A stretch of 64,000 bases of DNA from Pseudomonas sp. Seg1 (lineage in GTDB: Bacteria; Pseudomonadota; Gammaproteobacteria; Pseudomonadales; Pseudomonadaceae): NCBI RefSeq assembly GCF_018326005.1, contig NZ_AP021903.1, forward strand, positions 5,818,501-5,882,500, given 5' to 3'. A model generated the notes under the pieces. The model saw only the letters and a list, made by a program, of their open reading frames with translations. It made no database searches and was not told where the DNA came from. A program made the translations under genes and the position numbers. Of this stretch, positions 1 through 64,000 are shown in pieces; the stretch's first letter is position 1; each line of letters starts with the position of its first letter.

Positions 1-32
1 ATCCCCTGATTTATGCTGTGGCTATTGGCCCC

Positions 33-103
33 ATCGCTGGCAAGCCAGCTCCCACAGGATTTGTGTACAGCGCCAACCCTGTGGGAGCTGGCTTGCCAGC
101 GAT
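33..103. repeat. REP doublet (REPIN), family A
   Basis: Two 26-nt arms in inverted orientation (33-58 and 78-103) with core GCTGGCAAGCCAGCTCCCAC, separated by 19 nt. The same arms recur at 4693, 11440-11837, 13907 and 13975. It lies just upstream of lhr. No gene is visible in 1-174. Confidence 0.9.
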
Positions 104-174
104 GAGGCCGTGATGGCCCGTAGAGATCCCAGCGGTACTTGCATCTTCCCGCCCTCACCCGCATAACTTGTCCC

Positions 175-4593
<4,419 letters not shown>

Positions 4594-4612
4594 GGTTGGT
4601 TGTTCTGGCCTC

Positions 4613-4718
4613 ATCGCTGGCAAGTCGAATCGTCGCACCGCATCTCCCACAGTGATTTGTGGTGTGCCTTCTATTCAAGCATCACCCGGTACCCTGTGGG
4701 AGCTGGCTTGCCAGCGAT
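4613..4718. repeat. REP doublet with one variant arm
   Basis: The right arm (4693-4718) is a standard family A REP. The left arm (4613-4652) keeps the outer ATCGCTGGCAAG and CTCCCACAG ends, but the middle is replaced by a TCGAATCGTCGCACC-type segment. The element lies in the convergent gap between lhr and the mechanosensitive channel gene; no separate terminator is evident there. Confidence 0.8.
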
Positions 4719-4749
4719 AGGGCCAGCACTCACACCACAAATCCCCAAA

Positions 4750-6840
4750 TCAAGTCCGCGACTCCTGCGGCAACTCGGTCGCGATTACCTCCTGCGCCTG
4801 CCGCTTCGGCAACAAAACCTGCTGTGGATAAGTCTGCGCAAAGTGCACCGTCGGGTTGTTATCCACAAGCTTCTTCAACCGCTGGTTGAACGCACGACTC
4901 ACCGCATACTGCCCGCCCGACACCGTACGGAACTGCGCCGTCAGCACCACGCCGTTCAAATCCATCTTGTCCACGCCAAACACATCCAGCGGCCCTTGCA
5001 GGTTGTACTTGAGGAACGGGTCTTCGCGGATCGAATCACCGGTCTCGCGGATCAATTCGATAGCCTTGTCGACATCCGTGTCATAGGTGAACTGCACCGA
5101 GAAAAACGCATAGGCGAATTGCCGCGATTGGTTGGTGACAGCCTTGATCTGGCCGAACGGCACCGAGTGCACAAAACCCTTGCCGTCACGCAGGCGCAGG
5201 GTGCGGATGGTCAGCCCTTCCACTGTGCCGGCATGTCCGGAATCGAGCACCACCCAGTCGCCGATCGACAGAGTGTCTTCAATGATGATGAACAGCCCGG
5301 TGATCACGTCCTGCACCAGTTGCTGCGAACCGAAGCCGATGGCCAGACCGACCACCCCGGCACCGGCCAGCAGCGGCGCGACGTTGATCCCCAGATTGGC
5401 CATGGTGGTGATCGCGCAGATCACCACGAGAATGATTTTGATCGCATTGCGCAGCAGCGGCAGGATGGTTTTCACCCGAGTGCTGGGCTGGCGCGCGGCG
5501 CGTTTACTGAGTGGCGGTTTCAGGGCTTCCTGAATCGCCGTGTCGAGCACCACCCACAACAACCACGTCACCAGAAAGATCAGGCCGATGCTGCTCAAGG
5601 CGTTACTGATTGCCCGCCCGACCGTGCTGCTCTGGGCGAAATCGAGCAGCGATACGCCCCAGATCCGCCCGAGGATATCGATGAAGGCAATCGCGATAAC
5701 GATCCGCAGCAACGCGTGCAACAGGCTGAGAAAGCGCTCCTTGTAGGCCCTGCTGCGTTGTAACGCCTCAGCTTTTCGCGACTTGAACAGGTGCTGCAGG
5801 ATGGTGCTGAGAAACACCGTGCCGATCAACAGCACCGTGGTGAACAACGCGCAGCGCAGGGCCTTTTGATTGTCCTCGCCAATGCCGATCAGATTGACCG
5901 CCGAGACCAGCACCATCAATACAATCGGCCAGTACCAAAGCCCGGAAAAAATCCGCAGCGACTCCTGCAATGACGGTTGTTTCAGCCGCTGGCTCAAAGG
6001 CCGGTTGCGGATCAGATGCGCCACCGGACGGCGCAGGCGAATCACCAGCAAACCGAAGATGATCGAAGCGATCAACCCGGTGAACACCGCGATGCTGCTG
6101 GTGATATTGCCGCCCAGTTGCCGGGCGATCTGCGGGCTGGTCAGTGCGTCGCTGAGGGCGGCGAGGAAGCCGATCAGGAACAATGGGCGCGGGCAGTAGT
6201 CACGAATGATCTGCGCCGCCGGGCGTTTGTGGCCGACGTTGAACATCACCACCACGCACAACAACATCGAGGTGGAAAAGATGCCGCTGCTGGTGGCGTA
6301 GGCCAGGCATAGCGCCAGCGCACGCCCCACCGAAGCTTGCAGAAAATGGCTGACGTATAAGGTCAGCGGCAAGCAAATCAGCGCCGGCACGGTGTACGGC
6401 AGCAAATAACCGAGCAGATCCTGACTGCGCTGACGGGTGCGAAACCAGCGGCTCTCGCGCAGGCGTTTGGCCGAAAGACTGCCGAGCACGGTCAGCAATG
6501 CAAAAGCGCCCAGCCATACGCCGGACAACGTCAGGAAATCACCGGCAACGCTCCAGCCCGAGCGGTTCGAGGGTTGATTGACCAGTTTGTCGACTTCGTC
6601 CGCCGCACGATCGGCGCGCAGGCGCCAGGCGTCGACCAGATGCTCGTTGAGATCGAGTTTGTCCTGGACGTCGTCGATGCTCGAACTGATGGCGCCGAGC
6701 AGGCCGCCCTGCACGATGGGCTCGGGTTTGGCCGGCTCTTCAGCAGCGGCCGGAACGCCCGGCAGCGCGGCGGCTTCGAGTTCGTTGGCACCTAGAAACA
6801 ACAATGCTCCCAGCAGAATGGCGATCCTGAACTTGATCAA
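4750..6840 (-). CDS. MscS-family mechanosensitive channel, YbiO-like
   Basis: Inner-membrane mechanosensitive channel of the large MscS group, 696 aa if translation starts at the TTG at 6840, close to E. coli YbiO (about 740 aa). The TTG is preceded by GGGAG at a suitable distance and begins a typical signal peptide (KFRIAILLGALLFLG…EAAA). After it come a periplasmic region rich in charged residues, a set of about ten hydrophobic segments, and the MscS core: a glycine/alanine-rich pore helix (LLAGAGVVGLAIGFGSQ) followed by the beta domain (IGDWVVLDSGHAGTVEG). An upstream extension to 6915 is open but lacks a good start. Family knowledge: these channels release solutes on hypo-osmotic shock. 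Single gene, convergent with lhr. Confidence 0.88.
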   Translation of the reverse strand: MIKFRIAILLGALLFLGANELEAAALPGVPAAAEEPAKPEPIVQGGLLGAISSSIDDVQDKLDLNEHLVDAWRLRADRAADEVDKLVNQPSNRSGWSVAGDFLTLSGVWLGAFALLTVLGSLSAKRLRESRWFRTRQRSQDLLGYLLPYTVPALICLPLTLYVSHFLQASVGRALALCLAYATSSGIFSTSMLLCVVVMFNVGHKRPAAQIIRDYCPRPLFLIGFLAALSDALTSPQIARQLGGNITSSIAVFTGLIASIIFGLLVIRLRRPVAHLIRNRPLSQRLKQPSLQESLRIFSGLWYWPIVLMVLVSAVNLIGIGEDNQKALRCALFTTVLLIGTVFLSTILQHLFKSRKAEALQRSRAYKERFLSLLHALLRIVIAIAFIDILGRIWGVSLLDFAQSSTVGRAISNALSSIGLIFLVTWLLWVVLDTAIQEALKPPLSKRAARQPSTRVKTILPLLRNAIKIILVVICAITTMANLGINVAPLLAGAGVVGLAIGFGSQQLVQDVITGLFIIIEDTLSIGDWVVLDSGHAGTVEGLTIRTLRLRDGKGFVHSVPFGQIKAVTNQSRQFAYAFFSVQFTYDTDVDKAIELIRETGDSIREDPFLKYNLQGPLDVFGVDKMDLNGVVLTAQFRTVSGGQYAVSRAFNQRLKKLVDNNPTVHFAQTYPQQVLLPKRQAQEVIATELPQESRT

Positions 6841-6971
6841 AACTCCGATCTCCCGTTGGCTGAACGTGTAAGGAACTGATCGGTGAATGGCGGACAAGTT
6901 CGGTTTTTGCCTCAATAACCCACTGAACCCACAGTCAGCCCTCTGAATGCCATTTTTTTGAAACCTTCCCC

Positions 6972-7101
6972 TGTGGCGAGGGGATTTATCCCCGATAGGC
7001 TGCGAAGCGGCCCCAAGCCTGAACTCCCTTTTTCCAGCTAGAGCGAGTTGGCTGGTGTGCGACTGCTGCGCAGCCGATCGGGGATAAATCCCCTCGCCAC
7101 A
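6972..7101. repeat. REP doublet, family C
   Basis: Arms 6972-6996 and 7077-7101 are inverted copies with core TGTGGCGAGGGGATTTATCC, spaced by 80 nt. This is a different REP family from those near lhr and downstream. A 104-residue reading frame across the right arm is a by-product of the repeat and not a gene. Confidence 0.88.
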
Positions 7102-7144
7102 AAGGCTCTCTCCAAGATGATGATTTCAACAATGACAGTCATCT

Positions 7145-7184
7145 GGCATTGGGATATTTGCGCTCAAGACAAATATCAAATGCC
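7145..7184. repeat. Imperfect palindrome, possible operator
   Basis: Left arm 7145-7160 (GGCATTGGGATATTTG) and right arm 7170-7184 (CAAATATCAAATGCC) pair almost completely around a 9-nt centre. It is AT-rich and not a REP. It lies about 75 bp upstream of the small MFS-like relic, so it may be a regulator site left from a lost gene. Confidence 0.5.
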
Positions 7185-7256
7185 CATCCCCGTATTTTTC
7201 CGCACAACCCAAACCCCGACACTGCGCTCCATCGAAACCTCTACCGGAGTGCCGTC

Positions 7257-7301
7257 ATGCCCATTGCCTTGCTCGCGCTGCCCCTCAGCGTTGGTCACTG
7301 A
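7257..7301 (+). pseudogene. Possible relic of an MFS transporter start
   Basis: GGAG at 7246-7249 precedes an ATG (7257) and 14 codons reading MPIALLALPLSVGH before TGA. The first eight residues are identical to the very conserved start of AraJ/YdhP-type MFS drug transporters (MPIALLAL…), which then stops abruptly. This suggests a deletion of most of a transporter gene, with its translation start and a terminator-like hairpin left in place. It could also be a chance match; confidence is low. Confidence 0.35.
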
Positions 7302-7306
7302 TTCAA

Positions 7307-7334
7307 AAAAAATCCCATGTGCAGGGGCTTTTGC
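7307..7334 (+). terminator. Terminator-like hairpin
   Basis: An A-run and TCCC pair imperfectly with GGGGCTTTT across a 7-nt loop, directly after the MFS-like relic. Weak hairpin. Confidence 0.4.
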
Positions 7335-7369
7335 GGTGTTTTCAAGAATGCACCGTCCGTAACGCCGTC

Positions 7370-7399
7370 GAAACTTTCCCGAACCGTGCGCAGTCATCA
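7370..7399 (+). promoter_or_regulatory. Possible ECF (AlgU-like) promoter
   Basis: GAAACTT (7370-7376) followed after 17 nt by TCATCA (7394-7399) resembles the GAACTT-N16/17-TCnnA pattern of AlgU (sigma-E type) promoters. It lies 41 bp before the DUF72 gene that begins an operon of envelope genes. One mismatch in the -35; tentative. Confidence 0.3.
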
Positions 7400-7440
7400 G
7401 CAGACAGAGGCTGTACGAGGACTTTCAACGGGAGGGCGGC

Positions 7441-8367
7441 ATGGCAACGATTCACATCGGTATTTCCGGCTGGCGCTACGCTCCGTGGCGCGGGGATTTC
7501 TACCCGAAAGGACTGGCGCAAAAGCGCGAATTGCAGTTCGCCTCGCGGGCCGTCAACAGCATCGAAATCAATGGATCGTTCTACGCCCTGCAACGGCCCG
7601 AACGCTATGCGCAGTGGTACGTCGAAACGCCCGATGACTTCGTTTTCAGCGTCAAGGCGCCGCGTTTCATTACCCACATTCGCCGCTTGCGCGAGATCGA
7701 AAAACCGCTGGCGAATTTCTTCGCCTCCGGGGTGCTGGAGTTGAAGGAAAAGCTTGGCCCGATCCTTTGGCAATTCCCGCCCAACTTCAAATTCGACGCC
7801 GAACGCTTCGAGCATTTCCTCGCCCTGCTGCCCCACGACACTCAAGCGGCTGCCGCCCTCGCCCGCCAGCACGATGCCCACCTGCATGGCCACGCCAGCC
7901 TGAAGGCTTACGGCAAGAAACCGTTGCGCCACGCCGTGGAAATCCGTAACGACAGCTTCATCGACCCTGACTTCGTGCGCATGTTGAAACGCCACAACAC
8001 CGCACTGGTGATCGCCGACACCGGCGGCAAGTGGCCGTACCGCGAGGACGTGACCAGCGATTTCGTCTACCTGCGCCTGCACGGTGCCGAAGAACTGTAC
8101 GCCAGCGGCTACACCGCCCCCGCGCTCAAACGCTGGGAAGAGCGGATCGACGCCTGGCACCACGGCCAGCAACCGAAAGACGCGCACTTGATCGCACCAC
8201 GGGTAAAACCCCGGGCGCGAAAATCCCGCGAAGTATTTTGCTATTTCGACAACGACATCAAAGTCCGCGCGCCGTACGACGCACGTGATCTGCTGCATCG
8301 TTTCGACCTCGATGGAGGCCTCGCCACCACCCCCGGCGAACCCGCCGGCGAAGGGGTGCTGGCATGA
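7441..8367 (+). CDS. DUF72 (YecE-type) family protein
   Basis: 308 aa, in the normal length range of DUF72. The start [20 protein letters not shown] and the early EINGSFY and FSVKAPR motifs are the family hallmarks; the fold is a TIM-barrel and the biochemical role is not established. GGGAGGGCGGC supplies a strong ribosome binding site before the ATG. It is the first gene of a tight four-gene operon: its TGA overlaps the ATG of the next gene (ATGA). Its linkage here to ybhP, clsB and ybhN homologues suggests a link with envelope lipids, but that is inference. Confidence 0.9.
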
Positions 8368-9161
8368 GTATTCCAGAGCCGGTCGGTTTCACTGACGAAG
8401 GCGCCGAGGTCGCGTCATCCGTGCGCTGTTTCACCGTGCTGACGGTCAACACCCACAAGGGTTTCACCGCACTGAACCGGCGTTTCATCCTGCCGGAGTT
8501 GCGCGAAGCAGTGCGCAGCGTAGCCGCCGACGTGGTGTTTCTGCAGGAAGTCCATGGCACCCACGAGCACCATCCCCAGCGTTACGACAACTGGCCAAAG
8601 ATGCCGCAATACGAATTCCTCGCCGACAGCCTCTGGCCGCAGTTCGCCTACGGGCGCAACGCGGTGTACCCGGAGGGTGATCACGGCAATGCGCTGCTGT
8701 CGAAATTCCAGATCATCCGTCACGACAACCTCGATGTGTCGATCAGCGGCCACGAGAATCGCGGCTTGCTGCATTGCGTGCTGCGCCTGCCCGGTGACGG
8801 CGTCGAGGTCCATGCGATCTGCGTGCATCTGGGCCTGCGTGAAAGCCACCGCAACGCGCAACTCGGCTTGCTCATGCAACGCCTCGCCGAACTGCCGGAC
8901 GACGCGCCGGTGATTGTCGCCGGCGATTTCAATGATTGGCGCCAGCGGGCCAGCGAATTGCTCAAACCTTGTGGTCTGCGCGAAGTATTCGCCGAGCATC
9001 ACGGCAAACCGGCGCGCAGTTTTCCGGCGCGGCTGCCCGCGCTGCGGCTGGACCGCATCTACGTGCGCAACCTCAAGGCCCGCCAGCCGAAAGTCCTGGC
9101 GAACCGGCCCTGGTCACACCTTTCCGACCACGTACCGCTATCGGTGGAGATCGAACTATGA
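8364..9161 (+). CDS. ybhP: Endonuclease/exonuclease/phosphatase protein, YbhP-like
   Basis: 265 aa of the EEP (DNase I-like) superfamily. Visible motifs are VNTHKGF near residue 30, the FLQEV metal-binding glutamate near 60, HGNALLSKF near 110, AGDFNDWR near 190, and the C-terminal SDHVPL with the catalytic histidine. Family members cleave phosphodiester bonds in nucleic acids, inositol phosphates or sphingolipids; the substrate of YbhP is unknown. It overlaps the upstream DUF72 gene and the downstream clsB by ATGA. E. coli has the same ybhP-clsB-ybhN order, which supports the assignment. Confidence 0.88.
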
Positions 9162-10432
9162 GCAGCGCACCGCTGGAGAAGTCCGCCGTGGAACCGATCA
9201 GCATCAATCCGCCGATCCGCGAGCCCGGTCAGGTCGATGTCGAGTACCACTGGCAGGGCAACAACCGCGTCGAACTGTTGGAAAACGGCGAGGAATATTT
9301 CCCGCGAGTGTTCGAAGCGATGCGGGCGGCGAAGAGTGAAATCCTGCTCGAGACCTTCATCGTTTTCGAAGACAAGGTCGGCGCCGAACTACAGGAGATT
9401 CTGATCGATGCCGCGCAACGTGGTGTGCGCACCACCGTCAGCCTCGATGGCTTCGGTTGTGGCGAACTCACCAGCGGTTATCTCTCGGCGCTGAGCGATG
9501 CCGGCGTACACCTGCAAATCTTCGATCCGGCCCCCAAACACCTGGGCTTTCGCACCAACTGGTTCCGCCGTTTGCACCGCAAGATCGTGGTGGTCGACGG
9601 CTTGATCGCGTTCATTGGCGGGATCAATTTTTCCGGCGATCACTTGTTGGATTTTGGCCCGGAAGCCAAGCAGGATTACGCGGTCGAAATCCAGGGACCG
9701 GCGGTGGCCGACATCCATCATTTCGCCCTGCTGCAAAGCGGTCGCCCCGGACGAGCGCGGTTCTGGTGGCAGCGCCGGCGCCAGCGCCGCGCAGATATGG
9801 CCTTCACTGAACACGACGGCCAGGTACGACTGGTGTTTCGCGATAACGATCAGCACCACAGCGATATCGAAGAGGTGTATTTGCAGGTCCTGCGCCGGGC
9901 CAAACGCCGGGTGGTCATTGCCAATGCCTACTTTTTCCCCGGCTATCGCCTGCTGCGTGAAATCCGCAACGCCGCACGGCGCGGCGTCGAGGTGCGGCTG
10001 ATCCTGCAAGGCCAGCCGGACATGCTGGTGGCGAAACTCGCGGCGCGCATGACCTACGACTATCTGCTCAAGGCCGGCGTGCAGATTCACGAATACTGCC
10101 AGCGGCCGTTACACGGCAAAGTCGCGTTGGTGGACGAGGAATGGAGCACCGTCGGCTCGAGCAATCTCGACCCGCTGAGCCTGTCGTTGAACCTCGAAGC
10201 CAACGTGCTGATCCGCGACCGCGCGTTCAATCAGGAACTGTTCCGACGCCTCGAAGAACTCAGCCAGAACCACTGCAAAGCCATGGACGCCAGCAAGTCG
10301 CCGCGCGGGCGGGTCTGGCACATGACCGTGGGTTTTCTGGTATTCCACTTTTTGCGGCATTTTCCGGCGATGGCCGGTTGGCTGCCTGCGCACAAACCGA
10401 GGCTCAAGCCGTTTCGAGGTAATCGCTCATGA
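9158..10432 (+). CDS. clsB: Cardiolipin synthase B-like phospholipase D protein
   Basis: 424 aa, the usual size for ClsB (E. coli 413). Two HKD motifs are visible: H140-x-K142-x4-D147 (HRKIVVVDG) and H319-x-K321-x4-D326 (HGKVALVD), each followed by the expected glycine/serine region (GGINFSG, GSSNLDP). The enzyme is expected to make cardiolipin at the inner membrane, from phosphatidylglycerol with phosphatidylethanolamine or a second phosphatidylglycerol as partner. The ATG at 9158 overlaps the ybhP stop; the longer frame upstream is only the shadow of ybhP. The stop overlaps ybhN. Confidence 0.9.
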
Positions 10433-11415
10433 GCCGTTCCGAAGCCCATCCGCATCAGCAATCAGCGCCAGCCACTCACTCACACTGGAGTAAATGGAAG
10501 CGTCCGCTGACGGTGCTGTTTTTTCTCGCGTTGATCGTGCTGCTGACAATGTTCGCCCGCCGCATCGAATGGGCCGAAGTGTTGCAGACCCTCGCTGATT
10601 TCAAAGTGCGCACGCTGATCATCGCCGCCAGCGTGACGCTGCTGAGTTTTCTGACTTACGCCAGTTTCGACCTGATCGGCCGTACTTACATCCGCCAGGA
10701 CCTGACCTGGAAACAGATCCTGCCGGTGGGGATCATCAGCTACGCGTTCAACCTCAATCTCAGCGCCTGGGTCGGCGGTATCGCCATGCGTTACCGGCTG
10801 TATTCGCGCCTCGGCGTAAGCAAAAGCAACATCGCCAAGATTCTCGGCCTGAGCCTGGCGACCAACTGGTTTGGCTACATGACCATCGCCGGCGTGGTGT
10901 TCAGCAGCGGATTGGTGAGCATGCCGCCGGGCTGGAAAATCAGCACCACAGCGTTGCAAGGCATCGGTGTGCTGTTGCTGCTGATCAGCGCCGGGTATCT
11001 CGCGGCGTGCCAATTTTCCAAGCGCCGTGAATGGTCGATTCGTGGCGTGGAAATCAACCTGCCATCGCTGCGCATGGCGGTGTTGCAGTTGCTGCTGGGC
11101 GCGTTGAACTGGTCGCTGATGGCCGCGGTGATTTTCACGTTGCTGCCGAGCAAACTCGACTATCCGTTGGTGCTTGGGGTGTTGTTGATCAGTGCGATTG
11201 CCGGGGTCATCACCCATATTCCGGCGGGGCTCGGGGTACTGGAAGCGGTGTTTGTGGCGCTGCTGCAACATGAGGCGTCGCGGGGCAGTCTGGTGGCGGG
11301 GTTACTGGCGTATCGGGCGATTTATTTTCTGTTGCCGTTACTGATTACGCTGGTGATGTATTTGCTGGTGGAGGCGAAGGCCAAGTCGCTGCGGATCGAA
11401 AAGAAACCTTCCTGA
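10429..11415 (+). CDS. ybhN: YbhN family inner-membrane protein (UPF0104)
   Basis: 328 aa integral membrane protein with about eight hydrophobic segments, starting after a short polar N-terminus at residue 24. It belongs to the lysylphosphatidylglycerol synthetase-like/flippase TM family; YFNLNLSAWVGG-type and THIPAGLGVLEAVF motifs are visible. It lacks the soluble MprF catalytic domain, so it cannot by itself aminoacylate lipids. Last gene of the operon (ATGA overlap with clsB). The function of YbhN is unknown; a lipid-translocation role fits the neighbours but is inferred. Confidence 0.87.
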   Translation: MSRSEAHPHQQSAPATHSHWSKWKRPLTVLFFLALIVLLTMFARRIEWAEVLQTLADFKVRTLIIAASVTLLSFLTYASFDLIGRTYIRQDLTWKQILPVGIISYAFNLNLSAWVGGIAMRYRLYSRLGVSKSNIAKILGLSLATNWFGYMTIAGVVFSSGLVSMPPGWKISTTALQGIGVLLLLISAGYLAACQFSKRREWSIRGVEINLPSLRMAVLQLLLGALNWSLMAAVIFTLLPSKLDYPLVLGVLLISAIAGVITHIPAGLGVLEAVFVALLQHEASRGSLVAGLLAYRAIYFLLPLLITLVMYLLVEAKAKSLRIEKKPS

Positions 11416-11439
11416 CATTCTTGTAGAGGCCGATGGCCT

Positions 11440-11837
11440 CATCGCTGGCAAGCCAGCTCCCACAATGGAATGCATTTCCCTGTGGATTGTTGAGGCTGAT
11501 GGCACCATCGCTGGCAAGCCAGCTCCCACGATGGAATGCATTTTCCTGTGGATTGTTGAGGCTGAAGGCACCATCGCTGGCAAGCCAGCTCCCACAATGG
11601 AATGCATTTTCCTGTGGATTGTTGAGGCTGAAGGCACCATCGCTGGCAAGCCAGCTCCCACATTGGAATGAATTTCCCTGTGGATTGTTGAGGCTGATGG
11701 CACCACCGCTGGCAAGCCAGCTCCCACATTTGGAATGCATTTCCCTGTGGATTGTTGAGGCTGATGGCACCATCGCTGGCAAGCCAGTTCCCATATTGGA
11801 ATGCATTTCCCTGTGGGAGCTGGCTTGCCAGCGATAG
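11440..11837. repeat. 66-bp tandem array of REP units
   Basis: Six direct copies of a family A REP (starts 11440, 11506, 11572, 11638, 11704, 11771) are spaced by 66, 66, 66, 66 and 67 bp, each with a near-identical linker GGAATGCATTTCCCTGTGGA…TTGAGGCTGATGGCAC. The array is closed by a seventh, inverted REP (11812-11837). It fills almost the whole 443-bp gap between ybhN and the hydrolase gene. Because 66 is divisible by three, five or more long repetitive reading frames appear on both strands; none has a plausible start or composition, and I do not call them genes. Confidence 0.95.
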
Positions 11838-11858
11838 CGTCAGGAAGAACAACACAAC

Positions 11859-12617
11859 CTATGAAGACTGGATGATGCTCAACCGCTCACCCACGACCAT
11901 CTCGGTGATCCAGTCCACCAGAATCGACGTATACGCCTGCTGCGAAACCGGGTCGCTCAACGCATGATCCGCGCCATCAATGATCCGGTGCGTCAGCGAG
12001 TGAGTCTGCTGACATGCCGCGCGGTAACTCATGATCGTCGCGTGGGGCACGTAGACGTCGGTTTCCGACTCCACCAACAACACGTCTCCGGTGAATTGCG
12101 AACACGCGTGCAGCGCCCGATTGCTGTCGGCACGTACCAGGGTGCCGCGATAATCACGCAAATCAGCCTTGTCCAGATCACGCTTGGGGGTGTGCCATTG
12201 CTCGTCGCGGTACAACGCCGGGACTCGCAGCGCCAGCCAGCGTACCGGGCGTAAAGAGGTGAGGATCGAAGCCAGATAGCCGCCGTAACTGGTACCGACC
12301 ACGGCAATCGCGGAGGTATCCAGCGCCGGGTGCGAAAGCAAGCGATCGTACGCTGCCAGAAGATCGCGCAAATTGTCCTCACGCGTTACCCGCGTCAGTG
12401 GAATCCCGGTGCCGCCCGTGTGCCCGCGCAAATCGAAGGTCAGGCACACACAACCCAGGCCGGCAATACCTTTGGCCCGCTCAAGATCACGCTCCTGGCT
12501 ACCGCCCCAACCGTGGACAAACAACACTCCCGGCACCTTGGATTTGGGACTGAGAAATGTCCCGCTCATCTGCTCGTCATCAATGTCGATTTGAATGCTT
12601 TCGCTTCTAGCCGTCAT
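11859..12617 (-). CDS. Alpha/beta hydrolase
   Basis: 252 aa alpha/beta-hydrolase of the dienelactone-hydrolase/S9-like type. The oxyanion region VHGWGGS lies near 34-40, the nucleophile elbow is GTSYGG with S110, and the other likely triad members are D187 (ESETDVYVP) and H218 (DGADHAL). The substrate cannot be told. Its ATG lies inside the last codons of the DUF3182 gene (11-nt overlap), with no clear ribosome binding site, which points to translational coupling and a joint function. Confidence 0.85.
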   Translation of the reverse strand: MTARSESIQIDIDDEQMSGTFLSPKSKVPGVLFVHGWGGSQERDLERAKGIAGLGCVCLTFDLRGHTGGTGIPLTRVTREDNLRDLLAAYDRLLSHPALDTSAIAVVGTSYGGYLASILTSLRPVRWLALRVPALYRDEQWHTPKRDLDKADLRDYRGTLVRADSNRALHACSQFTGDVLLVESETDVYVPHATIMSYRAACQQTHSLTHRIIDGADHALSDPVSQQAYTSILVDWITEMVVGERLSIIQSS

Positions 12618-13716
12618 AGGATTTGACCGTTACGTACTTAAGGAGAAATTCGCTGTTCTCGGCCGGGCCGCGATACACCTCGATGGCGTCCGCCGGCAGC
12701 GGCTGATCAATATAGGTTTCCACCGAAGACACGCGTATCGCGCGCATAGTCGGGTCGTTGACGAAACTTTGCAGCGCAGCCACTTCGGCGCTGCTGGCGC
12801 CGCCCATGCGCCAGGATTGTTCGAGCACGCCGCTGCGGGTTTGGCCATTGCTGTCCAGCCCCTGAGCGATGTCGTAGTTGCGCCGCGAGGCGTAGAAGCG
12901 CGGGTAGGCTTCATCGGCGGCGCTGTCGAAAACCTGCGCCTGTTCGATGGCCAGGCGCACAGGATCAGGCAGCTCCAGTGTCAGCAAATCCTCGTAGCCG
13001 CCCTGCACCACCAGCAGATTCGAGCCGCCGTAGACGTCTTCACCGTGAGCGTCCTGGGTCAAGTATTGATCACCGCAGTAGCTCAGCACTTTATCGCCGA
13101 TGAATGACTGGCCGACGCTGTGGGTGATGACCTCGCTCAAGTCCTGCTCCAGCACCACGCCTTCGCTGAACAGCGCTTGAGCTTCGGGGCGGGCGAGGAT
13201 TTCATCGAAGGCATCGAGGCTTTTGATCACTTCCTGACCGCGACCGGCGCAGGCGTGAATCGGCTTCAATCGAATCGGTCCGTTGTACAACAAATGCTCG
13301 GCGGCAGGTCGCGCATCGTCGAGGGAAAACACACTGAGACCGTCGAGAACCACGTTACGCACGCGTTCGGAAAACAGTGGCGACCAGCCTTTCGGTGCGT
13401 GAGCCAGATGACTGCGCAAACCATGGCTGATGGCTTTGGTGCAGATGAAATCGTGTTCGACGTAACCGCCCCACAGATCATCCGGGCCTTTGATGCCTAG
13501 TTCGTGAGCCTTGGCGGCGCCGACAATGGTCTGCGTCGGCAACAGATAGAGGTCACGGCCACGATGTTTTTCAGCGTCGTAACTGCCGCCAAATTTGAGC
13601 CCGAGAATCTGCGCCAGCCAACGGGCCAGGGCCTTGTTGGTCTGCACTTCGTGCTGCGGCGCGCCGCTACGCACGGAATGGGCAACGACAGTTTTCTTGT
13701 AGGGTGTCGGGGTCAT
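12607..13716 (-). CDS. DUF3182 family protein, ATP-grasp-like
   Basis: 369 aa, the usual length of DUF3182. The N-terminus (VAHSVRSGAPQHEVQTN) and GRDLYLLPTQT are recognisable family signatures. The middle part (IRLKPIHACAGRGQEV…EGVVLEQDL, residues about 155-205) has the look of an ATP-grasp nucleotide-binding region; that reading is mine and is not established for the family. A strong AGGGGGAA ribosome binding site precedes the ATG. It is the first gene of a two-gene operon with the overlapping alpha/beta hydrolase, suggesting a ligase and hydrolase acting on the same compound. Confidence 0.82.
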   Translation of the reverse strand: MTPTPYKKTVVAHSVRSGAPQHEVQTNKALARWLAQILGLKFGGSYDAEKHRGRDLYLLPTQTIVGAAKAHELGIKGPDDLWGGYVEHDFICTKAISHGLRSHLAHAPKGWSPLFSERVRNVVLDGLSVFSLDDARPAAEHLLYNGPIRLKPIHACAGRGQEVIKSLDAFDEILARPEAQALFSEGVVLEQDLSEVITHSVGQSFIGDKVLSYCGDQYLTQDAHGEDVYGGSNLLVVQGGYEDLLTLELPDPVRLAIEQAQVFDSAADEAYPRFYASRRNYDIAQGLDSNGQTRSGVLEQSWRMGGASSAEVAALQSFVNDPTMRAIRVSSVETYIDQPLPADAIEVYRGPAENSEFLLKYVTVKSYDG

Positions 13717-13906
13717 GCGTTCCCCCTTCCAGCGGCGCGGTGAATGTAGCTTTGAGAAGTGCAGAGATCAGGCCAACGGCCGCGCCGGGAAAATCATCAG
13801 GGAATCAGAAGCTTGTCGAAAAAGTGCTGGCATCACGCCTGTTTCAATCTGCACGACTGCCTGTAAAACCCCGGCAAATTGCACGATCCACAGCATCACA
13901 CAAAAC

Positions 13907-14000
13907 CCTGTGGGAGCTGGCTTGCCAGCGATAGCGGTGGGTCAGCCACCGACCTATCTATCTGAAAGGCCCGAATCGCTGGCAAGCCAGCTCCCACAGG
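13907..14000. repeat. REP doublet, family A
   Basis: Inverted arms at 13907-13932 and 13975-14000, 42 nt apart, between the promoter region of the DUF3182 gene and the 3' end of the regulator gene. The rest of the 13717-14017 gap (13717-13906) should contain the DUF3182 promoter; I see no gene there. Confidence 0.9.
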
Positions 14001-14017
14001 TATTGAGGTGAGTCGGG

Positions 14018-15010
14018 TTACCGTGTTGAACCAAACCGTGCGCGATACTCACTCGGCGCCAGGCCCGTGACTTTCTTGAAGATTGCACGAAACGCCCCCG
14101 GGTCCTGATACCCCACCGTCCACGCAATGTGATCAATCGTGCCGTTGGTAAATTCGAGCATTTCCCGAGCCTTGCCCACGCGCAGATGTTGGCAGTATTC
14201 GGTCGGTTTCAACCCGGTTGCCGCGCGAAACCGGCGCAGGAATGTACGTTCCTCCAACCCAGCCCGCTCGGCCATCGTTGTCAGCGAGACCTCCGTGGCG
14301 CCGGTACCCTGCAACCAATGCTGAACCTTGAGAATCGGCGCATCACCATGGCTGAGAATCGGCGCAAAGTTACTGCCGCAGGCACTGGCGCTGTCGCTGT
14401 GTTCGACCACGAGAAACCGCGCGGTGCCGGTGGCGATGCTCGGCCCGAGCAGACGATCGACCAGACGCAGCCCCAGTTCCGACCAGGCCATCAACCCGGC
14501 TGTGGTGATCAGATCCCCGTCATCGACAATCGGCGTATCGGCCTTGAGTCTGATCTTCGGATAGCGCTCGGCGAAGGCTTTGGCCGACGTCCAGTGCGTG
14601 GTGGCGCTGCGGCCGTCGAGCAAACCGCTTTCGGCCAGCAGCAGCGAACCCACGCAGACGCCACCGAGGGTGGCACCGCGAGCGTGTTGATCACGCAGCC
14701 ACTGCAATAAACCGGTGGGCATCTGTGCTGCAGAAAACCCGCCGATCGACGGCGGAATCAGTACCGCCAGCAAAGCACCTTCACCACCCGGGCCGCTGTC
14801 GAAAACCCGCTGCGGCGCCTGATCGCCTTCAACCTGCCAGTGACTGACGCGTAGCAACGGCAACTGCGCCGACTGATGTTCGGCGGCGATCCGGTTGGCC
14901 ACCGCGAACAGGTCGGTCAGGCCATGCACCGCCGCCATCTGCGCACCGGGATAGATCAACACGCCCAGTTCGCTAATGGCAGGTGCGCCGGCGGCCTTTT
15001 CTGCGCCCAT
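14018..15010 (-). CDS. GlxA family AraC-type transcriptional regulator
   Basis: 330 aa from the ATG at 15010 (AGGGG about 10 nt upstream); a TTG start at 15046 would add 12 residues. The N-terminal half is a DJ-1/PfpI-like domain (GVLIYPGAQMAAVHGL near the start; GGVCVGSLLLAESGLL around the nucleophile-elbow position; TTAGLMAWSELGL). The C-terminal about 100 residues form an AraC helix-turn-helix pair (VSLTTMAERAGLEERTFLRR, then WTVGYQDPGAFRAIFKKVTG). It is divergent from the cysteine hydrolase gene across 100 bp, its most likely target. Ligand unknown. Confidence 0.9.
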   Translation of the reverse strand: MGAEKAAGAPAISELGVLIYPGAQMAAVHGLTDLFAVANRIAAEHQSAQLPLLRVSHWQVEGDQAPQRVFDSGPGGEGALLAVLIPPSIGGFSAAQMPTGLLQWLRDQHARGATLGGVCVGSLLLAESGLLDGRSATTHWTSAKAFAERYPKIRLKADTPIVDDGDLITTAGLMAWSELGLRLVDRLLGPSIATGTARFLVVEHSDSASACGSNFAPILSHGDAPILKVQHWLQGTGATEVSLTTMAERAGLEERTFLRRFRAATGLKPTEYCQHLRVGKAREMLEFTNGTIDHIAWTVGYQDPGAFRAIFKKVTGLAPSEYRARFGSTR

Positions 15011-15110
15011 TGTCAGTTTTCCCCTGTCTATTGTCGGTGCGGCCAATCCTCGTATTAACCGGCAGCGCCAATACTGAAGCCACTTCCAGCCAACTCACGA
15101 GGACACACCC

Positions 15111-15659
15111 ATGGCCCAGCAAGCGCTCATCGTAGTCGATATCCAGAACGACTACTTCCCCCAAGGCAAGTGGCCGCTGGTCGGTGCGGACGCCGCCGCC
15201 GATAACGCCGCGCGACTGATCGCGGCCTTCCGTGATGCGGGTGATTCGGTGATCCACATCCGCCACGAATTCACTTCAGCGGACGCACCGTTCTTCACCC
15301 CGGGCTCTGACGGCGCCAAGCTGCATCGCAAAGTGCTGAACCGCGCCGACGAGCCCGTGGTGCTCAAGCATTTCGTCAACGCGTTCCGCGAAACCGAATT
15401 GCAGTCGATCCTTGACGAAAAAGCCATTAAGGAACTGGTGGTGGTCGGCAGCATGAGCCACATGTGCGTCGACGGCATCACCCGTGCGGCGGCGGATCTG
15501 GGTTATGCCGTCACGGTGATTCACGATGCCTGCGCCAGCCGTGACTTGGAGTTCAACGGTTTGACCATACCGGCAGACCATGTCCACGCGGCGTTCATGT
15601 CGGCACTGGGATTCGCCTATGCCAACGTTGTCTCCACCGACGAGTTTCTCCAGCGCTAA
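15111..15659 (+). CDS. Isochorismatase-like cysteine hydrolase
   Basis: 182 aa, normal for the family. The expected triad is visible: D10 (VVDIQNDYF), K86 (VVLKHFVNAF) and C119 (GSMSHMCVDG), with the cis-peptide region VVVGS just before the cysteine. Members hydrolyse amides or vinyl ethers such as nicotinamide, ureidoacrylate or isochorismate; the substrate here is not deducible. GAGG precedes the ATG by 9 nt. A Rho-independent terminator follows. Divergent from the GlxA-type regulator. Confidence 0.9.
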   Translation: MAQQALIVVDIQNDYFPQGKWPLVGADAAADNAARLIAAFRDAGDSVIHIRHEFTSADAPFFTPGSDGAKLHRKVLNRADEPVVLKHFVNAFRETELQSILDEKAIKELVVVGSMSHMCVDGITRAAADLGYAVTVIHDACASRDLEFNGLTIPADHVHAAFMSALGFAYANVVSTDEFLQR

Positions 15660-15688
15660 GCGCCCCGCAAATACTTTGCAAAATCCTG

Positions 15689-15712
15689 CGCCCGCGACCT
15701 CGCGGGCGTTTT
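15689..15712 (+). terminator. Terminator of the cysteine hydrolase gene
   Basis: Perfect 9-bp stem CGCCCGCGA/TCGCGGGCG with a CC loop followed by TTTT, 30 nt after the stop. Confidence 0.85.
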
Positions 15713-15729
15713 GCGTGGGCCGAAAAAAT

Positions 15730-15787
15730 CTCACGCGTGAGCCATTGATGGCATTTTGAATTGGTTGTAGTGTGCCTCACGCGTGAG
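15730..15787 (+). promoter_or_regulatory. Two identical palindromes flanking a promoter
   Basis: The perfect 12-bp palindrome CTCACGCGTGAG occurs twice, at 15730-15741 and 15776-15787 (centres 46 bp apart). Between them a promoter-like pair fits exactly: TTGATG (15745-15750), 17 nt, TAGTGT (15768-15773). This operator-promoter-operator layout lies 24 bp before the DUF2170 gene and is the likely control region of the six-gene operon. Confidence 0.75.
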
Positions 15788-15810
15788 ATGTTCATAACGG
15801 AGTCACTGCC

Positions 15811-16479
15811 ATGAAAAGCCCCTCCCCCGCGACTAAGTCTGGGAGCCCGAAGGGAGAGCGCTCGAAACCGTCCGCGAAAAAACCATCGAGCTTTTATATG
15901 AAGCAGATGCGCGCGGGCCTGGCCGCCGCCGGTTATGTGAAACACGAAACTTGGGTGCTTCCGGAAAACCGAAGCGTGCTCAAGCAAATGGAGCAACAGC
16001 TACGCCAACCGATTCTGGCTGGCTCATTCATGTCGGAGAATTACATGAGCGCAGGCAACAACTGGAACATCGATAGCCTCTTCAACGCCCTCAAGGCACT
16101 GGACGAGGTGGCTTCGCAGGAGATCACGCTGTCGCTGATCCAGAGCTCCGAACCCAGCCTCAAGCTGGAAATGAACGAATTCGGCGGTCTGCCGATTCAC
16201 ATCGCCCTGGCCGGCGCACAGATCATCGTCGACACCGTGCTGGTGGACATCGAATCGATCACCGACGTGCACGCCTTCAACGATGCAGTGCTGCGCAGCC
16301 GGGAAATGTTCCCGCTGTCATCCATTGGCATCGAGTCGATGCCCAACGGGCAGACCGTCTACAACATGTTTGGCGCCCTCAGCGCCGACTCAAGCCTGAC
16401 CAACGTCGTCACCGAGGTGAAAACCCTGGTCGACAACGTGCAGCGCGCCAGCGAAGCCTTCGAACACTTCTTCAAGTAA
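15811..16479 (+). CDS. yjfI: YjfI-like DUF2170 protein with RHH-like N-terminus
   Basis: 222 aa. Residues about 85-215 match DUF2170 (start NWNIDSLFNALKALDE, then a conserved alpha/beta core), as in E. coli YjfI (about 133 aa). The first 75 residues are extra: a lysine/serine/proline-rich tail, then FYMKQMRAGLAAAGYVKHETWVLPENRSVLKQM, which resembles the ribbon-helix-helix DNA-binding unit of MazE/DUF3018-type antitoxins. The gene opens the yjfIJKLMC-type operon and lies just after two identical palindromes, so I infer an autoregulatory DNA-binding role. The function of DUF2170 is otherwise unknown. Confidence 0.82.
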   Translation: MKSPSPATKSGSPKGERSKPSAKKPSSFYMKQMRAGLAAAGYVKHETWVLPENRSVLKQMEQQLRQPILAGSFMSENYMSAGNNWNIDSLFNALKALDEVASQEITLSLIQSSEPSLKLEMNEFGGLPIHIALAGAQIIVDTVLVDIESITDVHAFNDAVLRSREMFPLSSIGIESMPNGQTVYNMFGALSADSSLTNVVTEVKTLVDNVQRASEAFEHFFK

Positions 16480-16496
16480 TCCACAGGGAATATCCA

Positions 16497-17195
16497 ATGA
16501 CTCAGTCCATCTGGAGCAAGTTGTTCACCGCGCTGCGCGGCGGCGCCAGCGAAGTCGGCGAAGCCATCGTTGATCAACAGGCCCTGCGCATCCTCGACCA
16601 GGAAATCCGTGACGCCGACACCGCGCTGTCGAACGCCCGTCGCGAACTGGTCACCATCATGGCCAAGCACAAACTGGCCGCCGATCGCGTGAGCGAGTAC
16701 GACGCCAAGATCAAGGATCTGGAAGCCAAGGCTGTTGCCGCCCTGAACGCCGGCCGTGAAGACCTGGCGCTGGAAGTCGCCGAAGCGATTTCGACCCTGA
16801 CCAACGATCTCGATGCCGAGAAAAAGCTGAGCGACGAATTTGGCACTTACGCCGAAAACATGCGCAAGGACATCAACAAGGCCGAAGCGCGGATCAAGAG
16901 CCTGCGCCAGCAAGTGGACATGGCCAAGGCCCGCGACAGCGTGCAGAAAGCTCAGGTCAGCGCCTCCATCGCCAGCGGCGGTGCTAACGGCAAACTGGAA
17001 ACGGCAGTCAGCACCCTCAACCGTCTGCAAGCCAAACAACAGCAACGAGCTGCCGAGCTGAGCGCGGCGGATGAGTTGGCGGATGCGTCGACCGGTAACG
17101 ACCTGGAGCGCAAACTGCGCGACGCCGGGATCACGCCGAACGAAGGCAGCGCGAATGCGATCCTTGAGCGCCTGAAGCAGAAGTCCGCTCAGTAA
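16497..17195 (+). CDS. yjfJ: PspA/IM30 family protein (YjfJ-like)
   Basis: 232 aa, almost entirely alpha-helical coiled coil rich in Ala, Lys, Glu and Asp, with the PspA/IM30 pattern (IWSKLFTALRGGASEVGEA at the N-terminus, then long helices). PspA-type proteins form rods or rings on the inner face of the membrane and protect it under stress. This is the YjfJ branch, not PspA of a psp operon: no pspF, pspB or pspC is nearby, and the neighbours are yjfI and yjfK homologues. AGGGAA ribosome binding site, 17 nt after yjfI. Confidence 0.88.
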   Translation: MTQSIWSKLFTALRGGASEVGEAIVDQQALRILDQEIRDADTALSNARRELVTIMAKHKLAADRVSEYDAKIKDLEAKAVAALNAGREDLALEVAEAISTLTNDLDAEKKLSDEFGTYAENMRKDINKAEARIKSLRQQVDMAKARDSVQKAQVSASIASGGANGKLETAVSTLNRLQAKQQQRAAELSAADELADASTGNDLERKLRDAGITPNEGSANAILERLKQKSAQ

Positions 17196-17214
17196 GCGTT
17201 TACGCAAAACCCCT

Positions 17215-17302
17215 GTAGGAGTGAGCCTGCTCGCGATGAGGCCGGAACATTCAACCAACGTGTTGGCTGAACCGCCGCCATCGCGAGCAGGCTCACTCCT
17301 AC
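17215..17302. repeat. REP doublet, family B variant, within the operon
   Basis: Perfect 23-nt inverted arms 17215-17237 and 17280-17302 (core GGAGTGAGCCTGCTCGCGAT) separated by 42 nt. It occupies most of the 211-bp gap between the PspA-like and DUF2491 genes, which are otherwise expected to be cotranscribed. The A in GGAGTGAG differs from the element inside lhr (GGAGCGAG). Confidence 0.93.
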
Positions 17303-17406
17303 ATGGTTTGCGGCGTGCAATTGCTTCTGCTCGTTCGTCGATCAGCCCGGTACACTAGCGGCGCTTTTTTACGACGACTACTCCACCCGCCTCAAGGAAT
17401 GTACCC

Positions 17407-18045
17407 ATGGGATGGTTTAAAGACTTGCTGGGCACCACCGCTGCGCCAGCGCCACCCGTCGCCGATGGACCACTCGGCATGGCGCAAGGCAAAGGGGTCA
17501 GGTTCGATTCGACCCTGACGTTGTTGCTCGATGGCTCAAGCTCCGTACGCGTACCTGTCGATCAGGCGATCTGGAGCGCCGGCTGGGTCGACCTCGGCCA
17601 ATCCAACAAGCTGCGTCGCTACTACATGAATGACGAAGATTTCTGGTTGCAAATCCACGTCACCGGCGACGATCAGATCGAATCGGTCATCCTGTTCAAT
17701 TACCTCAGTTACGTGACCGTCAACACCGACGCCGAACTGCAGCGCCTCGCCGGCCCCAACAGTTTGATCGGCCTGCCGACCTACACCCACGAGGGGATCG
17801 AATACACCCGTGAGTGGGGCACCGAACAAGGCCAGACCGAGCTGGTGCCATTGACCGAGCAGGTGGTCAATCCGGACGAGAGCTACACCATCCGGCACCA
17901 TTCGATGCTCTACGCCCGCGAGACCGGCCTGACCGATCGCCGCGAGCTGTTGCTGTTCTCCGTTGAACAGGACGAAGAAGGCACCGTCAGCCTGAGCACT
18001 TCGCTGGGCATTTCGCTGTACACGACTGACCTGAGCGCCATTTAA
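17407..18045 (+). CDS. yjfK: DUF2491 family protein (YjfK-like)
   Basis: 212 aa cytosolic protein without membrane segments; it begins MGWFKDLLGTT, as E. coli YjfK-type proteins do, and has the conserved RRYYMNDEDFWLQIH region near residue 75. Function unknown. In the E. coli order it follows yjfJ, as here. An AAGGAA ribosome binding site lies 9 nt before the ATG. The REP doublet upstream may separate its mRNA from that of the PspA-like gene. Confidence 0.85.
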   Translation: MGWFKDLLGTTAAPAPPVADGPLGMAQGKGVRFDSTLTLLLDGSSSVRVPVDQAIWSAGWVDLGQSNKLRRYYMNDEDFWLQIHVTGDDQIESVILFNYLSYVTVNTDAELQRLAGPNSLIGLPTYTHEGIEYTREWGTEQGQTELVPLTEQVVNPDESYTIRHHSMLYARETGLTDRRELLLFSVEQDEEGTVSLSTSLGISLYTTDLSAI

Positions 18046-18060
18046 CAAAGGAAGTTTTTC

Positions 18061-18486
18061 ATGCTGGAAGTGCTGGCCGTTTCCCTGAACAAGACCGCGT
18101 TGACCGGTTTCGTCGTCTACCTGATCGGCGCCGTGCTGCTGTTCATGCTGTTTCAGTTTGTCTACACGCGCATCACCCCGCACAAAGAGTTCGAGCTGAT
18201 CCGCGCCGGCAACACCGCCGCCGCGATCGCACTGGCCGGCGCAATCATTGGTTTCGCCATTCCCGCCAGCAACGTGATCGCCTTTTCGGTCAACGTCCTC
18301 GACTTCGTGCTCTGGGCGGTGATTGCAGCGGTTGTGCAACTGTTGGCGTTTCTCGCCACGACTCTGGTACTCAAGGGCACATCCCAGCGCATCGCCAACG
18401 GTGAAATTGCCTCCGGCATCTACGTGGCCGCTGTGGCGATCAGCGTCGGCATGCTCAACGCGGCGTGCATGACACCGTCCAACTGA
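18061..18486 (+). CDS. yjfL: DUF350 membrane protein (YjfL-like)
   Basis: 141 aa with four hydrophobic segments arranged as two repeats (around residues 14-36, 55-75, 80-100 and 118-138), the DUF350 architecture. The conserved charged stretch TPHKEFELIRAGN between the first two segments is present. Inner-membrane protein of unknown biochemistry. Gap of 15 nt to yjfK, with AAGGAAG as ribosome binding site. Confidence 0.88.
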   Translation: MLEVLAVSLNKTALTGFVVYLIGAVLLFMLFQFVYTRITPHKEFELIRAGNTAAAIALAGAIIGFAIPASNVIAFSVNVLDFVLWAVIAAVVQLLAFLATTLVLKGTSQRIANGEIASGIYVAAVAISVGMLNAACMTPSN

Positions 18487-18503
18487 TCGGCAGGAAGCCT
18501 TAG

Positions 18504-19196
18504 ATGAAACGAAGCAAATACGTTCAGTTGTCCCTCGCGGCGTCGGTGGCCATGGCCATTACCGGCGAAGCGGCGGCGGTGGATCAGCCGCGTAACTTCC
18601 AGAGCGTCGAACAATGCGTCGATGCCGAAGTGGCCGCCGAGGTCTGCTCGAACGCCTATGTGGCGGCACTCACCGAACACCGGCGCATCGCCCCGGCGTA
18701 CGACGACAAGACCAAATGCGACGATGATTTCGCCGCCAACTGGTGTCAGAAAAATTCCGATGGCCGCTTCGTGCCGAAACTCGGCGGTTTCAAAGTGCCG
18801 CAGAAAGGCGATGCGGTGCAGAACCTCGACGCCATTGCCGATGCGCCAATGCCGGCCGATGACACGACAACGACCCACGCGACCCAAACCACCACACACT
18901 ACTCCGGCGGTGGCGGTGGTAATGGCTGGCTGAGCGGCTGGTTGTTCGGCAATGCGACGAGCAACAACGCGAACCGCACGGTTTACCGCGACCGCGATAC
19001 GCGGCAGACCTACGACACCTCGACCCAGTACCGCAAAATCGAATCGGCGCCACGCAGTCAACCGGACTACGACAGCAGTAAAAGCAAACCGGTAAACGTT
19101 GCCTCCTCGACATCCCGCGGCGGCTTCGGCAGCCAGTCCAGCGCCCGCAGCGGTTGGGGTGGCTGGGGCAGCAGTTCCGGTCGATCGAGCAGCTGA
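18504..19196 (+). CDS. yjfM: DUF1190 exported protein (YjfM/YgiB-like)
   Basis: 230 aa with a cleavable signal peptide (MKRSKYVQLSLAASVAMAI…AAA) and the DUF1190 core with paired cysteines (EQCVDAEV…EVCSNAY, TKCDDDF…NWCQK). The C-terminal half is low-complexity and Gly/Ser-rich, ending RGGFGSQSSARSGWGGW, which closely resembles the tail of E. coli YjfM. Exported or outer-membrane associated; role unknown. In E. coli both YjfM-YjfC and YgiB-YgiC pair with a glutathionylspermidine synthase-like protein, as here. Confidence 0.86.
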   Translation: MKRSKYVQLSLAASVAMAITGEAAAVDQPRNFQSVEQCVDAEVAAEVCSNAYVAALTEHRRIAPAYDDKTKCDDDFAANWCQKNSDGRFVPKLGGFKVPQKGDAVQNLDAIADAPMPADDTTTTHATQTTTHYSGGGGGNGWLSGWLFGNATSNNANRTVYRDRDTRQTYDTSTQYRKIESAPRSQPDYDSSKSKPVNVASSTSRGGFGSQSSARSGWGGWGSSSGRSSS

Positions 19197-19198
19197 CG

Positions 19199-20356
19199 AT
19201 GAAGAAGATCCCCTGCGCCGAGCGCCACGACTGGAAACAGACAGCGGAAAGCCTCGGCTTCATGTTCCACACCATCGACGACGAACCCTACTGGGACGAG
19301 CGCGCGTACTACCAGTTCACGCTCGCGCAGATCGAAAACGATCTGGAGGACCCGACCACCGAACTGCATGAGATGTGCATGGACTTGGTCGACCGCGTCG
19401 TGCACAGCGAGGAGCTGCTGGATCGCCTGAGCATCCCGGCGTCGCACTACGACATGATCCGCACTTCCTGGCTGGAAGGTCACCCGCATCTGTACGGACG
19501 CATGGACTTTTCCTACAGCGGCAACGGTCCGGCAAAACTGCTGGAGCTCAACTACGACACCCCGACCAGCCTTTACGAAGCAGCGGCGTTCCAGTGGGGC
19601 TGGCTGGAGCAGTGCATCGAGCGCGGTACCCTGCCGCGCCATGCCGACCAGTTCAACAGCATCGACACCAAGCTGCATCAGGCCTTCGCCGAGTTGCAGC
19701 TCAAGCGACCATTCTATTTCGCCTCGATGAAAGACTCGGTTGAAGACAAAGGCACCACGGACTACCTGCGCCTGATCGCGGAAAAGGTCGGCGTCGAATC
19801 GCGGCACATCGACATCGAAGACATTGGCCTGACGGCTGCCGGGCGCTTTGTCGACCTTGAGGATCGCTGGATCCCGCACCTGTTCAAGTTGCACGCCTGG
19901 GAGTTCATCTTCCACGAACCGTTCGGCGCGGCGATTGCCGAGTGCGATACGCAGTTTTTCGAGCCGCCGTGGAAGGCGATCCTCTCCAACAAAGGCGCGC
20001 TGCCGTTGCTGTGGGAGCTGCACAAGGGCCATCCGAATCTGCTCGCGGCGCACCTCGACCCGAACCCGACCAGCGCTGTGCCCAAGGGTTGGGTGCGCAA
20101 ACCGTACTTTTCCCGGGAAGGCGCCAACATCGAGTTGCAAACCGCTGACGGACTGATCGTCAAAGAGGACGGCCCGTACACCGATGCGCCGTTCATCCTG
20201 CAGGAATTTGCACCGCTGCCGAAGTTCGATGACAGCTACACGCTGATCGGCTCCTGGGTGATCGGCGATCAGGCGGCGGGGATTGGCGTACGCGAAGACA
20301 ACAGCCTGATCACCAAGGATTCGAGCCGGTTTCTGCCGCATCTGATCCTCGATTGA
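19199..20356 (+). CDS. yjfC: Glutathionylspermidine synthase-like ATP-grasp protein (YjfC)
   Basis: 385 aa from the ATG at 19199, two bases after the yjfM stop; the open frame upstream to 19154 is overlap with yjfM. It matches the C-terminal synthetase domain of the Gsp family (MKKIPCAERHDWKQ at the start; MDFSYSGNGPAKLLELNYDTP; ALLWELHKGH-type motifs; VRKPYFSREG). It lacks the amidase half of E. coli GspSA. YjfC and YgiC are ATP-grasp peptide-spermidine-like ligases whose substrate is not known. Last gene of the operon; a strong terminator follows. Confidence 0.88.
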   Translation: MKKIPCAERHDWKQTAESLGFMFHTIDDEPYWDERAYYQFTLAQIENDLEDPTTELHEMCMDLVDRVVHSEELLDRLSIPASHYDMIRTSWLEGHPHLYGRMDFSYSGNGPAKLLELNYDTPTSLYEAAAFQWGWLEQCIERGTLPRHADQFNSIDTKLHQAFAELQLKRPFYFASMKDSVEDKGTTDYLRLIAEKVGVESRHIDIEDIGLTAAGRFVDLEDRWIPHLFKLHAWEFIFHEPFGAAIAECDTQFFEPPWKAILSNKGALPLLWELHKGHPNLLAAHLDPNPTSAVPKGWVRKPYFSREGANIELQTADGLIVKEDGPYTDAPFILQEFAPLPKFDDSYTLIGSWVIGDQAAGIGVREDNSLITKDSSRFLPHLILD

Positions 20357-20385
20357 TCGTTCAGGCGCAGCAACTGGCGCCCATG

Positions 20386-20420
20386 AAAAAGCCGTAGCGT
20401 TGAGGCGCTACGGCTTTTTT
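20386..20420. terminator. Bidirectional terminator
   Basis: AAAAAGCCGTAGCG, loop TTGAG, then CGCTACGGCTTTTTT. A-run and T-run on both sides of a 9-bp stem allow it to serve the yjf operon (plus) and the acyltransferase gene (minus). Confidence 0.92.
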
Positions 20421-20433
20421 GTGTATGCCCGGA

Positions 20434-21639
20434 CTACGACAGTTCAGTGGTGCGCGATGGCACCTGTGCCGGGACTTCTTGCCTGGCGGATTCCGGCGAG
20501 GCGACCCCGGCCATTCGGCGACGGGAGATCTCCGCCCCCCGACGACGCAACGGGGTTTCGACAAAGCGATAGTTCAGTTCGCTGCACACCACCATGATCA
20601 ACAACGACGTGAGCGCGAGCTCAAGCGTGTATCCCGGGCCTAGCGTCGTGCCACTGGCAGCAGCAACGCGAGTCCAGATTTCGGTACTCAGGTGATACGC
20701 GAAGATATGCACGACGTACAACGCGTAGGAACGTGAGCCCAGCCATTCGAACAGTCCACGCAACAGCGCCGGGCAATAGATATAGCCCTTCTGATAACTG
20801 GCCAGCCACACCGTGATCGCGGTTGTCATCGCCACCAGCCCAAATGCGATCGGCACATTGATCATTTGACCGGAGATAGCGCCCAGCATGTACAGCAGGA
20901 ACAACGTGATCCCCAGACGCTTGAGCAGGCTACCGCCGAGCGCGACCGGTTCAATCTCCTTGTACAGCGAGGTGCGCGAAAACAGACAGAGCACGATCCC
21001 CCACATCATGGCGTCCATACGGAACGAGAACAGCAGAGGCGCTGGCGGCGCACCGAAACCGTTTCGATCAAAGCCGAACTGCAGGGCAATCAGCGCCAGC
21101 AAGATGATCAGCCGCCAGCGCGTCGACGTCACCAACAGCAGAAACAACGGAAATATGAAGTAGAACTGCTCTTCCAGCGCCAGGCTCCAGTACACCGAGT
21201 TAGGTCCCAGAAGCGTGCCGTGCAGGTTCGCCAGGTTGCCGGTGAATGTGGCGACCGCGGTAAAACTGCGCAGATTGTCGAACCAGGACTGAAAGGCGTT
21301 CGACTGGTTGAAAAATATCGAGAAAACCAGCGGTATCAGCACCCACAGCCAGGCTGTCGGCAGAAGACGATAGGCGCGTCTGATCCAGAACGAGGTGGCG
21401 GCAAGGCCGAACCGGTTCTGCTCACGATTTTTGTCGAAGTAATCGAGGTAAGCCTTGCTGACGACATAACCCGAGATGCAGAAGAACAGATCCACCCCGG
21501 TCCATGGCGAATAGATGCTGAACACCTTCAGGATGTACATATCGTAAAACGGCAGCAGTTGGGGCAGATGGGTGAAGATCGTCATGACGATGGCCGCGCC
21601 ACGCAGATACTCGATTTCCTTATTCTTGATACTGCTCAT
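20434..21639 (-). CDS. Acyltransferase family 3 (OafA/YrhL-type) membrane protein
   Basis: 401 aa with about ten hydrophobic segments. The signature N-terminus (EIEYLRGAAIVMTIFTHL, with the catalytic-type histidine at the end; then GVDLFFCISGYV) identifies the acyltransferase-3 family, which O-acetylates or O-succinylates surface polysaccharides, glycolipids or antibiotics. LALEEQFYFIFPL is the second hallmark. The substrate is unknown and no polysaccharide genes are adjacent. Single gene between the yjf operon and ssb; it looks like a local insertion in otherwise conserved order. Confidence 0.87.
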   Translation of the reverse strand: MSSIKNKEIEYLRGAAIVMTIFTHLPQLLPFYDMYILKVFSIYSPWTGVDLFFCISGYVVSKAYLDYFDKNREQNRFGLAATSFWIRRAYRLLPTAWLWVLIPLVFSIFFNQSNAFQSWFDNLRSFTAVATFTGNLANLHGTLLGPNSVYWSLALEEQFYFIFPLFLLLVTSTRWRLIILLALIALQFGFDRNGFGAPPAPLLFSFRMDAMMWGIVLCLFSRTSLYKEIEPVALGGSLLKRLGITLFLLYMLGAISGQMINVPIAFGLVAMTTAITVWLASYQKGYIYCPALLRGLFEWLGSRSYALYVVHIFAYHLSTEIWTRVAAASGTTLGPGYTLELALTSLLIMVVCSELNYRFVETPLRRRGAEISRRRMAGVASPESARQEVPAQVPSRTTELS

Positions 21640-21854
21640 CGGATTCTCTTGTTGTTAAAGACCAGGCGGCTGATCTGAGTTTCTTTTCCGGGAGAATTGC
21701 ACGGGTATGCCCGTTTCCGGGACGGATCATGGAACGGCTGGTGCTCGCCTTCAAGAGCCTCCCCGAAACTTTAATGCCAACGGTTTGCACGGCGTACGCG
21801 CATTCTTCGGGAGGTGGCATCGGTGTCAGCAGCTTTTTCAGTCCTCCAAAACGA

Positions 21855-21881
21855 CAAAACCCCCGCAATGCGAGGGTTTTG
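21855..21881 (-). terminator. Terminator of ssb
   Basis: CAAAACCCCCGCA paired with TGCGAGGGTTTTG (one mismatch), reading out of ssb on the minus strand. The remaining 21640-21854 contains the acyltransferase promoter region; no gene seen. Confidence 0.85.
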
Positions 21882-21912
21882 CACTCAAGCCAGACAGTGG
21901 CTCAAGCGGGTA

Positions 21913-22437
21913 TCAGAACGGGATATCGTCATCAAAGCTGTCGAAATCCGGAGCCGGTTGTGGTGCGGCCTGCTGTGGAGCCGGGGCCGAACGCTGTTGC
22001 GGAGCCGATTGCTGCGGACGCGGAGCCTGCTGGCGTGGAGCCGGAGCGGACTGCTGGTAGTTGTTGCCACCGCCTTGTTGGTCGCCCTGTTGTGGACGGC
22101 CGCCGAGCAGTTGCATGGTGCCTTGCATGTCGACCACGATTTCGGTGGTGTAACGCTTGATACCGTCTTTTTCCCACTCGCGGGTCTGCAGTTTGCCTTC
22201 GATGTACACCTGCGAACCTTTACGCAGGTATTCGCCGGCGATTTCGGCGACTTTGCCGAACATCGACACACGGTGCCATTCGGTCTTCTCGACCTTCTGA
22301 CCGGTTTGCTTGTCGGTCCATTGTTCGCTGGTGGCCAGACTCAGGTTGGTCACGGCGTTACCGTTAGGCAAGTAGCGAACTTCGGGATCCTGGCCGCAAG
22401 TGCCGACCAATATGACTTTGTTAACCCCACGGGCCAT
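21913..22437 (-). CDS. ssb: Single-stranded DNA-binding protein
   Basis: 174 aa. The N-terminal OB fold (about 1-110) starts [20 protein letters not shown] and has the conserved aromatic positions (W40-type [15 protein letters not shown]). It is followed by a Gln/Pro/Ala-rich linker and the intact acidic tip DDDIPF, which recruits partner proteins. Binds single-stranded DNA as a tetramer in replication, repair and recombination. It lies 9 nt behind the MFS gene and divergent from uvrA beyond that, the pseudomonad arrangement. Confidence 0.97.
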
Positions 22438-22446
22438 AACGTTCTC

Positions 22447-23844
22447 CTAGGCTTCGCAAGCAGCCCCGGCCGGGTTGTTCACCAGGCGTTCGAGGGTGTC
22501 GCGATCCACTAATTCTTTGTCCAGTTTGATGTAAACAGCCGCTTCGTCAGCGACTATTACTGCATCGGTTACCCCTACGAGGGCCTTGAGGCGCTCGACC
22601 AGACCCGCTTCGCGGATCGCCTCGGGCGACAACGGCAAGCGCAGACTCGTCACGTAGGGAGGTTCGCGCATGGTAACAGCAAAGGCCAGCCAAAGTGCAG
22701 CCAGCGCGGCGCATCCGAGGAACACAACCGACAGACCGCCATGCTGAAACAACCAGCCGCCGAGTATCCCGCCGAGTGCCGAACCGAGGAACTGGCTGGT
22801 GGAATACACGCCCATGGCCGTGCCCTTCCCGCCCGCCGGTGAAACCTTGCTGATCAGCGACGGCAATGAAGCTTCCAGCAGATTGAACGCGGTGAAAAAT
22901 ACCACCGTGCCGATCACCAGAGCCCGCAAGCTGTCACCGAACTGCCAGAAGAATAGCTCAGTGAGCATCAGCGTCATGACGGCGCCGAGCAAAACTCGTT
23001 TCATTTTGCGTTTCTTCTCGCCATAGATGATGAACGGGATCATGGCGAAGAACGAAATCAGCAATGCGGTGAGATAGACCCACCAGTGCTGCTCCTTGGG
23101 CAAACCGGCTTTTTCCACCAGCGCCAGAGGCAGCGCGACGAAGCTCGACATCAACATGGCATGTAATACAAATATGCCCAGATCGAGGCGCAGCAGGTCT
23201 GGATGCTTGAGCGTCGGCATCAACGCCTGACGCGCCACGCCGGACTCACGATGCTGCAGCGGCCCGGTGGATTTGGGCACCATGAACATGATGATCAGGA
23301 TACCGACCAGCGCCATGCCGCCGGTGGCCAGGAACAGGCCGGACAAACCGAATGCACGGGTCAACAACGGCCCGACGACCATGGCGACCGCGAACGACAG
23401 GCCAATGGTCATGCCGATCATCGCCATCGCTTTGGTGCGGTGCTGTTCACGGGTCAGGTCGGAGAGCAGCGCCATGACCGCTGCGGAAATCGCCCCGGCG
23501 CCCTGCAGGATCCGGCCGGCAATCACGCCCCAGATCGAGTCGGCCTGTGAGGCCAGCACACTGCCAAGGGCGAAGACGATCAGCCCCAGGTAAATCACCG
23601 GGCGACGGCCTATGCGGTCGGAAATGATCCCGAACGGAATCTGAAAAATCGCCTGGGTCAGGCCGTAAGCACCAATGGCCAACCCGATCAGGGCCGGCGT
23701 CGCGCCCGCCAGATCCATGCCATAGGTCGCCAGTACCGGCAACACCATGAACATGCCCAGCATACGGAAGGCGAACACCAGGGCCAGACCGCTCGCCGCG
23801 CGGGTCTCGCTGCCACTCATGCGTTCGCTGTGGGGATCGTGCAT
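22447..23844 (-). CDS. MFS transporter with YAM domain (YajR-like)
   Basis: 465 aa, twelve predicted membrane segments, with the MFS motif A between segments 2 and 3 (GIISDRIGRRPVIY). The C-terminal 70 residues (REAGLVERLKALVGVTDAVI…YIKLDKELVD) resemble the ferredoxin-like YAM domain of E. coli YajR, a proton-driven exporter of unknown substrate. GAGG lies 9 nt before the ATG. It shares a transcript with ssb and faces uvrA across 191 bp. Confidence 0.86.
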   Translation of the reverse strand: MHDPHSERMSGSETRAASGLALVFAFRMLGMFMVLPVLATYGMDLAGATPALIGLAIGAYGLTQAIFQIPFGIISDRIGRRPVIYLGLIVFALGSVLASQADSIWGVIAGRILQGAGAISAAVMALLSDLTREQHRTKAMAMIGMTIGLSFAVAMVVGPLLTRAFGLSGLFLATGGMALVGILIIMFMVPKSTGPLQHRESGVARQALMPTLKHPDLLRLDLGIFVLHAMLMSSFVALPLALVEKAGLPKEQHWWVYLTALLISFFAMIPFIIYGEKKRKMKRVLLGAVMTLMLTELFFWQFGDSLRALVIGTVVFFTAFNLLEASLPSLISKVSPAGGKGTAMGVYSTSQFLGSALGGILGGWLFQHGGLSVVFLGCAALAALWLAFAVTMREPPYVTSLRLPLSPEAIREAGLVERLKALVGVTDAVIVADEAAVYIKLDKELVDRDTLERLVNNPAGAACEA

Positions 23845-24035
23845 GGAAAAACCTCATGTGAACCGGCGGCGATTCTACCAGTCCCATCGAAAGACGGGGT
23901 ATATCGCGACGCTTTGCCACGCATAGATGAAACTCTCTTCATGCAGGGCAAAAAACGCTGTGCTTGATAGTGTGCATCCATCCAGTATTTGCCCGTATAC
24001 TCCTACGTTTTCGACGCCCGCCGAGCGAGGCCACT

Positions 24036-26870
24036 TTGGACAAGATCCTGATACGTGGGGCCCGTACCCACAACCTGAAGAACATCGACCTGACCCTGCC
24101 ACGGGACAAACTGATCGTCATCACCGGCCTGTCCGGATCCGGCAAGTCGTCCCTGGCGTTCGACACGCTGTACGCCGAAGGCCAGCGCCGCTATGTCGAA
24201 TCGCTGTCGGCCTATGCCCGGCAGTTCCTGTCGATGATGGAAAAGCCCGACGTCGACACCATCGAAGGGCTGTCGCCGGCCATCTCCATCGAACAGAAGT
24301 CGACCTCGCACAACCCGCGCTCCACGGTCGGCACCATCACCGAAATCTACGATTACCTGCGCCTGCTTTATGCACGCGTCGGGACGCCGCGCTGCCCGGA
24401 TCACGACATTCCACTGGAAGCGCAGACCGTCAGCCAGATGGTCGATCTGGTGCTGGCTCAGCCGGAAGGCAGCAAACTGATGCTGCTGGCGCCGGTGATC
24501 CGTGAGCGCAAAGGCGAGCACCTGTCGGTGTTTGAAGAGCTGCGTGCGCAGGGCTTCGTCCGCGCCCGGGTCAACGGCCGGATCTGCGAGCTTGACGAGC
24601 TGCCGAAACTGGATAAACAGAAGAAGCATTCGATTGATGTGATCGTCGACCGCTTCAAGGTTCGCGCCGACCTGCAGCAACGTCTGGCCGAGTCCTTCGA
24701 GACCGCACTGAAACTGGCCGACGGTATCGCCCTGGTGGCACCGATGGACGACGAGCCGGGCGAAGAAATGATCTTCTCCGCGCGTTTCGCCTGCCCGATC
24801 TGTGGTCATGCGATCAGCGAACTGGAGCCGAAGCTGTTCTCCTTCAACAACCCGGCCGGCGCCTGCCCGACTTGCGATGGTCTGGGGGTGAAGCAGTTCT
24901 TCGACATCAAACGACTGGTCAATGGTGACCTGACGCTGGCCGAAGGCGCGATTCGCGGCTGGGACAGGCGCAACGTCTATTACTTCCAGATGCTAGGCTC
25001 ACTGGCCTCGCATTACGGCTTCAGTCTGGAAGTACCGTTCAACGAACTGCCGGCCGATCAGCAAAAGTTCATCCTGCACGGCAGCGGCTCGCAGAACGTC
25101 GACTTCAAATACCTGAATGACCGTGGCGACATCGTCAAGCGCTCGCATCCGTTCGAAGGCATCGTGCCCAACCTTGAGCGCCGCTACCGCGAAACCGAAT
25201 CGGCGAGCGTGCGTGAAGAGCTGGCGAAGTTCCTCAGCACCCAGTCTTGCCCGGACTGCCGCGGTACCCGTCTGCGTCGTGAGGCACGTCACGTGTGGGT
25301 AGGCGAGAAAACGCTGCCAGCGGTCACCAACCTGCCAATCGGCGATGCTTGCGAGTACTTCGGCGAGCTGAAGATGACCGGCCGTCGCGGCGAGATCGCC
25401 GACAAGATCCTCAAGGAAATCCGCGAGCGCCTGCAGTTCCTGGTCAACGTCGGCCTCGATTATCTGTCGCTGGATCGCAGTGCCGACACGTTGTCCGGGG
25501 GTGAGGCACAACGGATTCGGCTGGCCAGCCAGATCGGCGCCGGCCTCGTAGGTGTGCTGTACATCCTCGACGAACCGTCCATTGGTCTGCATCAGCGCGA
25601 TAACGACCGACTGCTCGGCACGCTCAAGCATCTTCGCGACATCGGTAACACGGTGATCGTGGTCGAGCACGACGAAGACGCGATTCGTCTGGCCGACTAC
25701 GTTGTGGATATCGGTCCGGGCGCCGGTGTACATGGCGGGCAGATTGTCGCCGAAGGTACGCCGGCCGAAGTCATGGCGCACCCGGACTCCCTTACCGGCA
25801 AATACCTGTCGGGGCGGGTGAAGATCGAAGTGCCGGCCAAGCGCACACCGCGCAACAAGAAGCAGGTTCTGGCACTAAAGGGCGCGCGCGGCAACAACTT
25901 GCGCAACGTGGACCTCGAGATTCCGATTGGCTTGCTCACTTGCGTGACTGGCGTGTCCGGTTCGGGCAAATCGACGCTGATCAACAACACGCTGTTCCCG
26001 CTGAGCGCCACTGCTCTCAATGGCGCGACTACGCTGGAAGCCGCGGCGCACGACAGCATCAAAGGTCTGGAACATCTCGACAAAGTCGTCGATATCGACC
26101 AGAGCCCGATTGGCCGTACCCCGCGTTCCAACCCGGCGACTTACACCGGCCTGTTCACACCGATTCGCGAACTGTTCGCCGGCGTACCGGAATCGCGCTC
26201 CCGCGGTTACGGCCCGGGGCGTTTCTCGTTCAACGTCAAGGGTGGTCGGTGCGAGGCGTGCCAGGGCGATGGCTTGATCAAAGTGGAAATGCACTTCCTG
26301 CCGGACATCTACGTGCCGTGCGACGTGTGCAAGAGCAAGCGCTACAACCGCGAAACCCTTGAGATCAAGTACAAGGGCAAGAGCATCCACGAAACCCTCG
26401 AGATGACCATCGAGGAAGCCCGGGTGTTCTTTGACGCGGTGCCGGCGCTGGCGCGCAAGCTGCAAACGTTGATGGATGTCGGCCTGTCCTACATCAAGCT
26501 CGGGCAATCGGCGACGACCCTGTCCGGCGGTGAGGCGCAGCGGGTCAAGCTGTCTCGCGAGCTGTCGAAACGCGACACCGGCAAGACGCTGTACATCCTC
26601 GATGAGCCGACCACCGGTCTGCACTTCGCCGATATTCAGCAATTGCTCGACGTACTGCACCGTCTGCGCGATCACGGCAACACTGTGGTGGTGATCGAGC
26701 ACAATCTGGATGTGATCAAAACCGCCGACTGGCTGGTCGACCTCGGGCCAGAAGGTGGCTCCAAAGGTGGACAGATCATTGCCACCGGTACGCCGGAGCA
26801 AGTGGCCGAGATGAAGCAGTCTCACACCGGCCATTACCTCAAGCCGTTGCTGATCCGCGATCGTGCATAA
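24036..26870 (+). CDS. uvrA: UvrABC excinuclease subunit A
   Basis: 944 aa from the TTG at 24036 (GAGG 6-9 nt upstream), which gives the family N-terminus [19 protein letters not shown]; a longer frame to 23964 is not conserved. It carries two ABC ATPase halves: Walker A GLSGSGKS (31-38) and GVSGSGKS in the second half, each with LSGGEAQR signatures ([24 protein letters not shown]). Zinc-binding cysteines include C253/C256 and C739/C742 with their partners. It recognises DNA lesions with UvrB in nucleotide excision repair. I find no CTG-N10-CAG LexA box in the 191-bp region shared with the MFS gene. A terminator follows. Confidence 0.97.
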
Positions 26871-26882
26871 ACAACGGACATG

Positions 26883-26922
26883 AAAAAGCCCCTGTCACTT
26901 CATCAGTGACAGGGGCTTTTTT
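26883..26922. terminator. Terminator between uvrA and ftnA
   Basis: AAAAAGCCCCTGTCACTT and GTGACAGGGGCTTTTTT form a 12-bp or longer stem with T-runs in both directions, serving the convergent uvrA and ferritin genes. Confidence 0.95.
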
Positions 26923-26935
26923 GTATCTGTGGCAA

Positions 26936-27400
26936 TCAGGTGTGGGATTGCAGGTAGTTCTCGAGACCGATCAGCTTGATCAGACCCAACTGCTTTTCCA
27001 GCCAGTAGGTGTGATCTTCTTCAGTGTCGTTGAGCTGAACCCGCAGAATCTCACGGCTGACGTAGTCTTTGTGCAGTTCGCAAAGCTCAATGCCTTTGCA
27101 CAGCGCAGCGCGGACTTTGTATTCGAGACGCAGATCCGCTTCGAGCATCTCCGGCACGGTGGTGCCGACATCCAGATCATCTGGACGCATGCGCGGGGTG
27201 CCTTCAAGCATCAGAATGCGGCGCATCAACGCATCAGCGTGACCAGCCTCTTCTTCCATTTCATGGTTGATTCGCTCGTAGAGCTTGGTGAACCCCCAGT
27301 CCTCATACATCCGCGAATGAACGAAATATTGGTCACGCGCGGCCAGTTCGCCGGTCAGCAACGTGTTGAGGTAATCGATAACGTCTGGGTGGCCTTGCAT
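26936..27400 (-). CDS. ftnA: Bacterioferritin-family ferritin without heme ligand
   Basis: 154 aa from the ATG at 27400; the longer frame to 27472 is not conserved. Ferroxidase residues are in place: E18, E51, H54, E93 (equivalent to E94), and the [10 protein letters not shown] segment with the last Glu/His pair. In typical bacterioferritin, residue 52 is the heme-ligating methionine (E-M-x-H); here the run is EEEAGHAD, so position 52 is alanine. This matches P. aeruginosa FtnA (formerly BfrA), which lies next to katA and stores iron without that heme. Stores Fe(III) in a 24-mer. Confidence 0.92.
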
Positions 27401-27513
27401 CGCCCTACATCTCCCTGCTTGAAAGTCTGTAGTTTGAACCAAGCTGACTGGAAGGTCACCCACTTCGCGCAATAAAAGCGAAGATATTCTTAGAAAAGCA
27501 GCCTAAATAACGC

Positions 27514-27541
27514 AAAAACCGCCCAAATGAGGGCGGTTCTG
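27514..27541 (-). terminator. Terminator of katA
   Basis: AACCGCCC/GGGCGGTT stem with a 6-nt loop and, in the minus-strand direction, a T-run (27514-27518). It ends the katA transcript before the ftnA promoter region. Confidence 0.9.
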
Positions 27542-27549
27542 CTTCTCGT

Positions 27550-29004
27550 TTAGACTTCGTTAAGCTGTACGTTGAGCAGCTTTGCGATTGCTTCTCCATA
27601 CGCCGGATCGGCTTTGTAGAAATGCTGCAACTGGCGATCAACGACATCACTGGAAACACTGGCCATCGCACCGGCAATGTTGCTCACCAACAGCGCTTTC
27701 TGATCGTCGCTCATCAGACGGAACAGCGCGCCGGCATGGCTGTAGTAATCGGTATCTTCACGGTGATCGTAACGATCCGCTGCACCGCTCAGGGCCAATG
27801 CCGGCTCAGCGTAATGCGGCGCTTGCTTCGGCGACTCGATGTAGCTGTTCGGCTCGTAGTTAGGCGCTGCCCCACCGTTGCTGCCGAAAGCCATCGAACC
27901 ATCGCGCTGGTAGGTATTCACCGGGCTACGGGGTGCGTTGACCGGCAGTTGCTGGTGATTGGTACCGACGCGGTAGCGATGGGCATCGGCGTATGCGAAC
28001 ACGCGGCCCTGAAGCATGCGATCCGGCGACAGACCGACGCCAGGCACCATGTTGCTTGGGCCAAATGCCGCTTGCTCGACCTCGGCGAAATAGTTGAGCG
28101 GATTACGATTCAGTTCAAGCTCACCTACTTCGATCAGCGGAAACTCTTTCTGCGACCAGGTCTTGGTTACGTCGAACGGATTCTCGTAATGCGCCGCTGC
28201 TTGAGCTTCGGTCATGATCTGGATGCACACGCGCCATTTTGGGAAGTCCCCGCGCTCAATGGCTTCGAAAAGATCACGTTGTGCGTAGTCAGGATCGGTG
28301 CCCGCCAGACGAGCAGCATCTGCAGGCGCGAGGTTCTTGATCCCTTGTTTGGTTTTGTAGTGCCACTTGACCCAATGACGCTCACCTTTGGCGCTGATCA
28401 GGCTGTAAGTGTGACTGCCGAAGCCGTGCATGTGACGGTAGCCGTCCGGGATGCCGCGATCGGAAAACAGAATGGTGACCTGATGCAGCGCCTCGGGCGA
28501 ATGCGACCAGAAATCCCACATCATTTGCGCACTTTTCAGATTGCTCTGCGGGAGGCGTTTCTGTGTATGGATGAAATCCGGGAATTTCAGCGGGTCACGA
28601 ATGAAGAACACCGGCGTGTTGTTACCAACGATGTCCCAGTTGCCTTCTTCGGTATAGAACTTCAGTGCAAAGCCGCGCGGATCACGTTCAGTGTCGGCCG
28701 AACCGCGCTCGCCACCTACGGTTGAAAAACGCAGGAACGTCGGAGTTTGTTTGCCGACAGCTTCGAACAGCTTGGCACTTGTGTACTCGGTGATGTCGCG
28801 AGTGACAGTGAAAGTGCCGTAAGCACCCGAGCCTTTAGCGTGTACTCGGCGCTCAGGGATGTTTTCACGGTTGAAATGGGCAAGCTTCTCGATCAGGTGA
28901 AAATCGTCGAGCAGCAGCGGGCCACGTGGACCGGCGGAGCGAGAATTCTGGTTATCAGCGACAGGTGCGCCACTGGCGGTCGTAAGCGTTTTGATCTGGC
29001 TCAT
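27550..29004 (-). CDS. katA: Heme catalase
   Basis: 484 aa, a small-subunit monofunctional catalase, located between ftnA and rplQ as katA is in P. aeruginosa. The distal histidine H55 lies in [13 protein letters not shown], the distal asparagine N128 in DIVGNNTP, and the proximal tyrosine Y338 in [12 protein letters not shown]. It breaks H2O2 into water and oxygen in the cytoplasm. The ferritin gene downstream may supply iron for heme. The promoter region 29005-29198 contains a 22-bp palindrome and an OxyR-like half site. Confidence 0.95.
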
Positions 29005-29081
29005 ACGGTCTTCTTCCTCTGTCAGTCTTGAAACTGCCGGCTAATCGGCTTGCTGAGAAGTATTGATCATCCATGTGACAC

Positions 29082-29124
29082 CTACAAATTCATTAACTTG
29101 TAGACATCGATAGATAATTACTAA
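29082..29124 (-). promoter_or_regulatory. katA upstream palindrome and OxyR-like site
   Basis: 29082-29103 reads CTACAA…TTGTAG and is self-complementary at most of 22 positions. Next to it ATAG-N7-CTAA (29110-29124) resembles half of an OxyR tetrad (ATAG-N7-CTAT). Both lie 80-120 bp upstream of katA. No clear promoter could be fixed. Confidence 0.35.
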
Positions 29125-29198
29125 TTATGTTTCTCAGCACATAGTGACAACAGAACAGTGTCAGAAGCTTGTACGAACAGCGCATTTTCTAGCGGACA

Positions 29199-29228
29199 CA
29201 AAAAACCGGGCACTAGGCCCGGTTTTTC
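29199..29228 (-). terminator. Terminator of the alpha ribosomal operon
   Basis: AAAAAACCGGGC and GCCCGGTTTTT with a short ACTAG loop, directly after rplQ; a T-run lies in the minus direction. Confidence 0.93.
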
Positions 29229-29244
29229 GTTTCAGACTGACGTC

Positions 29245-29631
29245 TTACTCGGCGGATACAGCTTCGCCAGCAGTAGCACGATCAACCAACTCGACGTACG
29301 CCATAGGCGCGTTGTCGCCAGCGCGGAAACCGCACTTGAGGATGCGCAGGTAGCCACCCTCACGGGTAGCGTAACGCTTGCCCAGGTCGTTGAAGAGCTT
29401 ACCAACGATAGCTTTCGAACGAGTACGGTCGAAAGCCAGACGGCGGTTAGCCAGGCTGTCTGTCTTGGCCAGAGTGATCAGCGGCTCGGCAACGCGGCGC
29501 AGTTCTTTGGCTTTTGGCAGAGTAGTTTTGATCAGCTCGTGCTCGAACAGCGACACCGCCATGTTTTGGAACATGGCCTTGCGGTGCGAGCTGGTGCGGC
29601 TCAGGTGACGACCACTTTTACGATGACGCAT
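29245..29631 (-). CDS. rplQ: Ribosomal protein L17
   Basis: 128 aa, full-length bL17 of the large subunit, with the [20 protein letters not shown] start. It sits near the exit tunnel. Last gene of the alpha operon, 42 nt after rpoA and followed by the operon terminator. Confidence 0.97.
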
Positions 29632-29673
29632 GGTTCATTCCTTACCAAACACTACGTTCGGTGATTACGACGA

Positions 29674-30675
29674 TCAGGCAGTCGCCTTGTCGTCCTTCTT
29701 AAGACTTGCAGGCGGCCAGTTGTCGAGGCGCATGCCGAGGGACAGACCGCGGGAGGCCAGAACGTCCTTGATTTCAGTCAAGGATTTCTTGCCCAGGTTC
29801 GGAGTCTTCAACAGCTCTACTTCGGTACGCTGAATCAGGTCGCCGATGTAGTAGATGTTTTCCGCCTTAAGGCAGTTAGCCGAACGTACAGTCAGTTCCA
29901 GATCGTCAACCGGGCGAAGCAGGATCGGATCGATCTCGTCTTCCTGCTCGACAACCACTGGCTCACTGTCACCTTTGAGGTCGACGAACGCAGCCAACTG
30001 CTGTTGCAGGATGGTTGCAGCGCGGCGAATAGCCTCTTCAGGATCCAGAGTACCGTTGGTTTCCAGATCAATAACCAGCTTGTCCAGGTTGGTACGCTGC
30101 TCGACACGGGCGTTTTCCACCACGTATGCGATACGGCGAACCGGGCTGAACGAAGAGTCGAGCTGCAAGCGACCGATGCTGCGGCTTTCATCTTCATCGC
30201 TCTGACGCGAGTCGGCTGGTTCATAACCACGACCACGAGCTACGGTGAGCTTCATGTTCAGGGCGCCGTTAGACGCCAGGTTAGCGATTACGTGATCGGG
30301 ATTAACGATCTCGACATCATGATCCAGCTGAATATCGGCAGCGGTAACCACCCCCGAACCCTTCTTCGACAAGGTCAGCGTAACTTCGTCACGACCGTGC
30401 AGCTTGATGGCCAGACCTTTAAGGTTCAACAGGATTTCAATTACGTCTTCCTGTACACCTTCGATGGCGCTGTACTCGTGGAGCACACCGTCAATCTCGG
30501 CCTCGACTACTGCGCAGCCGGGCATTGAGGACAACAGGATGCGTCGCAGCGCGTTGCCCAGGGTGTGGCCAAAACCACGCTCGAGAGGCTCGAGAGTGAT
30601 CTTGGCGCGGGTTGGACTGACAACCTGCACATCAATATGGCGGGGTGTCAGGAACTCATTTACCGAAATCTGCAT
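29674..30675 (-). CDS. rpoA: RNA polymerase alpha subunit
   Basis: 333 aa. The N-terminal dimerisation domain (about 1-230) includes [21 protein letters not shown]; the C-terminal DNA/activator-binding domain (about 250-325) includes the conserved [14 protein letters not shown] and the [21 protein letters not shown] helices. It nucleates RNA polymerase assembly and contacts UP elements and activators. Alpha-operon position between rpsD and rplQ, as in all gammaproteobacteria. Confidence 0.98.
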
Positions 30676-30697
30676 GGATGCACCTATTTTCTAGCCC

Positions 30698-31318
30698 TTA
30701 CTTGGAGTAGAGCTCGACAATCAGGCTTTCGTTGATGTCGGCGGACAGATCACTGCGAGCAGGAACGTTCTTGAAAACGCCCGACTTCTTCTCAGTGTCT
30801 ACTTCTACCCATTCTACGCGGCCACGTTGGGCACACAGATCGAGAGCTTGGACAATGCGAAGTTGGTTTTTTGCTTTCTCGCGAACTGCAACCACGTCAC
30901 CAGCACGAACCTGATACGACGGAACGTTTACGGTCTGACCGTTAACGCTGATCGACTTGTGCGATACCAGCTGACGGGATTCGGCACGAGTCGAACCAAA
31001 GCCCATACGGTATACAACGTTGTCCAGACGGCATTCGAGCAGTTGCAGCAGGTTTTCACCGGTTGCACCTTTCTTGCCAGCAGCTTCTTTGTAGTAGCCA
31101 CTGAACTGACGCTCGAGAACGCCGTAGATACGACGGACCTTCTGCTTTTCACGCAGTTGGGTGCCGTAATCGGACTGGCGACCGCGGCGTTGGCCGTGGA
31201 TACCAGGTGCTGCTTCAATGTTGCACTTCGATTCGATCGCGCGCACGCCGCTCTTCAGGAAGAGATCGGTGCCTTCGCGACGAGCGAGTTTGCATTTTGG
31301 ACCAATGTAACGAGCCAT
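30698..31318 (-). CDS. rpsD: Ribosomal protein S4
   Basis: 206 aa, full length, with the [18 protein letters not shown] start and an S4 RNA-binding domain (about 95-155: [25 protein letters not shown]). The N-terminus lacks the zinc-binding cysteine cluster. It nucleates 30S assembly on 16S rRNA; in E. coli it also represses the alpha operon by binding the rpsM leader. Confidence 0.98.
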
Positions 31319-31336
31319 TCTTTACAATCTCCTGGA

Positions 31337-31726
31337 TTACACGCGGCGCTTCTTCGGCGGACGGCACCCGTTGTGCGGGATTGGCGTCACGTCGGTGATG
31401 CTGGCGATCTTGTAGCCACAGCCGTTCAAAGCGCGGACTGCGGATTCACGACCTGGACCTGGACCCTTGACGTTAACGTCGAGGTTTTTCAGGCCGTATT
31501 CCAGCGCAGCTTGACCAGCACGTTCAGCAGCTACTTGAGCAGCAAACGGGGTGGACTTGCGGGAACCGCGGAAACCCGAACCACCGGAGGTAGCCCAGGA
31601 AAGAGCGTTACCTTGACGGTCGGTAATGGTCACGATGGTGTTGTTAAAAGATGCATGGATGTGGGCGATGCCATCAACCACTGTCTTTTTAACTTTTTTA
31701 CGAGGACGAGCAGCAGGTTTTGCCAT
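31337..31726 (-). CDS. rpsK: Ribosomal protein S11
   Basis: 129 aa, complete uS11, with the typical [25 protein letters not shown] segment near residue 20 and the basic tail [11 protein letters not shown]. Part of the 30S platform at the mRNA exit. Alpha-operon order rpsM-rpsK-rpsD. Confidence 0.98.
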
Positions 31727-31756
31727 GATTAAATTCCTGTCGATTCGCTGGGGCGA

Positions 31757-32113
31757 TTACTTGCGGATCGGCTTACGCGGACCTTTACGGGTACGCGCGT
31801 TGGTCTTGGTACGCTGACCGCGTACTGGCAGACCACGACGATGACGCAGACCGCGATAGCAACCGAGGTCCATCAAGCGCTTGATTTTCATGTTGATTTC
31901 GCGACGCAGGTCACCTTCAGTGGTGAACTTCGCCACTTCGCCACGCAGCTGTTCAATTTGCTCGTCGCTCAGATCTTTGATCTTTGCTGCTGGGTTTACC
32001 CCAGTCACTGCACAGATCTTCTGCGCAGTAGTGCGACCAACACCATAGATGTAGGTCAGCGAGATAACAGTATGCTTGTTATCTGGAATGTTAACGCCTG
32101 CAATACGGGCCAT
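31757..32113 (-). CDS. rpsM: Ribosomal protein S13
   Basis: 118 aa, complete uS13 ([20 protein letters not shown] start; [16 protein letters not shown] near the C-terminus). It sits in the 30S head and contacts the P-site tRNA and the 50S subunit. First gene of the alpha operon; a promoter overlapping the preceding terminator lies 60-90 bp upstream. Confidence 0.98.
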
Positions 32114-32172
32114 TCAGTGGGACTCCAATTGACAGCTACCTACGCCCCGGAAGCCAAGAAATAGGGCGCGAG

Positions 32173-32201
32173 ATAATATCGCTGTAATAACAAATAATCA
32201 A
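32173..32201 (-). promoter_or_regulatory. Promoter of the alpha operon
   Basis: On the minus strand TTGATT (32196-32201), 17 nt, TATTAT (32173-32178). The -35 box begins directly after the terminator stem of the spc operon. Confidence 0.7.
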
Positions 32202-32225
32202 CCCGGTAGCGCACTAGCTACCGGG
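32202..32225 (-). terminator. Terminator of the spc operon
   Basis: Perfect 9-bp stem CCCGGTAGC/GCTACCGGG with a 6-nt loop, followed by TTGATTATTTG. It lies 19 nt after rpmJ. Confidence 0.8.
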
Positions 32226-32243
32226 CTTGAAGCACAATCACAC

Positions 32244-32360
32244 TCAGCCTTGGCGCTGTTTGTGACGCGGTTCCGCGCTGCAAATTACTCGAACAACACC
32301 TTCGCGGCGAATAATCTTGCAGTTACGGCACAGCTTTTTCACCGATGCACGAACTTTCAT
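32244..32360 (-). CDS. rpmJ: Ribosomal protein L36
   Basis: 38 aa, read directly on the minus strand. It begins [19 protein letters not shown] and keeps the zinc-binding pattern C-x2-C (CRNC) with a further Cys and His ([14 protein letters not shown]); this is the zinc-containing C+ form, in the usual place between secY and rpsM. Small large-subunit protein near the peptidyl-transferase side. Confidence 0.96.
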
Positions 32361-32387
32361 CACCAACTCCTCGAACCTTATGGGTAC

Positions 32388-33716
32388 TCAGCGCAACATG
32401 CCGCTGCCGTAACCCTTCAGGTTGGCTTTCTTCATCAGGGATTCGTACTGGTGCGAAACGAGGTGCGATTGTACTTGGGACATGAAGTCCATCACAACCA
32501 CGACCACGATCAGCAACGAGGTCCCGCCAAGGTAGAACGGAACGTTTGCTGCAACCACCAGGAACTGGGGCAACAGGCACACGGCCGTCATGTAAAGAGC
32601 ACCGAACATGGTCAAGCGAGTCAGAACGCCATCAATGTAGCGCGCAGACTGCTCACCTGGACGGATGCCCGGAATAAAGGCACCGGACTTCTTCAGGTTT
32701 TCCGCTACGTCTTTCGGATTGAACATCAACGCCGTATAGAAGAAGCAGAAGAAAATAATCCCTGCACTAAACAGCAGAATATTCAACGGCTGACCAGGAG
32801 CGATCGACTGCGAGATGTCCTGCAACCAGCCCATACCTTCAGACTGACCAAACCAGGCACCCAACGAAGCCGGGAACAGCAAAATGCTGCTCGCGAAAAT
32901 AGCCGGAATAACACCGGCCATGTTCACCTTCAGCGGCAAGTGGCTTGTCTGCGCAGCAAAAACCTTGCGGCCCTGCTGACGCTTGGCGTAGTGAACAGCA
33001 ATACGACGCTGACCACGCTCAATGAACACCACGAAACCGATAATCGCTACTGCCAGCAAACCGATGGCAACCAAGGCGAAGATGTTGATATCACCCTGAC
33101 GCGCAGACTCGAAAGACTGCCCGATTGCTCTCGGAAGACCGGCGACGATACCCGAAAAAATCAACATCGAGATACCGTTGCCTACACCACGCTCAGTAAT
33201 CTGCTCACCCAGCCACATCATGAACATCGCACCAGCCACAAATGTGGATACCGCGACGAAATGGAAGCCAAAGTCACCAGTGAACGCAACGCCCTGCCCC
33301 GCCAGACCAATGGACATACCAATAGCCTGAACGAGAGCGAGGACGACGGTGCCGTAGCGGGTGTACTGGCTAATCTTGCGACGGCCAGCTTCACCTTCCT
33401 TCTTCAACTGCTCCAGCTGCGGGCTGACGGCGGTCATCAGTTGCATGATGATCGATGCCGAAATGTACGGCATGATCCCCAGTGCAAAGATGCTCATCCG
33501 TTCCAGCGCGCCGCCGGAAAACATGTTGAACAAGCTAAGAATGGTCCCCTCATTCTGTCGAAACAGGTCTGCGAGTCGGTCCGGGTTGATACCTGGAACC
33601 GGGATGTGTGCGCCTATTCGGTAGACGATAATCGCCAGGAACAGAAAACGCAGACGAGCCCAGAGTTCAGACATACCGCCTTTGCCGAGCGCAGAGAGAG
33701 CACCTTGCTTAGCCAT
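32388..33716 (-). CDS. secY: Protein translocase channel subunit SecY
   Basis: 442 aa with ten hydrophobic segments. It forms the SecYEG channel for protein export and membrane insertion. Recognisable parts are [14 protein letters not shown] before TM1, the plug/TM2 region ([23 protein letters not shown]), and the cytosolic loop [18 protein letters not shown]. Its start follows the rplO stop without any spacer. The partner secE lies in the same window (59118-59486). Confidence 0.98.
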
Positions 33717-34154
33717 TTATTCCTCGAACTTGCCGCCAGCTGCTTCGATAGCCGCACGCGCACCTTTGGTGGCGCCGATTCCCTTGCCGATAGTGACAGC
33801 GCGAGTCACTTCACCGGACAGCATGATTTTCACACGCTGTACGTTGACGTTAATCACGTTGGCATCTTTCAGGGACTGCACAGTGACGATGTCGCCTTCC
33901 ACTTTAGCCAGCTCGGACAGACGCACTTCTGCGCGATCCATGGCTTTCAGGGAAACGAAACCGAACTTAGGCAGGCGACGATGCAGCGGCTGTTGACCGC
34001 CTTCAAAGCCTGGAGCAATGGTGCCACCGGAGCGGGAGGTCTGACCTTTGTGACCACGGCCACCAGTCTTACCCAAACCGCTACCGATACCACGGCCCGG
34101 ACGATGCTTTTCGCGACGGGAACCCGGCGCTGGACTCAGATCATTGAGTTTCAT
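33717..34154 (-). CDS. rplO: Ribosomal protein L15
   Basis: 145 aa, full-length uL15 ([20 protein letters not shown] start with the Gly-rich basic region [17 protein letters not shown]). Late-assembling 50S protein. Its TAA is directly adjacent to the secY ATG, implying coupled translation. Confidence 0.98.
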
Positions 34155-34157
34155 CGA

Positions 34158-34334
34158 TTAACCCTCGACACGCAGCATGTAGTAAGCCTTGTTGATCATC
34201 CCGCGATTCTCGGGAGTATCCTGGACTTCTACAGTGTGACCGATGCGACGCAGACCCAGACCCTTAACGCACAGTTTGTGGTTAGGGATGCGGCCGGTCA
34301 TGCTTTTGATCAGCGTTACTTTAACGGTAGCCAT
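34158..34334 (-). CDS. rpmD: Ribosomal protein L30
   Basis: 58 aa, identified by reading the gap between rpsE and rplO. The product starts [20 protein letters not shown] and contains [20 protein letters not shown], both diagnostic for uL30. ATG at 34334, TAA at 34158; 3 nt from rplO and 2 nt from rpsE. Confidence 0.96.
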
Positions 34335-34336
34335 GA

Positions 34337-34837
34337 TCAGAAGATCTCCTTGACGCTTTTGCCACGCTTGGCGGCAATGGATTCAGGAGACTGCATAGCC
34401 TTCAAACCTTTGAAAGTGGCGTGAACCACGTTTACCGGGTTAGTCGAGCCGTAGCACTTGGCCAGAACGTTCTGAACGCCAGCAACTTCGAGGACAGCAC
34501 GCATAGCGCCACCAGCGATGATACCGGTACCTTCAGAAGCAGGCTGCATGTACACCTTCGAAGCGCCGTGAGCGGACTTCATTGCGTACTGCAGAGTGGT
34601 GCCGTTCAGGTCAACTTGAATCATGTTGCGGCGAGCAGCTTCCATTGCCTTCTGGATCGCAGCAGGCACTTCACGCGACTTGCCACGGCCGAAGCCAACA
34701 CGCCCTTTACCATCACCAACCACGGTCAACGCGGTGAAAGTGAAGATACGGCCGCCTTTAACGGTTTTGGCTACGCGGTTAACTTGAACCAGCTTCTCGA
34801 TGTAGCCTTCGTCGCGCTTTTGGTCGTTATTTGACAT
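34337..34837 (-). CDS. rpsE: Ribosomal protein S5
   Basis: 166 aa, complete uS5: double-stranded RNA-binding N-terminal part ([20 protein letters not shown]) and C-terminal domain with [20 protein letters not shown] motif. It controls decoding accuracy in the 30S body. The loop VKGGR, where spectinomycin-resistance changes are known, is wild type. Confidence 0.98.
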
Positions 34838-34840
34838 AAC

Positions 34841-35191
34841 TTAGAACTCCAGCCCAGCTTCACGAGCAGCATCAGCCAGCGCTTTAACGCGGCCGTGATA
34901 CTTGAAGCCAGAGCGGTCGAAAGCCACTTGCGAGACGCCAGCGGCCTTAGCACGCGTAGCGACCAGCTGGCCAACCTTTGTGGCCGCGTCGATGTTGCCA
35001 GTGGCGCCATCACGCAGTTCTTTATCCAAAGTCGAGGCGCTTGCCAGGACTTTGTTGCCGTCGGCCGAGATGACCTGGGCGTAGATGTGCTGCGACGAGC
35101 GGAACACGCAGAGACGCACGACTTCGAGTTCGTGCATTTTCAGGCGTGCTTTGCGAGCGCGACGCAGTCGAGTAACTTTTTTGTCGGTCAT
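34841..35191 (-). CDS. rplR: Ribosomal protein L18
   Basis: 116 aa, complete uL18, which binds 5S rRNA with L5 in the central protuberance. Basic N-terminus ([15 protein letters not shown]) and C-terminal [20 protein letters not shown] are characteristic. Three-nt gap to rpsE. Confidence 0.98.
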
Positions 35192-35201
35192 TTGCTATGC
35201 C

Positions 35202-35735
35202 CTACTTCTTCTTGGCTTCTTTACGACGGACAACTTCGTCCGCGTAGCGCACACCTTTGCCTTTGTACGGCTCTGGTGGACGGAAGTCGCGGATCTCAGC
35301 AGCCACTTGACCTACCAGTTGCTTGTCGATGCCCTTGATCAGGATATCGGTCTGGCTAGGAGTCTCAGCGGTGATGCCTTCCGGCAGTTCGTAATCCACT
35401 GGGTGCGAGAAGCCAAGGGCCAGGTTCAAAACCGTGCCTTTTGCTTGCGCTTTGTAACCAACACCGACCAGCTGGAGCTTGCGCTCGAAGCCTTGGCTTA
35501 CGCCTTGGACCATGTTGTTTACCAACGCACGCGTGGTACCGGCCATTGCGCGAGTTTGTTGATCGCCATTGCGAGCAGCGAAACGCAGCTCACCAGCTTC
35601 TTCAACGATCTCAACGGACGAATGGATGTTCAGTTCAAGAGTACCCTTGGCACCCTTCACCGAAAGCTGTTGGCCTGCGAATTTTACTTCGACACCGGCT
35701 GGCAGCTTAACGGGGTTCTTAGCGACGCGAGACAT
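35202..35735 (-). CDS. rplF: Ribosomal protein L6
   Basis: 177 aa, complete uL6 with the duplicated L6 fold and the conserved C-terminal [21 protein letters not shown]. It lies near the sarcin-ricin loop, where elongation factors dock. Spc-operon position between rpsH and rplR. Confidence 0.98.
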
Positions 35736-35747
35736 GCTTATCCCCCC

Positions 35748-36140
35748 TTAGAACACAGTGCAAAGAACTTCGCCGCCGACACCGGCAGCGCGCGCAGCAC
35801 GATCCGTCATCACACCTTTGTTGGTGGAGACGATAGACACGCCAAGACCGCCACGAACTTTCGGCAGATCTTCAACGGACTTGTACTGACGCAGGCCTGG
35901 ACGACTAACGCGCTTCACTTCTTCGATAACCGGACGGCCTTCGAAGTACTTCAGCGAGATGGACAGCGACGGCTTAGCGTCGGTGGTGATCTGAAAATCC
36001 GCGATGTAACCTTCGTCCTTCAGGACTTTTGCTACAGCCACCTTCAGCGTGGAAGACGGCATGCTTACGACAGACTTTTCAGCCATCTGGGCATTACGGA
36101 TTCGAGTTAGCATGTCCGCTAACGGGTCCTGCATACTCAT
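35748..36140 (-). CDS. rpsH: Ribosomal protein S8
   Basis: 130 aa, complete uS8 ([17 protein letters not shown] start, [20 protein letters not shown] near the end). Binds 16S rRNA helix 21. In E. coli S8 represses the spc operon. Here rpsH is separated from rpsN by 209 bp with its own hairpins and promoter, so it seems to open a separate transcription unit. Confidence 0.98.
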
Positions 36141-36162
36141 GGGCTAGACGCTCCTAATACAG

Positions 36163-36182
36163 AAAAATTAGCCTTGCGGCTA
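36163..36182 (-). promoter_or_regulatory. Small attenuator-like hairpin in the rpsH leader
   Basis: On the minus strand TAGCC-GCAA-GGCTA is followed by ATTTTT, ending about 20 nt before the rpsH start. A 5-bp stem with a U-tract, suggestive of attenuation or of a protein-binding site. Confidence 0.45.
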
Positions 36183-36238
36183 CTACTTGTCGCCGAGAAC
36201 TTCCGGGCATGAAAAACACGGGCTCAGGCGAGCCGGTC

Positions 36239-36267
36239 ATTCTAGACACACCCCAGAAATGAATCAA
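36239..36267 (-). promoter_or_regulatory. Internal promoter before rpsH
   Basis: TTGATT (36262-36267), 17-nt spacer, TAGAAT (36239-36244) on the minus strand. The -35 box is within the 3' arm of the hairpin at 36260-36289. Confidence 0.72.
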
Positions 36268-36289
36268 GCCCCAAAAGGGGCTTGATTCA
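36260..36289 (-). terminator. Terminator-like hairpin between rpsN and rpsH
   Basis: Perfect 13-bp stem TGAATCAAGCCCC/GGGGCTTGATTCA with a 4-nt loop, 60 nt after rpsN. It is followed by only a short T stretch, so termination may be partial. Confidence 0.65.
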
Positions 36290-36349
36290 GATTCAAGGCC
36301 ACCGATGGTCAGGTTCTTGCGAACCCGGCCATCAAGGCTTTGACAACGA

Positions 36350-36655
36350 TTACCAGCTGGCTTTAACCAGACCTGGAACGTCACCACGCATTGCAGCTTC
36401 ACGCAGCTTGTTACGGCCAAGGCCGAACTTGCGGTAAACGCCGTGCGGACGACCAGTCAGGCGGCAACGGTTACGCATGCGCGAAGCGCTTGCGTCACGT
36501 GGTTGCTTCTGCAGAGCTACGGTAGCTTCCCAGCGTGCTTCTGGACTTGCGTTCAGATCGACGATGATAGCTTTCAGCGCTGCACGCTTGGTGGCGTACT
36601 TGGCAACAGTGAGCTGACGCTTCAGCTCACGGTTTTTCATGCTCTTCTTGGCCAT
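36350..36655 (-). CDS. rpsN: Ribosomal protein S14
   Basis: 101 aa from the ATG at 36655 ([14 protein letters not shown]); the frame extends further upstream into rplE but without family similarity. It is the C-minus, non-zinc long form (C-terminal [24 protein letters not shown]). Located in the 30S head. Followed by the unusual 209-bp gap before rpsH. Confidence 0.97.
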
Positions 36656-36668
36656 TTTCCTACTCCAA

Positions 36669-37208
36669 TCAGTTGCGGAACGGGAATTTGAAAGCACGCA
36701 GCAGAGCGCGGCCTTCATCATCGTTCTTGGCAGTGGTGGTCAGGGTAATGTCCAGACCGCGGAGAGCATCGATCTTGTCGTAGTCGATTTCCGGGAAAAT
36801 GATCTGCTCTTTCACGCCCATGCTGTAGTTACCACGACCATCGAAGGACTTGGCATTCAGGCCGCGGAAGTCGCGAACCCGAGGCAGGGAGATCGACAGC
36901 AGACGATCCAGGAACTCGTACATACGCTCACGGCGCAGGGTCACTTTGACGCCGATCGGCCATCCTTCGCGGACTTTAAAGCCAGCGATGGATTTACGAG
37001 CGTAGGTCACAACGACTTTCTGGCCGGTGATCTTTTCCAGGTCAGCAACAGCGTGCTCGATGACTTTTTTGTCACCAACAGCTTCGCCCAAACCCATGTT
37101 CAAGGTGATTTTTGTAACGCGTGGAACTTCCATCACGTTCGAAAGCTTAAGTTCTTCCTTAAGCTTCGGTGCGATTTCCTTCCAGTAAATCTCTTTTAGT
37201 CGTGCCAT
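36669..37208 (-). CDS. rplE: Ribosomal protein L5
   Basis: 179 aa, complete uL5 ([18 protein letters not shown] start; [31 protein letters not shown]). Binds 5S rRNA and contacts P-site tRNA. Between rplX and rpsN with short gaps. Confidence 0.98.
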
Positions 37209-37228
37209 GGTCTTCTACCTAGCAGTGT

Positions 37229-37543
37229 TCAAGCATCAACCGCTTTTTGGGTCGACTTGAAGACACGAATTTTCTTGCCGTCTTCTACTTTAAAACCAAC
37301 GCGGTCAGCCTTGTTGGTTTCGCCGTTGAAAATGGCGACGTTAGAAGCGTCCAGTGGAGCTTCTTTTTCGACGATACCGCCTTGTACGCCCGACATCGGG
37401 TTAGGCTTGGTATGACGCTTAACCAGGTTCAGACCGCTAATAACCAGACGGTTATTAGCAAGAACCTTAAGCACCTTACCGCGCTTACCTTTGTCTTTGC
37501 CGGCGATCACGATGATCTCGTCGTCACGACGAATCTTTTGCAT
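37229..37543 (-). CDS. rplX: Ribosomal protein L24
   Basis: 104 aa, complete uL24 with an N-terminal KOW motif ([19 protein letters not shown]). It starts 50S assembly by binding the 5' end of 23S rRNA. Spc-operon order rplN-rplX-rplE. Confidence 0.98.
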
Positions 37544-37554
37544 GTCGGATCTCC

Positions 37555-37923
37555 TTACAGCACTTCTGGGGCGAGCGAGACGATCTTCATGAACTTCTCA
37601 GTACGAAGCTCACGGGTCACTGGCCCAAAGATACGGGTGCCGATCGGCTCTTGCTTGTTGTTCAGAAGAACAGCAGCGTTGCCATCAAAGCGGATAATGG
37701 AGCCATCAGCACGACGTACGCCGTGACGAGTGCGGACTACGACAGCAGTCATCACTTGGCCTTTTTTCACTTTACCGCGAGGAATTGCTTCCTTCACGGT
37801 AACTTTGATGATGTCACCGATACCAGCGTAACGACGATGGGAGCCACCCAGCACCTTGATGCACATAACGCGGCGAGCGCCGCTGTTATCGGCCACATCG
37901 AGCATGGATTGAGTCTGAATCAT
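37555..37923 (-). CDS. rplN: Ribosomal protein L14
   Basis: 122 aa, complete uL14 ([20 protein letters not shown] start). It forms part of an intersubunit bridge. Normally the first gene of the spc operon, but only 23 nt separate it from rpsQ, too short for a separate promoter, so it is probably read from the S10 promoter. Confidence 0.98.
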
Positions 37924-37946
37924 ATAATTTCTCCGACCCCTAGCCC

Positions 37947-38213
37947 TTAGACTTCCACAGCGCGTTCGAGAACATCAACCAGCGCCCAAGACTTGGTCTT
38001 GGCCATCGGACGAGTTTCACGAATAGTGACTTTGTCGCCGATGTGGCACTGATTGGTTTCGTCGTGCGCGTGCAGCTTAGTCGAACGCTTAACGTATTTA
38101 CCGTAGATCGGGTGCTTTACGCGACGCTCGATCAGAACGGTGATGGTTTTGTCCATCTTGTCGCTGACAACACGGCCAGTCAGCGTACGGACAGTTTTTT
38201 CGGCTTCAGCCAT
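37947..38213 (-). CDS. rpsQ: Ribosomal protein S17
   Basis: 88 aa, complete uS17, OB fold ([31 protein letters not shown] is its conserved first half). Early 30S assembly protein. Two nt after rpmC; last gene of the classical S10 operon. Confidence 0.97.
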
Positions 38214-38215
38214 GA

Positions 38216-38407
38216 TTACTTACCTGCCTGCTGGTTGAGCACAGTCTTCACGCGAGCGATGTCACGCTTAACTTGCGAGAGCAGATGAGACTGCCCCAAC
38301 TGGCCAGTTGCTTTCTGCATACGCAGATTGAACTGGTCGCGCAGCAAGCCGAGCAGTTGCTCGTTCAGCTGCTGTGCGGATTTTTCACGAAGTTCATTCG
38401 CTTTCAT
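38216..38407 (-). CDS. rpmC: Ribosomal protein L29
   Basis: 63 aa from the ATG at 38407 ([19 protein letters not shown]), the length known for Pseudomonas. The start overlaps the rplP stop by one base (TGATG), a sign of coupled translation. It binds near the polypeptide exit tunnel, close to the docking sites for signal recognition particle and trigger factor. Confidence 0.97.
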
Positions 38408-38820
38408 CACATCACCGTCCGTTTAACAAAGGCGGTGGCGAGCGGCAGCTTTGCAGCAGCCAGGGCAAAAGCCTCACGCGCCAGCTCTTCAGAAACACCC
38501 TCGATTTCATACAGGACTTTGCCTGGCTGAATCTGGGCTACCCAGTATTCGACACTACCCTTACCTTTACCCATCCGAACTTCGAGGGGCTTTTTGGAAA
38601 TCGGCTTGTCCGGGAATACACGGATCCAGATCTTGCCGCCACGTTTAACGTGACGGGTCAGAGCACGACGCGCTGACTCGATCTGACGAGCGGTGAGACG
38701 ACCACGAGCTACAGACTTCAACGCGAACTCGCCGAAGCTGACTTTGCTACCGCGCTGAGCCAGACCACGGTTGTGGCCTGTCATCTGCTTGCGGAACTTC
38801 GTACGCTTAGGTTGCAACAT
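38407..38820 (-). CDS. rplP: Ribosomal protein L16
   Basis: 137 aa, complete uL16 ([20 protein letters not shown] start; [22 protein letters not shown] contains the loop near the A-site tRNA). The arginine usually hydroxylated by YcfD/RoxA lies in the conserved [14 protein letters not shown] neighbourhood, but I cannot verify modification. Confidence 0.97.
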
Positions 38821-38832
38821 TTGGCGTACCCC

Positions 38833-39519
38833 TTACTTAGCAGCTTTTTTACGAGGCGCTGGTGCTTGTGGTTTCAGCTCTTCTTGGCGACCACCAATTA
38901 CTTCGCCTTTGAAGATCCAAACCTTTACACCGATCACACCGTAAGTGGTGTGAGCTTCGTAGTTGGCATAGTCGATGTCGGCACGCAGGGTGTGCAATGG
39001 CACACGACCTTCGCGATACCATTCAGTACGTGCGATTTCAGCACCGCCGAGACGACCGCTCACTTGGATTTTGATGCCTTTGGCACCAATGCGCATGGCG
39101 TTCTGAACTGCGCGCTTCATAGCGCGACGGAACATTACACGACGCTCCAGCTGCTGAGCTACGCTCTGCGCAACCAGCATACCGTCGAGCTCCGGCTTGC
39201 GGATCTCTTCGATATTGATGTGCACAGGCACACCCATTTGCTTGGTCAGGTCCTGACGCAGTTTCTCAACATCCTCACCTTTCTTCCCGATAACGATACC
39301 TGGACGAGCGGTGTGGATGGTGATACGTGCAGTTTGGGCCGGACGATGGATATCGATACGGCTTACGGACGCGCTTTTTAGTTTGTCTTGGAGATACTCA
39401 CGCACTTTCAGATCTGCGAACAAGTAGTCCGCATAAGTCCGACCGTCTGCGTACCAGACGGAGGTGTGCTCCTTGACGATTCCCAGGCGAATGCCAATGG
39501 GATGTACTTTCTGACCCAT
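38833..39519 (-). CDS. rpsC: Ribosomal protein S3
   Basis: 228 aa from the ATG at 39519 ([20 protein letters not shown]); the 28 preceding open codons overlap rplV and are not conserved. KH domain with GxxG loop ([13 protein letters not shown]) and a C-terminal basic tail. Part of the mRNA entry helicase of the 30S subunit. Confidence 0.97.
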
Positions 39520-39532
39520 CTCTTCGACTCCG

Positions 39533-39865
39533 TTACTTGTCAGCAACCTTGACAGTGATATGGCAAGACCGCTTGACGATGCGATCAGCACGGCCTTTGG
39601 CACGTGGCATGATGCGCTTCAGCGAACGCCCTTCGTTGACGAAAACAGTGCTGACCTTCAGGTCATCAACGTCTGCGCCTTCGTTATGCTCGGCGTTGGC
39701 TACGGCCGACTCCAGCACTTTCTTCATGATCTCGGCGGCTTTCTTACTGCTGAAAGCCAACAAGTTGAGCGCTTCGCCCACCTTCTTCCCGCGGATCTGG
39801 TCGGCGACCAAGCGGGCTTTCTGGGCGGAGATTCGAGCGCCCGACAACTTAGCGGCTACTTCCAT
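39533..39865 (-). CDS. rplV: Ribosomal protein L22
   Basis: 110 aa, complete uL22. Its extended hairpin ([20 protein letters not shown]) lines the exit tunnel. No deletions of the type that give macrolide resistance are evident in the hairpin. S10-operon position between rpsS and rpsC. Confidence 0.97.
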
Positions 39866-39876
39866 TTCCTAACCCC

Positions 39877-40152
39877 TTAACGCTTGGCTTTCTTGTCTGC
39901 CACGTGCCCACGATAAGTGCGGGTACCGGCGAACTCGCCCAGTTTATGGCCGACCATGTCTTCGTTCACGAGAACTGGGACGTGCTGACGACCGTTATGT
40001 ACGGCGATGGTCAGACCGACCATCTGTGGCAGGATCATCGAACGACGCGACCAAGTCTTAATTGGTTTGCGATCGTTCTTTTCCGCCGCCACTTCGATCT
40101 TCTTCAGTAGGTGAAGATCAATAAAAGGACCTTTTTTCAGAGAACGTGGCAC
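39877..40152 (-). CDS. rpsS: Ribosomal protein S19
   Basis: 91 aa, complete uS19 ([18 protein letters not shown] start; [21 protein letters not shown] end). 30S head, contacts the 50S through bridge B1a. Sixteen nt after rplB. Confidence 0.98.
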
Positions 40153-40168
40153 TGTCGTATCCCTCTAT

Positions 40169-40993
40169 TTACTTGCGACGACGGACGATCATTTTGTCGG
40201 TACGCTTATTACCACGAGTCTTCGCGCCCTTAGTCGGGAAGCCCCATGGCGATACCGGATGACGACCACCAGAGGTACGACCTTCACCACCACCATGTGG
40301 GTGGTCAACCGGGTTCATGGCAACACCACGAACGGTTGGGCGAACGCCACGCCAGCGTTTGGCACCAGCTTTACCCAGCGAACGCAGGCTGTGCTCGGAG
40401 TTCGAGACTTCGCCCAGGGTCGCACGGCATTCAGCCAGGACTTTACGCATTTCACCGGAACGCAGACGCAGGGTAACGTAAACGCCTTCACGAGCGATCA
40501 GCTGAGCCGAAGCACCAGCGGAACGAGCGATCTGAGCGCCTTTACCTGGCTTCAGTTCGATGCCGTGTACGGTAGAACCGACTGGAATGTTGCGCAGTTG
40601 CAAAGCGTTGCCTGGCTTGATTGGAGCCAGAGCGCCTGCGATCAGCTGGTCGCCAGCACTCACGCCTTTAGGGGCAATGATGTAGCGACGCTCGCCATCT
40701 GCGTAGCAGAGCAGTGCGATGTGAGCAGTACGGTTTGGATCGTATTCAATACGCTCGACAGTGGCGACGATGCCATCTTTGTCGTTGCGACGGAAATCGA
40801 CCATACGATAATGCTGCTTATGACCACCACCGATGTGACGAGTGGTAATACGGCCATTGTTGTTACGACCACCAGTCTTCGATTTTTTCTCGAGCAGCGG
40901 TGCGTGAGGAGCGCCTTTATGCAGCTCCTGGTTGACCACCTTGACCACAAAACGGCGGCCAGGGGAAGTCGGTTTGCATTTAACGATTGCCAT
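40169..40993 (-). CDS. rplB: Ribosomal protein L2
   Basis: 274 aa, complete uL2. The highly conserved C-terminal [23 protein letters not shown] includes the histidine essential for peptidyl transfer. Binds 23S rRNA and joins the subunits. Confidence 0.98.
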
Positions 40994-41007
40994 GATGCAC
41001 CCCTTCC

Positions 41008-41307
41008 TTACTCAGCACTGCTGCTGAAATCGAGATCTTGGCCTGGCTGAAGGGAGATAACTGCCTTCTTCCAGTCATTACGCTTGCCCAGACCGCGAGC
41101 AGTGCGCTTGCTCTTACCCAGAACATTCAGGGTAGTGACGCGCTCTACTTTCACGCTGAACAGGCTTTCGACGGCCTTCTTGATTTCCAGCTTGGTTGCG
41201 TCAGTTGCAACCTTGAAAACGAACTGGCCTTTCTTGTCTGCCAGAACCGTAGCCTTCTCGGAAACGTGCGGGCCAAGCAGAACTTTAAATACGCGTTCCT
41301 GGTTCAT
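41008..41307 (-). CDS. rplW: Ribosomal protein L23
   Basis: 99 aa, complete uL23 ([20 protein letters not shown]). It forms the docking site for trigger factor and the signal recognition particle at the exit tunnel. Its start overlaps the end of rplD by 4 nt. Confidence 0.98.
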
Positions 41308-41906
41308 CCCAGCAGCTCCTCGAATTTCTTCACGGCCGACACGGTGATCAACACCTTGTCGTATGCGATCAGACTAACTGGATCGGAACCTTGAACGTCA
41401 CGTACATCTACGTGCGGCAGGTTACGAGCAGCCAGGTACAGGTTCTGATCAACAGCGTCCGACACGATCAGAACGTCGGTCAGGCTCATGTTGGTCAGCT
41501 TGCCCAGCAGATCTTTGGTTTTCGGAGTTTCAACAGCGAAATCCTGAACCACAACCAGACGATCAGTACGCACCAGCTCAGCAAGGATGGAACGCATTGC
41601 TGCGCGATACATCTTCTTGTTCAGCTTCTGAGAGTGATCCTGTGGACGAGCTGCAAAAGTGGTACCGCCGCCACGCCAGATTGGGCTACGGATAGTACCG
41701 GCACGAGCACGGCCAGTACCTTTCTGACGCCATGGGCGCTTACCGCCACCACGAACGTCGGAACGGGTCTTTTGCTGCTTGGTACCTTGACGGCCGCCGG
41801 CCATGTAGGCCACGACTGCTTGGTGAACCAGCGTCTCGTTGAACTCGCCGCCAAATGTCAGTTCGGAAACTTCGATCGCTTGAGCGTCATTTACATTTAA
41901 TTGCAT
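41304..41906 (-). CDS. rplD: Ribosomal protein L4
   Basis: 200 aa, complete uL4. The tunnel loop ([20 protein letters not shown]) is intact. In E. coli L4 also represses the S10 operon by acting on the leader; the leader here (42947-43008) has only a short hairpin, so that control may differ. Confidence 0.98.
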
Positions 41907-41918
41907 GTCAGCTTCCCC

Positions 41919-42554
41919 TTAACCGCGAGCCTTGGCTGCTGGACGTACAACCAGGTTGCCGCCAGTAGCGCCAGGAACAGCACCCTTGACCAACAACAGA
42001 TTGCGTTCAGCGTCCACGCGCACTACTTCCAGGGACTGCACGGTCACGCGCTCAGCGCCCATATGACCGGACATTTTTTTGCCCTTGAATACACGACCAG
42101 GAGTCTGGCACTGGCCGATAGAGCCTGGGACGCGGTGGGATACGGAGTTACCGTGGGTGTTATCTTGCCCGCGGAAATTCCAACGCTTGATCGTACCCTG
42201 GAAGCCTTTACCCTTGGACTGACCGGTTACATCAACCAGTTGACCAGCGGCGAAGATTTCAGCGTTGATCAGATCGCCAGCCTGGTACTCGCCTTCTTCA
42301 AGACGGAATTCCATGGTGGTGCGACCAGCGGCAACGTTCGCTTTAGCGAAGTGGCCAGCTTGAGCTGCTGTTACACGCGAAGCACGACGCTCGCCGACAG
42401 TGACTTGCACTGCACGATAGCCATCGGTCTCTTCAGTTTTGAACTGGGTGACGCGATTCGGCTCGATCTCAATGACCGTGACCGGAATGGAGACACCTTC
42501 TTCGGTGAAAATACGGGTCATACCGCATTTACGACCGACTACACCAATAGTCAT
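41919..42554 (-). CDS. rplC: Ribosomal protein L3
   Basis: 211 aa from the ATG at 42554 ([20 protein letters not shown]); a frame open to 42587 is not conserved. C-terminal [18 protein letters not shown]. The glutamine methylated by PrmB in the family lies in the [15 protein letters not shown] region. Reaches the peptidyl-transferase centre. Confidence 0.97.
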
Positions 42555-42634
42555 GTTGTAAACCTCATGAGTGTACGGGGCTTTCACCCGCTATGGCCGC
42601 CCATTTCAGAGCGTTACACGACTAAGACCGAGTC

Positions 42635-42946
42635 TTAGCCGAGGCTGATCTGCACTTCCACACCGGCCGCAAGATCAAGCTTCATAAGAGCATCAACGGT
42701 TTTATCCGTTGGCTGGACGATGTCCAGAACGCGCTTATGAGTGCGGATTTCGTACTGGTCACGCGCGTCTTTGTTGACGTGCGGGGAAACCAGAACGGTG
42801 AACCGCTCTTTACGGGTAGGCAGTGGAATTGGACCACGCACTTGAGCACCAGTACGTTTCGCGGTTTCCACGATTTCCTGGGTTGATTGGTCGATCAGGC
42901 GATGGTCAAAAGCCTTCAACCTGATACGGATTTGCTGATTTTGCAT
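42635..42946 (-). CDS. rpsJ: Ribosomal protein S10
   Basis: 103 aa, complete uS10 ([20 protein letters not shown]). Also NusE, which joins NusB, NusG and Rho in antitermination and transcription-translation coupling. First gene of the S10 cluster, with a consensus promoter 60-90 bp upstream. Confidence 0.98.
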
Positions 42947-42976
42947 TGGATTTCAGACTCCGGCTGCTATTCCCAC

Positions 42977-43037
42977 CGGGCGCAATACGCCCGTTAAAAG
43001 GAGGCGCAATTCTATAGACGCCCCAGATAGGTGTCAA
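42977..43037 (-). promoter_or_regulatory. S10 promoter and leader hairpin
   Basis: Near-perfect sigma70 promoter on the minus strand: TTGACA (43032-43037), exactly 17 nt, TAGAAT (43009-43014), followed by a GC-rich start region. The short leader holds one hairpin, ACGGGCG…CGCCCGG (42977-42995). The E. coli-type 170-nt leader is absent. Confidence 0.88.
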
Positions 43038-43043
43038 CCCAAT

Positions 43044-43073
43044 AAAAAAGCCCCCGCTGAGCGGGGGCTTTTT
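43044..43073 (-). terminator. Terminator of the str operon after tufA
   Basis: AAAAAAGCCCCCGCT and AGCGGGGGCTTTTT, strong stem with T-run in the minus direction, 7 nt before the -35 box of the S10 promoter. Confidence 0.94.
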
Positions 43074-43103
43074 CAATCCATCAAGCTAACTCTATAAAAG
43101 AGA

Positions 43104-44297
43104 TTACTCGATGATTTTGGCTACGACGCCAGCGCCGACGGTACGACCGCCTTCACGGATAGCGAAACGCAGACCGTCTTCCATCGCGATGGTTTTGATC
43201 AGGGTAACAGTCATCTGAATGTTGTCACCTGGCATTACCATTTCAACGCCTTCTGGCAGCTCGCAGTTACCAGTCACGTCAGTAGTACGGAAGTAGAACT
43301 GTGGACGGTAGCCTTTGAAGAACGGAGTGTGACGACCGCCTTCTTCCTTGCTCAGAACATAAACTTCTGCAGTGAACTTGGTGTGCGGCTTAACCGAACC
43401 CGGCTTAACCAGAACCTGACCACGCTCAACGTCGTCACGCTTGGTACCACGCAGCAGAACGCCGCAGTTCTCGCCAGCACGACCTTCGTCGAGCAGTTTG
43501 CGGAACATTTCAACGCCGGTGCAAGTGGTAACAGTAGTGTCACGCAGACCAACGATTTCCAGCGGATCCTGAACGCGAACGATACCGCGCTCGATACGAC
43601 CAGTCACAACAGTACCGCGACCCGAGATCGAGAATACGTCTTCGATTGGCATCAGGAATGGCTTGTCGATCATACGAACTGGTTCTGGGATGTAGGTATC
43701 CAGAGTTTCAACCAGCTTACGAACGGCAGTGGTGCCCATTTCGTTGTCGTCTTTACCTTCCAGAGCCATACGAGCCGAACCGATGATGATCGGAGTGTCG
43801 TCGCCTGGGAAGTCATAGGTGGACAGCAGGTCGCGAACTTCCATCTCAACCAGTTCCAGCAGCTCAGCGTCGTCTACCAGGTCAGCCTTGTTCAGGAAAA
43901 CCACGATGTACGGAACGCCTACCTGACGGGACAGCAGGATGTGCTCACGGGTTTGCGGCATCGGACCATCAGCGGCCGAGCAAACCAGGATCGCGCCGTC
44001 CATCTGGGCAGCACCGGTGATCATGTTCTTCACGTAGTCAGCGTGACCTGGGCAGTCAACGTGAGCGTAGTGACGAATAGTCGAGTTGTACTCAACGTGA
44101 GCGGTGTTGATGGTGATACCGCGAGCTTTTTCTTCTGGAGCGCTGTCGATCTTGTCGAATTCAACTACGGCCGAACCGAAAACTTCGGAGCAGACGCGAG
44201 TCAGAGCAGCGGTCAGAGTGGTTTTACCGTGGTCAACGTGACCGATAGTGCCAACGTTGACGTGCGGTAGGGAACGATCAAATTTTTCTTTAGCCAC
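43104..44297 (-). CDS. tufA: Elongation factor Tu (copy 1)
   Basis: 397 aa GTPase that brings aminoacyl-tRNA to the ribosome. P-loop GHVDHGKT (residues 19-26), DCPGH (81-85) and NKAD (136-139) are visible; the switch I region is complete. The product is identical to that of the second tuf gene in this window (59661-60854), and the DNA differs at only about a dozen synonymous positions. Last gene of the str operon, 31 nt after fusA. Confidence 0.98.
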
Positions 44298-44328
44298 GAC
44301 AATTAACTCCTAGCCTAAAGGGGCTGAA

Positions 44329-46434
44329 TCAGCCTTGTTTTTTGGTTACGGATTCGACGATGTGCGACGGAGCCGTATCGTATTTTTTGAATTCCATAGA
44401 GTAGCTTGCGCGACCCTGAGACATGGAACGAACGTCGGTCGCATAACCGAACATTTCACCCAGTGGAACTTCGGCACGGATAACCTTGCCGGACACTGTG
44501 TCTTCCATACCCTGGATCATGCCGCGACGACGGTTAAGGTCGCCCATTACATCACCCATATAGTCTTCAGGCGTAACAACCTCTACTGCCATGATCGGCT
44601 CGAGCAACTCACCACCACCCTTCTGGGCCAGTTGCTTGGTCGCCATGGAAGCAGCCACCTTAAACGCCATCTCGTTGGAGTCGACGTCGTGGTAAGAACC
44701 ATCGAACACGGTAGCCTTCAGGCCGATCAGCGGATAGCCGGCAACAACGCCGTTCTTCATCTGCTCTTCGATACCCTTCTGGATAGCCGGGATGTATTCC
44801 TTAGGAACCACACCACCTACAACTTCGTTCACGAATTGCAGACCTTCCTGACCTTCGTCAGCAGGAGCAAAACGGATCCAGCAGTGACCAAACTGGCCGC
44901 GACCACCGGATTGACGAACGAACTTGCCTTCGATTTCACAGTTCTTCGTGATGCGCTCACGATACGAAACCTGAGGCTTGCCGATGTTGGCTTCGACGTT
45001 GAACTCACGGCGCATCCGGTCAACCAGGATGTCCAGGTGCAGCTCGCCCATGCCGGAGATGATCGTCTGACCAGTCTCTTCATCAGTTTTAACGCGGAAA
45101 GACGGGTCTTCCTGAGCAAGCTTGCCCAGAGCGATACCCATTTTTTCCTGGTCATCCTTGGTCTTAGGCTCTACGGCAACCGAAATAACCGGCTCCGGGA
45201 AGTCCATACGAACGAGGATGATTGGTTTGTCAGCGTTGCAGAGGGTTTCACCAGTGGTGACGTCCTTCATGCCGATCAGGGCCGCGATGTCACCAGCGCG
45301 TACTTCCTTGATCTCTTCACGGGCGTTTGCGTGCATTTGCACCATACGACCCACGCGCTCTTTCTTGCCTTTAACCGAGTTGATCACGCCGTCGCCGGAG
45401 TTCAACACGCCCGAGTAAACGCGGACGAAGGTCAAAGTACCCACGAATGGGTCGGTAGCGATCTTGAACGCCAGAGCCGCGAAAGGCTCGTTGTCGTCTG
45501 CATGACGCTCCATCTCTTCTTCCTCGTTATCAGGGTTAGTACCCTTGATAGCTGGAATGTCAGTTGGTGCAGGCAGGTAGTCGATAACGGCGTCGAGAAC
45601 CAGGGGAACACCCTTGTTCTTGAAGGAAGAACCGCAAACGGCCAGAACGATTTCACCGGCGATAGTACGCTGACGCAGAGCAGCTTTGATCTCTTCGATC
45701 GACAGCTCTTCGCCTTCCAGGTACTTGTTCATCAGCTCTTCGTTGGCTTCAGCAGCAGCTTCAACCATGTTGTTGCGCCACTCTTCAGCCAGCTCTTGGA
45801 GCTCAGCAGGAATGTCCTTGCGAACAGGGACCATACCTTTGTCAGAGTCGTTCCAGTAGACAGCTTGCATGTTGATCAGATCGATCTGACCCTGGAAGTT
45901 GTCTTCGGAACCGATGGCCAACTGAATCGGCACCGGAGTGTGACCCAGACGCTGCTTGATCTGACCGATCACGCGCAGGAAGTTGGCGCCAGCACGGTCC
46001 ATCTTGTTTACATAAACAAGACGTGGAACGCCGTACTTGTTGGCTTGACGCCATACGGTTTCCGACTGAGGCTCAACACCCGAAGTACCGCAGAACACAA
46101 CGACAGCGCCGTCGAGTACACGCAGGGAACGCTCAACTTCAATGGTGAAGTCTACGTGGCCCGGGGTATCGATTACGTTGAAACGGTGCTCGTGCGAGTA
46201 CTGCTTCTCGGAACCTTTCCAGAAGGCGGTGATAGCAGCAGAAGTAATGGTAATACCACGCTCCTGCTCCTGCACCATCCAGTCTGTGGTCGCGGCGCCA
46301 TCATGCACCTCGCCCATTTTGTGACTTTTGCCGGTGTAAAAAAGGACGCGCTCGGTGGTGGTGGTTTTACCAGCATCCACGTGAGCGACGATACCGATGT
46401 TACGGTAGCGGCTAATCGGAGTAGTACGAGCCAT
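44329..46434 (-). CDS. fusA: Elongation factor G
   Basis: 701 aa ribosomal translocase with five domains. G-domain motifs AHVDAGKT (17-24), DTPGHVDF and NKMD are visible; domain IV carries the usual tip loops ([20 protein letters not shown]). Located between rpsG (30 nt) and tufA. Pseudomonads often have a second EF-G gene elsewhere; this is the str-operon copy. Confidence 0.98.
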
Positions 46435-46464
46435 AAAGCCCTCGCAAAATTAGTGAAGCTAAAA

Positions 46465-46938
46465 TTAGAAGCGGTAGTGCGAGAAAGCTTTGTTGGCTTC
46501 AGCCATACGGTGCACGTCTTCACGCTTCTTAACAGCAGCACCTTTACCTTCAGCAGCATCCAGCAGTTCGCCAGCCAAACGCAGAGCCATAGACTTCTCG
46601 CCACGCTTACGGGCGAAGTCTACCAACCAGCGCATTGCCAGAGCGTTACGACGGGAAGGACGAACCTCGACCGGAACCTGGTAAGTAGCACCACCAACGC
46701 GGCGCGACTTCACTTCGACCAGCGGAGCGATGGCGTCGAGTGCTTTTTCGAAGAGTTCCAGGGGATCGGTGCCAGCCTTACGGGTCGCAACGGTTTCCAG
46801 GGCACCATAAACGATACGCTCGGCAACGGCTTTCTTGCCGCTTTCCATAACGTGGTTCATGAATTTGGCGAGGATCTGGCTTCCGTATTTCGGATCGTCC
46901 AGAATCTCACGCTTTGCTGCTACGCGACGTCTTGGCAT
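46465..46938 (-). CDS. rpsG: Ribosomal protein S7
   Basis: 157 aa, complete uS7 ([21 protein letters not shown]-terminal [11 protein letters not shown]). Nucleates 30S head assembly; in E. coli it represses the str operon at the rpsL-rpsG gap. Here that gap (46939-47045) is 107 bp and could hold the S7 site. Confidence 0.98.
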
Positions 46939-47045
46939 GATAAGCCCTCAAGCGGTCTTCAGGTTAGCTCGGGACAGATCCGATGGATGCGTGCCCGACC
47001 TTACTCTTATCGACTCAATAAAATGAAAATCTGCAAAACGGCCGA

Positions 47046-47417
47046 TTACTTCGGACGCTTGGTACCGTACTTCGAACGACCCTGATTACGACCTTTAACG
47101 CCGGAAGTATCCAAGGAGCCGCGAACGGTGTGGTAACGAACACCTGGCAAGTCTTTTACACGACCGCCGCGGATCAGTACCACGCTGTGCTCTTGCAGGT
47201 TGTGACCTTCACCACCGATGTACGAGGAAACCTCGAAACCGTTGGTCAGGCGCACACGGCATACTTTACGCAGTGCCGAGTTAGGTTTTTTCGGCGTAGT
47301 GGTGTACACACGGGTGCACACGCCACGACGTTGCGGGCAGTTCTGCAGCGCAGGTACGTCGGATTTCTCGACGATACGCTTACGCGGCTGACGTACCAGC
47401 TGGTTGATAGTTGCCAT
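47046..47417 (-). CDS. rpsL: Ribosomal protein S12
   Basis: 123 aa, complete uS12. The streptomycin-sensitive sequence is present: lysine at position 43 in [12 protein letters not shown], and the [10 protein letters not shown] loop with the usual lysine in GGRVKDLPG. Controls decoding. First gene of the str operon; a promoter lies about 95-120 bp upstream. Confidence 0.98.
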
Positions 47418-47508
47418 CTACTAGCTCCACTGTTGTCTTGCGACGCTATTGTCTTGCAAGAAAAGCAAAATGGCAGGAACGAATTCCCGCCAAATTTAGG
47501 GGATCAAG

Positions 47509-47537
47509 AGTCTAAAGAGGATCTTGTCCCCAGTCAA
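47509..47537 (-). promoter_or_regulatory. Promoter of the str operon
   Basis: Minus strand TTGACT (47532-47537), 17 nt, TAGACT (47509-47514), between the rpoC-distal hairpin and rpsL. Confidence 0.65.
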
Positions 47538-47542
47538 GGCAA

Positions 47543-47611
47543 GGCCCCGACCTCCCCGCTCGTCGAACCTTGACATTTTGTCTCGATTCGACGAACGGAG
47601 CGATCAGGGCC
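47543..47611 (-). terminator. Long hairpin after rpoC
   Basis: Two 25-nt arms (47543-47567 and 47587-47611) pair with one mismatch and four G-U pairs around a 19-nt loop, 21 nt after rpoC. No U-run follows, so it may be an RNase III site or a Rho-dependent 3' end and not an intrinsic terminator. Confidence 0.6.
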
Positions 47612-47632
47612 TCAGCTCATATATCGCAGAAC

Positions 47633-51832
<4,200 letters not shown>

Positions 51833-51896
51833 GGCCTTTCCTCCTGGCGGAGCAGAGAGCGGGCAATCCTGCCCCGCTCTCGATTCGCGTCACGTG

Positions 51897-55970
<4,074 letters not shown>

Positions 55971-56115
55971 CAGCGTTCCCCAGCTTGGTCACCTGCTTGT
56001 TTGGCCCCTCCCGACGGGAGCAGCCAGAAAATCGTGCAAACCCCATGGTTTGCGCCACCGCATCGGGTGGTTACAGCGCCCTTATCAGCGCCGACCCAGT
56101 CGGCTGCCAATAACG

Positions 56116-56145
56116 GAAAAAGGCCGGTGGCAAGAGCCACCAGCC
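56116..56145 (-). terminator. rplL-rpoB attenuator
   Basis: Minus strand GGCTGGTGGC-TCTT-GCCACCGGCC followed by TTTTT, 47 nt after rplL. This is the place where E. coli has the attenuator that lowers rpoBC expression relative to L7/L12. Confidence 0.88.
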
Positions 56146-56191
56146 ATCAGCCTGTCGCTTGACGCTCGGGCTGGAGGAGCAAAGTCGATAC

Positions 56192-56557
56192 TTATTTCAG
56201 CTCGACTTTAGCGCCTGCTTCTTCCAGCTTCTTCTTGGCGTCTTCAGCCGCTTCTTTCGAAACGCCTTCAGCTACAACCTGAGGAGCGCCGTCTACTTTC
56301 TCTTTGGCTTCTTTCAGGCCCAGACCAGTCAGTTCACGAACTGCCTTGATCACGTTAACCTTCTTCTCGCCAGCTTCCAGCAGAACAACGTTGAACTCGG
56401 TTTGCTCTTCAACAACAGCGGCAGCAGCAGCTGGACCAGCCGAAGCAGCAGCAGCGGTAACACCGAAGGTTTCTTCCATCGCTTTGATCAGCTCAACGAT
56501 TTCCACTACGGATTTCTGGCCGATTGCTTCGATGATTTGTTCGTTAGTCAGAGACAT
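56192..56557 (-). CDS. rplL: Ribosomal protein L7/L12
   Basis: 121 aa, complete bL12: N-terminal dimerisation part ([20 protein letters not shown]), Ala-rich hinge (about 35-50), and C-terminal factor-binding domain ([24 protein letters not shown]). Stalk protein that recruits translation GTPases; present in several copies per ribosome. Confidence 0.98.
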
Positions 56558-56631
56558 GACTCAATTCCTGAATTGGGGGACGGCCTACGCGACCATCGAA
56601 ATAAACAAAAAACGCGAGAAGTTGACGAGCC

Positions 56632-57132
56632 TTAGGCTGCGGCAGCTTCTTTCTGGTCGCGAATTGCCGCCAGAGTACGAGCCAATTTGCTGGTAGCGCC
56701 TTGAATCACGCTCATCAGCTGAGAAATTGCTTCGTCACGGGTCGGCAGAGTTGCCAGTACGTCGATCTGATTAGCTGCGAGGAACTTGCCCTCGAACGCA
56801 GCTGCCTTGATCTCGAACTTGTCCTGACCCTTGGCAAACTCTTTGAAGATACGGGCAGCAGCGCCCGGATGTTCGTTCGAGAATGCAATCAGGGTCGGGC
56901 CGGTGAACACGTCGTTGAGGACACTGTATTGAGTGTCAGCAACAGCGCGTTTGAGCAGGGTGTTACGTACAACACGTACGTAAACGCCAGCTTCACGAGC
57001 CTCTTTACGGAGTCCGGTCATTGCGCCTACTGTTACGCCACGTGCATCAACCACGACAGCGGACAGAGCGACTTTGGCAGCCTCGTTGACTTCAGCGACG
57101 ATGGCCTTCTTGTCTTCGAGATTAATTGCCAC
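56632..57132 (-). CDS. rplJ: Ribosomal protein L10
   Basis: 166 aa, complete uL10 ([20 protein letters not shown]), the base of the L7/L12 stalk. In E. coli L10 with L12 represses this operon through the rplJ leader; the 198-bp region 57133-57330 upstream is well placed for such a leader and includes an 8-bp hairpin at 57301-57322. Confidence 0.98.
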
Positions 57133-57330
57133 GGGTTTAACTCCTGCTTGTTACCGTTTCATTCGATCGGAACCGAATGTCGTTTTGGTGTCTGATTCGG
57201 TAAGGAACCGGGAGCACCATCTGCGTAGGCTTATGGTTTAAGGCTTGCGCCGCCTACGGTCTTGGATAGCCCCCGCCAGGCAGGGACCCCAATTTTTCGA
57301 TTGGCGCGAACAATCGCGCCAACCTTTGTC

Positions 57331-58026
57331 TTACGCGTCCAGCGAGCTCTGATCGATAACCAGACCTGGGCCCATAGTGGTGCTCAGGGTAACGCGCTTG
57401 ACGTAGATACCTTTCGAAGAAGCAGGCTTGATACGCTTCAGATCAGCGATCAGCGCTTCAACGTTTTCCTTCAGCTTGACGGCATCGAAACCAATCTTGC
57501 CAACGGAGGTGTGAATGATGCCGTTTTTGTCGGTGCGATAACGAACCTGACCAGCCTTGGCGTTTTTAACCGCGGTAGCTACGTCTGGAGTTACGGTGCC
57601 GACCTTCGGGTTAGGCATCAGGCCGCGTGGACCGAGGATCTGACCCAACTGACCTACAACGCGCATGGCATCCGGGGATGCAATCACTACGTCATAGTTC
57701 AGGTCGCCGCCTTTCATTTCGGCAGCCAGGTCGTCCATGCCTACACGGTCAGCGCCGGCAGCCAGAGCGGCCTCAGCAGCTGGACCCTGGGTGAACACAG
57801 CAACGCGAACGGTCTTGCCAGTGCCGTGTGGCAGCACAGTAGCGCTACGAACAACCTGGTCAGATTTACGCGGGTCAACACCCAGGTTTACAGCTACGTC
57901 AAACGACTCGCTGAACTTGACAGTCGACAGCTCAGCCAGCAGAGCAGCGGCGTCTACAATGTTGTAGGCCTTGCCTGCTTCGATTTTGCCGGCGATAGCC
58001 TTTTGACGCTTGGTCAGCTTAGCCAT
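57331..58026 (-). CDS. rplA: Ribosomal protein L1
   Basis: 231 aa, complete uL1 ([19 protein letters not shown]). It forms the mobile stalk at the tRNA exit and in E. coli represses rplKA. Its ATG shares one base with the rplK stop (TAATG), indicating coupled translation. Confidence 0.98.
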
Positions 58027-58457
58027 TACACACCCTCCACGTTAAGGCCCATGCTACGAGCAGAACCGGCGATAGTACGCACGGCCGCATCCATATCAGC
58101 TGCAGTCAGATCCGCGTTTTTGGTTTTCGCGATTTCTTCCAGCTGAGCACGGGTAACAGTGCCAACCTTAACGGTGTTCGGACGAGCGGAACCGCTGGTC
58201 AGACCGGCCGCCTTCTTCAGCAGAACCGAAGCAGGGGTGGATTTGGTTTCGAAAGTGAAGCTACGGTCGCTGTAGACAGTGATGATCACTGGAGTCGGCA
58301 GACCTGCTTCAAGACCCTGAGTACGGGCGTTGAAAGCCTTGCAGAATTCCATGATGTTCACGCCGTGCTGACCCAGAGCAGGACCAACAGGTGGACTTGG
58401 GTTAGCCTGAGCAGCCTTCACTTGCAGCTTGATGTAAGCGGTAATCTTCTTGGCCAT
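58026..58457 (-). CDS. rplK: Ribosomal protein L11
   Basis: 143 aa from the ATG at 58457 ([20 protein letters not shown]). N-terminal thiostrepton-proline region and C-terminal rRNA-binding domain are intact; needed for RelA activation. Follows nusG after a terminator-like hairpin. Confidence 0.98.
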
Positions 58458-58530
58458 GAGGCACTCCAATTACGGGTTCGAACGCCTCGAAAGGCTCCCC
58501 GGTTACTTGCGCGTTTATCCCAGTGACGAC

Positions 58531-58559
58531 AAAACCCCACAGCCTAGGGCTGCGGGGTT
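58531..58559 (-). terminator. Hairpin between nusG and rplK
   Basis: AACCCCGCAGCC-CTA-GGCTGTGGGGTT on the minus strand followed by TTGTCG; stem of 11-12 bp with one wobble and a short T stretch. Probably a partial terminator between secE-nusG and rplKA. Confidence 0.75.
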
Positions 58560-58574
58560 GGGATGCTTGTCCAG

Positions 58575-59108
58575 TTAGACCTTTTCGACCTGACTGAACT
58601 CCAGCTCTACCGGAGTAGAGCGACCGAAAATAAGCACTGCCACTTGGATCCGGCTCTTTTCGTAGTTAACTTCTTCAACAACGCCATTGAAATCAGCGAA
58701 TGGACCGTCGTTGACTCGCACCGTTTCACCTGGCTCGAAGAGAGTCTTCGGCTTCGGCTTGTCGCTACCATCAGCAACACGACGCAGAATTGCTTCCGCC
58801 TCTTTATCGGTGATCGGCGCAGGCTTATCAGCAGTACCGCCGATAAAACCCATCACCCGAGGAGTGTCCTTGACCAAGTGCCAAGTACCCTCGTTCATAT
58901 CCATCTGCACCAGCACATAGCCTGGGAAGAACTTGCGTTCGCTCTTGCGCTTCTGGCCATTACGCATTTCAACCACTTCTTCAGTGGGAACCAGAATCTC
59001 GCCGAAGCCATCTTCCATGCCAGCCAGCTTTACGCGCTCGACCAGCGAGCGCATCACATGCTTCTCGTAACCCGAGTAAGCATGCACAACATACCAACGC
59101 TTAGCCAC
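58575..59108 (-). CDS. nusG: Transcription elongation factor NusG
   Basis: 177 aa. N-terminal NGN domain ([20 protein letters not shown]) that binds RNA polymerase, and a C-terminal KOW domain ([20 protein letters not shown]) that contacts Rho or S10. Suppresses pausing and couples transcription to translation or to Rho. Nine nt after secE. Confidence 0.98.
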
Positions 59109-59117
59109 GGGACACCC

Positions 59118-59486
59118 TTAGCCGACAATCAAGGAAACAAGCCAACCGAGGAGGGAATCAAGCCCCCACAACAGCAACGCCATAACCAGAACAACAGCCA
59201 CCACAATCAGGGTGGTCTGCGTGGTTTCTTGGCGAGTTGGCCACACGACTTTACGAATCTCGGTGCGAGCTTCCTTAACCAGTACAAAGAAAGACTTGCC
59301 CTTCGCAGTCTGCAGGCCTACAAAGGCAGCTACAGCAGCAATGACAAGCAAAGCGAGTACACGGTACAGGATCGGCGAAGCAGAGTAATACTGATTGCCA
59401 ACAACGCCTACAACCACCAAAGCGACTACTACAAGCCACTTGAGCAGATCGAAGCGAGAGCCTTGTGCTTCAGCCTTAGGAGTCAT
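59118..59486 (-). CDS. secE: Protein translocase subunit SecE
   Basis: 122 aa with three membrane segments (about 15-33, 42-60, 92-115), the three-helix form of gammaproteobacteria. The conserved cytosolic segment EARTEIRKVVWPTRQETTQT precedes the last helix. Clamps the SecY halves. Directly downstream of tRNA-Trp. Confidence 0.96.
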   Translation of the reverse strand: MTPKAEAQGSRFDLLKWLVVVALVVVGVVGNQYYSASPILYRVLALLVIAAVAAFVGLQTAKGKSFFVLVKEARTEIRKVVWPTRQETTQTTLIVVAVVLVMALLLWGLDSLLGWLVSLIVG

Positions 59487-59531
59487 CTATGAAGATCCTG
59501 TGAAAAGAAAGCCAGACACACTGAGTGAATC

Positions 59532-59607
59532 TGGCAGGTCAGGAGGGAATCGAACCCCCAACCTACGGTTTTGGAGACCGTCGCTCTGCCAATTGAGCTA
59601 CTGACCT
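59532..59607 (-). tRNA. trpT: tRNA-Trp (CCA anticodon)
   Basis: 76 nt including the encoded 3' CCA. Cloverleaf from AGGTCAGTAGCTCAATTGG, anticodon loop CTCCAAA (anticodon CCA), and T-loop GGTTCGATTCC. It lies between tufB and secE, the order known from E. coli and Pseudomonas. Confidence 0.97.
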
Positions 59608-59609
59608 AA

Positions 59610-59642
59610 AACAAAATCAGGCCGACCATTATGCCGGCCCGA
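59610..59642 (-). terminator. Weak hairpin after tufB
   Basis: GGCCG/CGGCC stem around a 10-nt loop followed by TGATTTTGTTTT on the minus strand, between tufB and tRNA-Trp. A weak terminator that could leave partial read-through to secE-nusG. Confidence 0.5.
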
Positions 59643-59660
59643 AAAATACATTACAACCGC

Positions 59661-60854
59661 TTATTCGATGATTTTGGCTACGACGCCAGCGCCGACGGTA
59701 CGACCGCCTTCACGGATAGCGAAACGCAGACCGTCTTCCATCGCGATGGTTTTGATCAAGGTAACAGTCATCTGAATGTTGTCACCTGGCATTACCATTT
59801 CAACGCCTTCTGGCAGCTCGCAGTTACCAGTCACGTCAGTAGTACGGAAGTAGAACTGTGGACGGTAGCCTTTGAAGAACGGAGTGTGACGACCGCCTTC
59901 TTCCTTGCTCAGAACATAAACTTCTGCAGTGAACTTGGTGTGCGGCTTAACCGAACCCGGCTTAACCAGAACCTGACCACGCTCAACGTCGTCACGCTTG
60001 GTACCACGCAGCAGAACGCCGCAGTTCTCGCCAGCACGACCTTCGTCGAGCAGTTTGCGGAACATTTCAACGCCGGTGCAAGTGGTAACAGTAGTGTCAC
60101 GCAGACCAACGATTTCCAGCGGATCCTGAACGCGAACGATACCGCGCTCGATACGACCAGTCACAACAGTACCGCGACCCGAGATCGAGAATACGTCTTC
60201 GATTGGCATCAGGAATGGCTTGTCGATCATACGAACTGGTTCTGGGATGTAGGTATCCAGAGTTTCAACCAGTTTACGAACGGCAGTGGTGCCCATTTCG
60301 TTGTCGTCTTTGCCTTCCAGAGCCATACGAGCCGAACCGATGATGATCGGAGTGTCGTCACCCGGGAAGTCATAGGTGGACAGCAGGTCGCGAACTTCCA
60401 TCTCAACCAGTTCCAGCAGCTCAGCGTCGTCTACCAGGTCAGCCTTGTTCAGGAAAACCACGATGTACGGAACGCCTACCTGACGGGACAGCAGGATGTG
60501 CTCACGGGTTTGAGGCATCGGACCATCAGCGGCCGAGCAAACCAGGATCGCGCCGTCCATCTGGGCAGCACCAGTGATCATGTTCTTCACGTAGTCAGCG
60601 TGACCTGGGCAGTCAACGTGAGCGTAGTGACGAATAGTCGAGTTGTACTCAACGTGAGCGGTGTTGATGGTGATACCGCGAGCTTTTTCTTCTGGAGCGC
60701 TGTCGATCTTGTCGAATTCAACTACGGCCGAACCGAACACTTCGGAGCAGACGCGAGTCAGAGCAGCGGTCAGAGTGGTTTTACCGTGGTCAACGTGACC
60801 AATGGTCCCAACGTTGACGTGGGGCAGGGAACGATCAAATTTTTCCTTAGCCAT
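59661..60854 (-). CDS. tufB: Elongation factor Tu (copy 2)
   Basis: 397 aa from the ATG at 60854 ([16 protein letters not shown]); five further upstream codons are open but not conserved. The product is identical to tufA in this window; the two genes are nearly identical in DNA, with differences most frequent toward the 5' end. Member of the tRNA-tufB transcription unit. Confidence 0.98.
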
Positions 60855-60904
60855 CGATATCACCCTCAAACAGAAGAATTAGACAAACAATATCAACCAT
60901 TAAA

Positions 60905-60935
60905 ACAAAGGCAGATATTTTCATATCTGCCTTGT
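60905..60935 (-). terminator. Hairpin between tRNA-Thr and tufB
   Basis: AAGGCAGATAT-GAAA-ATATCTGCCTT on the minus strand (perfect 11-bp stem, GNRA loop) followed by TGTTTTAAT. It may act as a partial terminator or a processing site separating the tRNAs from the tufB mRNA. Confidence 0.55.
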
Positions 60936-60939
60936 TATA

Positions 60940-61015
60940 TGGAGCTCTTGAGCGGATTTGAACCGCTGACCTCACCCTTACCAAGGGTGTGCTCTACCAA
61001 CTGAGCTACAAGAGC
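60940..61015 (-). tRNA. thrT: tRNA-Thr (GGT anticodon)
   Basis: 76 nt with encoded CCA. Acceptor GCTCTTG pairs with CAAGAGC; anticodon stem-loop CCCTTGGTAAGGG with anticodon GGT. Part of the Tyr-Gly-Thr cluster upstream of tufB. Confidence 0.96.
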
Positions 61016-61041
61016 AAAACACTTTGCACAACCTGCAAACT

Positions 61042-61115
<74 letters not shown>

Positions 61116-61140
61116 GGAGCCTGCAGCTCACGCTCAAATC

Positions 61141-61225
61141 TGGTGGAGGGAGAAGGATTCGAACCTTCGAAGTCGTAGACGTCAGATTTACAGTCTGATC
61201 CCTTTGGCCGCTCGGGAACCCCTCC
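61141..61225 (-). tRNA. tyrT: tRNA-Tyr (GTA anticodon)
   Basis: 85 nt with encoded CCA and the long variable arm of class II tRNA. Acceptor GGAGGGG; anticodon loop CTGTAAA gives GTA. First gene of the tRNA-tufB unit. Confidence 0.97.
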
Positions 61226-61238
61226 TAATCAGGCCGGC

Positions 61239-61266
61239 ATTTTATACTACGCCAGACCCTTGTCAA
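61239..61266 (-). promoter_or_regulatory. Promoter of the tRNA-tufB unit
   Basis: Minus strand TTGACA (61261-61266), 16 nt, TAAAAT (61239-61244), then a GC-rich discriminator (GCCGGCC), typical for stringently controlled stable-RNA promoters. Confidence 0.82.
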
Positions 61267-61356
61267 GCATTTTCTCATTTAAAAACCTGAGGTTAGCTGC
61301 ATTGACATCACTTCACTTTGACAACCTGTTGGGGTCTTCACTGTGGAGCGGGCGCC

Positions 61357-61385
61357 ATTCTATGCAAACTATTCAGTAGGTGCAA
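61357..61385 (-). promoter_or_regulatory. Possible second, distal tRNA promoter
   Basis: Minus strand TTGCAC (61380-61385), 17 nt, TAGAAT (61357-61362), overlapping the end of the SPOR gene, followed by GC-rich sequence. The -10 and spacing are good but the -35 is poor. Confidence 0.4.
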
Positions 61386-61806
61386 CCCCCTCGCACAGCA
61401 TTATTTTATGTTTTAACTCATTGAATTCGTTGGAAAGGTTTTGCAATTGAGGATCACCCAGCAATCGCTGGCTTTCAGGAGCAACACGCAGCCAAAATCC
61501 GGATGCAGGAATGCCGCTAGGGAGAGGTTGAGCTTTGATATCCATCTCAGACAAGCGCCGACTCAGCGCCACAACCAGCTCCTGACGAACAAATCCCCCC
61601 ACATAAAGACACTGCTCCTCAGACCGTTGCAACTCCGACCTCCCACGAGAAGCAGCTGCCGTCTCGCTAAGCAGACGTATATCTTGCTGCGAACCCTTAT
61701 ACAAACTGAGAGGAGTTACGTCCTTTGCTCGCAAAGGTGCTTCCTGCTGATGCCAGACGTAGTAAAAAACATTGAGAACAACCAGCAACAGGAACAACCA
61801 ACGCAT
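61369..61806 (-). CDS. Small membrane-anchored SPOR-like protein
   Basis: 145 aa from the ATG at 61806 (MRWLFLLLVVLNVFYYVWHQ). One N-terminal membrane anchor, then a short linker, then a domain (about 60-140: CLYVGGFVRQELVVALSRRL…GFWLRVAPES) with the beta-alpha-beta pattern of SPOR domains, which bind denuded peptidoglycan at division sites. It matches by position the PA4278-type gene between coaX and the tRNAs. The nine codons upstream (MACPYLEVC) are the remnant of the CoaX C-terminus and not part of this protein. Confidence 0.78.
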   Translation of the reverse strand: MRWLFLLLVVLNVFYYVWHQQEAPLRAKDVTPLSLYKGSQQDIRLLSETAAASRGRSELQRSEEQCLYVGGFVRQELVVALSRRLSEMDIKAQPLPSGIPASGFWLRVAPESQRLLGDPQLQNLSNEFNELKHKIMLCEGVAPTE

Positions 61807-61807
61807 A

Positions 61808-62211
61808 CATACCTCTAGATAAGGACACGCCACGGCGAAAGCTCGAACACCAGGTTAGGCACAATCCTAACTTCTGGCACGACATCAGCTACCACCCAGC
61901 ATTGACATCGCACGACAGAGCCAAAAAGCCCGTAATCTTCATAACCGCTCTGACATCAGTTATTTCATACGAAGACATTTCACAACCAAGCGATGCACAA
62001 AGCTCCCGCCCAAGCATTTAAATCGGCTCATCACTATCACGGCGGTACAAATACTATCCAACCGACACTTGCTCGATAACACTCTATTCTGCCCCGCAGG
62101 CCCACACGCAAGGCCTCCTCGGAGCCCTGCTCTGAAACCAAAGTAGCAGGGGGCGATATTCAATACTCGCAGCTCTATAAAGCTGTTGTCGCAATCGTAC
62201 TCACCTATCAT
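61808..62211 (-). pseudogene. coaX: Degraded coaX (type III pantothenate kinase)
   Basis: The region between birA and the SPOR gene is the usual place of coaX. From the ATG at 62211, overlapping the end of birA, the sequence reads MIGEYDCDNSFIELRVL, close to the CoaX start (MILELDCGNSFIKWRVL as I recall it). A stop comes at 61960. Near the end, in other frames, DVVPEVRIVPNLVF and then AFAVACPYLE match the CoaX C-terminus. About 400 bp remain instead of about 750, with frameshifts, so the phosphate-binding and catalytic core is lost. CoaX makes 4'-phosphopantothenate, the first step to coenzyme A; this relic cannot. Confidence 0.8.
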
Positions 62212-63154
62212 CACGCAACCTCAAGCTGAGTTCCCCACCACTAAAAACCTTTTCTACGCCATTCACCATCAATCGCAGTGCACCCTGATTATCAATTCCG
62301 AGTACGACTCCATCTACCTGGCTGACGCCAGCAATCAACGACACCGATCGATCCTGCCACAAATGATTTTCTTCCCACTCTGCTTGGAGTACCGAAAAAC
62401 CATCTGCCTGCTGACGCCGTATATAAGCTTGCAGTTGCTCACTCAACTCAGTTGCCAGAACGTTACGATCACAGGTTTCCCCAGACTCCAACCGGATGGA
62501 TGTCCATTGCTGGTCGACCTCATCGGCAATCTGCATGTTCACGTTAATGCCTATGCCCAATACCACATGACACACATCTGCCGGATCCCCAACAAGCTCC
62601 AACAGAATTCCGGCAATTTTCTTATTGCCAACAAGAACATCGTTCGGCCACTTCAAACCCGCATCAGGTACTCCCAACTTTCGCAGAGTTTGCATAACGG
62701 CCAGCCCAACAACCAGACTCAAGCCCTCTAGCTGGCGCATCCCACCGTCAATGCGCAGCACAAGACTGTAATAAAGGTTTTCGGCAAACGGACTAACCCA
62801 CTTGCGCCCTCTTCGTCCGCGCCCAGATAACTGTCGCTCGGCCAGTACCAAAAATGGCGCCGTTCTCCCCTGACCGATAGCGCGTAGCGCCTCAGCGTTC
62901 GTGGAGTCTATAGAATTGAAGGTCGTGATCGGCCAGCCCGTCTTCATCCCACCTATTTTTAAAGAATCGAGCAGCATCAACGGCGCAGACAACTGATAGC
63001 CGCGCCCGCGAACTTTGTGGATAGATAGCCCAAGCTCAGCCTCAAGATGCTGAAGCTGCTTCCATACGGCACTTCGACTAATTCCCAAGGCAGCGCCCAG
63101 GTCCTGGCCAGAATGGAATCGCCCGTCCTTCAGTAGATTCAACAGCGTCAACAT
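62201..63154 (-). CDS. birA: Biotin-protein ligase and biotin operon repressor
   Basis: 317 aa, full length. N-terminal winged helix (MLTLLNLLKDGRFHSGQDLG…ISRSAVWKQLQ) makes it the bifunctional repressor-ligase type. The catalytic domain has the biotinyl-AMP loop GRGRRGRKW (about residues 112-120) and the KWPNDV motif; a C-terminal SH3-like domain ends the protein. It activates biotin and joins it to acetyl-CoA carboxylase. The stop overlaps the start of the coaX relic. Confidence 0.96.
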   Translation of the reverse strand: MLTLLNLLKDGRFHSGQDLGAALGISRSAVWKQLQHLEAELGLSIHKVRGRGYQLSAPLMLLDSLKIGGMKTGWPITTFNSIDSTNAEALRAIGQGRTAPFLVLAERQLSGRGRRGRKWVSPFAENLYYSLVLRIDGGMRQLEGLSLVVGLAVMQTLRKLGVPDAGLKWPNDVLVGNKKIAGILLELVGDPADVCHVVLGIGINVNMQIADEVDQQWTSIRLESGETCDRNVLATELSEQLQAYIRRQQADGFSVLQAEWEENHLWQDRSVSLIAGVSQVDGVVLGIDNQGALRLMVNGVEKVFSGGELSLRLRDDR

Positions 63155-63246
63155 GCAGGTTTCGCCTCATAATGAGGCCCGAATAATAGCCATGCCCTGC
63201 GCGGCTGCATAGAAATCAAGTAAGCACATTTCCTGCGGGCAAAACA

Positions 63247-63276
63247 AAACCCCAATTGCTTTCGCAATTGGGGTTT
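63247..63276 (-). terminator. rrn operon terminator
   Basis: AAACCCCAATTGC-GAAA-GCAATTGGGGTTT on the minus strand followed by TGTTTTG, just after 5S rRNA. Confidence 0.95.
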
Positions 63277-63287
63277 CGGAATTTAAT

Positions 63288-63404
63288 CTTGACGATGACC
63301 TACTCTCACATGGGGAAACCCCACACTACCATCGGCGATGCATCGTTTCACTGCTGAGTTCGGGATGGGATCAGGTGGTTCCAACGCTCTATGGTCGTCA
63401 AGAA
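63288..63404 (-). rRNA. rrf: 5S ribosomal RNA
   Basis: About 117 nt. The minus strand contains the conserved 5S segments CCACCTGATCCCATCCCGAA, CTCAGCAGTGAAACGATGCA and GGTAGTGTGGGGTTTCCCCA, with complementary ends TTGACGA/TCGTCAAG. The exact ends are estimated. The spacer 63405-63574 to 23S holds no gene; open frames there are by-products. Confidence 0.95.
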
Positions 63405-63574
63405 ATTCGGGTACTGAGTCGTGACCAGATGGCCTCGCTTCAGCAAATTGGGTATGGGATAGTTTTCGGTGTTTTGTGCTGCCTTTTTAGGGGCGGTCGA
63501 ACTTTCGGTTCGTTTCGTCTTCACACACCGCAATCTGGTCTCTCTCGAGTCTACAGATTGCTTGGGTGTTATAT

Positions 63575-64000
<426 letters not shown>

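What the first reader, a model, noticed from the sequence alone, without database searches (positions are those of the whole stretch)
61808..62211. coaX is reduced to a frameshifted relic between birA and the SPOR gene
Seen: a CoaX-like start (MIGEYDCDNSFIELRVL) overlapping birA, a stop at 61960, and CoaX-like C-terminal pieces in other frames (DVVPEVRIVPNLVF, AFAVACPYLE), in only about 400 bp. Known: pseudomonads normally rely on type III CoaX for an essential step, at just this locus. Inference: this lineage must carry another pantothenate kinase, perhaps an acquired CoaA or an unrelated enzyme, and the old gene has been decaying since. A large internal deletion makes a sequencing error an unlikely cause.
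Basis: partly seen in the sequence, partly recalled or inferred. Interest (0 to 1): 0.8.

Follow-up and report, generated by a model that had tools for sequence, protein, structure and literature searches.

The report
Essential vitamin-B5 kinase swapped in Pseudomonas
This Pseudomonas has lost its usual enzyme for the first step of coenzyme A synthesis, leaving only a broken remnant of the gene, and carries an unrelated enzyme of the kind found in E. coli instead; the same swap is seen in several other Pseudomonas lineages.

Summary
A decayed coaX lies on the minus strand at about 62214-61816, still overlapping birA (blastn to a relative's coaX 1.6e-13). About 327 bp of catalytic core are deleted. 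The single-contig genome has no CoaX match but one intact type I pantothenate kinase, CoaA, about 352 kb away (389 bits, cut-off 235), with dN/dS 0.04-0.11.

79 of 80 named relatives keep coaX. The exception, strain TH43, has a different relic and is the only one of 13 tested with CoaA. Of 398 Pseudomonas genomes 376 can be scored: CoaX only 344, both 5, CoaA only 26, neither 1; 22 have no birA match, so the locus is taken as unassembled. The 'neither' genome has a mosaic, probably chimeric locus.

coaX loss needs 4-6 changes on a BirA tree. CoaA probably arrived more than once, but a formal test does not prove it (p 0.16). So this is one of several within-genus replacements of an essential enzyme, with dual-enzyme genomes still extant. 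Both enzyme classes are known; no listed paper described the swap in Pseudomonas. Activity is inferred.

The parts
61816..62214 (-). coaX relic (type III pantothenate kinase pseudogene), about 399 bp left of about 753
   Evidence: alignment, blastn/tblastn, shuffles
62158..62214 (-). relic block 1: coaX nt 1-57, start still overlapping the birA end
   Evidence: 73.7% to L002
61893..61967 (-). relic block 2: coaX nt 258-334
   Evidence: 75.3% to L003, E 5.2e-7
61821..61902 (-). relic block 3: coaX nt 662-745 (C-terminal end)
   Evidence: 79.8% to L002, E 1.6e-13
61893..61902 (-). deletion junction (about nt 335-661 lost)
   Evidence: blocks; sequences printed
61960..62214 (-). 84-aa ORF that begins at the old coaX start; no family match, read as a by-product of decay
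62201..63154 (-). birA, intact 317 aa
   Evidence: NF008848, 484 bits

Best explanation
coaX was made redundant by a type I pantothenate kinase (CoaA) at another locus (between a TetR-type gene and a TOBE-type gene, beside glnA and ssu-type genes). It then lost its catalytic core by a deletion and is decaying. Shown: the relic, no other CoaX match, an intact CoaA under purifying selection, the complementary distribution across the genus, and genomes with both. Inferred: that CoaA is the working pantothenate kinase, that possession of both came before coaX loss, and that CoaA came from outside the genus.
For: Relic homology and deletion. No PF03309 match in the one-contig genome (control rang in 7 of 14). 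CoaA: TIGR00554 equivalog 389.7 bits against 235, alignable over residues 16-316 with solved pantothenate kinases, P-loop GSVAVGKS kept, dN/dS 0.04-0.11 over 6 pairs of 4 genomes. 1 of 13 named relatives has CoaA, and it is the one without coaX. Of 376 scorable genomes: 344 CoaX only, 5 both, 26 CoaA only, 1 neither. At the CoaA site 8 of 9 CoaA-less relatives have TetR and TOBE genes only 305-387 bp apart (TOBE included) with no coaA, and 12 of 12 lineage-A carriers examined have coaA there. coaX loss needs 6 changes, at least 4 on starred branches (quick tree).
Against: No activity was measured. The type II (PF03630) search found nothing, but its control was silent. The independent-pairs test has only 3-4 pairs and is not significant. 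CoaA absence in most of the 344 rests on a search that scored at most 5 candidates per genome, and 12 of the 398 have weak matches (19-53 bits) that I counted as absent without identifying them. The coaX state of the nearest CoaA relatives G175 and G243 is unknown. One genome, G229, has a coaX relic and no CoaA match. That CoaA arrived more than once is not proven.
Confidence: 0.92

Rival explanations
1. An unrelated or type II kinase, not CoaA, replaced CoaX, and CoaA has another role (for example pantetheine salvage only).
For: The type II search control was silent. G229 has a coaX relic and no CoaA match. Kinase types can coexist, as CoaA and CoaX do in B. subtilis (PMC11487621, passages).
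Against: CoaA is over its equivalog cut-off. CoaA is present in 26 of 27 scorable CoaX-less genomes. The G229 locus is a mosaic: an 889-bp stretch identical to TH43 against 84-88% at the CoaA-site flanks, with birA out of frame exactly at its edge, which suggests a chimeric assembly.
Confidence: 0.05
2. Not a pseudogene: a shortened or new small gene (84 aa) that uses the old coaX start.
For: The start and the overlap with birA are kept.
Against: The frame changes relative to CoaX, no family match, core deleted, and TH43 has a different, shorter remnant.
Confidence: 0.02
3. A sub-question: CoaA spread between Pseudomonas lineages by homologous recombination, rather than by an old dual state resolved by loss.
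For: Carriers are scattered, yet 12 of 12 lineage-A carriers examined use the same site; host and CoaA labels are patchy.
Against: Flanks of carriers do not group together and only 2 changes are needed (19 rows); the relics of TH43 and the window differ.
Confidence: 0.3

Closest known systems
Type I pantothenate kinase CoaA (TIGR00554; solved examples 1esm, 2ges, 3tqc)
   Same: The window genome's replacement enzyme matches nearly full length over the cut-off with the P-loop kept.
   Different: It sits in Pseudomonas, which a published distribution lists under type III (PMC4103530, passages).
Type III pantothenate kinase CoaX (PF03309, NF009859)
   Same: The relic is homologous and at the usual place after birA.
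   Different: Core deleted, frame broken; no profile match.
Non-orthologous gene displacement; compare M. tuberculosis, where CoaX is reported non-functional beside a type I enzyme (PMC7770189, passages)
   Same: Two unrelated kinases, one dispensable.
   Different: Here coaX is physically deleted, apparently several times within one genus, with CoaX-only, dual and CoaA-only species side by side.

Membership tests
Type I pantothenate kinase (CoaA) | score over the TIGR00554 equivalog cut-off | tested here: met
   389.7 bits against 235
Type I pantothenate kinase (CoaA) | P-loop and conserved active-site stretches (their roles recalled) | tested here: met
   GSVAVGKS, VTTD, HRKGFPESY and NLVENILPTR aligned to solved chains
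Type I pantothenate kinase (CoaA) | phosphorylates pantothenate, inhibited by CoA | not testable with these tools
   no assay
Type III pantothenate kinase (CoaX), for the relic | sequence homology and position | tested here: met
   blastn 1.6e-13; birA overlap kept
Type III pantothenate kinase (CoaX), for the relic | intact catalytic core (DFGTAVTAD, GGFICPG; roles recalled) in one frame | tested here: not met
   about nt 335-661 absent; no profile match of the 84-aa ORF
Type II pantothenate kinase (CoaW), as a substitute | PF03630 match in the genome | tested here: inconclusive
   no match, but the control rang nowhere

The most novel reading that the evidence does not exclude
Pseudomonas lineages repeatedly passed through a dual CoaA+CoaX state and resolved it in opposite directions, so the genus holds a natural series (CoaX only, both, CoaA only with graded coaX remnants) of an essential enzyme being exchanged for an unrelated one. 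The choice may reflect selection for CoA feedback control or pantetheine salvage, which type I enzymes offer and type III lack.
Probability: 0.42. Interest if true: 0.68.

Novelty: new member of a known kind. Interest (0 to 1): 0.5.

Why it matters
Pantothenate kinase is discussed as a drug target, and Pseudomonas has been filed as a type III genus (PMC4103530, passages). 35 of 398 sampled species carry type I (33 over the cut-off plus 2 shorter ones), and 26 of them have no CoaX at a locus that is assembled. That predicts different feedback control and pantetheine salvage within one genus, and perhaps different antimetabolite sensitivity (recalled), and gives related strains in which the exchange of an essential enzyme can be tested. 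It also warns that draft assemblies can miss the birA-coaX stretch, so absence calls need a check.

Tried and rejected
Third kinase in 'neither' genomes: of 19 genomes with neither family over its cut-off, 18 also have no birA match, so the stretch beside the rRNA operon is probably just missing. G229 was the exception. I fetched 400 kb of it: its CoaA site is empty, and its relic is the TH43 one inside patches of perfect identity. I read this as a chimeric assembly or recent recombination; it stays in the table as the one 'neither'.

Proof of two CoaA arrivals: my first test (p 2.2e-5) was badly set up. Nine unnamed proteins that nest inside lineage A had been labelled outsiders, which alone could cause the rejection. 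With them counted as lineage A, or left out (then together with the long row P0031), one Pseudomonas clade is not rejected (p 0.164 and 0.165), although the free trees and starred branches separate the two groups.

Sequencing error: rejected, since three blocks at 74-80% identity and a 327-bp deletion are seen in a one-contig genome. Relocated coaX: no match. SPOR label: not confirmed. The SPOR query was out of frame and served only to locate the gene. Independent pairs: too few. Global alignments are over-fragmented and print window positions 6 too high; coordinates here come. The coaA extraction failed for 2 of 5 loci (L194, L195); tblastn covered them.

Rows dropped: L119 (same strain as L020) and L112 (same genome as L120) left out of the BirA tree; L021 stands there as CoaX although its BirA is identical to that of dual genome G087, and its CoaA was not tested. 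Four CoaA carriers without a birA match (G175, G243, G050, G285) and 18 other genomes left out of the 376.

Literature: five searches (of these, 34 and 62 listed only 30 of 39 and 20 of 67 papers) showed no title on a CoaA/CoaX exchange in Pseudomonas; the library holds open-licence papers only. Three papers were read as passages. PMC3133259 was not held; its title was seen in a reference list.

Full report
Observation. The window holds birA (62201-63154, minus) followed by about 400 bp where relatives carry coaX. The stretch 62214 to about 61816 (minus) aligns with coaX in three blocks: nt 1-57, nt 258-334 and nt 662-745. Local score 79 against at most 29 in 500 mononucleotide shuffles. About nt 335-661 are gone. 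The junction carries an ATGCTGGGT stretch, perfect upstream in one relative and downstream in another but in no single one at both ends, so a slippage-type deletion is only suggested. The 84-aa ORF beginning at the old start matches no family.

Relatives. A birA-based search gave 80 named Pseudomonas loci (80 kept of 345). By ORF calling and a CoaX start motif 79 of 80 have coaX of 249-251 aa after birA. The exception is Pseudomonas sp. TH43 (L020), with a shorter, different remnant.

Substitute. The genome (one contig, 6,625,535 bp) has no PF03309 match and one type I pantothenate kinase, coding stretch C1:6233067-6234017, minus, about 352 kb from the relic. It aligns over residues 16-316 with solved pantothenate kinases. 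Four genomes (G000, G175, G024 = TH43, G243) give dN/dS 0.04-0.11 in 6 pairs. It lies between a TetR-type gene and a TOBE-type gene, beside glnA and ssu-type genes (gene names recalled from the sequence, not profiled). Nine CoaA-less relatives were examined there: eight have the TetR and TOBE genes 305-387 bp apart (TOBE included) and no coaA; P. frederiksbergensis AS1 has 1,099 bp with another open reading frame. 12 of 12 lineage-A carriers examined have coaA at this site.

Distribution. A search for the window's CoaA in 13 named genomes found it in TH43 only; TIGR00554 was over its cut-off in none of the other 12. In 398 Pseudomonas genomes TIGR00554 is over the cut-off in 33; two more (G056, G262) have a shorter protein at 223 bits, and 12 have weak matches of 19-53 bits, counted as absent but not identified (at most 5 candidates scored per genome). 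Of the 35, CoaX is over its cut-off in 5. CoaX is over the cut-off in 349 of 398; the list of the 19 with neither was read off the listed matches. birA was sought to test whether the locus is assembled: found in 26 of the 30 genomes given (one, G042, is a dual-enzyme genome, so 25 plus the window make 26 scorable CoaA-only genomes) and in 1 of 19. Scorable: 344 CoaX only, 5 both, 26 CoaA only, 1 neither; 22 not scorable.

The one 'neither' genome, G229, carries the TH43-type relic. Over 5.9 kb it shows patches identical to TH43, the longest 889 bp, whereas the CoaA-site flanks of the two are 84-88% alike; birA loses its frame exactly at the edge of that patch. Four other relatives compared with TH43 reach at most 230 bp of identity. 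Open-frame coverage of the six G229 stretches checked is like the window's, so overall quality is not the reason. I take the locus as a chimera or recent recombination, not as proof of a third enzyme; this is inference.

History. Pseudomonas CoaA falls into two groups in the trees (lineage A with the window, and a P. gingeri-type group with allies). Members of the second group are 44-49% identical to the window's CoaA; lineage A's best outside match listed is 54%, the second group's best named one is a Burkholderiaceae bacterium at 71-72%. This favours separate arrivals, but once unnamed proteins are placed correctly one clade is not rejected (AU p 0.16; the p 2e-5 came from mislabelled rows). 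On a BirA protein tree of 110 rows (quick, SH-aLRT only) CoaX loss needs 6 changes, at least 4 on starred branches; the window sits in a starred set of 5 whose other 4 members keep coaX, and G407 (CoaA only) is the starred sister of dual genome G319. The flanks of the lineage-A site need only 2 changes, with non-carriers nested among carriers (19 rows), compatible with an old insertion and later losses. The independent-pairs test had 3-4 pairs and is not significant.

Known background (passages read). Most gammaproteobacteria have CoaA or CoaX, few bacteria both; in B. subtilis either single mutant grows but the double could not be made, and only CoaA supported pantetheine use (PMC11487621). 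Pseudomonas is listed under type III; type I is sensitive to CoA, types II and III are resistant (PMC4103530). M. tuberculosis CoaX is reported non-functional beside a type I enzyme (PMC7770189). No listed paper is titled on an exchange in Pseudomonas.

Verdict. The enlargement is that this is one of several such exchanges in the genus, with dual-enzyme genomes as plausible intermediates. The kind of event is known; this set of cases seems undescribed in the library searched.

Noticed in passing
L192 and L193 (G056, G262), CoaA open frame of 263 aa: Two 4.5-4.6 Mb Pseudomonas carry a compact CoaA that seems to lack the usual N-terminal part (44% to other Pseudomonas CoaA) and have no CoaX match, so a shortened type I enzyme may be their kinase and perhaps a further acquisition.
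   Followed up: partly
L158, L176 (G229): birA-coaX locus is a mosaic with 889 bp identical to TH43 and birA out of frame at its edge; probable assembly chimera or recent recombination.
   Followed up: partly
G318 and G371: Best CoaX matches are unusually weak (7.8e-26 and 7.6e-22), two matches in each genome, and no CoaA over the cut-off; possibly broken or divergent coaX.
   Followed up: no
18 genomes, for example G048, G060, G084: Neither birA nor coaX is found in drafts that rate up to 100% complete, so absence of coaX in drafts can be false.
   Followed up: partly
L155, between the TetR and TOBE genes: P. frederiksbergensis AS1 has another open reading frame at the site where other lineages carry coaA; a possible insertion hot spot.
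   Followed up: no
L194 (G168): Dual-enzyme genome whose CoaA is only 53% identical to the window's and not at the glnA/TetR site in the stretch seen; perhaps a separate acquisition.
   Followed up: no
window 61369-61808: The gene called SPOR has no Pfam match at E<=1, although an ORF is conserved in that place across relatives.
   Followed up: no
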